From positions 1 through 31,851 of the IMG/VR virus record IMGVR_UViG_3300025093_000071: a DNA stretch of 31,851 nucleotides. One strand, 5' to 3'. How positions within the stretch are numbered: the first letter of the stretch is position 1; each line of letters begins with the position of its first letter. Made by a program: the position numbers and the translations under genes. The DNA is from a virus. Under the pieces are notes generated by a model that worked only from the letters and a program-made list of their open reading frames with translations, made no database searches and was not told the origin of the DNA. Of the stretch, positions 1 through 31,851 are shown piece after piece.

Positions 1-4
1 TTTG

Positions 5-130
5 GCCTACTCCTTTTGCTTTCCATAGATTGCTTCCTGCGCTTTCCTCATCTTATCATAGTACTGATTGAGATAGTTTACCTGTTCGTCGTCAATCCAA
101 CGTACTGGATGAGAGTATAAGAGGAGTAGC
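5..130. repeat. Terminal redundancy, left copy
   Basis: These 126 bases are identical to 31726-31851, as expected when a circular or circularly permuted phage genome is written linearly. The unit length is 31,721 bp. The repeat covers the 3' end of the SWIM-protein gene, so that gene is read across the junction. The four bases before it (1-4, tttg) differ from those before the right copy (aaaa). They equal the reverse complement of the hairpin loop found there. Confidence 0.95.
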
Positions 131-471
131 ATAGCCTGTAAATGTTTACAGGTTTTCCACTTGCTGTATTCGTACGCTTTACAAGTGCAGGTAGCATAGT
201 CTGCTGTGACTACCTGAGAGTATGGCGGACTGACCTTGTGGCCGTGTAGGTAGCCCGTGATACTGCGTGGTGTAAACCCACGTGACCAGGAGCGTTCTGC
301 TGTGCCGTCAAGATGAGCGTTGTACAGATGCCATACGGGATTACCCTTGCCTTCTGCGCATCGTGCATTGAAGTACTGCATTTGCTCCATTACAATGCTC
401 TGCATATCAATATGCAATAGTCTTTGTCCACGGTTGATAGCCCCGTGGAGGCTCTGGATTTTATTGTTCAT
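7..471 (-). CDS. SWIM-type zinc-finger protein
   Basis: This 154-residue protein has a clear SWIM zinc-binding signature, CxCx(n)CxH. It is seen as TCTCKAYEYSKWKTCKHLQA at about residues 93-112. SWIM domains bind DNA or proteins and occur in transposases, recombination factors and small phage proteins. Here the domain is almost the only recognisable part, flanked by an unassigned N-terminal 90 residues and a charged C-terminal helix. The start overlaps the end of the upstream ribbon-helix-helix-like gene by 11 bp, so the two are probably co-translated. Its stop codon lies in the first arm of the 10-bp hairpin at the circle junction. In the circular genome the next leftward gene is the replication initiator. 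The exact role is unknown; a DNA-binding accessory role in early replication or recombination is inferred. Confidence 0.8.
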   Translation of the reverse strand: MNNKIQSLHGAINRGQRLLHIDMQSIVMEQMQYFNARCAEGKGNPVWHLYNAHLDGTAERSWSRGFTPRSITGYLHGHKVSPPYSQVVTADYATCTCKAYEYSKWKTCKHLQAMLLLLYSHPVRWIDDEQVNYLNQYYDKMRKAQEAIYGKQKE

Positions 472-745
472 CGTTGTTGTCCCTTGCCTTGTCGGCTTGT
501 TGTGGTAGTTGTGATACCGACACGTCTAGTGTGCCCGTGCAATCATCGTCGATGTTGTAGATGTTGTGTTCGTGCTCAAGTACGACACTGTGTGCCAGTA
601 CGCACTCCGCTATGAGTTGTGATACCGACACGTCGAGCAAGGAAGCCAGGCTTTGTACTCTCGAGTCAAGTTCGAGAGAGAGTCTGGTTCCTCTTACTTT
701 GGTGGCTGTGCCGTGGGCTTTGTACCCTTGTTTCCTACGTTGCAT
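461..745 (-). CDS. Small ribbon-helix-helix-like protein
   Basis: The protein has 94 residues when started at the ATG at 743-745, which has a GGAG ribosome site five bases upstream; an in-frame ATG 20 codons earlier lacks one. A basic N-terminus precedes GTRLSLELDSRVQSLASLLD and VSVSQLIAECVL. This is a short beta-strand followed by two helices, the pattern of MetJ/Arc (ribbon-helix-helix) DNA-binding proteins. The fold is judged by eye, without a database match. It may regulate the early arm. The octapeptide LDVSVSQL occurs twice, encoded by an exact 20-bp direct repeat (507-526 and 615-634, in frame), so the C-terminus looks like a partial internal duplication. It overlaps the SWIM gene by 11 bp. 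Confidence 0.6.
   Translation of the reverse strand: MQRRKQGYKAHGTATKVRGTRLSLELDSRVQSLASLLDVSVSQLIAECVLAHSVVLEHEHNIYNIDDDCTGTLDVSVSQLPQQADKARDNNDEQ
507..634. repeat. 20-bp direct repeat inside the RHH-like gene
   Basis: Bases 507-526 and 615-634 are identical over 20 bp. They are 108 bp apart, which keeps the reading frame and duplicates the octapeptide LDVSVSQL. The flanking bases differ, so only this short block is repeated. Confidence 0.9.
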
Positions 746-811
746 ACATACTCCGTATGATATAGATTGAAAGAAGATAGATGATGAGAATACCACCAAG
801 TGCATTGAAGC

Positions 812-830
812 ACTCGATGAAGAATAGAGT
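812..830 (-). promoter_or_regulatory. Possible degenerate copy of the early-gene hairpin element
   Basis: ACTC (812-815) pairs with GAGT (827-830) around an 11-base loop. On the plus strand the right half, GAATAGAGTT, is identical to that of the element at 2188-2202. It lies upstream of the RHH-like gene, as the other copies lie upstream of their genes. The longer loop and short stem make this copy uncertain. Confidence 0.3.
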
Positions 831-838
831 TTTATTTT

Positions 839-1024
839 TCATAGTCTCTCCGTAGTTATTGTGACCGTGCTTCCGAGTTGTTGTGCTCTCGTCAACACGT
901 TGTGATGTTGCTGTTGTGCTGTTGTTGTTGCTGTTGTGCTGTTGTCAGCGCGTAGTTGACCGTGCACTGTTGTTGTGCTGTTGTCGTCGTGGCGGACAAC
1001 TATTGTATAGTTGTAGTTGTGCAT
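839..1024 (-). CDS. Hypothetical low-complexity Thr/Gln-rich small protein
   Basis: This is a 61-residue ORF rich in Thr, Gln, Asn and His. It is built largely from CAACA-type trinucleotide-like repeats (about 895-985). The leader GGGATAAACT before the ATG resembles the AGGATAAAACA leaders of the neighbouring early genes. That resemblance, and its place between a terminator hairpin and the next early gene, are the main reasons to accept it. No domain is recognised. Because the sequence is repetitive, the ORF could be fortuitous. Confidence 0.45.
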   Translation of the reverse strand: MHNYNYTIVVRHDDNSTTTVHGQLRADNSTTATTTAQQQHHNVLTRAQQLGSTVTITTERL

Positions 1025-1040
1025 AGTTTATCCCGGGAAA

Positions 1041-1062
1041 AGCCCCCGCTTCGACGGGGGCT
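1041..1062 (-). terminator. Rho-independent terminator after the 143-residue early gene
   Basis: Leftward RNA would form an 8-bp GC stem (AGCCCCCG with CGGGGGCT) with a 6-base loop, followed by a short run of U. It begins 7 bp past the stop codon of the gene at 1070-1501 and lies just upstream of the 61-residue ORF. Confidence 0.8.
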
Positions 1063-1069
1063 GTGTTGG

Positions 1070-1501
1070 TTATAGCAGGCTTACATAGTAGTCTGCGTTG
1101 ATCCTTATCTCTTTTGTTTCAAAATCTACGATGACCTCATCATAATCTATTGCTGTGTAGCAGATGACATCATTTACCGATTCCAATTCTAGCCAATCGT
1201 AACCACGTATGTAGTCCTGTATCGTTGATATAGTCCACTTGAAATTGGCTAGTCCGACTGATGAGTGTGCAGTAAAATCTGGTTTGAAAACAAGATCGTC
1301 ACCTTCGAGTCTAACATCAATGTTAGGATTGTTGAACCTGTCTTTAACTAGTTGTACAGGGTTGTCATACCACTCGGCTACGTCGTCAAGTGCCTTCATT
1401 GAATCCTTGACACATCGAATATGTGATTGTGGTATATCATCGAAGATAGACTCAAGAGTACGCGCTAGAAGTCGGAGTTGTTTTATTTTATCTTTGTTCA
1501 T
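1070..1501 (-). CDS. Hypothetical early protein, 143 residues
   Basis: No family is recognised. The N-terminal third is helical and charged, and the C-terminal part is rich in beta-branched and acidic residues. The stretch FKWTISTIQDYIRGYDW matches the C-terminal VKWSYSSVRATIAGYDW of the 76-residue early protein at 8 of 17 positions, which suggests a shared motif or common origin. The start has AAGGA nine bases upstream. The gene is preceded by one copy of the early cis-element (terminator plus inverted repeat) and followed by a strong terminator, so it is insulated as a single-gene unit. Confidence 0.7.
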   Translation of the reverse strand: MNKDKIKQLRLLARTLESIFDDIPQSHIRCVKDSMKALDDVAEWYDNPVQLVKDRFNNPNIDVRLEGDDLVFKPDFTAHSSVGLANFKWTISTIQDYIRGYDWLELESVNDVICYTAIDYDEVIVDFETKEIRINADYYVSLL

Positions 1502-1527
1502 AATGTTTTATCCTTGTAGTTGTAAAT

Positions 1528-1542
1528 CTTCTGAAATAGAAG
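1528..1542 (-). promoter_or_regulatory. Early-gene leader hairpin element, copy A
   Basis: On the leftward strand, CTTCT-ATTTC-AGAAG is a perfect 5-bp inverted repeat with a 5-base loop. It is followed by the leader ATTTACAACTACAAGGATAA and the start codon at 1501. Compared with the copies at 1876, 2188 and 2518, the stem bases change but pairing is kept and the loop (ATTYC) stays alike. It could be an RNA hairpin or an operator near a TACAAT-like -10 box. Confidence 0.6.
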
Positions 1543-1548
1543 TAAAAG

Positions 1549-1564
1549 CCCCGCCGTAGCGGGG
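1549..1564 (-). terminator. Terminator hairpin between early genes
   Basis: CCCCGC and GCGGGG form a 6-bp stem with a 4-base loop. In leftward RNA it is followed by U4 (bases 1544-1547). It lies between the 90-residue gene and the leader element of the 143-residue gene. Confidence 0.7.
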
Positions 1565-1572
1565 GTGTAGTT

Positions 1573-1845
1573 TTAAGCATAGAGTCGGCTGTCAAGTAGC
1601 CGGTAGAATGTGTCATCTTTTACAGTACACGAAGAATCATATGATATGACGCGGTAACCTACGATTGTTTGGTAGTCATCGTGTTGTCTCACCTCGATGA
1701 GTTCAACGATAGCACCATTGGAAAATCGAGCCTCGACAATCTCGCCACGTTTGCGTATTGTATACGCACCGGAGTCAAGAGACTCTAGTTGTAGTGTCGC
1801 TGTAAAGATTGAGATAACTTCTAGGTGTGTAGCATTGATATACAT
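1573..1845 (-). CDS. Hypothetical early protein, 90 residues
   Basis: No family is recognised. The protein is mostly predicted beta-strand with regular alternation of hydrophobic and charged residues (for example YTIRKRGEIVEARFSNGAIV near the middle). This suggests a small all-beta fold such as an SH3-like barrel; that is inference only. It has a good ribosome site (AAAAGGA) in the conserved leader that it shares with the flanking early genes, and is bounded by terminators on both sides. Confidence 0.65.
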   Translation of the reverse strand: MYINATHLEVISIFTATLQLESLDSGAYTIRKRGEIVEARFSNGAIVELIEVRQHDDYQTIVGYRVISYDSSCTVKDDTFYRLLDSRLYA

Positions 1846-1875
1846 TGTTTTATCCTTTTATTGTAGATTGTAGAT

Positions 1876-1889
1876 GTTCGAAATAGAAC
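1876..1889 (-). promoter_or_regulatory. Early-gene leader hairpin element, copy B
   Basis: GTTC-TATTTC-GAAC (leftward strand) is followed by two TACAAT boxes and AAAAGGA before the start at 1845. It is nearly identical to the copy at 2518-2531. Confidence 0.6.
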
Positions 1890-1895
1890 TAAAAG

Positions 1896-1911
1896 CCCCG
1901 TGTTACCGGGG
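1896..1911 (-). terminator. Terminator hairpin between early genes
   Basis: CCCCG and CGGGG pair around a 6-base loop. Leftward RNA then runs into UUUU. The 22-base block containing it, and its flank gtagtttgaaa, recur at 2204-2235. Confidence 0.65.
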
Positions 1912-1927
1912 TAGTTTGAAACATAAA

Positions 1928-2158
1928 TCAGTACCAATCATAGCCTGCTATCGTAGCCCTGACACTAGAATAACTCCACTTGACACCGTCCGGTGTGGTG
2001 TCGCCATAGAGTTCTATGCAGTAGTCTAGCAAGTAGTGTGCTGCACGTTCTTTTGTATAGAGTCTAACCAGTCTAACCGCTTCGATATATAGGGGGTACT
2101 CATTGAAGATATATAGGCTTACGTTCCAATGATTGTAGTTTTTGTGACCGTTGTACAT
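1928..2158 (-). CDS. Conserved small phage protein of the KNYxxWNVSL type
   Basis: The protein has 76 residues. The N-terminus, NGHKNYNHWNVSLYI, and the later TPDGVKWSYSSVRATI resemble, from memory, a small family of phage and plasmid proteins of unknown function that begin with KNYETWNVSLWI. The assignment was not checked against a database. The C-terminal GYDW block is shared with the 143-residue early protein. The ribosome site AAAGGA is well placed, and the gene has its own leader hairpin and terminator. Confidence 0.7.
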   Translation of the reverse strand: MYNGHKNYNHWNVSLYIFNEYPLYIEAVRLVRLYTKERAAHYLLDYCIELYGDTTPDGVKWSYSSVRATIAGYDWY

Positions 2159-2187
2159 GTTGTTTCCTTTCGTTATAGATTGTAGAT

Positions 2188-2202
2188 ACTCTGGAATAGA
2201 GT
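2188..2202 (-). promoter_or_regulatory. Early-gene leader hairpin element, copy C
   Basis: ACTCT-ATTCC-AGAGT on the leftward strand is a perfect 5-bp stem with a 5-base loop. Its stem sequence differs from copy A at paired positions (compensatory changes). The leader ATCTACAATCTATAACG and AAAGGA follow, before the start at 2158. Confidence 0.6.
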
Positions 2203-2208
2203 TAAAAG

Positions 2209-2224
2209 CCCCGTGTTACCGGGG
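2209..2224 (-). terminator. Terminator hairpin between early genes
   Basis: CCCCG pairs with CGGGG around a 6-base loop, followed by UUUU in leftward RNA. The hairpin is the same as that at 1896-1911. Confidence 0.65.
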
Positions 2225-2236
2225 TAGTTTGAAAAG

Positions 2237-2485
2237 TTAGTGAAGCAAGTCCTCCCAATATACGGGCAACTTTTCACCACGGAATATGACATATTTTGTA
2301 CCTGTATTCGAGTAGCACATCACATAGACTCGATGCCAGCGGTGAGAGCCTTCAAGTTTTACCATGTAGTTTGAAGGCATCTTTGAAAAGTAACCACTTG
2401 ATAAATAGTATCGTCGAGTATCACCTTCAAAAGGCGACCATTTGAAACTTGTTACAGGTGCATAGTTTATTTGATTTTGTGTCAT
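2237..2485 (-). CDS. Hypothetical first gene of the leftward arm, 82 residues
   Basis: No family is recognised. The protein is rich in Tyr, Trp and Lys with a beta-like pattern (for example SHRWHRVYVMCYSNTGTKYV), fitting a small beta-barrel. It is the promoter-proximal gene of the early arm and so probably one of the first expressed after infection, where many phages place small host-takeover proteins; this is inferred from position. The AAGGA ribosome site lies 8 bp upstream of the ATG. A leader hairpin and a terminator-like hairpin lie between it and the predicted promoter. Confidence 0.65.
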   Translation of the reverse strand: MTQNQINYAPVTSFKWSPFEGDTRRYYLSSGYFSKMPSNYMVKLEGSHRWHRVYVMCYSNTGTKYVIFRGEKLPVYWEDLLH

Positions 2486-2517
2486 TGTATTTTTCCTTGT
2501 TTATATGATTGTAGAAT

Positions 2518-2531
2518 GTTCGAAATAGAAC
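2518..2531 (-). promoter_or_regulatory. Early-gene leader hairpin element, copy D
   Basis: GTTC-TATTTC-GAAC is followed by CTACAATCATATAAAC and AAGGA before the start at 2485. The CTACAATCATAT segment also occurs upstream of the replication initiator gene (about 31698-31710 on the minus strand). Confidence 0.6.
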
Positions 2532-2537
2532 TAAAAG

Positions 2538-2553
2538 CCCCGCCGAAACGGAG
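2538..2553 (-). terminator. Leader terminator-like hairpin before the first early gene
   Basis: Leftward RNA CUCCG pairs with CGGGG (one U-G pair) around a 6-base loop, followed by UUUU. No gene lies upstream of it on this strand, so it cannot be an ordinary end-of-gene terminator. It may act as an attenuator or anti-termination target. Confidence 0.5.
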
Positions 2554-2620
2554 CGTAAAAGGAAAGGATAATTACAAGTCGACCTTGTATCTAGACTGTA
2601 TTTGAATGTTAAAGAGCAAC

Positions 2621-2636
2621 AACACTGAGTAGTGTT
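2621..2636. promoter_or_regulatory. Inverted repeat at the predicted leftward start site
   Basis: AACACT-GAGT-AGTGTT is a perfect 6-bp inverted repeat with a 4-base centre. It covers about +1 to +16 of the leftward transcript predicted from the -35/-10 pair at 2643-2670. It could be a repressor operator or a 5' RNA hairpin. Confidence 0.45.
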
Positions 2637-2642
2637 AACAGT

Positions 2643-2670
2643 AGTTTAACCAATCAACCTATGAAGTCAA
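2643..2670 (-). promoter_or_regulatory. Predicted leftward (early) sigma70-type promoter
   Basis: On the minus strand TTGACT (2670-2665) is followed after 16 bp by TAAACT (2648-2643). The upstream A/T tract at 2680-2692 could act as an UP element. The -35 is good and the -10 is moderate. It is the only promoter seen upstream of the leftward arm. Confidence 0.4.
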
Positions 2671-3036
2671 GCATAAAATAAAAAAAAATATAAACACCAC
2701 CAACACCAATATATATTTCCTTCCCAGTTCATCGAAGCAAACAAAGAATAAAAAAATATACAACATAATCATTTTATCATCCATCAAACATTCCACATAT
2801 CGGTAAACTGTTTACACTCAACACAAAACAAAACAATAACTATCCGAAACGATATAACCATCTTATCAAAATAGATAGGTCTGGATTGTCTATCTGTTCG
2901 GTATACTGGGGAGAATAGAGAGAATAGAACTGGGCCTGTCCTACACTCTATTCTTCTATAATCCCCTAACCATCGACACCATAGCATATCCAAGGGAAGA
3001 AGGTTTTATCCAAGGCAAGGTTTTTTGTACACCTGC

Positions 3037-3095
3037 GCGAACTCCTTGACGCGTCCGGGTAGACACGTGCCTATGTGTGCGAACTCCTTGACGCG
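3037..3095. repeat. Two 17-bp direct repeats, 42 bp apart
   Basis: GCGAACTCCTTGACGCG occurs at 3037-3053 and 3079-3095. The start-to-start distance of 42 bp is four helical turns. Each copy is followed by CACGTGC; after the second copy this sits in a 12-bp palindrome GCGCACGTGCGC (3093-3104). They lie upstream of the rightward promoter and look like binding sites for an activator or repressor. Confidence 0.6.
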
Positions 3096-3171
3096 CACGT
3101 GCGCACCCGCACCCCCCCATATGTGATGTATGTCCTATGCAATAGACCCCCTCAAATATTCGGAAAAAAAT

Positions 3172-3200
3172 TTGCTAAGCCCTATAAAACCTGTGATACT
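3172..3200 (+). promoter_or_regulatory. Predicted rightward (late) sigma70-type promoter
   Basis: TTGCTA, a 17-bp spacer, then GATACT with a TG one base before it (extended -10). Transcription would start near 3207, giving a leader of about 30 bases with a GGAG ribosome site nine bases before the ATG at 3236. Confidence 0.5.
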
Positions 3201-3235
3201 AATCAGACAATCATATGATAACGGAGTAACAAAGA

Positions 3236-3592
3236 ATGATGAAATTGGTAGATATGTACCGTGCGGAGTTGGAGTATTTGTCCGGTAAATACGGAAGAAC
3301 TCACTTTGTATATGTGTATGATAAGACCGCTAGTATGTTTTCGGCTTTGTCCAAAGGTAAGTGGCCACACGCAGAGACATATATAGAGTTTGACTTGGGA
3401 TTGATTTTGGTGCATTTGTGTGAGATTGAGTTTGATACAGATTCACCGAATATGCAGACATACCGGCACAGTGTGCTTCGGCATCCAGGTGTGGGTAGGA
3501 AGAAGAACGTTGATGTTGTTGTGCATCATAAGTTTGATTTGTATCAGATACTGAATGGCAGAAATGTGTCTTTGTGGTCTGGTGGTAAATGA
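3236..3592 (+). CDS. Hypothetical protein coupled to the methyltransferase gene
   Basis: This protein of 118 residues is the first gene of the rightward arm, with GGAG upstream. It has no recognised domain. It is a soluble alpha/beta-looking protein with several hydrophobic strands (FVYVYDK, GLILVHLCEIEF, NVDVVVHHKFD). The stop overlaps the methyltransferase start (ATGA at 3589-3592), which implies coupled translation and possibly a related job, such as an anti-restriction or DNA-modification partner. That is positional inference only. Confidence 0.75.
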   Translation: MMKLVDMYRAELEYLSGKYGRTHFVYVYDKTASMFSALSKGKWPHAETYIEFDLGLILVHLCEIEFDTDSPNMQTYRHSVLRHPGVGRKKNVDVVVHHKFDLYQILNGRNVSLWSGGK

Positions 3593-4437
3593 TTACCATT
3601 GGTAGCCTGTTTAGTGGTATTGGTGGCTTTGAACTGGGCTTGGAGCGTGCGATACCTAACAGTAAGACGGTATGGCAGGTGGAGCAGAATAAGTATTGTC
3701 GTCGCGTGCTTCGTAGACATTGGCCTGATGCGAAGTTGTATGATGATGTTGTTGGTGTTGGTAAGGATAATTTGGATTCAGTAGATGTGATATGTGGTGG
3801 GTTTCCTTGTCAGGGGTTTAGTAATGCTGGTAAGAAGGAGGGTTTGAATGATGGTCGGTCTGGTCTTTGGTGGGAAATGCACAGAATCATTAGCGAGTTA
3901 CGACCAAGAGTCGCGGTGTTGGAAAACGTGCCAGCACTCCTTATTCGAGGAATCGAAGAAGTTCTTGGGTCGTTGGCCGAAATCGGGTATGATGCAGAAT
4001 GGTGTGTTATACCAGCAGGCGGAGCCGGTGGTTTCGGAGCACCACACCAACGTAAAAGATTGTTCATTGTTGCCTACTCCTCTGAAGTCAGACGTGGACA
4101 AACACGGCACAGGGGGGCTTGTGCGAAGAATAACGTATCCAGAAGGACAGAAGAGATACAGTCAAGGAGATTACCGCAATCTTCCAACGCCAACAAAACA
4201 TTTACACCAAGAGTACGGAAGTCCCTCGGAGTGGAATCGCAAAGACCCTTCACTGATAACACACTTCATAGAACCGGGTTTGGATACTGGGGAACGACCG
4301 AGGCTCCATCCCCCGTTTGTCGAGTGGATGATGGGATACCCAATAGGTTGGACAAGTTGCGAGCACTCGGAAATGCAATTGTCCCTCAGTGTTCAGAGTG
4401 GATTGGCAGACGAATAGTGGAGGCAGGATTGTTATGA
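3589..4437 (+). CDS. DNA (cytosine-5)-methyltransferase
   Basis: This 282-residue enzyme would methylate cytosine at C5 in a specific DNA site using S-adenosylmethionine. All key motifs are visible: SAM-binding GSLFSGIGGFE (5-15), catalytic GGFPCQGFS (70-78, nucleophile Cys74), ENVPAL (112-117), QRKRLFIVA (154-162), and the C-terminal RALGNAIVPQ (about 258-267). The target-recognition part between about 165 and 240 is short and Arg/Ser-rich. No restriction endonuclease is adjacent, so the likely role is protecting phage DNA from host restriction. From codon 87 on, the gene is overlapped by another open frame in +1 (3848-4417). Both ends overlap neighbours by ATGA. Confidence 0.95.
   Translation: MITIGSLFSGIGGFELGLERAIPNSKTVWQVEQNKYCRRVLRRHWPDAKLYDDVVGVGKDNLDSVDVICGGFPCQGFSNAGKKEGLNDGRSGLWWEMHRIISELRPRVAVLENVPALLIRGIEEVLGSLAEIGYDAEWCVIPAGGAGGFGAPHQRKRLFIVAYSSEVRRGQTRHRGACAKNNVSRRTEEIQSRRLPQSSNANKTFTPRVRKSLGVESQRPFTDNTLHRTGFGYWGTTEAPSPVCRVDDGIPNRLDKLRALGNAIVPQCSEWIGRRIVEAGLL
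3848..4417 (+). CDS. Overlapping +1-frame ORF within the methyltransferase gene
   Basis: This frame has no stop for 189 codons and ends 20 bases before the methyltransferase does. The start has an exact AAGGAGG five bases upstream of ATG ATG, stronger than most gene starts in this genome. The protein shows CWKTCQHSLFEESKKFLGRW, repeated LPTP motifs (SLLPTP, NLPTPT), PSLITH, and PFVEWMMGYPIGWT near the C-terminus. From memory, many phage genomes carry proteins with SWKTSQ, PTPTA and FVEWLMGFP.GWT motifs. The FVEW block overlaps the motif IX-X region of the methyltransferase, so such proteins may be overprinted partners of C5-methyltransferases. The function is unknown. The risk is that the open frame is a by-product of conserved methyltransferase codons; expression is not shown. 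Confidence 0.5.
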   Translation: MMVGLVFGGKCTESLASYDQESRCWKTCQHSLFEESKKFLGRWPKSGMMQNGVLYQQAEPVVSEHHTNVKDCSLLPTPLKSDVDKHGTGGLVRRITYPEGQKRYSQGDYRNLPTPTKHLHQEYGSPSEWNRKDPSLITHFIEPGLDTGERPRLHPPFVEWMMGYPIGWTSCEHSEMQLSLSVQSGLADE

Positions 4438-5960
4438 TTGAGAAGTTACCAAAGAAGATTCGGCAAGAACTGGAGCCAGTATTAAGAGACCCAGTAAAGT
4501 TTATTCAGTTGCTGAAAATCCAAGATAAACATTCTGGTAAACTGATTCCATTTGCGCCCAACAATGAACAAGTGGCATTGTTGAAGAAGTTGAAGAAGAA
4601 CAAGAAGGTTATCATCTTGAAGCCTCGACAGATTGGTATATCTACGGTTCTTCGGGCGTATGCCCTTTGGCGCACATACCAGACCAAAGACCCTTTGAAG
4701 TTTGGTGTTATTAGTTTCCACGAACGGTCAGCAAAACATCTGCGAAAGATGGACAGTATGATGCACAACTCTCTTCCAAATATATTGCGGAAGAATCTGT
4801 CGATTGACAATAGTACCACTTTGGAGTTTGGAGATACTGGTGCACAGTTATCTTCCTTTACTGCCGGTTCCAAAGGTGGTACGCGTTCTTTTACTTTGTC
4901 TTCAGTCCATCTATCGGAGTTTGCGTTTTATGACGATGCGGAAGAAATGCTCGCGCAAGTTGTTGCGACGATTGGTCAAGGTCAGATTATTATTGAAAGT
5001 ACTCCTAATAAGCCAGGGGATGTCTTCCACCGTCTTATTATGGGTGCTCCTGAGAACGGTTGGCATTTAATCTCGTATTGGTGGCACGACCACGAGAAGT
5101 ACCGGTTGCCCGCTCCAAAAGATTTTGAGCCTACCGAAGAAGAAAAACATTTGATAAAAGCATATGGTTGCTCGTTTGATCAACTGAACTGGCGAAGACA
5201 ACAGATAGCGACTATTGGTGTTGAGAAGTTTAAACGTGAGTATCCAGGTTGTTTGGATGATGCGTTCCATTTCGCAGCGTCAACCTATTTTACACTAGAG
5301 GACATACGTGAGATTGATGAAATACATTTTGACGGCAATGAAAGATTGTATGAAGATCCTAGAGATGACGACGTATACGCAATGGGTGTCGACGTTTCTG
5401 CTGGTGTTGGTGGTGACTATTCAACTATATCTGTTATTTCTATGGCTACATTTCAGCCTGTATACCACTATCGGAATAATCTAATAAGTCCTTCGGCCTT
5501 TGCTGATGTTGTATTACAAATCGCACAGTGGTTTAACAATGCTCGTGTTTTGTGTGAAAGCAACAATCACGGACACGTGGTACTTTATCGCCTTCGCCAT
5601 TTGGGTTATCGGAATCTATGGTTAGACCATAATATGAAAGATTGGACAACAACAACAAAATCCAAACTTGATGCCTATGAAACACTACGAGAATATGTAA
5701 CACAAGGTATGATTATGAAGATGGATGCTCAAGTATTACAGGAACTTAGGGCATTGGTTGTAACAAAAATATGTCCAGAAGCACCACGGGGTATGCACGA
5801 TGACTTGGCAATGTCTCTTGCTTTGGCATACCGTTGTTTGCGTGATATACCAAGACGGAAACTAACTTTGGCTAGACGGAACTTGATGGATGTGCTAATC
5901 TCAGAAACAAGGGCACGTCGAACTAAAGAACAGCCTGTACCTTGGAAGAAGAACGTATGA
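4434..5960 (+). CDS. terL: Terminase large subunit (TerL)
   Basis: This is the packaging motor: an ATPase that pumps DNA into the prohead and a nuclease that cuts the concatemer. With the ATG at 4434 (overlapping the methyltransferase stop, GGAGG 10 bases upstream) it has 508 residues, a typical size. Visible motifs are Walker A KPRQIGIST (63-71), Walker B-like VHLSEFAF with Glu162, and the coupling motif IIEST (186-190). The RNase H-like nuclease site has GVDVSAGVGGDYS (Asp320), CESNNHG (Glu375) and HDDLAMSLALAY (Asp456/457). The longer in-frame ORF from 4389 has no ribosome site. The portal follows with an ATGA overlap. The small subunit is not adjacent but far away at 28932. Confidence 0.95.
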   Translation: MIEKLPKKIRQELEPVLRDPVKFIQLLKIQDKHSGKLIPFAPNNEQVALLKKLKKNKKVIILKPRQIGISTVLRAYALWRTYQTKDPLKFGVISFHERSAKHLRKMDSMMHNSLPNILRKNLSIDNSTTLEFGDTGAQLSSFTAGSKGGTRSFTLSSVHLSEFAFYDDAEEMLAQVVATIGQGQIIIESTPNKPGDVFHRLIMGAPENGWHLISYWWHDHEKYRLPAPKDFEPTEEEKHLIKAYGCSFDQLNWRRQQIATIGVEKFKREYPGCLDDAFHFAASTYFTLEDIREIDEIHFDGNERLYEDPRDDDVYAMGVDVSAGVGGDYSTISVISMATFQPVYHYRNNLISPSAFADVVLQIAQWFNNARVLCESNNHGHVVLYRLRHLGYRNLWLDHNMKDWTTTTKSKLDAYETLREYVTQGMIMKMDAQVLQELRALVVTKICPEAPRGMHDDLAMSLALAYRCLRDIPRRKLTLARRNLMDVLISETRARRTKEQPVPWKKNV

Positions 5961-7621
5961 AACCGATTACTGTACAAACATATTACGACGACCACAACAA
6001 ATACTGGGATCACCATAGAGTCGAACTTCGACAACTTCGCAATGCTTATATGACCAGATACTGGGACAAACAATCTGCACCAGAACAGATTGTGATTGAA
6101 ACATCTAGGGCATACGAGTTTGTAGAAGGATACATTGCTTCCCTTTTTGCCCGCTCTCCTTCTGTTGTTGTTAAAGGTGATGTTCGTGGTCAGGGTGACC
6201 CACAGATTGTACAAACGTTGTGCAACAACTTCCTGGATAACATACGTACCCAGTTAGAAGATGCTTCTCGGTTGGGTTTGATTTACCCTGCTTCTTTCTT
6301 GAAGTTGATTCCAAATGACCATCCAGATCCTTTTCAACGTGTCAGTATCTGCTCTATTGCCCCGTGGGATGTTATTGTTGATACTGATGCACCATCTTGG
6401 AAAGACCAAAAGTTTGTGGCTCATCGGTATTACATTACACTAAAAGAAGCACAGCAGAAGTACGGCCCGAAAAAATACGATGCACACCCACTCATCAAGT
6501 TTCTTGACCAGCCTGATGGAGATTATGGTTACCAAGGACGAACAGAGAACATCGAGCCTGAGTTCCAATATGTAGAGATTGTAGAGTTTTACCAGTTGGA
6601 AGAAGACAAGTTGGTAATATGGTCGCCTGATTATCAGAATGGTAAGAAGTTTTTGTATGATGGTATCTCAGTGCCAGAAGGTGTCGATGAGATAAAAGAA
6701 GTCAAGTATGCTGATATACCATTCAAGGATTCAGCAGGTGATCCAATCTCTCCGATTATACCGCTGTATTACAGTAGACAACCTGATACACCACTGAGAG
6801 GATACTCTGCACTTCGCCGTGTATACGACCAAGTCCAGGAAGTAAACATTCTCCGAACATATCAGGCTAGTATGGTTAGAAGAGCTGCGAGACAATGGAT
6901 TGTTGAAGCCGGTGTCTTTGATGCAGAAGCGATGAGCAAACTATCTCAAGGAGTAGATGGTGAGTTTATCGAAGTCGAACTATCACAAGGGCAAACATTG
7001 GGTGGTTCGATTGCTTCAGTTCCTCATACCCCCGTACCTGCGGAACTAGAGAGATATGTACAACAAGTACAGGATGATTTTGAACGCGGTTCAGTTTTGG
7101 CTCCGTTTACTCGTGGTGAAAGTTCCCGGGCAACAGCCACAGAGATTACTGCTCTTGCTGCTTATTCTTCTTCCGAGATTGGACGATTGGCACGTGAACG
7201 TGATTCAGCCATCGAATATATTGCACAAGTCTTTATCTCTATTATGAAACTGTATCTCAAAGATGACGGCGATGTTATCTTGATGAATGGTAATCCAATA
7301 ACCATAAATGGAGATGATATTACAGGTGACTTTACATTTTATGCAAACGATACAGGGGCTACTCCTGTTTCAGAAGCAGTAAAGAAACAAGAGTTCCTGG
7401 CAGTTATGCCAACCCTTGTTGAACTCGGTGTTCCTCTTCCGGAGATACTGGCACACATCGTACGTATGCTTGACTTGCCACAATCATTTATCAATGCACT
7501 TGAAGGTGCAACACAAAACCCACAACAACAACAGCCAACACCAGCAGAAGCCCAAGTTCAGCAGTCTGTTGGCCTTCAAGGAGAACCTTCTCCACAAGAT
7601 GTTCAACAATTTCTGCCGTGA
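5957..7621 (+). CDS. Portal (head-tail connector) protein
   Basis: The portal forms the dodecameric ring at the capsid vertex through which DNA passes and onto which the tail is built. It has 554 residues from the ATG overlapping the terL stop. The identification rests on position directly after terL, length, and features typical of podovirus portals. These are a long helical region with repeated Arg and aromatic residues (YSALRRVYDQVQEVNILRTY near the middle), a RGESSRATATEITALAAYSS stretch, and a Gln/Pro-rich disordered tail (PQQQQPTPAEAQ). A TTG five codons upstream is possible but less likely. Confidence 0.85.
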   Translation: MKPITVQTYYDDHNKYWDHHRVELRQLRNAYMTRYWDKQSAPEQIVIETSRAYEFVEGYIASLFARSPSVVVKGDVRGQGDPQIVQTLCNNFLDNIRTQLEDASRLGLIYPASFLKLIPNDHPDPFQRVSICSIAPWDVIVDTDAPSWKDQKFVAHRYYITLKEAQQKYGPKKYDAHPLIKFLDQPDGDYGYQGRTENIEPEFQYVEIVEFYQLEEDKLVIWSPDYQNGKKFLYDGISVPEGVDEIKEVKYADIPFKDSAGDPISPIIPLYYSRQPDTPLRGYSALRRVYDQVQEVNILRTYQASMVRRAARQWIVEAGVFDAEAMSKLSQGVDGEFIEVELSQGQTLGGSIASVPHTPVPAELERYVQQVQDDFERGSVLAPFTRGESSRATATEITALAAYSSSEIGRLARERDSAIEYIAQVFISIMKLYLKDDGDVILMNGNPITINGDDITGDFTFYANDTGATPVSEAVKKQEFLAVMPTLVELGVPLPEILAHIVRMLDLPQSFINALEGATQNPQQQQPTPAEAQVQQSVGLQGEPSPQDVQQFLP

Positions 7622-7627
7622 TACCAT

Positions 7628-8089
7628 ATGCCTATTTATGATTATATTTGTCAATCTTGCGATAAACCTCAGCAACTTATTTGTGATTTTGATGAGGCAG
7701 ACGATCAAGTATGCGAAATATGCGAGAAGCCAATGGACAGACAGATTTCTCTCTGGGCGCACACTCCTGCGCGATGGGGTGATAGTCACGGCTATTTTGA
7801 TCGGGGTCTTGGTATGTATATTGAAAACTCGGTACACAGGGAAAAGGTGATGAAAGAGAAAGGGCTTCGTCCTGTATCTGAAAAAGAGTTGGATGACCAC
7901 CAACAAGCCATACACAATGACACTGTTATACACGAAAAGAAAGTCAGCACGTTTAATGATACGATGAAGAAGACTGGTTCATTTGCAGAAGCTGCAAAAG
8001 CAATTACACATTATGACCCAGACCCTGAAACCGATCATAGAGACTGGCGATTTAGTTTTGAAAAACCTATTGATGGAGATAAAAAATGA
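7628..8089 (+). CDS. FmdB-like zinc-ribbon protein
   Basis: The protein has 153 residues. The N-terminus MPIYDYICQSCDK followed by CEICEKPMDRQ forms a two-CxxC zinc ribbon in the style of the FmdB family (which usually begins MPxYxYxCxxC). The remainder is charged and helical, with a middle block around GMYIENSVHREKVM and GLRPVSEKEL. Similar proteins occur next to portal genes in marine phages, from memory. Its role is unknown; a head-assembly or host-regulatory role is possible. No strong Shine-Dalgarno is visible. The stop overlaps the next gene by ATGA. Confidence 0.75.
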   Translation: MPIYDYICQSCDKPQQLICDFDEADDQVCEICEKPMDRQISLWAHTPARWGDSHGYFDRGLGMYIENSVHREKVMKEKGLRPVSEKELDDHQQAIHNDTVIHEKKVSTFNDTMKKTGSFAEAAKAITHYDPDPETDHRDWRFSFEKPIDGDKK

Positions 8090-8556
8090 GTATACCTACC
8101 GATATGTTGGCACAAGCCGAGGCTGTTGGCCAGCAACAACAAATGATGCTAGACCAAACAATGATTGTACCAGAAGGCAAGTTTTCCAAAGGTGCATTGA
8201 ATCGTCTTGTTAAACAGTTGAACGTAGTTCTTGAAATGTTCGACCAGACTTACCCAGAGTTTGATGAAGACATAACGGTGTTTCCTCCAGAGTTTGTTAC
8301 TTCATTGGAAATGGTTATGACCGCAGCAAATGATGCTGGTGTTGATTTTGATTTGGACTTTGAAGAAATCAAAGATGATAGAGATTTGGCTATGGTTGCT
8401 GGTAAACTAAGTAAACTAGCCAAAGATAAAACGTTAAAACGATTCTTGGAAAGCAACTCTCTTCGACCAGAAGAAACAGAAGAAGAGACTGTTGTAGAAG
8501 AAGAAACTGTTGAAATGCCATCCGATATGGATGCAATGTTTGCAAGGAGAATGTGA
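8086..8556 (+). CDS. Hypothetical acidic head-region protein
   Basis: This 156-residue, mostly helical protein is strongly acidic at the C-terminus (ETEEETVVEEETVEMPSDMD). It lies between the zinc ribbon and the scaffold, with ATGA overlap at the start and TGATG overlap at the end. No family is recognised. Position and composition suggest a virion assembly factor or minor head protein. An acidic tail can mask DNA- or protein-binding sites, but that is inference. Confidence 0.7.
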   Translation: MSIPTDMLAQAEAVGQQQQMMLDQTMIVPEGKFSKGALNRLVKQLNVVLEMFDQTYPEFDEDITVFPPEFVTSLEMVMTAANDAGVDFDLDFEEIKDDRDLAMVAGKLSKLAKDKTLKRFLESNSLRPEETEEETVVEEETVEMPSDMDAMFARRM

Positions 8557-9260
8557 TGCCAGTCCCAATGAGTGTTATGGAAGCAGCTGCGCAAGGTAAT
8601 AAAAAAGCAATGCGATTAGTTGAAAAAGAATATGGTGTAGGTAATGGTCAAGATTTTGCAATAGACCAATTATCAGAAGAGTTTCCGCCTGGAAGAGTTG
8701 TCGCAATAGATGGTGCACGTACTTATGGCCAATCACAACTGGACTACAAGAAGGCTGGTGCTAAACAAATTCAACAGTTTGAATTAGAATTGTTTGGAAA
8801 AGAAATTGATAAATTAAAACCAGCAGATCAAAAAGATTTTATCTTAGAACTTAGCAAGGCAGACCCATATGGAGATATTACTGATTGGGCAAATCAAAGA
8901 TTTAATAATCCTGTTTCTAACAGAGAATTAGCGATGTATAAATATTATGATCCTAATGATCCTGAGGATTTTAAACTTTTCACTGAATATAAAAACACAC
9001 CTACTAATCCAACAATTCAACCAGCTCTTAATTATTACAAAGAAAAGTTTAAAAAAAGAAATAAAGGTCTAGGAATAGTTGAAAAAAAACAACCTTCATT
9101 GGAATTCTACGATAAAGAAATTAGAATGGTTGAAAAAAAACAACCTTCATTGGAAAAAGTAGAGTTTGATAAATCGCCAGAACTATTAACAGAAGAAGAA
9201 GTTAGAAAGAAAAAAGAACGAGAAGAACTAGAAGAATACTTTAGAAGTCGTGGATTATAG
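8556..9260 (+). CDS. Hypothetical Lys/Glu-rich structural-region protein
   Basis: The protein has 234 residues from the ATG at 8556 (AAGGAGA six bases upstream); a GTG three bases earlier is also in frame. It is rich in Lys, Glu and Asn and visibly more AT-rich in codon choice than its neighbours. The block VEKKQPSLE is repeated 17 residues apart, encoded by a 27-bp perfect direct repeat, and is followed by a highly charged C-terminal helix (EEEVRKKKEREELEEYFRSR). The family is unknown. The composition and repeat hint at a recently acquired or fast-changing gene. It lies between the acidic protein and the scaffold. Confidence 0.7.
   Translation: MPVPMSVMEAAAQGNKKAMRLVEKEYGVGNGQDFAIDQLSEEFPPGRVVAIDGARTYGQSQLDYKKAGAKQIQQFELELFGKEIDKLKPADQKDFILELSKADPYGDITDWANQRFNNPVSNRELAMYKYYDPNDPEDFKLFTEYKNTPTNPTIQPALNYYKEKFKKRNKGLGIVEKKQPSLEFYDKEIRMVEKKQPSLEKVEFDKSPELLTEEEVRKKKEREELEEYFRSRGL
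9078..9155. repeat. 27-bp perfect direct repeat within a gene
   Basis: Bases 9078-9104 and 9129-9155 are identical, 51 bp apart (17 codons, in frame). Both encode VEKKQPSLE and contain an A8 tract, a likely spot for slippage or recombination. Confidence 0.9.
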
Positions 9261-9268
9261 GAGAATAA

Positions 9269-10129
9269 ATGTCTGAAGAAACTACAAATAGCGGTACAGT
9301 AGCGCAATCAGAAGCACCTACACTGTTAGAGAATGTGGAAGCATCATCTGGTGCACCTGTACAAAAAGATGAGTATGAACAACGTGTAGACCAGTTGTTA
9401 GAGTATCACGAAAAAAAGAAAGAACACAATCAAAATAGATGGAACGAAGCAAAAGAAGAACAAGAGAAGTCATATGAAAATGTGACACTACAAGAAGGTG
9501 AAAGTTGGGACAGTGTGTACCAATCAATGCCTGAATCTGTTCAGCGTGCGATGGGTTCTCTTCGGGCTGACTATACCAGGAAGATGCAAGCACTGGCACA
9601 AGAGCGCAGAAAGGTAGAAGATTTACAGTCCAATCTTACAAACTCTGATGCGTTCAGAGCATTACAAGCCCAGGCTCAACAAGCAGCTGCAGAAGGACAA
9701 GAGTTTGATCCATTCGACAACAAAAGTATGGAGACATACATAAACAATCTTGTTGCACAAAAACTTCAAGGTATCTTGGAACCAATGTACCAAGAGCAGA
9801 TGAGAGCACAGTCAAGCAGACGTGTGGACGATTTTATGAATGAACATCCAGAGTTGCGTACAGATGAAGAGTTCCGTTCTGAAGTTTATCAGGTACTCAA
9901 AGATAATGAATCGTTGTCTCTTGAAGATGGTTTTTGGATTGTAAAGGGTAAAAGAGCAAAGATAAATGCACAACGAGAACACCAAAAACAACAACAACAA
10001 AAGGAAAACAGGAAGGCTGTGGCTTCTCGTATAGGCAATGGAAGGAAGACGGGCATTACTGCACCGCCGAATAGTTCTGATATGTCAGCGTCAGACATAT
10101 ATCAGTATTTACTTGCACAAAAGAAATAA
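9269..10129 (+). CDS. Capsid scaffolding protein
   Basis: This 286-residue protein lies directly before the major capsid gene, as scaffolds do in podoviruses. It is hydrophilic and largely helical with long coiled-coil-like stretches (about 45-70 and 100-135) and Gln-rich segments (QAQAQQAAAEGQ). A basic C-terminal part (REHQKQQQQKENRKAVASR) resembles the capsid-binding tail of scaffolds. AGGAGA precedes the start. The identification is from position and composition, with no sequence match checked. Confidence 0.75.
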   Translation: MSEETTNSGTVAQSEAPTLLENVEASSGAPVQKDEYEQRVDQLLEYHEKKKEHNQNRWNEAKEEQEKSYENVTLQEGESWDSVYQSMPESVQRAMGSLRADYTRKMQALAQERRKVEDLQSNLTNSDAFRALQAQAQQAAAEGQEFDPFDNKSMETYINNLVAQKLQGILEPMYQEQMRAQSSRRVDDFMNEHPELRTDEEFRSEVYQVLKDNESLSLEDGFWIVKGKRAKINAQREHQKQQQQKENRKAVASRIGNGRKTGITAPPNSSDMSASDIYQYLLAQKK

Positions 10130-10141
10130 TTTATGTATATA
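10113..10141 (+). promoter_or_regulatory. Possible promoter for the capsid gene pair
   Basis: TTGCAC, 17 bp, then TATATA, lies at the end of the scaffold gene. It would give a leader of roughly 90 bases before the capsid start. With the terminator at 11773, the capsid and decoration genes would form their own high-level transcription unit. The -35 match is only half the consensus. Confidence 0.3.
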
Positions 10142-10241
10142 TAAAAATGTGTTGGAGAACCCAATAGGACACGTCAACAACACCGCCCCTCACTGAGGAC
10201 ACGCGTAGGTAAAAATAATAATCTTATTTATGGTGAACGAT
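10142..10241 (+). promoter_or_regulatory. Untranslated leader of the major capsid gene
   Basis: About 100 bases without a gene, one of the longest gaps in the rightward arm. It holds a direct repeat AGGACACG (10166 and 10196, 30 bp apart) and a small CCTC-ACT-GAGG hairpin near 10188-10198. It may set capsid mRNA stability or translation. Confidence 0.35.
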
Positions 10242-11288
10242 ATGGGTATCCAATATGATATACTCGCGTCGACCCTGCGTATCTTGCGTGATCGAGAGGT
10301 CGACAATACATTCCGCACTATCCCTCTGCTTGAAGCAGTAGAACGTGCTGGAAACGTCGAAATGATTAACGGTGGTCAAAAGGTAGACCATCCTGTAATC
10401 TTGGCTGAACATTCTAACATTACTCAGTTGACAACTGGTTATGAAAGCGTCAATCTTGCTGTTAAAGATGCACTTCGCACTGCTTCTTTTAACTGGTGTG
10501 ATTTTGTTGCTCCTGTTGTTATTACTGAAAAAGAACAACTTTCTAACAAAGGTGAACGTGCAATCATCCGTATTGCTGAAGCCCGTTTGAAGTCTGTTAT
10601 GGGTATGCTGAAACGTGAATGGTGTAAGCAAACTATCAATGGTACTTCCTCTGTGCTTACAGAACTCAATACTTTAAATGGTGATGGTACAACTGCTTCT
10701 GGTGGTTTTACTGCTTCTGCTGCGAATACCAATGGTTTCTTTGAAGTTGCAGCGTTTGGCTCACAAACAAATGATGTTGGTGGTATTGATAAAGCAAACT
10801 TCCAATCAACATTCCAGAATCAAGTTGCCACTGTTACAACTAACTTTGCTACTACTGGTTTAAAATCAATGAGCAATCTAATGATTAATGCTCAGACTTA
10901 TTCTCCAGAAGGTGACATTGATATGATTTTGGCTAGTCCAACTTCATATGAGTTGTACCGAAATGAGTTGACAGCAAAAGAAAGATACTCTTCTACTGAG
11001 CAAATCCGTGACGTTGCTGGTCGTTTGGTTCTTATGTACAACGGTGCGCCAATGTACGTTGATCCTAACCTTGGTTTTGAAATCGCAGCTGGTACAACAA
11101 AAGTATCTATGATTTTCTTGAACAGTAAACTCTTTACCGTTTACTTCGATCAAGATGCGCACTTTGAAATGGGCGATATGGAACGTATCTCTGGATACGC
11201 AGCTGCCGCCTCTAACATTATGGTACGTACTCAGTTGGCTATTAGCCACTTGGCTGGGCACGGTATTCTGCTTGATGCTGAAGCATAG
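10242..11288 (+). CDS. Major capsid protein
   Basis: The protein would build the icosahedral shell. It has 348 residues from ATG 10242, which has GGTGA just upstream; ATG 10230 gives four more residues but has no ribosome site. The sequence begins MGIQYDILASTLRILRDREV and continues with IPLLEAVERAGNVEMINGGQ, followed by VVITEKEQLSNKGERAIIRI and a C-terminal MERISGYAAAASNIMVRTQL. This is the layout of HK97-fold capsid proteins in small marine podophages (family resemblance from memory). Position after the scaffold and before a small decoration-type protein agrees. It is expected to be the most abundant virion protein. Confidence 0.88.
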   Translation: MGIQYDILASTLRILRDREVDNTFRTIPLLEAVERAGNVEMINGGQKVDHPVILAEHSNITQLTTGYESVNLAVKDALRTASFNWCDFVAPVVITEKEQLSNKGERAIIRIAEARLKSVMGMLKREWCKQTINGTSSVLTELNTLNGDGTTASGGFTASAANTNGFFEVAAFGSQTNDVGGIDKANFQSTFQNQVATVTTNFATTGLKSMSNLMINAQTYSPEGDIDMILASPTSYELYRNELTAKERYSSTEQIRDVAGRLVLMYNGAPMYVDPNLGFEIAAGTTKVSMIFLNSKLFTVYFDQDAHFEMGDMERISGYAAAASNIMVRTQLAISHLAGHGILLDAEA

Positions 11289-11299
11289 GAAGGTGAAAT

Positions 11300-11758
11300 A
11301 TGGCTACAAATACTTTATTACAATACTTACAGGCTGATGATGGAAGCGGTGTTGCACTTGGTGTTACTCCGTCGAATCGTCGTCAAGTTGAACGTTTTAT
11401 TGCTTCATCTGCTATTAGTGCAGGTGATATAGTTGCTTTGGATATTTCTAAAACTGCTGATGGTGACAAAAGTTTGTTTGTTGTTAAAGCAGACACTAGT
11501 GCTGGTGCAACAACTTTAACCATTGGTGTTGCTTTGGAAGATGCAGCTACAAATGAAGATTTGAATGTTGTTATCAGAGGATTTGTGAAAGATGCAAATG
11601 TTGCTACTGGTGGTGCGATTGGTGATCGTATTATTGGTTCTTCTACTGCTGGACGAGCAACACAATATGCAGCTTCTTCTTCGCAGGCTATCCTTGGTTA
11701 CCAATTGGCAGCTGCAAGTGGTAACAAAGCAGATGTTTTTGTAATAAAACAATTCTAA
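11300..11758 (+). CDS. Putative capsid decoration (head-stabilising) protein
   Basis: This 152-residue all-beta protein is rich in Ala, Gly, Thr and Ser (SAGDIVALDISKTADGDKSL and TIGVALEDAATNEDLNVVIR), directly after the capsid gene. Small beta-barrel proteins in this position usually bind the outer capsid surface and stabilise it. A strong GGAAGGTGA ribosome site precedes the start. A terminator follows the stop codon by about 15 bases, which closes the capsid transcription unit. Confidence 0.7.
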   Translation: MATNTLLQYLQADDGSGVALGVTPSNRRQVERFIASSAISAGDIVALDISKTADGDKSLFVVKADTSAGATTLTIGVALEDAATNEDLNVVIRGFVKDANVATGGAIGDRIIGSSTAGRATQYAASSSQAILGYQLAAASGNKADVFVIKQF

Positions 11759-11772
11759 AAAACCTTTCGGTT

Positions 11773-11799
11773 CTCCCGTGTCCGCGAGCGGGAGTTTTT
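11773..11799 (+). terminator. Rho-independent terminator after the capsid unit
   Basis: CTCCCG (11773-11778) pairs with CGGGAG (11789-11794) around a 10-base loop and is followed by TTTTT. It lies between the decoration-type gene and the tail genes, so it should lower tail-gene mRNA relative to capsid. Confidence 0.85.
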
Positions 11800-11820
11800 C
11801 TTGATGTATAGAGGGTTGGT

Positions 11821-13116
11821 ATGAGATTGTCAGAAATAAGAGATTATATCGGTAACATATTGGATTACCAGCCCTCTATTGCATCATACCAAGAACAGTT
11901 GAATGACGTTATCAATGAAAACTACTTCAAACTGTTTGCAGAGAAACCTTTTACTTTTGCACAGAAAGAAAAAATAATTAATGCAAGGACAGACATCAGC
12001 CTAACAGATGTCACATTTACTCCAACATCTGCTGAAATAACAACAGCAACAGCACAATTTAAAAATGAAATGGCCGGACAGGTCATTGATGTTGAAGGCA
12101 CAGAATATGAAATCGCTTGGGTAGCAGGTACAACACAAGCATTTCTTACAAGTTTGTATCCTGGTTCTGGTGCTTCAGTTGTTAAAGATGCAACCATAAA
12201 GTTTCGTTATTTGGATATGCCACAAGATTGTGTGGAGATAATGCAGGTGCTCAAACGAGCAATGACAATGACTCCACAAGAACCCGGAAGAATGGTTCCG
12301 GTAACTCGATATGAAGACGAGTATTACAATCTTCCATTGAATGAAGTTAATCTTCCAAACTACTGGATACCATACGATGACTTCTCTTTGAATCCACCAA
12401 AAGCCCCTACAATAACTGCTGTTACCAGTGGATCTGGTAGAGGTGTACGTACATTGGAGTTTGCTGTTTCATACATCTTTGCAGACCGTGAAACAGCATT
12501 ATCTCCCGTGACAAGCATTGACCTTACTGATACACAGTTGCCAGCAATCACATTGTCTACATTGCCAAATGGTTCTGGTCGTTATCGTAAAGTGTATGTT
12601 CGTTGTCCGGAAGCAGGCATAAATAAGTTTTACAACATACCTGAATCAAGTTCAGGGCTTAGTTTGTATGTGTTTCCTCCAACCAGTAATGCAACATTCA
12701 GTTATGCCAATGCAACAAGTCTGACAGACTTTAATGATTCATTTGAACTTACATACAATCGTGCGCCTGGTGTGGATGGAAACTACCAAAGAATACGTAT
12801 GTATCCACGTCAAGACAAAGACTATGAACTTACTGTACGGTATATGTATAGACCCAAGAAGTTGGTTGACGATGCAGATACTCCAGAGTTTCCTGCGGCA
12901 CATCATAGTGTGTTGGCATATATGTCGTTGCGAGATATTTTTATCAAACACAATAACGAACAACAGGCTGTATTGTATGACCGTAAAGTACAGCAAGAGA
13001 TGCTCAAGATTGAACAACGGTACTTGAACTCTATTGCCAAACGATACATTAAACGTTTTATGTCTGGTACTCGAACAGACCCAGTTCCATTGTATACACC
13101 TTTGATTCAGAAATAA
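11821..13116 (+). CDS. Head-tail adaptor / tail tubular A-like protein
   Basis: The protein has 431 residues. The N-terminal 60 residues are helical (EIRDYIGNILDYQPSIASYQ) and the C-terminal 120 residues return to helices (HHSVLAYMSLRDIFIKHNNE). Between them lies a beta-rich region with an Ig/FN3-like stretch (about 195-310). A helical adaptor core with an inserted beta domain, immediately before a nozzle-like gene, fits the ring that joins the portal to the tail nozzle (gp11-like in T7). The assignment is from architecture and position. Confidence 0.6.
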   Translation: MRLSEIRDYIGNILDYQPSIASYQEQLNDVINENYFKLFAEKPFTFAQKEKIINARTDISLTDVTFTPTSAEITTATAQFKNEMAGQVIDVEGTEYEIAWVAGTTQAFLTSLYPGSGASVVKDATIKFRYLDMPQDCVEIMQVLKRAMTMTPQEPGRMVPVTRYEDEYYNLPLNEVNLPNYWIPYDDFSLNPPKAPTITAVTSGSGRGVRTLEFAVSYIFADRETALSPVTSIDLTDTQLPAITLSTLPNGSGRYRKVYVRCPEAGINKFYNIPESSSGLSLYVFPPTSNATFSYANATSLTDFNDSFELTYNRAPGVDGNYQRIRMYPRQDKDYELTVRYMYRPKKLVDDADTPEFPAAHHSVLAYMSLRDIFIKHNNEQQAVLYDRKVQQEMLKIEQRYLNSIAKRYIKRFMSGTRTDPVPLYTPLIQK

Positions 13117-13117
13117 T

Positions 13118-15202
13118 ATGGAAAACAAACAACAAATAGTAAATGTTCTATCGGGTATTAATGAACTTGAACCACAGTTGCCTGACCATTTATCGGAACT
13201 GGTAAACTGGAAAACAGATGATTTAACCGGTGGATGGTCTAGTAAGTTAGGCTATGAAATGTTTTTTCCATATCGAAATGATTGGTCACCTTTCCAATCA
13301 ATGGGAAAGGTAGATAGTTTACATTACTTCAATAGACATCAAGGCGCACAGTACAGTATTATTTTTGAAGCAGACGGTAAACTATACCATTTGTTTGAAC
13401 ACGGAATAGCACGTAAAGAAGAGTTGGTTACAGATAGAACGATTCCACGAGGGACTGAAATAAATACACAGTATTTAAATGTTGGTCGGTTTCTTTGTAT
13501 CGTAAATGGATATGACAGACCAATCAAGTATTTAGCGTGGCCAGTAGTGCAGACGGGTACGGCAACGTTTACTCCTGCTATATTTACATTGGGTTTCCAT
13601 ACTCCTCCTGGTACTCCAAATGCGTGGGGTGTAGAAGTAGACCCTGCATCAGCCAGCACATCAAACACAGATAGTATTTCAGTGCAGTTTAAAGCCGTAC
13701 CAGAACTTGGTATGGGTGTTGATGAGGACACCAAAGTATCTAAATATCGATGGAGAGTTTCTTTTATCAACAATGCAGGAGCCGAATCACCTTTATCTCC
13801 TCCATCAGAAGAGACTTCTTGGACAGCAAATAGTGACGCATTTCGTTATGCTTGTGCGATTGAAATACCATTGGGAGACAATGGCACAATAAGTAGAAGA
13901 TTGTATCGAACCAAAAACTATTCATCGGATGGTGGGAATGATGCTTCTACATATTACTATGTTACTGATATACCTAACAACTTTGAAACATTGTATATTG
14001 ACAGTGCTCCTGATTTTGCCCTTGGAGCCACAGCACCTTCAGATTTGGACAGTATATTGTTTCCATCTTTGGATTGTAGATATATGGGGCTGTACAAAGA
14101 TTGTTTGTTTATTGATGGTGGGGCTACAAATGATACAGTTCTTTATTATTCTAATCCTTCTCGTCCTGACCAGTTTGGAGCTTTGGACTTTCTATCGGTA
14201 GGAAACAGACAAGGTGGTGGTATTACTGGATTGTTTGGATACTTTGGATACTTGTTGGTATTTCGTGAAACATCTATTGATGTGATCCAAGGAGATTATC
14301 CAAACTTTGTAGCAACACCATTTCAACAGCACATTGGCACAAAGGCAACCAATACTATTACAATGATACCTGGAGTAGGTGTTGTCTTCTTAACTGTGGA
14401 TGGTGTATATGCACTCGGTGCAAACCTTGAGTACTCAGACACTACCAATGTGGTTAAAATCTCCACAGCAATACAAGATACTATTGCCCGAATGAACACC
14501 ACCAACATAACTTTGGCAACAGCGGTATACTCAGAGAAGCACAGAGAATGGCATTGTTACTTCCCTGTTGATGGTTCATTGGTAAACAATATTGGAATAA
14601 TCTATCATACAGATAAAAGGGTTTGGTCTATACGAGAAGATTTTCCTGTGAGTAACATTGTGAAAAACTTCTCCGGGGATTTAATCTTTGGGTACACAAA
14701 AGATGCACCAACCAATGATGACCCAGCAGGACTGTTTGTTGTTTCCAAAAGAAGAACATTGGGTCAGAAGGTGGACGAGAGCAACATTGTAGATGAAGAC
14801 CCACCAACAAGTGTAATGGCTTCAGCCTGGCTTGATATGGGTGATCCTTCTTACAAGAAGAAAGTACACGGGGTGTATTTGTTTATTCGTACCGGTGGTA
14901 ACACTACATTGGAAATGGAAATCTTTAAAGATTATGATTATCATAATTCGTATAAAACAAAAGCAGTCAAGTTACAAAAGCCAGACTTTGCCGACCAGAA
15001 TGTATATGATTTGGTTTTGTTAGATAAAGACAAGTATTGGGAAGAACCTATTGTTACACCAATTCGTTTTGATGTTCACAATGCTTCTTGTTCGTGGTTT
15101 CAATGGAAGATTGAAACAACCAAAGATGTTGTTGTTGTTGGTTATGCTGTGGACTATACTGTATCTGGTACACGTATTATTGCTGGGAAGAGATTGGTAT
15201 GA
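13118..15202 (+). CDS. Tail nozzle / tubular B-like protein
   Basis: This 694-residue protein is almost entirely beta. It contains repeated propeller-like blades (for example CRYMGLYKDCLFIDGG, GYFGYLLVFRETSIDVI, GVVFLTVDGVYALGAN) and an inserted Ig-like segment (KYRWRVSFINNAGAESPLSP). Podovirus nozzle proteins (T7 gp12-like, P22 gp10-like) have this beta-propeller character and size, and follow the adaptor gene as here. It would form the channel for DNA exit. It starts one base after the previous stop. Confidence 0.68.
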   Translation: MENKQQIVNVLSGINELEPQLPDHLSELVNWKTDDLTGGWSSKLGYEMFFPYRNDWSPFQSMGKVDSLHYFNRHQGAQYSIIFEADGKLYHLFEHGIARKEELVTDRTIPRGTEINTQYLNVGRFLCIVNGYDRPIKYLAWPVVQTGTATFTPAIFTLGFHTPPGTPNAWGVEVDPASASTSNTDSISVQFKAVPELGMGVDEDTKVSKYRWRVSFINNAGAESPLSPPSEETSWTANSDAFRYACAIEIPLGDNGTISRRLYRTKNYSSDGGNDASTYYYVTDIPNNFETLYIDSAPDFALGATAPSDLDSILFPSLDCRYMGLYKDCLFIDGGATNDTVLYYSNPSRPDQFGALDFLSVGNRQGGGITGLFGYFGYLLVFRETSIDVIQGDYPNFVATPFQQHIGTKATNTITMIPGVGVVFLTVDGVYALGANLEYSDTTNVVKISTAIQDTIARMNTTNITLATAVYSEKHREWHCYFPVDGSLVNNIGIIYHTDKRVWSIREDFPVSNIVKNFSGDLIFGYTKDAPTNDDPAGLFVVSKRRTLGQKVDESNIVDEDPPTSVMASAWLDMGDPSYKKKVHGVYLFIRTGGNTTLEMEIFKDYDYHNSYKTKAVKLQKPDFADQNVYDLVLLDKDKYWEEPIVTPIRFDVHNASCSWFQWKIETTKDVVVVGYAVDYTVSGTRIIAGKRLV

Positions 15203-15831
15203 GCAAGAAGTGGACAGAAGTAGATCCAAGAGCAGATACGATTGTAGACTACAAAGAGTTTAATAGTGGATACAACGCATACAAATCTTCCTTTAATGGA
15301 AACCTGGATAGAACAACTTTACCAGATGACTTCCTTGATGAAACATCTTTGGTGGCTGGTGCATTTCACAAAGTCCAGATTACAAACTCAAATGATATGA
15401 GTGTAAAAGTTGATACGTCAACAGGCTCTGACAAAGAGTGGCGTGGAATGTCTTATGCAACATATTCTGGTGGTTGGATAGAAATAGACAGTGTTTCTGT
15501 TACACAGTTTAAAGATGGTATGTGTCATTGGGAATACAAGTTTTTGTATAACAACTATTTAAAGTTTAGTTGGAGTAACTCTCTTGTAAAGGAAGATCAA
15601 AAGGGCATTGAAGTACGGCTTCGTTGGGATGGTGTTGTGGTCTTTGAAAGTTACAAGATGCCACAGCCTGTTGGTAATGTACGGTTGATTGCTGATTTTC
15701 CAACAACAGGTGGAGATCATACAGCAACTGTAGAGATAAGACAAATACAACAAGGCACAAATGACCCAACGGATGTAAACATTGTTAATGTTTGTTCACC
15801 ATCGCATTTGTTTATAGGAAGGTGGCGATGA
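15199..15831 (+). CDS. Putative virion/tail protein, 210 residues
   Basis: This beta-rich protein is translationally coupled to the nozzle gene (ATGA overlap). The N-terminus TEVDPRADTIVDYKEFNSGY is followed by a jelly-roll-like pattern of strands (GGWIEIDSVSVTQFKDGMCH; KGIEVRLRWDGVVVFESYKM). No family was assigned. Its place among tail genes suggests a virion surface or tail-associated protein. Confidence 0.65.
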   Translation: MSKKWTEVDPRADTIVDYKEFNSGYNAYKSSFNGNLDRTTLPDDFLDETSLVAGAFHKVQITNSNDMSVKVDTSTGSDKEWRGMSYATYSGGWIEIDSVSVTQFKDGMCHWEYKFLYNNYLKFSWSNSLVKEDQKGIEVRLRWDGVVVFESYKMPQPVGNVRLIADFPTTGGDHTATVEIRQIQQGTNDPTDVNIVNVCSPSHLFIGRWR

Positions 15832-16646
15832 GTACCGTAGATAATACTGGCATTAAACGTGGCGACAAACTAACTGCATCAGATTTAAATGGTCAGTTTA
15901 CAGCAGTGAACAATGCTTTTACTTTGGATGCAGACAACTTCCGAAATGAAGCAATAGACCAGCCTTCTTTTAATACCAATCCAAATCACGGTCGGTCTGG
16001 TATTATTTTAAAAGATGCCAATACATATACGTTGTATTCAGGTACTCTTACAATCAATGCCAACACAAATGCAGAAGATGCTACACCTATTTCAGCAACA
16101 GAAGTTGGAGCACAAGCGACTGTCATTACAGCCACACAGAATGATATTCTTCGTATTTACTGGCAATATGATTTTGATACAGCAGGCAACAAAACAGCTG
16201 CACCGATTGATATAGACCGTCAGGGTTTGTGTTGGACGATGTGGCTTGAGTGGAAGACATCTAGTGGTGGTGCATATACTCCAGTAACAGGGCAGTCAGA
16301 CTTTGAAGATACATTGAATGACGGAACTAATACGAGATACGGAAGCACAACAAGTAATATGAAGGCAACTTCATTGGACTATCACGCCATACAGTTTCGT
16401 GAAAACAACAACAATCAGGCTGTGTATCCAGGAAGACGTATGGGATATGGTCAGTATTATTACAAGTTTACCAGTGACACAACATTGTATGGTCTTCGTT
16501 TGATGGTTCGTGGTATTTATGAGACTATCTATGACACAACATCTTCTGGCAATGCTTTGGCCAGTACACAAGAGAGTGGTGCTGGCGTTCACAAAATGTA
16601 CATATATCGTGCTGACTTGTCATATCTATTAATGAGGGATCAGTAA
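15828..16646 (+). CDS. Putative virion/tail protein, 272 residues
   Basis: The start is the ATG overlapping the previous stop (ATGA); an in-frame ATG 12 codons earlier lacks support. The N-terminus has GDKLTASDLNGQF, a motif close to GETLTASDTKGNL in the next gene. That shared segment may dock both proteins to the same tail component. The rest is beta-rich with many Thr, Asn and Tyr, typical of surface tail proteins. No enzymatic motif is seen. Confidence 0.65.
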   Translation: MSTVDNTGIKRGDKLTASDLNGQFTAVNNAFTLDADNFRNEAIDQPSFNTNPNHGRSGIILKDANTYTLYSGTLTINANTNAEDATPISATEVGAQATVITATQNDILRIYWQYDFDTAGNKTAAPIDIDRQGLCWTMWLEWKTSSGGAYTPVTGQSDFEDTLNDGTNTRYGSTTSNMKATSLDYHAIQFRENNNNQAVYPGRRMGYGQYYYKFTSDTTLYGLRLMVRGIYETIYDTTSSGNALASTQESGAGVHKMYIYRADLSYLLMRDQ

Positions 16647-17317
16647 TGTCTATTACATTTCCAAAGAGTTGGGTGGCTGGTGAAACATTAACTGCGTCAG
16701 ATACAAAAGGTAATCTGGATGCAATGAGAGACAAGGCACAGAAGTTATCTTCTTCAGATGTCAATACCACAAGTTCCTGGATAACGACTGCTCATATTAT
16801 GAGAGGTAGATATGATTCTGTTACTAACATTACCAATAATGTTTCTGGTGTTTTTGGTGGTAGGAATAGTGGTGGTACGTGGCAGAATGTATCTTTTGTT
16901 ACTCGTTGGATGATGCCAACTGCTTTTAACTCAAATGGCACACAGTTTGTACCACTTAGTTGCATACAACTAGACATTACACATCCACAAACAGTTTTGT
17001 TTCAGTGGTGGATGAACCATCAATCGCCTCGTGATGGTGATGGTACTGATGGTGGTACAAGATTTTTTGTTTACAAGAACGATACAAATACAGTTGGAAT
17101 GAATCACAGAGTACCTGAGCAGTTAGAGCATACATATTCTGGAAGCAATACGAATACACCGGTATTATTGGATGGTACATTTAATACCAATGGACATTTA
17201 TTGTTTGATTCTTCCAGTGAAATACTAAACTTTGGAATAGGACTAACAGCGTGGAGCAATGCCGGGAAATGCCAACAGGTTTCTTGGAGTGTCTCCATTG
17301 AATGTTTTTATATGTGA
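16646..17317 (+). CDS. Putative virion/tail protein, 223 residues
   Basis: It overlaps the preceding stop by TAATG. It shares the N-terminal LTASD docking-like segment with its neighbour. A beta-rich C-terminal part follows, with many Asn, Gly and Trp residues (SGVFGGRNSGGTWQNVSFVT). It is likely a tail-surface or fibre-associated protein; a receptor role is possible but not shown. Confidence 0.65.
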   Translation: MSITFPKSWVAGETLTASDTKGNLDAMRDKAQKLSSSDVNTTSSWITTAHIMRGRYDSVTNITNNVSGVFGGRNSGGTWQNVSFVTRWMMPTAFNSNGTQFVPLSCIQLDITHPQTVLFQWWMNHQSPRDGDGTDGGTRFFVYKNDTNTVGMNHRVPEQLEHTYSGSNTNTPVLLDGTFNTNGHLLFDSSSEILNFGIGLTAWSNAGKCQQVSWSVSIECFYM

Positions 17318-17325
17318 GGAATAAA

Positions 17326-18627
17326 ATGGATCCATTAACGCTCTCTCTTATTTTGCAATCAGTTGCGGAAGGTACACAAAAGGGTATTGGAAGTGCCATA
17401 CAAGCAGGAAGCACTATTGATAGATTGTCTCCTGAGCAGAAGACCCGTATGAAACAACTAGAGAGACAACAAGCGTTGGGGATGCTTGGAATGGATAAGG
17501 CACAACAACAACAGATTTTGTCGCAACAGTTACAGCCTGTACAGACATCGTTGCGTGAAGCAATGCAGGCACAAGCACAGCAACAACAGATTGGAGATAT
17601 AGGGCAGGGGTCTGCGTTTCGAGGCCAACAAGCATTGTTAGAGGGTGCTTCACAGGCACGTACACGAGCAACACAATCTGCACAAGAACAGATTTCAGAG
17701 TTAGATGAACTTGCCAAAGCAAGACAGTTGGCAGAACTTCAACAGTACAAAGCACAACAACAACAAAATAGACAAGCCATTGGACAAATTGCTTCTGGAT
17801 TGTTGGCTGGTGGTGCTACTGCAGCTGCAGGTATTTCCAGTGCAGAAACCGCCGCAGGACAAATAAAGTTACGTGAAAAAGCAATGGAGTCTGCATTGCA
17901 ACAAATGACAAAGAGTGCTGTGGAAACTGCACAGAAAACTCCTGGAAGTAATGATTTTAATAAAGAGGCAATAGAAACATTGCAAAGTCTTGACCCTGCT
18001 GGCGTTAATCAAAATCTTACACCAAAACAAGTAGAAGAAATTTTAGATGAAGATTTAGGAGAAGAAAGTATACGACCATATATACAGCCACAACAGGGTA
18101 TACAATCATCAACAGTTCCTGTTGATCAAGGAGAAGCACCTATTATTATTGGTGACCCAAATGCACGAGCACGACAAATTGTGCCTCCAGATATATATGT
18201 TGATCCAAATGCTCAGGCTAGACGACTTTTAAATTTTATTATAGGGGAAAGCAATAGATCCATGCAAGGAATACCAGCAATGCAATATGCAAATACTGGA
18301 ACTGCTGCAGGAATGGTTCCTTTTATTTCAGGTGTACCTGTGGGTCAAGCAATGGGTCAACAAGTCTCTGCACAAAATCAAGCCCCACAAATGCCTGTTG
18401 TACCAGAACCACAACAAGTTATTACACAGCAATTTCCAACAGAAATATTTGAAAAATCTCCAAGTTGGCTAGGGGAAGGTGGTAGAACTGAAGTAACAAA
18501 AGATTCAACAGGACAAATAACAAGAGTCATATTTATTCGGGGTAGTGATGGTAAAAGATTTGATACCAATACAAATATAGAACTATCTGCAGCTCTTCAA
18601 GACCTTGAAAGTATGGAAATAAAGTAG
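17326..18627 (+). CDS. Internal virion (ejection-type) protein, Gln/Ala-rich
   Basis: The protein has 433 residues from ATG 17326 (GAGGAATAAA upstream). The first 150 residues are helical, rich in Gln and Ala. A small-residue hydrophobic helix follows (QIASGLLAGGATAAAGISSA, about 153-172) that could insert in a membrane. The C-terminal half is Pro/Gln-rich and probably disordered, with an imperfect repeat GDPNARARQI / VDPNAQARRL. Together with the next two genes this matches the three-gene cassette of ejected core proteins in podoviruses (T7 gp14-gp15-gp16 order). The assignment is from order and composition. Confidence 0.6.
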   Translation: MDPLTLSLILQSVAEGTQKGIGSAIQAGSTIDRLSPEQKTRMKQLERQQALGMLGMDKAQQQQILSQQLQPVQTSLREAMQAQAQQQQIGDIGQGSAFRGQQALLEGASQARTRATQSAQEQISELDELAKARQLAELQQYKAQQQQNRQAIGQIASGLLAGGATAAAGISSAETAAGQIKLREKAMESALQQMTKSAVETAQKTPGSNDFNKEAIETLQSLDPAGVNQNLTPKQVEEILDEDLGEESIRPYIQPQQGIQSSTVPVDQGEAPIIIGDPNARARQIVPPDIYVDPNAQARRLLNFIIGESNRSMQGIPAMQYANTGTAAGMVPFISGVPVGQAMGQQVSAQNQAPQMPVVPEPQQVITQQFPTEIFEKSPSWLGEGGRTEVTKDSTGQITRVIFIRGSDGKRFDTNTNIELSAALQDLESMEIK

Positions 18628-18636
18628 GAGTACAAA

Positions 18637-19908
18637 ATGCCAAACTATGAGTTTTATGTTGGACTGGCTCAAAAGAGAGACCAGTATTATCAAGATGCGT
18701 ATGCTTCTGCTTATCGTGATTTGTTAGCAATATACAAGAGTGAAGTCGAGGTACAAAAGTTATTGTACGATCAACTTGCCCAGGATAAAAAATCAAACGA
18801 TGCTTTGTTGAAGTTGATTCAAAAGCCACCGGAAAATGTTGCAATGAAAGATTTAAGAGAGTTGATTTCTCTTCAGAAACAATATGAAGCATTGAGAGTA
18901 GATGCGCAAAAGGCAACTCAATCTAATAGATTAAAAGCAAGTGAACAAGTTGAGGCTAAGTATAAACTTCCAAATAGTTTTGAAGTTGGTATGCAGAAAC
19001 ATTTTCAAGATTATGCAAATAATAAAGGAATGCAGGGTCAAACACAGTTTTACAATAATGTAAAACTTGAGTTTCAAAAACTTAAAACTATGGAACAAAA
19101 AGAAGTTGCTCTTGCACAATATGCTTCTGCTTTACAAGCACAAGACCCTTCATTAGATATAACAGAATTGCAATCAGGTTTAAATGTTACACCACGAAGT
19201 GTTGAAGACATTCAAATACAATACAATAAGGAGTTAAAAGAAGAACAACAAAAATATGGTGTTGGTGTTGGTGCAGATGCACGCAGAATACAAAACAATT
19301 TAGAGGCTTTGATTGAGAAAAAGTTTAAAGATGTTGTTGCTTTAGAACAACAGCCTGACGGTAGTTTACAACTTGTAGAACTGTACAAAACACGTGTAGG
19401 CGAAACACCAACAGCAGTAGAGTTGTCTCAAATGGAGGGCTTCCAACCTATTGCACCACCAACAGAACAAGAGATACTTGCTAGAACAGCAGAGTATTAC
19501 AGGCCATATGGTACAGAAGAGTTTAAAGATTTTATGACAACAAGAGAAACACAGGCTCAAGAGAGACAACAAGAGAAACAAAAAAAGGCAGAGTTAGAAG
19601 CACAGGCTAGAAAAGCGATTGTAGATTCACTTCCTCCATATGCAAAAAAACTTGTACCTATTATTGGTGAGGTTGAAACTATAATGGATGTTGAGGATGA
19701 AGAGTTGAAAAATAAAGGTGCACCAGAAAAGTTTGGTTTTATGTTAACAACAACTCGTGACTATGATATTGCTACAGGTATTGACCAAATAGACCAACAG
19801 TTTGAAGATCCACTTGAAAGACAACGGGCATATGCTATTTTGGCAAGGGATGCCATAAAGAAACGTCGAGCAGAACGAGAAGTGACACCCAACTTGTCAG
19901 AGGATTAA
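18637..19908 (+). CDS. Internal virion protein, coiled-coil rich
   Basis: This 423-residue protein is nearly all charged helix, with long coiled-coil stretches (about 5-110 and 300-335, for example TQAQERQQEKQKKAELEAQA). It is the second member of the presumed ejection cassette. Such proteins line the DNA channel in the capsid and help span the periplasm. It starts ten bases after the previous stop with AGGAG. No motif gives a specific activity. Confidence 0.6.
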   Translation: MPNYEFYVGLAQKRDQYYQDAYASAYRDLLAIYKSEVEVQKLLYDQLAQDKKSNDALLKLIQKPPENVAMKDLRELISLQKQYEALRVDAQKATQSNRLKASEQVEAKYKLPNSFEVGMQKHFQDYANNKGMQGQTQFYNNVKLEFQKLKTMEQKEVALAQYASALQAQDPSLDITELQSGLNVTPRSVEDIQIQYNKELKEEQQKYGVGVGADARRIQNNLEALIEKKFKDVVALEQQPDGSLQLVELYKTRVGETPTAVELSQMEGFQPIAPPTEQEILARTAEYYRPYGTEEFKDFMTTRETQAQERQQEKQKKAELEAQARKAIVDSLPPYAKKLVPIIGEVETIMDVEDEELKNKGAPEKFGFMLTTTRDYDIATGIDQIDQQFEDPLERQRAYAILARDAIKKRRAEREVTPNLSED

Positions 19909-19909
19909 A

Positions 19910-22900
19910 ATGACTCCAGAGGAAAGAAAAGAGTATTTAGATAAAATCTTTGAGGATTATCAATCAGGAAAAATAACTCTTGAAGAATCAAGAAGGTTGC
20001 GTGCTCAAGTTCCTCCTGAGTTTATTCCTCCACCACCAACACCAGTTGAAACACCATTACCATATCGTCCGGTATCTGATGTTGACAAGGCTACATCACA
20101 AGCAATCGATTCAGTTGCATTACGATATAGTGTTGAGCAAGGCCTATCACCAGAAGAAGCCTATCGGAAAGCAAGAGAAGAAGTTGAAGCACAAATCAAA
20201 CCAACAACACAACAATACACACCAGAACCAGCAATAGGTTTGTCTCGTATTGTTGATGTTGAAAAGGGTTTGGTTCGGGATGCACAGACAGGAGAGATAA
20301 GACCAGGAACTTCCGCAGAACTTATTGGACAATCTTTTCTTCGACAGCGTCTTGGTACACAAGAAGACATTGAAGCCGGTTTAAAAGTACAGCGAGAACA
20401 GGCTAGACGTGAATCATTTGAACGACAAAAGAGACAAGAGTTAGCACGTATTGAAAGAGAGAAGGCTGGTGTTACTCCATTGGAAGAAATGGGTTTTCGG
20501 GCTTTGGAGTTTGGAGAAGAGTTTGGTCTTGGTACTGTACCTGAAACAGCAAAAGAAACTGCGACAGAGTATCTTATAGCACCATCTACACAGACAGGTG
20601 ATGTGTATGAAAGTACATTGAGTGCTTCATTACGTGCCATAAATACATTGCCAGCCGCAGCTGCAGCTGCATATGAGCGTACAGTTCCTGGAATGAAAGA
20701 ATCTGAAATGTACAGAATAGCAGACAGTGGAGAGTTTTTAGATCAAGTTGCTGTCAACATTGCAAACATACAAGGATTGCCAGAAGCATTTGCAACGAAT
20801 GAAGTCTTGTCTGATATAGGTGGAGAGAATGTTGCTTGGTGGGCTGGACTTGTTACAGAACTTCCAATGCCTGTTGGGCCAGGGTTAGTTGCTAAACCAA
20901 TTGTAAAAGGTTTATCAAATGCTTCAAAGACCAAAGCCACACAAAAGATGGTCGACCAAATGTTTGAAGATGTGGGTATGCAAGGAGTATCTTCAAAGAA
21001 TGTTGTTGAACGATACTCTGATAGTATTCCTGATTTTCAAAAGAATGCAAAGAGAAACAATCTTGTCAGCACTTCTTCTGAAGCAGTAGCAGAGCATCTT
21101 GCTGTATTGCATACTGTTCGGGCTGGATTAGATGCCAGTCCTGATGGGATAAAGGTTACTGATCTTGACTCCTTAAGTTCAACCCCGACTGGATTATCTA
21201 TTTTAATTAATGCTGGGCCGACTGATACACTAACAAAAGCCAACTCAGGTAAGTTTGTTACTGAGCAGTTAGACAAATTTAAAAACGCTGCAAAGACAAA
21301 TCCAGATGTTGCACGTATTTACAATGAAGGGGTATCTGCACAAAAACGAGTAACAGAAGGATTAAAACGCAGTACTACACCAAATCGTGTAGCAACAACA
21401 ACACTGACCACAGATTTTGAATCGCAGTTGGTTAAAAATAAAATAGGTCGCTTGCTTGCTGAAGGTAAGATTACAAAGAAAGACCTTGTTACAAATTTAA
21501 ACTATGCAAAAGGTAAGAAAGGAAAGTTAAGTAAGAATGATATTGCTCGTATTAATGAGAAGATAAAAAGATTTGATGACCCTTTGTTTCAAGGTGATGC
21601 CTATATATTAGACGATGTGTACTCTGCATTGAGAACAACATTACGAACACCAATTAAAGAAAGACTTCTCAACTTCTTGCCTACTGACTTATCATTGATT
21701 GCAGGTGATACAGTCATCAATACAAGTGCAAAAGGCAACCGATTTTTCAACTCCAAGAACTACAAGAAGTTTATCAATGAGCAGAAGAACTACAACCAAA
21801 ACATTTCTTTTGATGCCAAAACAAATACATACAAAGTTAATGCTTCTATCCAGGAGGACTTGGTAAAAGACATCATTGATTATTTCGGGCCAGATAGAAT
21901 CAGACAGTCAGAAGGATTAAGAGAGTTATTGTCCGATGTTCTTGAAGGTACAATCAAGGTAGGCAATAGGGACTTGGTTGGTAATGCATACAAGGCACAG
22001 GGTGCGGTACGACATCTTGGTGGTTTTAAACTGCGTGAGGCTGGAGAACAATACAGAAGAGCTGCACTTGCACCAGAGTTTCGTGGTGATGTTGTTGCTG
22101 TTAGTGAAGCACAGGAACTGAGTAAACAACTGGGCAAAGGGTTTATCGGTCAAGTTGTTAGAGATTTTAAAAACGTCAAGAAGGCCTTCTCACAGCCTGC
22201 AGAAATACTAGAAGGCATACAACCCTCTATTGGTTTTGCTGAACTCAGTAAGCAGTTAAACGGCGCGCAGGATAAGGTTGTGGAGGAAACAACCAAAGAG
22301 TTGGCACGTTTAACAAAAAAATATGGTGGTGATGGTGTTCGGGCTTTGGATGAGTTGGGTTCTGAATCATACAATATGGCTGTCAAGAGTGTAGATGATT
22401 ATACAGATAAAACTGCACAAAATGCTTTTAATGGTTCATACATTGATTACATTGAAACATTTGTAGAAGAACGATTTAAAAATGATTTGCTTCGCCGTAT
22501 TAGATATAAGATACGTCAACAAGAAAATCTTTTAAGACCCGTAGTAGATTTTGTAGGTGAAGATGAATTGTTAAAACAATATTCTCGTTTACAAAAATAT
22601 GCCAATCAAGTATCAAGAGAAGTATTACTAGACCACCAACGTTACTTTACCAAGTTGGATGCTTGGAAGTCTATGGTTACTCGATACTATGGCGCAACAA
22701 AAGTAAACGCTTTGTTGAAGGATGATTCTGGTTTCAGAAGGATTTTGCTTCCAGATGGTGCACAACTACAACCGTTGGCTTCAAACATTCTTGATATATC
22801 ATTCAGTAACTTTGTAACAATTACCAAACGAATGAAGAATCAATACCCTAGTTTAGACCCGTTAAAAACAATGGTGACAGGTAAACCAGTACCAACAATA

Positions 22901-25189
22901 CCATATGCTGAGTGGTTGATAGGAACTCGGAGTGGTAACATACTCTCTGACCTTCAGGCAAAATGGATAGACCAAAACCCTAGATACCGTTTGCAGTATT
23001 ACCCAGACTATACAAGTTTTGCCGCACAAACAGATTTATCTCCACTGGTTAATTCATATGCCAATATGATTTTTAAAAACATAGATTCAATTAAAGGACA
23101 GATTTTCAAAGGAGATGTTGATACGGGTAGTGCTCCTGTATTGGGAATAAATAATAATGCATTAGTGGAAGGAATAGATGATTTTGCAAAACTTCATTAT
23201 GAAACAGTAAAAAAGATTTCAGAAGCACAACGAGAAACAATCATCAATAAACTTATTGTTTTGATGCGAGAACAAAAGACATTGTATCCAGACATTAGCA
23301 AAATGCAGGGGTCATTTAAGCAAGAGTTGGCTATTCCAAAAAAGATAATGGATGCACAAGTTAATAAGTTTTTGCGTAGTGTATTTCCTAAAGCAAAACC
23401 AGATAACTTAGCAAAAATTTCTGAAAGTATGAAGAATGATGTTTGGAACTTGATGCTTGATCCTCCACCGCCTGATGGTAGGTATTATGGTGGTGCTTCG
23501 ATGTCTGTCTTGATGGATTTATCAGATAGTCTCCGGCAGTTTTATCGTGCCAATGGTTTGGCTGTTGGTAATGACATTGTGGCTACAATGGATTCAAATA
23601 TCCCACTTTTCCAACGCATAAAAAATACTCCATATGCACAGATGTATGGGGCAAATATGGCTTCAGATGTAAACCGTATGAATGATATGGCAAAGTCTGG
23701 TAAACTCCGTGAAATGATGAATAGTCTTCGGAAGTCTGATGCAGAAACAACAGAGATTATAAGTGGTACATTATTGAACCTTGTATCTTGGACACGTCGT
23801 AGTATGACACAAGGATTGTTGGGTGGGTTTCCGCTTCCTGGTACACGATACTTGGGTATCAATATATTCTCTGCACCATTTATTATGATGGGTACTCTTG
23901 GTTTAAGTCGTACATTTAGTGCATTTAGTCCTAAAAGATTATCGTCTGCGATTCGTCAGGCAATGTCAATAACTCAGATACCAGATGATGTAGTTGTAAT
24001 CACAACAAAACAGGGCAGAAAGTATACAGCAAAAGAGTTGCGATTATTGGAAAGCCAAAACAATCTTGGTCTTACTACTGGGCGCGTACAGTTTTACGAA
24101 AATCACGCAGGCGAAATGATGACCGCAGCAAATCTTAATGTTGCTGGACAGGAGATTGGTTTTCCAACAAAGTTAATCTCACAGTTAAATCCTGGTCAAA
24201 GAAATTTATGGTCACATATTGCTGATGCAACAGATATGACATATCGTCGGTCTGCTTTTTACAGTGCCTTGGCTGATGATATGCCAATAGATCAGGCTGT
24301 GGATATAGCCAAACGCTCGTTGTTGGACTATGGGGCAATGAGTAAAATGGAACGACAGGCAATGGAACGTGGTTTAATGTTTTGGTCGTTTGCCAGACAA
24401 ATACATTCTGAGTTTCTTAATGCAATGGCCAAGGCTGTTATTGGTGGTACAAGTCACAAGTTTGTTATCTCAGCAATGAGAGCCTCAATGAAACAACAAA
24501 ACAGGGCAGGCTCTTGGTACAATGGTGATGACAGTGTATACAGCAGAGTCTATTCATTCTGGGCTGGAGAACAAGACAATCGTCCATCATACACATATGG
24601 TTTTGATAATCCGTATGCACAAGCATTTGATACGTATGTGACCTTTGCTTCTTTAATCGCCGCACCAGAGAACATAGACGATGCGATTGTAAAAGCATTG
24701 ACAACTGGACGTGTGCGCCCTGGCCTTGATCAAATACGAAAAGTTTTAACAAACAAATATGGTAAGCGTGTACCATCAGATGTAATATATCTGGCTAAAA
24801 GTTTGGACATTTGGCCGTGGTTTCAAGAACAGTTTAAGGTAAAGTCTGTTCGTTCTGGAGAACGTCTTCGTTTGGGTGAGCCAACTTTTGATGGGTATCA
24901 ATATGAGTTTGCCGATGAAGCAAAGATGAAAGAGTTTTCTCAGTGGTTGTTTGCATTTACTTTGCTTGGTGTACAACGAAATATACGAGACTATACAAAA
25001 ACAACAATGGCATTTGATACACAACCAGAGGGTATGGACTTAAAACGTATGCAAGACCCAAATGCATTATTGTATTTACTAGGATTGGAGACAAGTCTTC
25101 AAACAAAAGATATAATGGATGCAAGTTTTCAGAATCAAAAACGTATTGAAACAGAACTTAAACAAATAATAAAACAAAATAAATATTAA
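19910..25189 (+). CDS. Giant internal virion / ejection protein, 1759 residues
   Basis: This is by far the largest gene, about one sixth of the genome. The N-terminus is acidic-helical with a Pro-rich linker (EFIPPPPTPVETPLPYRP), then long helical regions. A part around residues 1290-1330 (QGLLGGFPLPGTRYLGINIF and MMGTLGLSRTF) is hydrophobic enough to touch a membrane. I could not find a lytic transglycosylase, peptidase or polymerase motif. Size, order and composition fit the largest ejected protein (gp16-like) that extends the tail across the envelope. The region around 20650 encodes an AAAAA run. A multi-domain polyvalent protein is an alternative. Confidence 0.65.
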   Translation: MTPEERKEYLDKIFEDYQSGKITLEESRRLRAQVPPEFIPPPPTPVETPLPYRPVSDVDKATSQAIDSVALRYSVEQGLSPEEAYRKAREEVEAQIKPTTQQYTPEPAIGLSRIVDVEKGLVRDAQTGEIRPGTSAELIGQSFLRQRLGTQEDIEAGLKVQREQARRESFERQKRQELARIEREKAGVTPLEEMGFRALEFGEEFGLGTVPETAKETATEYLIAPSTQTGDVYESTLSASLRAINTLPAAAAAAYERTVPGMKESEMYRIADSGEFLDQVAVNIANIQGLPEAFATNEVLSDIGGENVAWWAGLVTELPMPVGPGLVAKPIVKGLSNASKTKATQKMVDQMFEDVGMQGVSSKNVVERYSDSIPDFQKNAKRNNLVSTSSEAVAEHLAVLHTVRAGLDASPDGIKVTDLDSLSSTPTGLSILINAGPTDTLTKANSGKFVTEQLDKFKNAAKTNPDVARIYNEGVSAQKRVTEGLKRSTTPNRVATTTLTTDFESQLVKNKIGRLLAEGKITKKDLVTNLNYAKGKKGKLSKNDIARINEKIKRFDDPLFQGDAYILDDVYSALRTTLRTPIKERLLNFLPTDLSLIAGDTVINTSAKGNRFFNSKNYKKFINEQKNYNQNISFDAKTNTYKVNASIQEDLVKDIIDYFGPDRIRQSEGLRELLSDVLEGTIKVGNRDLVGNAYKAQGAVRHLGGFKLREAGEQYRRAALAPEFRGDVVAVSEAQELSKQLGKGFIGQVVRDFKNVKKAFSQPAEILEGIQPSIGFAELSKQLNGAQDKVVEETTKELARLTKKYGGDGVRALDELGSESYNMAVKSVDDYTDKTAQNAFNGSYIDYIETFVEERFKNDLLRRIRYKIRQQENLLRPVVDFVGEDELLKQYSRLQKYANQVSREVLLDHQRYFTKLDAWKSMVTRYYGATKVNALLKDDSGFRRILLPDGAQLQPLASNILDISFSNFVTITKRMKNQYPSLDPLKTMVTGKPVPTIPYAEWLIGTRSGNILSDLQAKWIDQNPRYRLQYYPDYTSFAAQTDLSPLVNSYANMIFKNIDSIKGQIFKGDVDTGSAPVLGINNNALVEGIDDFAKLHYETVKKISEAQRETIINKLIVLMREQKTLYPDISKMQGSFKQELAIPKKIMDAQVNKFLRSVFPKAKPDNLAKISESMKNDVWNLMLDPPPPDGRYYGGASMSVLMDLSDSLRQFYRANGLAVGNDIVATMDSNIPLFQRIKNTPYAQMYGANMASDVNRMNDMAKSGKLREMMNSLRKSDAETTEIISGTLLNLVSWTRRSMTQGLLGGFPLPGTRYLGINIFSAPFIMMGTLGLSRTFSAFSPKRLSSAIRQAMSITQIPDDVVVITTKQGRKYTAKELRLLESQNNLGLTTGRVQFYENHAGEMMTAANLNVAGQEIGFPTKLISQLNPGQRNLWSHIADATDMTYRRSAFYSALADDMPIDQAVDIAKRSLLDYGAMSKMERQAMERGLMFWSFARQIHSEFLNAMAKAVIGGTSHKFVISAMRASMKQQNRAGSWYNGDDSVYSRVYSFWAGEQDNRPSYTYGFDNPYAQAFDTYVTFASLIAAPENIDDAIVKALTTGRVRPGLDQIRKVLTNKYGKRVPSDVIYLAKSLDIWPWFQEQFKVKSVRSGERLRLGEPTFDGYQYEFADEAKMKEFSQWLFAFTLLGVQRNIRDYTKTTMAFDTQPEGMDLKRMQDPNALLYLLGLETSLQTKDIMDASFQNQKRIETELKQIIKQNKY

Positions 25190-25204
25190 CCAGGAGAAAC
25201 AAGA

Positions 25205-25612
25205 ATGAGAGTTAATCATTATAATCGTCACGTTTCAGATGATACTGCTATTGCCAGTGTGGGTACATCATTTGACACGTCTAAAAAACACACAATAAAG
25301 TTAGGGTCTTTTCCAGATGATAGTGCTTGGTCAGGAGAGTTGTCAGCAGTAACAATACACGTATCAAGTATTGCGAGTAGTGCCAGTCAAGTTTCCTTCC
25401 GAATGACAACTGATTCAGATGGAGACATAACTATTGCTTCTGGTGCTTCTGGTGCATTGGATGTTGGTATTACCACAGCAACGAAAGGAAGCGTGACATA
25501 TGTTTTAGAGTTTGTGCAAATAACTCCAGTAAATGACACGGTGTATTTATTCTACAAAACAGATACAGGCACGGTAACTATTGATGAAGTTATCGTTACG
25601 TGGAGGGAGTAA
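25205..25612 (+). CDS. Small beta-rich virion protein
   Basis: This 135-residue protein has an AGGAG ribosome site. The alternating Ser/Thr/Val pattern (SAVTIHVSSIASSASQVSFR) predicts a beta-sandwich. It lies immediately before the fibre gene, overlapping it by one base (TAATG), so it may be a fibre-attachment or tail-tip accessory protein. No family is recognised. Confidence 0.6.
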   Translation: MRVNHYNRHVSDDTAIASVGTSFDTSKKHTIKLGSFPDDSAWSGELSAVTIHVSSIASSASQVSFRMTTDSDGDITIASGASGALDVGITTATKGSVTYVLEFVQITPVNDTVYLFYKTDTGTVTIDEVIVTWRE

Positions 25613-27168
25613 TGGCTATTGTACGACCATATTCATTGAGCGGTAATACTGTACTGTCTGAGGTTACAATAAGTTCTGGTGACATAACATTTACTTCAGC
25701 AGGTAATCTTATTGAAGGAAGTACTGCTGTATTTTCCTTTGATACAAGTGGTAACATTACCAAGATTGGACAAGACACACCTTCTACAAATGAAGTGCTA
25801 ACTTGGGATGGTGCCAAGTGGGTTGCTTCTCCTGGAGGCGGAGGTGGTGGTGGTGACATTACAGGTGTTACTGCTGGTACTGGTTTATCTGGTGGTGGTA
25901 CAACAGGTGATGTTACATTGAGTGTTGATACATCTGTTACTGCAACGCTTGGAGATACTCAAACATTTACTAGTACAAAAACATTTTCCAACATTGTAAA
26001 CTTTGGAAAGTTTCTTCGTCACGATGGAGACATTGACACACGCATTGTATTCTTTGATGCTGGTGATGTGATTGCTTTTGAAGCAGGCGGAGTAGAGATT
26101 GCTCGATGTAGTGAAGGTACGCAAGATGAGTTTGTAATCAATGACTTGTCTGGTGATGTTGATTTCAGAGTAGAGGGAAATAATGATACTCACTTGTTGT
26201 TTGCTGAGGCAGGGACTGACAGAGTATCTATTGGAACCAGTACTGATTCTCCCGGGGCTTTGCTTGAAGTTACCGGTGATGCAACAACGGGTGTACCACT
26301 TGTTCAATTAAACAATACAGATGTAGACCAAACATTACTTGATGTTAACGCGAGTAATACCACAGGAGATGTGTTTGACATTCAGGCTGATGCATTGACA
26401 ACTGGGTCAGTGATGAAGATTGTTTCGAATAGTTCGTCTACATCTGATCGTAGTATGATTGACATTACCAATGATAATACATTGGCAACGAATACGATTT
26501 TGATGCAAATGAAAAACGATGCCGTTGCGGAAAAATCATCTGTTGTAATAGAATCAACCGCGGCAGATCCCAATCCTTTGATTGAGTTGATCAACAGCAA
26601 CGACAGTGCGGACAAACCACCACAGTTACGGTTTAACAAACTTGGTCACGCGTCAGATGATATGGAGATTGCACAGATAAGTTTCTATGGAGAAGATGAT
26701 GCAGACCTTCCAAATCCTAAAGAGTATGCTTCTATTAAATCATATGCGTCTGATGTAACATCATCTGGAAATGCACAATCAGGTGAAATAAGGTTTTTTA
26801 CATTAGTTAATAATGTTGAAACTGAATGTATGCGTATTGGTCGTGAAGATACAGCAGGTGGTATTTCCGCATTTGCATTACAAGTTAATGCTGGTGGTGG
26901 TGATTTAGATTTTATTGTAAGTGGGGATAATAGTCCAAATCTTATACGAGTTAATGCAGCAAATGATTTGGTGGGTATTGGAACTTCACCGAACGATTCA
27001 TCTGCTATATTTCAAGTGGCATCTACAACCCAAGGGTTTCTTCCACCACGAATGACAACAACACAACGTAATGCAATTAGTTCACCTTCAGCTGGATTGA
27101 TGGTCTACAATACAACAACGAATAAGTTACAATGTTACAATGGAACATCGTGGTTTGATTGTTTCTAG
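25612..27168 (+). CDS. Tail fibre protein
   Basis: The protein has 518 residues from the ATG overlapping the previous stop (GGAGGG upstream; a GTG four codons earlier is in frame). A Gly-rich hinge precedes GVTAGTGLSGGGTTGDVTLS, a motif typical of trimeric phage fibres. Repeating beta segments follow, and the C-terminal block GFLPPRMTTTQRNAISSPSA with GLMVYNTTTNKLQCYNGTSW is the common end of many phage fibres and tip proteins. It should bind the host receptor. It is likely under diversifying selection. No chaperone gene is seen nearby. Confidence 0.85.
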   Translation: MAIVRPYSLSGNTVLSEVTISSGDITFTSAGNLIEGSTAVFSFDTSGNITKIGQDTPSTNEVLTWDGAKWVASPGGGGGGGDITGVTAGTGLSGGGTTGDVTLSVDTSVTATLGDTQTFTSTKTFSNIVNFGKFLRHDGDIDTRIVFFDAGDVIAFEAGGVEIARCSEGTQDEFVINDLSGDVDFRVEGNNDTHLLFAEAGTDRVSIGTSTDSPGALLEVTGDATTGVPLVQLNNTDVDQTLLDVNASNTTGDVFDIQADALTTGSVMKIVSNSSSTSDRSMIDITNDNTLATNTILMQMKNDAVAEKSSVVIESTAADPNPLIELINSNDSADKPPQLRFNKLGHASDDMEIAQISFYGEDDADLPNPKEYASIKSYASDVTSSGNAQSGEIRFFTLVNNVETECMRIGREDTAGGISAFALQVNAGGGDLDFIVSGDNSPNLIRVNAANDLVGIGTSPNDSSAIFQVASTTQGFLPPRMTTTQRNAISSPSAGLMVYNTTTNKLQCYNGTSWFDCF

Positions 27169-27177
27169 GAGAGTAAA

Positions 27178-27513
27178 ATGGATCAGCAAACTGTTATTGA
27201 ACTCTTGGTAAATAGCAGTCCACTTGCAGCTTTTGCGGGATACTTGGTGTATCAAACACGTAGTCTTCAGGCTCGTATGGATGATTTAAATGTGACGGCA
27301 CAGAAGAGAGAAGACAATCTTCGGTCTCGTTATGACAAAGTTATATCAGACTTACAAGATGAGAAGGCTCAACTCCAACAACACCAACAACATCAGTTGA
27401 TTGCATTGGAAAAAAAGGTTGACGATCTAGTCATAAGTGTTGACAATATAAACAACATTGTACAGGACTTGAGAATCAAAGACCTTGCGAGGAACATCAA
27501 TAATGCCAGCTAA
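27178..27513 (+). CDS. Holin-like protein (BhlA type)
   Basis: The protein has 111 residues. One N-terminal hydrophobic segment (about 5-26, VIELLVNSSPLAAFAGYLVY) is followed by a charged coiled coil (RYDKVISDLQDEKAQLQQHQ). This single-span plus coiled-coil layout resembles BhlA/UviB-type holins. It opens the lysis region and lies 1 kb before the amidase, which supports a role in membrane permeabilisation. The membrane segment is weakly hydrophobic, so an anti-holin or spanin-like role remains possible. Confidence 0.6.
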   Translation: MDQQTVIELLVNSSPLAAFAGYLVYQTRSLQARMDDLNVTAQKREDNLRSRYDKVISDLQDEKAQLQQHQQHQLIALEKKVDDLVISVDNINNIVQDLRIKDLARNINNAS

Positions 27514-27697
27514 AAAATCAACAGTTAATGCTTCTGGAAACTACACCAAACCAGCAATGCGGAAACGTTTGTTTAACAAAATCAAGGCTGGTTCTAAGGG
27601 CGGAAGGCCTGGGCAATGGTCAGCAAGGAAAGCACAGATGTTAGCCAAGCAATATAAAGCTGCAGGTGGTGGATATAAAACCAGGAAGAAAAAGTAA
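27503..27697 (+). CDS. Very basic small protein, 64 residues
   Basis: The start is ATG 27503 (GAGGA upstream), overlapping the holin-like gene. Lys and Arg make up 19 of 64 residues, and there are no acidic residues. The motif GGRPGQWSARKAQMLAKQYK followed by AAGGGY resembles short basic proteins I recall from aquatic phages and giant viruses. The function is unknown; DNA or RNA binding is likely from charge. It is the first of four adjacent basic genes. Confidence 0.7.
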   Translation: MPAKKSTVNASGNYTKPAMRKRLFNKIKAGSKGGRPGQWSARKAQMLAKQYKAAGGGYKTRKKK

Positions 27698-27939
27698 TGG
27701 CATTATCTAAACGTCAGAAGAGTTTGAAGAAGTGGACAAAGCAGAAGTGGCGCACACCATCAGGGAAACCATCAGGTAAAACTGGAGAAGTGTATGCACC
27801 ATCTGCTACAATACGCAAGTTGAAGTCTACTCCTGCTGGTCGAAAGAAGTTAGCACAGGCCAACAAAAAGAAACGTGCGGCGACCAAGGCAGGAAAGCAA
27901 CACGCTCGACACGGACTACACAAAGGAAAGAAACGATGA
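27697..27939 (+). CDS. Very basic small protein, DUF5872-like, 80 residues
   Basis: Lys and Arg make up 27 of 80 residues, with one acidic residue. The pattern SLKKWTKQKWRTPSGKPSGK followed by TGEVYAP and an Ala/Lys/Arg C-terminal part resembles, from memory, the DUF5872 group shared by phages and giant viruses. It overlaps the preceding stop (TAATG) and the next start (ATGA). The probable role is nucleic-acid binding, for example DNA condensation in the capsid; this is inference. Confidence 0.7.
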   Translation: MALSKRQKSLKKWTKQKWRTPSGKPSGKTGEVYAPSATIRKLKSTPAGRKKLAQANKKKRAATKAGKQHARHGLHKGKKR

Positions 27940-28235
27940 AAGCCAGCAAACATTCACGCGCCAAGGCAACAATGAAAAGATTGGGACTGTCTGGTTTTAA
28001 CAAGCCAAAGAGAACTCCTGGACACAAAACCAAGAGCCACGTTGTAATGGCCAAACTTGGAGACAAAACTAGATTGGTACGTTTTGGTCAGCAAGGTGTT
28101 CGTGGTGCTGGTAAGTCTCCTAAAACTGCAAAGGACAAAGCACGTAAAAGAAGTTACTATGCTCGTCACAATGCACAAGATTCTAAACCCTCAAAACTGT
28201 CGGCTCGTTATTGGTCGCATAAGGTGAAATGGTAA
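27936..28235 (+). CDS. Very basic conserved phage protein, 99 residues
   Basis: The motifs SGFNKPKRTPGHKTKSHVV, RLVRFGQQGVRGAG and the C-terminal LSARYWSHKVKW recall a family seen in marine phages and giant viruses with an S-A-x-Y-W-x-x-K-V-K-W end (from memory). Many such copies sit near lysis or packaging genes. The protein is basic with a structured-looking centre. Its role is unknown; a virion DNA-binding or assembly function is possible. ATGA and TAATG overlaps tie it to both neighbours. Confidence 0.72.
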   Translation: MKASKHSRAKATMKRLGLSGFNKPKRTPGHKTKSHVVMAKLGDKTRLVRFGQQGVRGAGKSPKTAKDKARKRSYYARHNAQDSKPSKLSARYWSHKVKW

Positions 28236-28363
28236 TGCCAATGAAAAAATATAAAAGTGGATACAAAGTTAAGAATACAAAAACAAAGAAGCCAATGACA
28301 AAAGCCAAGGCCAAAAAGCAATTGTCGGCAATCAAGATGAAGAAGAAAGGTGCAAAGAAATGA
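28235..28363 (+). CDS. Lysine-rich micro-protein, 42 residues
   Basis: This short gene begins at ATG 28235 overlapping the previous stop (TAATG) and ends in an ATGA overlap with the next gene. It encodes MPMKKYKSGYKVKNTKTKK and continues similarly. There are 18 lysines in 42 residues and no acidic residue. Tight overlaps on both sides and a charge like its neighbours make it credible despite its size. It is a likely nucleic-acid-binding peptide. Confidence 0.65.
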   Translation: MPMKKYKSGYKVKNTKTKKPMTKAKAKKQLSAIKMKKKGAKK

Positions 28364-28545
28364 GTATCAGTTTGAATCAAGGGACGATTGTAAAAGCCCT
28401 TCGGATTGCTGGGAAAGTGATACGGTATGCTCGTGGTGGTTTTGATGCTGATGAAACCAAGGAGTTGGTTGCTGACCTTCTTGAACTTGCAGGCTTGTTG
28501 GTTGTTGACATAGCGGAGGATGTGACAGATGAGACAGATAAATAA
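28360..28545 (+). CDS. Small acidic hypothetical protein in the lysis region
   Basis: This protein of 61 residues has a basic amphipathic N-terminal helix (VKALRIAGKVIRYAR) and then an acidic/hydrophobic helix (TKELVADLLELAGLLVVDIA). There is no clear membrane span or signal peptide. It lies between the basic cluster and the amidase with overlaps to both. It could be a lysis regulator or a membrane-associating peptide; the function is unknown. Confidence 0.6.
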   Translation: MSISLNQGTIVKALRIAGKVIRYARGGFDADETKELVADLLELAGLLVVDIAEDVTDETDK

Positions 28546-28951
28546 GATTGTTGTACATCATTCCGCATCGAAGCAATCAACTACTCGTGACCAGATTGAT
28601 CGTTGGCATAAAGATCGTGGTTGGTCTGGAGTAGGGTATCATTATGTGATAGAATCAGATGGGTCGATAATGATGGGTCGACCATTTGAGAAGATCGGTG
28701 CTCATACTAAAGGAAATAATGGTGATAGTATTGGTGTTTGTGTTGTTGGTAATTATGAACAAATTGATTCAATGACACCAGGGCAACACCAATCTCTTGT
28801 TGTTCTGTTGCACGGTTTGATGGGGCAGTTTGATCTTGCTATTGATGACGTGTACGGTCATCGAGAGTTGGGTTCGAGTGCCTGTCCAGGAGAACATCTA
28901 TTCAAGTGGCTATCAGATTGGAGAGTGCAGTATGCCAAAGGCGAAGTCTAG
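28529..28951 (+). CDS. Endolysin: N-acetylmuramoyl-L-alanine amidase (T7 lysozyme-like)
   Basis: This 140-residue zinc amidase (Amidase_2/PGRP fold) cuts the bond between muramic acid and L-alanine in peptidoglycan for lysis. The putative zinc ligands are His10 (KIVVHHSAS), His111 (YGHREL) and Cys119 (SSACPG). Tyr37 in GYHYV matches the catalytic tyrosine, and GDSIGVCVVGN is a family hallmark. The residue two before the Cys, a catalytic Lys in T7 lysozyme as I recall, is Ser here. No signal peptide is seen, so a holin is needed. GGAGG lies nine bases before the ATG. Confidence 0.93.
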   Translation: MRQINKIVVHHSASKQSTTRDQIDRWHKDRGWSGVGYHYVIESDGSIMMGRPFEKIGAHTKGNNGDSIGVCVVGNYEQIDSMTPGQHQSLVVLLHGLMGQFDLAIDDVYGHRELGSSACPGEHLFKWLSDWRVQYAKGEV

Positions 28952-29384
28952 CGAACCCAGAGACTTTTCAACAGGTCTTACCCACAAACAACTTAAGTGT
29001 GCTCAGTTGATTGCAGAAGGATTGTCCGGTGCAAAAGCTGCAGAAGCGGTTGGAGTACACGCGCAAACAGTTCAGAACTGGAAGAAGATCCCAATCTTCA
29101 AACGAGTTATGACCGAGTATAAACCACCGGCACAACACGTTATAGCGTTGCTTCCAATGAAAGAGCACACTCCGGAGGCACTGGACGAGCGTCTTGCCCA
29201 GTTGGTGTGCCCTGCTGTTGAAGCAATGGGTCATATACTGGGTAGTCCTCAATCAAACGATATGGCTAAAATCCAGGCTAGCAAGTTCGTTTTGTCGACA
29301 CTATACCAACGTTGGGTACACAGTCAAGATGTTGCTCCTGAGCAGTTGAAAGACTTGAAGGAAGCCCTACGCATTATAAAATAA
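28932..29384 (+). CDS. Terminase small subunit (putative)
   Basis: This 150-residue protein starts at ATG 28932, inside the end of the amidase gene (GGAG upstream). The N-terminal helix-turn-helix LTHKQLKCAQLIAEGLSGAK with AAEAVGVHAQTVQNWKK (about 15-51) is typical of small terminases that recognise the packaging site. The rest is helical for oligomerisation. It is the last rightward gene, separated from terL by over 24 kb within the arm. A generic HTH regulator is the alternative, but phBC6A51-type small terminases look like this. Confidence 0.75.
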   Translation: MPKAKSSEPRDFSTGLTHKQLKCAQLIAEGLSGAKAAEAVGVHAQTVQNWKKIPIFKRVMTEYKPPAQHVIALLPMKEHTPEALDERLAQLVCPAVEAMGHILGSPQSNDMAKIQASKFVLSTLYQRWVHSQDVAPEQLKDLKEALRIIK

Positions 29385-29386
29385 AA

Positions 29387-29410
29387 AGGCCGGTACATCT
29401 GTACCGGCCT
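29387..29410 (-). terminator. Strong terminator at the convergent junction
   Basis: AGGCCGGTACA pairs perfectly with TGTACCGGCCT (11 bp, 2-base loop; four if the last pair opens). On the leftward strand it is followed by TTTTTATTTT, so it ends the early transcript. On the rightward strand there is no U tract, so rightward termination may be weaker. It lies two bases after the small terminase stop. Confidence 0.85.
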
Positions 29411-29427
29411 AGTCCCTCATCATATCT

Positions 29428-29946
29428 CTACTCGAGTAGTAGTTTTTCCACCTCCTTTGTGATGACATATTTTTGTCGTGCTCTTTCAATGGTACCATTG
29501 CCATTCTTGATCCACAACTTTGCTTTGTTAAATGTTTCAGTTCCCGGAATAAGTTCGGGTAAAATCTCTTCTGGTAGATCTTCTCCTGCATAGATGTACA
29601 GTCCTAGACCGTGTCTGGCAATGGCCTTGACTGAGCAACGTTGTATTGCTTTGTTAACATCCATCATCGTTACTTGGTCTATTGGTATACATTTGTTTTG
29701 GTGGTTCATCACGGGCAAGTACTCGATGTGCTCTGTGCCGTTTATCTCAATTCCAACCTTGACCATTGCACCGGCCGGACTGGAAAGATATGGAAGGCCT
29801 TCCTGCTCGTATACCCAGCGACGGGATTTAGGGTAGCGTTTCAGCAGTTCACCCCAAGCCCACGCCCAGGAGAGATAGGTAAATCTTCCCTTGCGTTCAG
29901 TGTGTTTGTTTACATTTATTTGTGAGAGAGTGTCGAATATACTCAT
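29428..29946 (-). CDS. Single-strand annealing protein, Sak3/DUF1071 type
   Basis: This 172-residue recombinase would anneal complementary single strands in phage recombination and repair. The N-terminus SIFDTLSQINVNKHTERKGR followed by FTYLSWAWAWGELLKRYP is the hallmark of the Sak3 (DUF1071, Rad52-like) family. Further hallmarks are EYLPVMNHQNKCI, VNKAIQRCSVKAIARHGLGL and YIYAGEDLPEE. The length is slightly short for the family. No partner exonuclease or SSB gene is seen nearby. It is last in the leftward arm, overlapping the preceding gene by ATGA, and is followed by the convergent terminator. Confidence 0.88.
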   Translation of the reverse strand: MSIFDTLSQINVNKHTERKGRFTYLSWAWAWGELLKRYPKSRRWVYEQEGLPYLSSPAGAMVKVGIEINGTEHIEYLPVMNHQNKCIPIDQVTMMDVNKAIQRCSVKAIARHGLGLYIYAGEDLPEEILPELIPGTETFNKAKLWIKNGNGTIERARQKYVITKEVEKLLLE

Positions 29947-30119
29947 TGGTATCTCCGTATGATTGCTTGTTCAATGTTTGTTGGTATGATTTTATAGATC
30001 CCGTCGACGGTCAGGAATACATACCTACCTGACCGGGGAAAGAATATACATACATATCGATTTAGATAGATACGCTCGGACACGAGTACAGCATTGTCTG
30101 GCACAGGAAACTCACTCAT
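29943..30119 (-). CDS. Small hypothetical protein in the replication block
   Basis: The protein has 58 residues from ATG 30119 (61 from ATG 30128). It overlaps the stop of the upstream gene and, by ATGA, the start of the annealing-protein gene. Its tight packing between two real genes supports it. It is a beta-rich small protein (NAVLVSERIYLNRYVCIFFP; RYVFLTVDGIYKI). The family is unknown. Confidence 0.6.
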   Translation of the reverse strand: MSEFPVPDNAVLVSERIYLNRYVCIFFPRSGRYVFLTVDGIYKIIPTNIEQAIIRRYQ

Positions 30120-30840
30120 CCCAACCATCCCGGGATTGATCAGTTTCAGTGTGCATCAATGCGTCACGCTGTGCTTGATTGCCATTCATCAGTAAGTTGA
30201 CAATCCGTTGGAAGCCACGTTGTGGTTCCAACTTCGCCTGCTCGACACGTTCTTCCAGTGCGTACCATTCATCTAGTTTGAGGCGTTCCCTGTGGGTTAG
30301 TGTTGGAAGGTCTGCACACGACCGGTGGAAAGCGTGTAACTCAATCCTTCTCTCCTTGCTCAGGCCTATCCTTCTCTCTTCTGCTAGTCTGGTATTGGTG
30401 CTACCAAGACGAGCAACCGAACCAGCACAACCGCATATGTTCATTCTCTCGTCTACGTAGTACTCACCTTGTTTGTAGCCCCTGGACTTGGTATCTCCTG
30501 ACGGTGCTGTCCACGTAAAGTGAGCCACGGTCTGACACCACCCGTCCAGTGCAATGCAGTCGTCACATAGTTTGTAATCAATGTCGGCTTGATGAGATAC
30601 ACCCAAGCCTAGGTCAACAGTAGCCTTCCTGACTGCACCAACGATGTCGTTCAGTTTGGGTGGATACTCTGACGGTTGAGTGATCAATGATTCCATTGCT
30701 TTCAGTATGGCCTTTGGGTGGCTCTTCCCAAGTGTCGCCTCCCAAGTCGGGTACGCTCTTTCGATCCAGCGTTCCGGTTTGTTGAACGCTACGGCATAGT
30801 CGTTTATAGCCTGATGTAGGGCTTGTTGTAGTCTGTGCAT
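30112..30840 (-). CDS. Putative replication accessory (helicase-loader-like) protein
   Basis: This 242-residue protein starts two bases after the initiator stop, the O-P order of lambdoid phages. The N-terminal 70 residues are helical and end in YPPKLNDIVGAVRKA. This resembles the N-terminal part of phage P-like and DnaT/loader-like proteins, where W..tl....p..i..A...l.......pP.l.. is common (from memory, weak). A Cys-rich middle (CDDCIALDGWC, then CGCAG) could bind zinc. There is no Walker motif, so it is not an ATPase. The role is inferred from position. Confidence 0.45.
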   Translation of the reverse strand: MHRLQQALHQAINDYAVAFNKPERWIERAYPTWEATLGKSHPKAILKAMESLITQPSEYPPKLNDIVGAVRKATVDLGLGVSHQADIDYKLCDDCIALDGWCQTVAHFTWTAPSGDTKSRGYKQGEYYVDERMNICGCAGSVARLGSTNTRLAEERRIGLSKERRIELHAFHRSCADLPTLTHRERLKLDEWYALEERVEQAKLEPQRGFQRIVNLLMNGNQAQRDALMHTETDQSRDGWDE

Positions 30841-30842
30841 TG

Positions 30843-31670
30843 TTAGTCCTCTAGGTCATTATACGAGATACGACCAGTTTTTGTTGTTTGTGTTGTAGTT
30901 GTAGTTGTTGTTGTTGTTTTAGACATATCCTGTTTTGCTTTGGACAGACACTCAGCCCACGCTTTTTTATTGTAAAGACTTGCTGGGCTTATGTGTCCGT
31001 TGTCTCTTCTCCACCGTGCACGAGCACAGGACTGTGACAGGTAGCACCAATCGAGTACCTGGATACAGGCCTCCATATCGCCTGCTCTTACTCTCGATGA
31101 GATACAGGCTAGGTCAGGTGCTGGTATTATCTCAGGAGTACCAGCAAGTTCAATCCAGTGAGACAGTACACGCTGACAGTTCTTGCTTTGTTGCACGTAC
31201 CGTAGGAGATTGTCTTCTACTTCATCGTCAACCCTTATCTTAACAACACCAATATTTATTAATTTATATTGTTTATAGGGTGTCGTTGTCTCCCGTGTAT
31301 CGGGTGTTTCCGATTGGGAGTGATTGAAACGTGATTGATTACTGATTGATTTTGAAAATCGACCCTCGGTATCTCGGGGGCTATCGTCGTTTTGTTGATT
31401 GATTTGTGATTGATTTGTGATTGAACCCTTGGAAACGTAGCACTGATACCACGTTTCCATCGCTGTACAGAACTGACGAACCTTGTACAGTGTCCAGCCC
31501 CAACGTCTACCCAACTCTCGTTGGGAAGGTAGTTGATTCAGGCTACGAAGTTTCATCCATTCGAAGCCTGCTTCGACTTCCGAGTTAGTACCCTTCGATG
31601 TTTCCAGTTGAAAAGGAATGGCAATAAAATGTGTCTTGCCGTTCCGATATGATTGTGTTATTCTCTTCAT
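30843..31670 (-). CDS. Replication initiator, lambda O-like (putative)
   Basis: The protein has 275 residues. The N-terminal winged-helix segment (LPSQRELGRRWGWTLYKVRQ, about 47-66) matches the start of O-type initiators. A polar linker follows, encoded by the DNA that carries the TGATTGA repeats, then a C-terminal helical domain (about 140-245) and a run of ten Thr plus Gln (residues 251-263) before a short acidic end. Placing origin iterons inside the initiator gene is the lambda arrangement. A putative loader partner follows at once. The start has a weak GAG ribosome site. The function is inferred from the HTH, the repeats and the order. Confidence 0.6.
   Translation of the reverse strand: MKRITQSYRNGKTHFIAIPFQLETSKGTNSEVEAGFEWMKLRSLNQLPSQRELGRRWGWTLYKVRQFCTAMETWYQCYVSKGSITNQSQINQQNDDSPRDTEGRFSKSISNQSRFNHSQSETPDTRETTTPYKQYKLINIGVVKIRVDDEVEDNLLRYVQQSKNCQRVLSHWIELAGTPEIIPAPDLACISSRVRAGDMEACIQVLDWCYLSQSCARARWRRDNGHISPASLYNKKAWAECLSKAKQDMSKTTTTTTTTTQTTKTGRISYNDLED
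30880..30920. repeat. Trinucleotide-like (GTT/GTA)n tract
   Basis: A low-complexity run of GTTGTTGTT-type sequence on the plus strand encodes the poly-Thr end of the initiator on the minus strand. Such tracts change length easily by slippage. Confidence 0.7.
31251..31424. other. Predicted replication origin (iterons plus AT-rich element)
   Basis: TGATTGA starts at 31321, 31332, 31343 and again at 31396, 31407, 31418: two sets of three, each exactly 11 bp apart (one helical turn). Eleven is not a multiple of three, so the pattern is not set by the protein code. Next to it, 31251-31277 is 26/27 A/T, a candidate unwinding element. All of this lies inside the putative initiator gene, as in lambda ori. 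Confidence 0.65.
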
Positions 31671-31710
31671 ATGTCACTCGTTGTTTTTATTTGTGATATG
31701 ATTGTAGTTG

Positions 31711-31735
31711 AGGAGTAGGCCAAAAGCCTACTCCT
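31711..31735. terminator. 10-bp hairpin at the circle junction (terminator-like)
   Basis: AGGAGTAGGC pairs perfectly with GCCTACTCCT around a CAAAA loop. The stop codon of the SWIM gene, continued around the circle, lies in the arm reached first by leftward transcription. Leftward RNA lacks a clear U tract after it, while rightward RNA has a short UUUU. Its role is therefore uncertain (terminator, RNA-stability hairpin or protein site). Confidence 0.5.
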
Positions 31736-31851
31736 TTTGCTTTCCATAGATTGCTTCCTGCGCTTTCCTCATCTTATCATAGTACTGATTGAGATAGTTT
31801 ACCTGTTCGTCGTCAATCCAACGTACTGGATGAGAGTATAAGAGGAGTAGC
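31726..31851. repeat. Terminal redundancy, right copy
   Basis: Exact copy of 5-130. It contains the 3' end of the SWIM-protein gene again and is preceded by the intact hairpin of the circle junction. Confidence 0.95.

Follow-up and report, generated by a model that had tools for sequence, protein, structure and literature searches.

A gene nested in a second frame of a phage C5-cytosine methyltransferase gene very probably encodes the enzyme's small-domain subunit

Introduction

The two genes of the m5C methyltransferase M.EcoHK31I overlap in different reading frames. This enzyme, specific for YGGCCR, is made of two polypeptides, the larger carrying motifs I–VIII and X and the smaller motif IX (Lee, Kam & Shaw 1995, via PMC3404938); in the literature, the recognition domain is predicted to belong to the larger one. 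In M.AquI, another two-polypeptide m5C methyltransferase treated in PMC3404938, the split falls after motif VIII, and the second chain consists of the distal variable region and motifs IX and X. The structures of M.HhaI and M.HaeIII are those of monomers, with the small domain in-chain.

Here we consider a C5-cytosine methyltransferase gene of a viral contig (IMG/VR record IMGVR_UViG_3300025093_000071; "the window" is the whole 31,851-nucleotide stretch that was analysed) that contains a long open reading frame in its +1 frame. This nested frame is a genuine gene and both frames are under selection. Judging from sequence, its product is very probably the beta subunit of an m5C methyltransferase made of two polypeptides, a presumed heterodimer with methyltransferase activity, whose alpha subunit is read in frame 0.

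The layout resembles that published for M.EcoHK31I (PMC3404938), the large subunit having motifs I–VIII and X and the small one motif IX. The window system differs in being phage-borne with no restriction partner recognised among the ORFs scanned, and in that its variable region is selected in the small-subunit frame, whereas the published placement for M.EcoHK31I, in the large subunit, is a prediction. With M.AquI it shares the split after motif VIII and a second polypeptide with the variable region and motif IX, and the Corndog-type, Alma and RemusLoopin phage pairs resemble M.AquI. However, M.AquI has motif X on its small subunit, and the window has it on the large one (Corndog-type gp5 does carry X), and the overlap in the window, unlike the M.AquI layout as given in that source, spans the entire beta gene.

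Results and Discussion

Organization of the locus

The initial annotation had described a 189-codon +1 frame inside the methyltransferase gene, ending 20 bases short of it, and we confirm both position and length (Table 1). The nested gene begins with the tandem ATG ATG and ends with TAG. It is preceded, as had been noted, by AAGGAGG, but the spacing to the first ATG is six nucleotides and not exactly five; the same heptamer doubles as code for part of a Lys-Lys-Glu-Gly in alpha. The motifs that had been listed for the +1 product, namely CWKTCQ, two LPTP boxes, PSLITH and PFVEWMMGYPIGWT, are all present. When the window methyltransferase was shuffled synonymously, a +1 frame of at least 189 codons arose in only 6 of 20,000 shuffles, and the probability of the beta span being free of stops was 5e-5; simulated lengths of this kind had been proposed as a check, and the methyltransferase codons do not account for the 189 codons.

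Table 1. Features of the nested methyltransferase locus and its downstream neighbour (window coordinates)
Feature	Position	Strand	Remarks
Alpha subunit gene, C5-cytosine methyltransferase large domain, motifs I–VIII and X	3589..4437	+	282 aa; PF00145 E=2e-43
Shine-Dalgarno AAGGAGG for beta	3835..3841	+	6 nt ahead of the ATG at 3848
Beta subunit gene	3848..4417	+	189 aa, +1 frame relative to alpha, fully nested in alpha; PHROG_1008 E=1e-25
Beta N-terminal extension (CWKTCQ, WPKSGMMQNG), over alpha motifs V–VIII; putative docking region	3848..4060	+	Suppression at alpha fourfold-degenerate sites across the family
Apparent target-recognition region (LLPTP ... LPTP)	4061..4294	+	Substitution pattern; alpha frame here like an unconstrained linker, disordered in the model
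Motif IX, beta frame (RPRLHPPFVEWMMGYPIGWTS)	4295..4357	+	hhalign to motif IX of single-chain methyltransferases
CRVDDGIP, alpha frame	4318..4341	+	Forced out-of-frame reading of EWMMGYP (codon arithmetic)
Motif X (LRALGNAIVPQ), alpha frame	4360..4390	+	Sequence motif; helices with pLDDT 82-94
Terminase large subunit gene	4434..5960	+	PHROG_2 E=7e-34; start ATG overlaps alpha stop (ATGA)

The alpha polypeptide resembles only part of a conventional methyltransferase. Its match to PF00145 covers profile positions 2-181 of 324, approximately the first half of the model, and hhalign against the fused (single-chain) actinophage methyltransferases pairs alpha residues 2-167 with their residues 1-186 only (E=2.8e-56). 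Within this part, P73, C74 and Q75 as well as E112, N113 and V114 are invariant. The earlier view that the methyltransferase frame keeps its catalytic motifs holds for PCQ, ENV, GAPHQRKR (motif VIII) and LGNAIVPQ (motif X), but motif IX lies instead in the +1 frame. An AlphaFold model of alpha resembles the catalytic part of M.HhaI and M.HaeIII (Foldseek E 3e-16), both its catalytic core and its motif X helices being modelled with confidence. The two are linked by some 80 residues of low confidence, probably disordered, which correspond to the Arg/Ser-rich stretch flagged in the initial annotation. Since EWMMGYP forces RVDDG(L/I)P in the other frame, the RVDDG(I/L)P "motif" of the methyltransferase frame probably arises merely as a side effect of motif IX.

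The beta polypeptide, on the other hand, aligns by hhalign to motif IX of the single-chain actinophage enzymes (prob 97.2, E=2.9e-11), so that alpha and beta together hold the PF00145 features that alpha holds only in part: motifs I–VIII with PCQ and ENV, IX (in beta) and X (in alpha). Motif IX is the main direct sequence link between beta and the single-chain enzymes; the recognition region varies too much to be matched over the full length except by way of PHROG_1008. The profile of this family matches the window beta over segments 62-176 and 253-285 of 329 and also matches a fused methyltransferase (E=2e-81), and therefore spans both kinds of protein. PHROG_1008 is a sequence cluster, labelled "DNA methyltransferase", in which overprinted beta subunits are mixed with C-terminal halves of single-chain enzymes, and it is silent on overprinted enzyme halves. 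Proteins of the +1 type had been called common and unexplained in phages; they are indeed common, but partly explained already by this label and by the 1995 precedent of M.EcoHK31I, as reported in PMC3404938.

Searches of the PDB with the beta sequence, both single-sequence and profile-based, matched no structure, and Pfam and NCBIfam searches returned no model for it. AlphaFold run on beta alone gave a pLDDT of 58 and a pTM of 0.30, with only the motif IX block near 80, and Foldseek gave no useful fold match for this prediction; such a poor model of the lone chain is at most compatible with a subunit whose folding requires its partner.

The nested frame across the family

Loci fetched with beta would be biased towards open +1 frames, and so a second set was fetched with the methyltransferase protein alone. 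An intact, uninterrupted +1 homologue is found in 80/80 of these viral loci, which are the 80 top-ranking ones among at least 600 alpha-type matching stretches. Stops in the +1 frame of relatives, which would have counted against the gene, are thus absent, and the proposal that it is a widespread overprinted partner of phage C5-methyltransferases is borne out. The nested family occurs in viruses and in bacterial genomes of several phyla; Synechococcus phage S-H1 is one isolated phage that has it. At three loci (L048, L036 and L186) the N-terminal half of alpha is broken by a stop or a change of frame, which may represent decay or another split point.

Open frames and motifs of this kind might be nothing more than an out-of-frame reading of a conserved methyltransferase, and a part of the signal is indeed of this nature: the +1 peptides of shuffled methyltransferases score a median of 73-77 bits with the beta model, and some motifs are forced by the other frame (RVDDG in alpha and, on similar reasoning, portions of beta's WPKSGMMxNG). 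Real sequences, however, reach 173-185 bits. In a held-out set, the 66 of the 80 that are not close to the loci behind the beta model, 66/66 real +1 translations outscored all ten of their own shuffles. The medians were 173 bits for the real translations and 73 bits for the shuffles, the latter being the share due to the mere shadow of methyltransferase conservation. The length of the frame points the same way. In a set of 148 non-redundant genes, the median length of the longest +1 frame is 233.5 codons against a shuffle mean of 103.5, and this frame exceeds the shuffles at p<0.05 in 140/148 genes; the +2 frame of these genes has a median of 17 stops. Shine-Dalgarno-led starts, counted without the confounding requirement of an open frame, occur in +1 in 82% of cases vs 52% in shuffles, with no enrichment in the other frames and a depletion in +2. 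Together with the substitution patterns described below, which already contradict it, these results leave the purely mechanical explanation with a negligible probability.

Selection on the two frames

Constraint on synonymous sites of the methyltransferase frame had been proposed as a test of the nested gene, and excess constraint is present. The difference rate at alpha fourfold-degenerate sites, taken over independent pairs, is 0.471 before the overlap, 0.257 in the N-extension, 0.274 in the variable region and 0.102 in motif IX, and is back at 0.443 in motif X; the suppression thus starts and stops with beta. The fall from the region before the overlap to the N-extension is highly significant (Fisher p = 6e-27), the N-extension being lower in 41/45 pairs. 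The single close pair formed by the window and its relative L004 shows no synonymous suppression over the beta N-extension, and the constraint on this segment is for that reason a statement about the family as a whole.

In the variable region the pattern goes further. The pooled rates at methyltransferase codon positions 1/2/3 are 0.341/0.155/0.136, the pattern typical of a gene whose reading frame is +1, whereas the single-frame fused relatives give a normal 0.144/0.133/0.331 (their control pairs being mutually non-independent). Between the window and its nearest relative, L005, the corresponding alpha values are 0.40/0.21/0.11. The pooled rates come from a frame-neutral nucleotide alignment; an alignment in the alpha frame had given a mixed picture. 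In line with the earlier suggestion for the stretch between motifs VIII and IX, the +1 frame dominates selection between motif VIII and motifs IX/X.

Natural permutations of the methyltransferase segments

The positions of motifs IX and X were surveyed with a model to which fused and tail-split enzymes contributed only their C-terminal halves. Of 137 nested loci, 132 have motif IX in +1 by this model, compared with 2 of 274 shuffles; motif X is placed, weakly, in frame 0 of 36 of the 137, and nothing was placed in +2. The relatives present these same segments in several other arrangements. In MilanaBonita gp59, Tweety gp72, PFR1 Orf45 and Lton gp60 there is a single ORF, and these share with the window pair the catalytic half, the LLPTP repeats, a motif IX of the form FxEWMMGxPxGxVT and a motif X of the form GNGxxPxQA. 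The fused actinophage enzymes differ from it in using one frame, in lacking the beta N-extension and in their normal third-position pattern. Tail-split forms, in which a second ORF takes over beyond motif VIII and carries IX and X, comprise the Corndog-type gp6/gp5, Alma gp83/82, RemusLoopin 34/35, an Embleya plasmid pair and Orcanus 40/41, the last being separate ORFs with a 43-nt gap. At L070-type loci the recognition part is in +1 and motifs IX and X are both in alpha. Finally, inside the nested clade itself, motif IX has shifted from beta to alpha in two contigs, L057 and L059 (there at about 2420-2650), leaving a beta of N-extension and recognition region alone. Since the segments can swap chains or share one chain, the best reading of alpha and beta is that they make up a single enzyme, and that of beta, which carries the motif IX and the LPTP-rich variable region that single-chain relatives hold in-chain, as the missing small domain or specificity subunit.

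This series bears directly on the role first proposed for the +1 protein, that of an independent modulator or anti-restriction factor overprinted on a self-sufficient methyltransferase. Beta is indeed overprinted, widespread and selected in +1. Nevertheless, alpha is without motif IX and, to go by the selection pattern, without a recognition region; both are in beta, and both are in-chain in the fused relatives. Moreover, L057, having put motif IX in alpha, kept a beta with the recognition part alone, which is what one would expect if both belong to a single enzyme. The modulator role is therefore not supported, and we regard it as very unlikely.

The coexistence of forms also raises the question of decay, as the nested arrangement could be a frameshifted pseudogene of a fused enzyme. 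Within a single phage genus, the Cheoctovirus mycobacteriophages (loci L191-L208), the same methyltransferase is fused or split into two ORFs among close relatives (MilanaBonita, Madiba and Filuzino vs Kingsley and Ovechkin). In a quick unrooted tree of the catalytic half, however, nested loci from diverse phages and bacteria group in a single supported clade (SH-aLRT 100), apart from the clade of fused and tail-split actinophage enzymes, and both of its frames are under purifying selection. For the family, decay is thus contradicted, and there is next to no chance that it is the explanation.

A further alternative would dispense with a separate beta: ribosomes could slip from alpha into +1 after motif VIII and produce one chain with motifs I–VIII, the recognition region and IX. 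The order of the pieces in the two frames is such that this would yield a nearly complete single chain. Frameshifting nevertheless leaves unexplained why +1 is open, and synonymous change suppressed, upstream over motifs V–VIII, and it accounts no better for the enrichment of Shine-Dalgarno-led +1 starts. Motif X, which stays in frame 0 after IX, would call for a second shift, and the tail-split relatives have clearly separate ORFs, with a gap between them in Orcanus. We consider this improbable, and retain the two-subunit reading.

Genomic context

The methyltransferase is located between a small upstream gene and the gene for the terminase large subunit, and the overlap of the terminase start with the alpha stop argues that it belongs to the packaging operon. 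Since the scan of window ORFs recognised no restriction enzyme, the methyltransferase may serve orphan self-protection, that is, modification against host restriction.

The window has several other features of note. Upstream of the gene at 3236, positions 3034-3095 hold a 20-nt direct repeat (TGCGCGAACTCCTTGACGCG) whose second copy is 95% identical, with a spacing of 42. A gene similar to terminase small subunits (PHROG_2538; 28830-29384) is far from the large subunit at 4434; it adjoins an amidase endolysin gene, which its called start overlaps. The region of the virion genes includes a 1759-aa ORF (19910-25189) with no Pfam match, possibly an internal virion protein.

A proposed two-frame methyltransferase

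From these comparisons, beta is most likely the DNA-recognising half of an enzyme whose catalytic half is in the other frame. In such an enzyme alpha would provide the large catalytic domain, with the AdoMet site, the Cys nucleophile in PCQ, ENV and motif VIII, and its motif X would re-join the large domain after the linker. Beta would be started independently at its own Shine-Dalgarno sequence and ATG within the alpha gene, so that both halves would come from one mRNA; it would contribute the small domain, with the recognition region and motif IX, following the N-extension overprinted on alpha motifs V–VIII. The two polypeptides would then associate into a sequence-specific methyltransferase acting on phage DNA, and the pair would bind DNA, flip the cytosine and methylate it at a site set by beta.

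A broader proposal, which we hold with only slightly better than even confidence, is that these loci form a large and for the most part overlooked class of phage m5C methyltransferases in which catalytic and recognition halves came to lie in two frames by reciprocal overprinting. The N-extension would be new sequence on old alpha code and the alpha linker new sequence on old beta code, while the pieces would have moved repeatedly between frames (fused, tail-split, IX in beta, IX in alpha). In this class it would be beta and not alpha that sets specificity, which would revise the domain placement in M.EcoHK31I, and the beta ribosome site would dose the active enzyme.

A literature search of incomplete coverage returned no account of a phage-wide nested family and, as far as the literature searched shows, its taxonomic breadth and the series of permutations are undescribed. 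Relative to systems of the M.EcoHK31I type, the phage spread, the selection of the recognition region in beta and the natural permutations are new. An insertion element in a phage methylase (PMC11855218) also came under consideration; it is a different phenomenon from nested methyltransferase halves.

The literature has few long same-strand overlaps whose products are obligate halves of a single enzyme, and one restriction-modification enzyme was the precedent found here; the arrangement is common in viral contigs, beta being present in all of the best 80 of the alpha-type matches. A class of "hypothetical" +1 proteins is thereby explained, with a caution to annotators who keep only one frame and a warning that m5C specificity is not readable from the annotated methyltransferase frame alone. 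Split methyltransferases are already in use for targeted DNA methylation (PMC3439449), and the nested family offers ready natural ones. For the family itself, the series of fused, tail-split, nested and piece-swapped forms is natural material on how overprinting begins and persists.

Follow-up and report, generated by a model that had tools for sequence, protein, structure and literature searches.

Six copies of a seven-base repeat, arranged as two triplets with exact 11-bp steps, lie beside an AT-rich tract inside the gene of a putative replication initiator, and together they most probably form the in-gene replication origin of the phage, a reading to which we assign a probability of about 90%. 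The window, by which we mean the whole stretch of DNA analyzed, is a single virus record of 31,851 nt (IMGVR_UViG_3300025093_000071, positions 1 to 31,851), and it very probably represents a small tailed phage that carries its origin within its own initiator gene. We favor this reading because of the rarity of the layout, the conservation of the sites at the DNA level, the fixed distance of the AT-rich tract, the presence of a helicase-loader-like neighbor, and the experimental precedent of TP901-1 and Tuc2009; an earlier note on this DNA had proposed that iterons within the gene, next to an AT-rich unwinding element, form the origin, and the comparative evidence favors that proposal. The result provides a candidate origin for a set of uncultured phages with an initiator that falls outside the curated families.

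Two triplets of phased repeats in the initiator gene

On the plus strand of the window, TGATTGA occurs at positions 31321, 31332, 31343, 31396, 31407, and 31418 (steps of 11, 11, 53, 11, and 11 bp), so that every position in the earlier description, with six copies in two triplets stepped by exactly 11 bp, is confirmed. Read on the sense strand of the initiator gene, which occupies positions 30843 to 31670 on the minus strand, the sites become TCAATCA and fall into a first cluster toward the 5′ end of the gene (31396 to 31424, minus strand; gene positions 247, 258, and 269) and a second cluster (31321 to 31349, minus strand; gene positions 322, 333, and 344). Exact copies of TGATTGA on both strands number 15 in the window (shuffle mean, 8.9), and 6 of the 15 lie within these 104 bp. 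When the whole window is scanned at periods 8 to 25, the only 7-mers that recur exactly as triples are these two, both with period 11. Two phased TC[AG]NNCA triples were recreated in none of 5,000 synonymous-codon shuffles of the initiator gene, and at least one such triple appeared in 67.

Another repeat (D9), GATATGATTGT, is found in two exact copies close to where the initiator gene begins (31646 to 31656 and 31695 to 31705). It contains TGATTGT, one mismatch away from the iteron core, and the two copies are possible autoregulatory sites.

Conservation of the sites and the AT-rich tract among relatives

With the initiator alone as query, neither viral contigs nor phage records yielded a relative, and relatives were reached only via the terminase, a search for which returned 21 loci. 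The initiator matched 6 of the 20 terminase-locus records against which it was searched, the remaining 14 being mostly fragments that are uninformative on this gene; two of the matching loci (L105 and L106) carry the same gene sequence, leaving five distinct relatives with protein identities of 56, 35, 35, 34, and 38%. These five represent only three lineages besides the window and are not fully independent cases. Protein searches with the L108 and L107 initiators and a profile search yielded no further records, the profile finding none in genome_contigs, and gene 2, the next gene downstream, found no relatives when used alone as a query.

In all six distinct genes, the window included, TC[AG]NNCA sites form two triplets with steps of exactly 11 bp. 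The phasing, whose loss in relatives the earlier note had taken to speak against an origin, is thereby kept in all five distinct relatives. The letters of cluster 1 have drifted in L104, L105, and L107 (TCAAGCA or TCAACCA, followed by TCATGCA twice) with the spacing unchanged. T1, C2, C6, and A7 are invariant across all 36 sites, an invariance fixed by the pattern TC[AG]..CA with which the sites were picked, but the pattern does not dictate that a site be present at each 11-bp step. A different arrangement is seen in L108, where the clusters are separated by a step of 43 bp instead of 53, a difference of 10 bp or approximately one helical turn, and where cluster 1 lies in another reading frame (codon positions 1,0,2 versus 0,2,1) while retaining the 11-bp register. 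Since both frame and spacing have changed with the phase kept, it is the DNA and not the protein that appears to be conserved, and this locus offers a natural test of helical phasing in which spacing has shifted by one turn and the frame of a cluster has changed within a constant 11-bp register. Codon usage points the same way: where the window and L103 encode the same residue, 43 of 46 codons agree within gene positions 241 to 432, a region that spans the sites and the AT-rich tract, whereas outside it the figure is 50 of 98 (permutation P = 5e-5). By these comparisons the sites are conserved at the DNA level rather than the protein level.

These observations bear directly on whether the pattern could be a by-product of a Gln/Asn/Ser-rich linker, arising either from selection on the protein or from drift of low-complexity sequence. 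The linker encoded in the window and in L103 is indeed rich in Q, N, and S, but a period of 11 is not a multiple of 3 and rotates the repeats through the reading frames, the synonymous shuffles never recreated the two triplets, cluster 1 of L108 keeps its phase in a different frame, and synonymous codons are frozen across the sites; we consider a linker by-product next to negligible in probability.

The AT-rich tract, the proposed unwinding element, lies at positions 31251 to 31277. As the earlier note had described, it is a nearly pure A/T segment close to the sites. It has A or T at 26 of 27 positions, more than any other 27-mer in the window, and 43 bp separate it from the nearest site. An AT-rich 27-mer follows the last site in 6 of 6 genes, at a distance of 43 bp in five and 44 bp in one; it is the top A/T 27-mer of its own gene in five of the six and first or second in L108, a gene with 54% GC that nevertheless places an AT-rich 27-mer at the fixed distance. 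By nearest-neighbor energy the tract is among the three least stable 30-bp places of the window, but in 80-bp windows it does not rank among the least stable parts (a fraction of 0.021 of the window is less stable). Part of its conservation could be at the protein level because the tract encodes a conserved peptide, YKQYKLINIGVV in both the window and L103.

The initiator protein and its genomic surroundings

The initiator is a protein of 275 amino acids with no Pfam match above cutoff and no sequence match in the PDB. An AlphaFold2 model of its N-terminal part contains three confident helices (residues 31 to 43, 50 to 57, and 61 to 79; pLDDT of about 88 to 93 for residues 31 to 70 and 83 for residues 71 to 80), from which we infer a three-helix HTH at about residues 31 to 79 (positions 31434 to 31580, minus strand) as the proposed site-binding domain. 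Structure matches to the model are weak and mostly to DNA-binding HTH or homeodomain folds (VIA-align Z of at most 5.7), none in the PDB or the viral structure libraries has an E value as low as 0.001, and the matches listed include no lambda O, RepA, or DnaD structure. The full-length prediction is poor (pLDDT of 48) and unfit for structure search. O-type families in Pfam and PHROGs match none of the six family members at E values up to 1, and the initiator is thus not recognizable by sequence as a lambda O relative; the two may still be remotely homologous. A DnaD-like helicase loader family (phrog_186) weakly matches one of the six members (E = 0.0057). On the basis of these searches, the initiator family corresponds to no curated family and appears to be new.

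Directly 3′ of the initiator, across a 2-bp gap, is gene 2 (positions 30112 to 30840, minus strand), which overlaps the initiator in some relatives and follows it in 5 of 5 related records. The window copy alone matches phrog_2289 with an E value of 0.022, and among the aligned members this family is matched in 4 of 6 (best E value, 2.3e-4) and the P-like helicase loader family phrog_109 in 4 of 6 (best E value, 4.5e-6). Judged by its relatives, gene 2 is helicase-loader-like, a probable P-like loader and analogue of lambda P, and as such it is in keeping with recruitment of the host helicase by the phage; the host-loading origin anticipated in the earlier note is strengthened by these phrog_109 matches. 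That note had also stated that the genome lacks polymerase and helicase genes, and no such match was found among the 20 larger ORF products compared with PHROGs, a result that is consistent with the statement for that set. On the same strand, gene 2 is followed by a small ORF and then by a gene for a Sak single-strand annealing protein (positions 29428 to 29946, minus strand; PF06378, 4.3e-45; phrog_659, 1.9e-56). Two related records (L113, 3834 to 4508, and L114, 8060 to 8725) encode in the place of Sak a different protein of ~220 amino acids, mutually similar between them, as though one recombination module had been exchanged for another.

A 31,721-bp circle, as previously proposed, fits the window, in which positions 5 to 130 recur at 31726 to 31851 as a terminal overlap with 126 of 130 bases identical. 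On this circle a small ORF (7 to 471, minus strand) lies just upstream of the initiator, and it is conserved next to that gene in all five related records; it carries a C-x-C...C-x-H pattern, which we take to resemble a SWIM zinc finger. A C5 cytosine methyltransferase gene (3589 to 4437, plus strand; PF00145, 2e-43) adjoins the packaging genes.

The minimum of GC skew that the earlier note had expected near the origin was not borne out: on the circle, the detrended cumulative skew is lowest at 3,222 and highest at 28,946. The test says little here because these extremes track the switch between leftward and rightward genes, and the skew, confounded by gene direction, neither supports nor refutes an origin at the iterons. 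The two extremes could be read as signs of an accessory or secondary origin at the array with the main origin elsewhere, and some phages switch origins, ICP1 being described as using another origin late in infection; the window, however, contains no other exactly phased array at periods 8 to 25, and we regard a secondary role as quite unlikely.

Partition systems use direct-repeat arrays. The sites might accordingly serve an extrachromosomal prophage as its centromere or partition site (parS/parC-like), and the B83 phage is described as having iterons that precede a parM-like gene. No ParA/ParM-like protein is present among the 20 scanned ORF products, however, and the array here lies inside a gene and is followed by a helicase-loader-like gene, leaving a partition function very improbable. 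It is also conceivable that the sites are operators through which the protein binds within its own gene and blocks transcription, with replication starting elsewhere. HTH proteins often autoregulate, and the single-mismatch TGATTGT copies near the gene start would suit such a role, but six phased operators located 250 to 350 bp inside a gene would be rare, and autoregulation leaves unexplained both the AT-rich tract at a fixed distance and the helicase-loader-like neighbor. We hold this explanation, too, to be unlikely at long odds.

If the array is the origin, its mechanism may be inferred from lambda and Tuc2009. The encoded protein would bind the sites in its own gene through the N-terminal HTH, with one subunit on each 7-bp site, and the subunits would align on one face of the helix in two adjacent patches about seven turns apart. 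The resulting complex would strain and melt the AT-rich tract, whereupon the gene 2 product could load the replicative helicase of the host on the melted DNA, in the manner of lambda O and P, and host primase and polymerase would complete the fork.

One-turn spacing and comparison with known origins

Arrays with one-turn (10- to 11-bp) spacing, located immediately after an N-terminal DNA-binding domain and in many cases built on a core of the CAANCA type, might represent a common origin code across unrelated phage initiator families and hosts, of which the phage studied here would be a two-patch version with the phase kept and the frame free. We advance this idea tentatively and think it less than an even bet. 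If true, the origins of uncultured phages could be read from the gene by a simple scan.

The exact pattern TCAATCA-N4-TCAATCA-N4-TCAATCA was found at 19 loci in viral contigs. Eleven of these are in ORFs that appear initiator-like from a reading of their translations (L116, L117, L119, L120, L121, L124, L126, L129, L131, L132, and L133), although L126 and L103 are the same contig and a single related group accounts for six or seven of the 11; the other eight are minisatellites, intergenic, or unclear. A Pfam scan of four of the initiator-like ORFs assigned DUF7833 to L119 and, below the cutoff of the model, DUF1376 to L132, with no match for L120 and L121. Four TCAATCA units in a row occur at 32 loci in genome_contigs, none in a recognizable initiator, which indicates that such arrays also arise in bacteria as plain tandem repeats.

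We also considered 930 ORFs from 80 Sak-linked loci, which were not chosen for repeats. These contain 7 exact 7-mer triples at period 11, compared with a shuffle mean of 0.25 (maximum of 20 shuffles, 1), but the counts at periods 8, 10, 12, 15, and 20 (3, 3, 9, 4, and 3 versus 0.15, 0.05, 1.20, 0.25, and 0.05) are also in excess, so that 11 is not the sole raised period. CAANCA triples occur at period 11 in 3 of the 80 loci and at other periods in at most 1, an excess that is suggestive of a general code but not proof of one. Four Sak-linked initiator-like ORFs (L056, L064, L085, and L086) have 10- or 11-bp phased arrays with other cores (GCAACCA, GCGGCGA, and AAACCTG). No period-11 triples were found in 30 phrog_186 loci, by eye mostly host DnaD, that were drawn from 199 genomes within a single phylum.

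Twelve replisome-organizer genes were scored for period 11, namely those of Tuc2009 and TP901-1 and 10 hand-chosen among 30 listed of 143 records. The score was reached by at most 6 of 500 synonymous shuffles in six of the genes and by 17, 22, 30, 52, 212, and 473 of 500 in the other six; 11-bp units are accordingly common to Tuc2009 and several relatives but not to all twelve. In three Tuc2009-type rep genes (L205, L211, and L167), a second repeat of 5/10/15 bp (AGGTAAGGTTAGG type) directly follows the 11-bp units.

Tuc2009 supplies a counterpart in spacing. TP901-1 ORF13 and Tuc2009 Rep2009 (ORF16) are described as binding repeats within their own genes that serve as the origin (PMC8965321), and the Tuc2009 record notes of the gene that it "contains origin of replication." Its rep gene has four 11-bp units at 342, 353, 364, and 375 (second base of each) with the core CAACCA; the 11-bp in-gene unit is hence not peculiar to the phage studied here, and its spacing has an experimentally placed counterpart. 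Both Tuc2009 and TP901-1 encode replisome organizers with the origin inside their own gene, and Sak and SSB genes adjoin both. Tuc2009 differs in having one cluster instead of two triplets, and TP901-1 rep lacks an 11-bp phase (its score being the one reached by 473 of 500 shuffles); beyond the one weak phrog_186 hit, neither protein has a family-level match to the window family.

RepA_N-type initiators (pSK41, pTZ2162, and PLE RepA) bind direct-repeat iterons with an N-terminal DNA-binding domain (PMC7145576), an arrangement like that predicted here. They differ in their mostly semipalindromic iterons and dimeric N-terminal domains, and the phage satellite PLE RepA differs in having iterons in a noncoding region; a PDB sequence search gives the window family no match. 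A literature search largely confined to openly accessible papers returned no account of 11-bp in-gene iterons in this phage group.

In overall design a close parallel is the origin of phage lambda and the Stx phages. The lambda origin sits midway along gene O, where O dimers bind iterons that adjoin an AT-rich tract (PMC7466680). Here, too, the origin would lie mid-gene after the N-terminal DNA-binding part, with an AT-rich tract coming after the repeats as the sense strand is read and a helicase-loader gene directly downstream of the initiator: direct repeats inside the initiator gene and the tract beside them are present in 6 of 6 distinct genes, their binding and unwinding being predicted, and the P-like loader gene is directly downstream in 5 of 5 related records. 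The lambda annotation gives four 18-bp iterons at 20- to 24-bp steps, whereas the sites described here are six asymmetric 7-bp cores at 11-bp steps in two triplets instead of iterons of ~18 to 20 bp bound by O dimers, and homology to lambda O is not detectable by sequence in any of the six members. The general design is thus already known, and what appears to be new is the initiator family, the two-triplet layout, and a change of spacing that preserves the helical turn.
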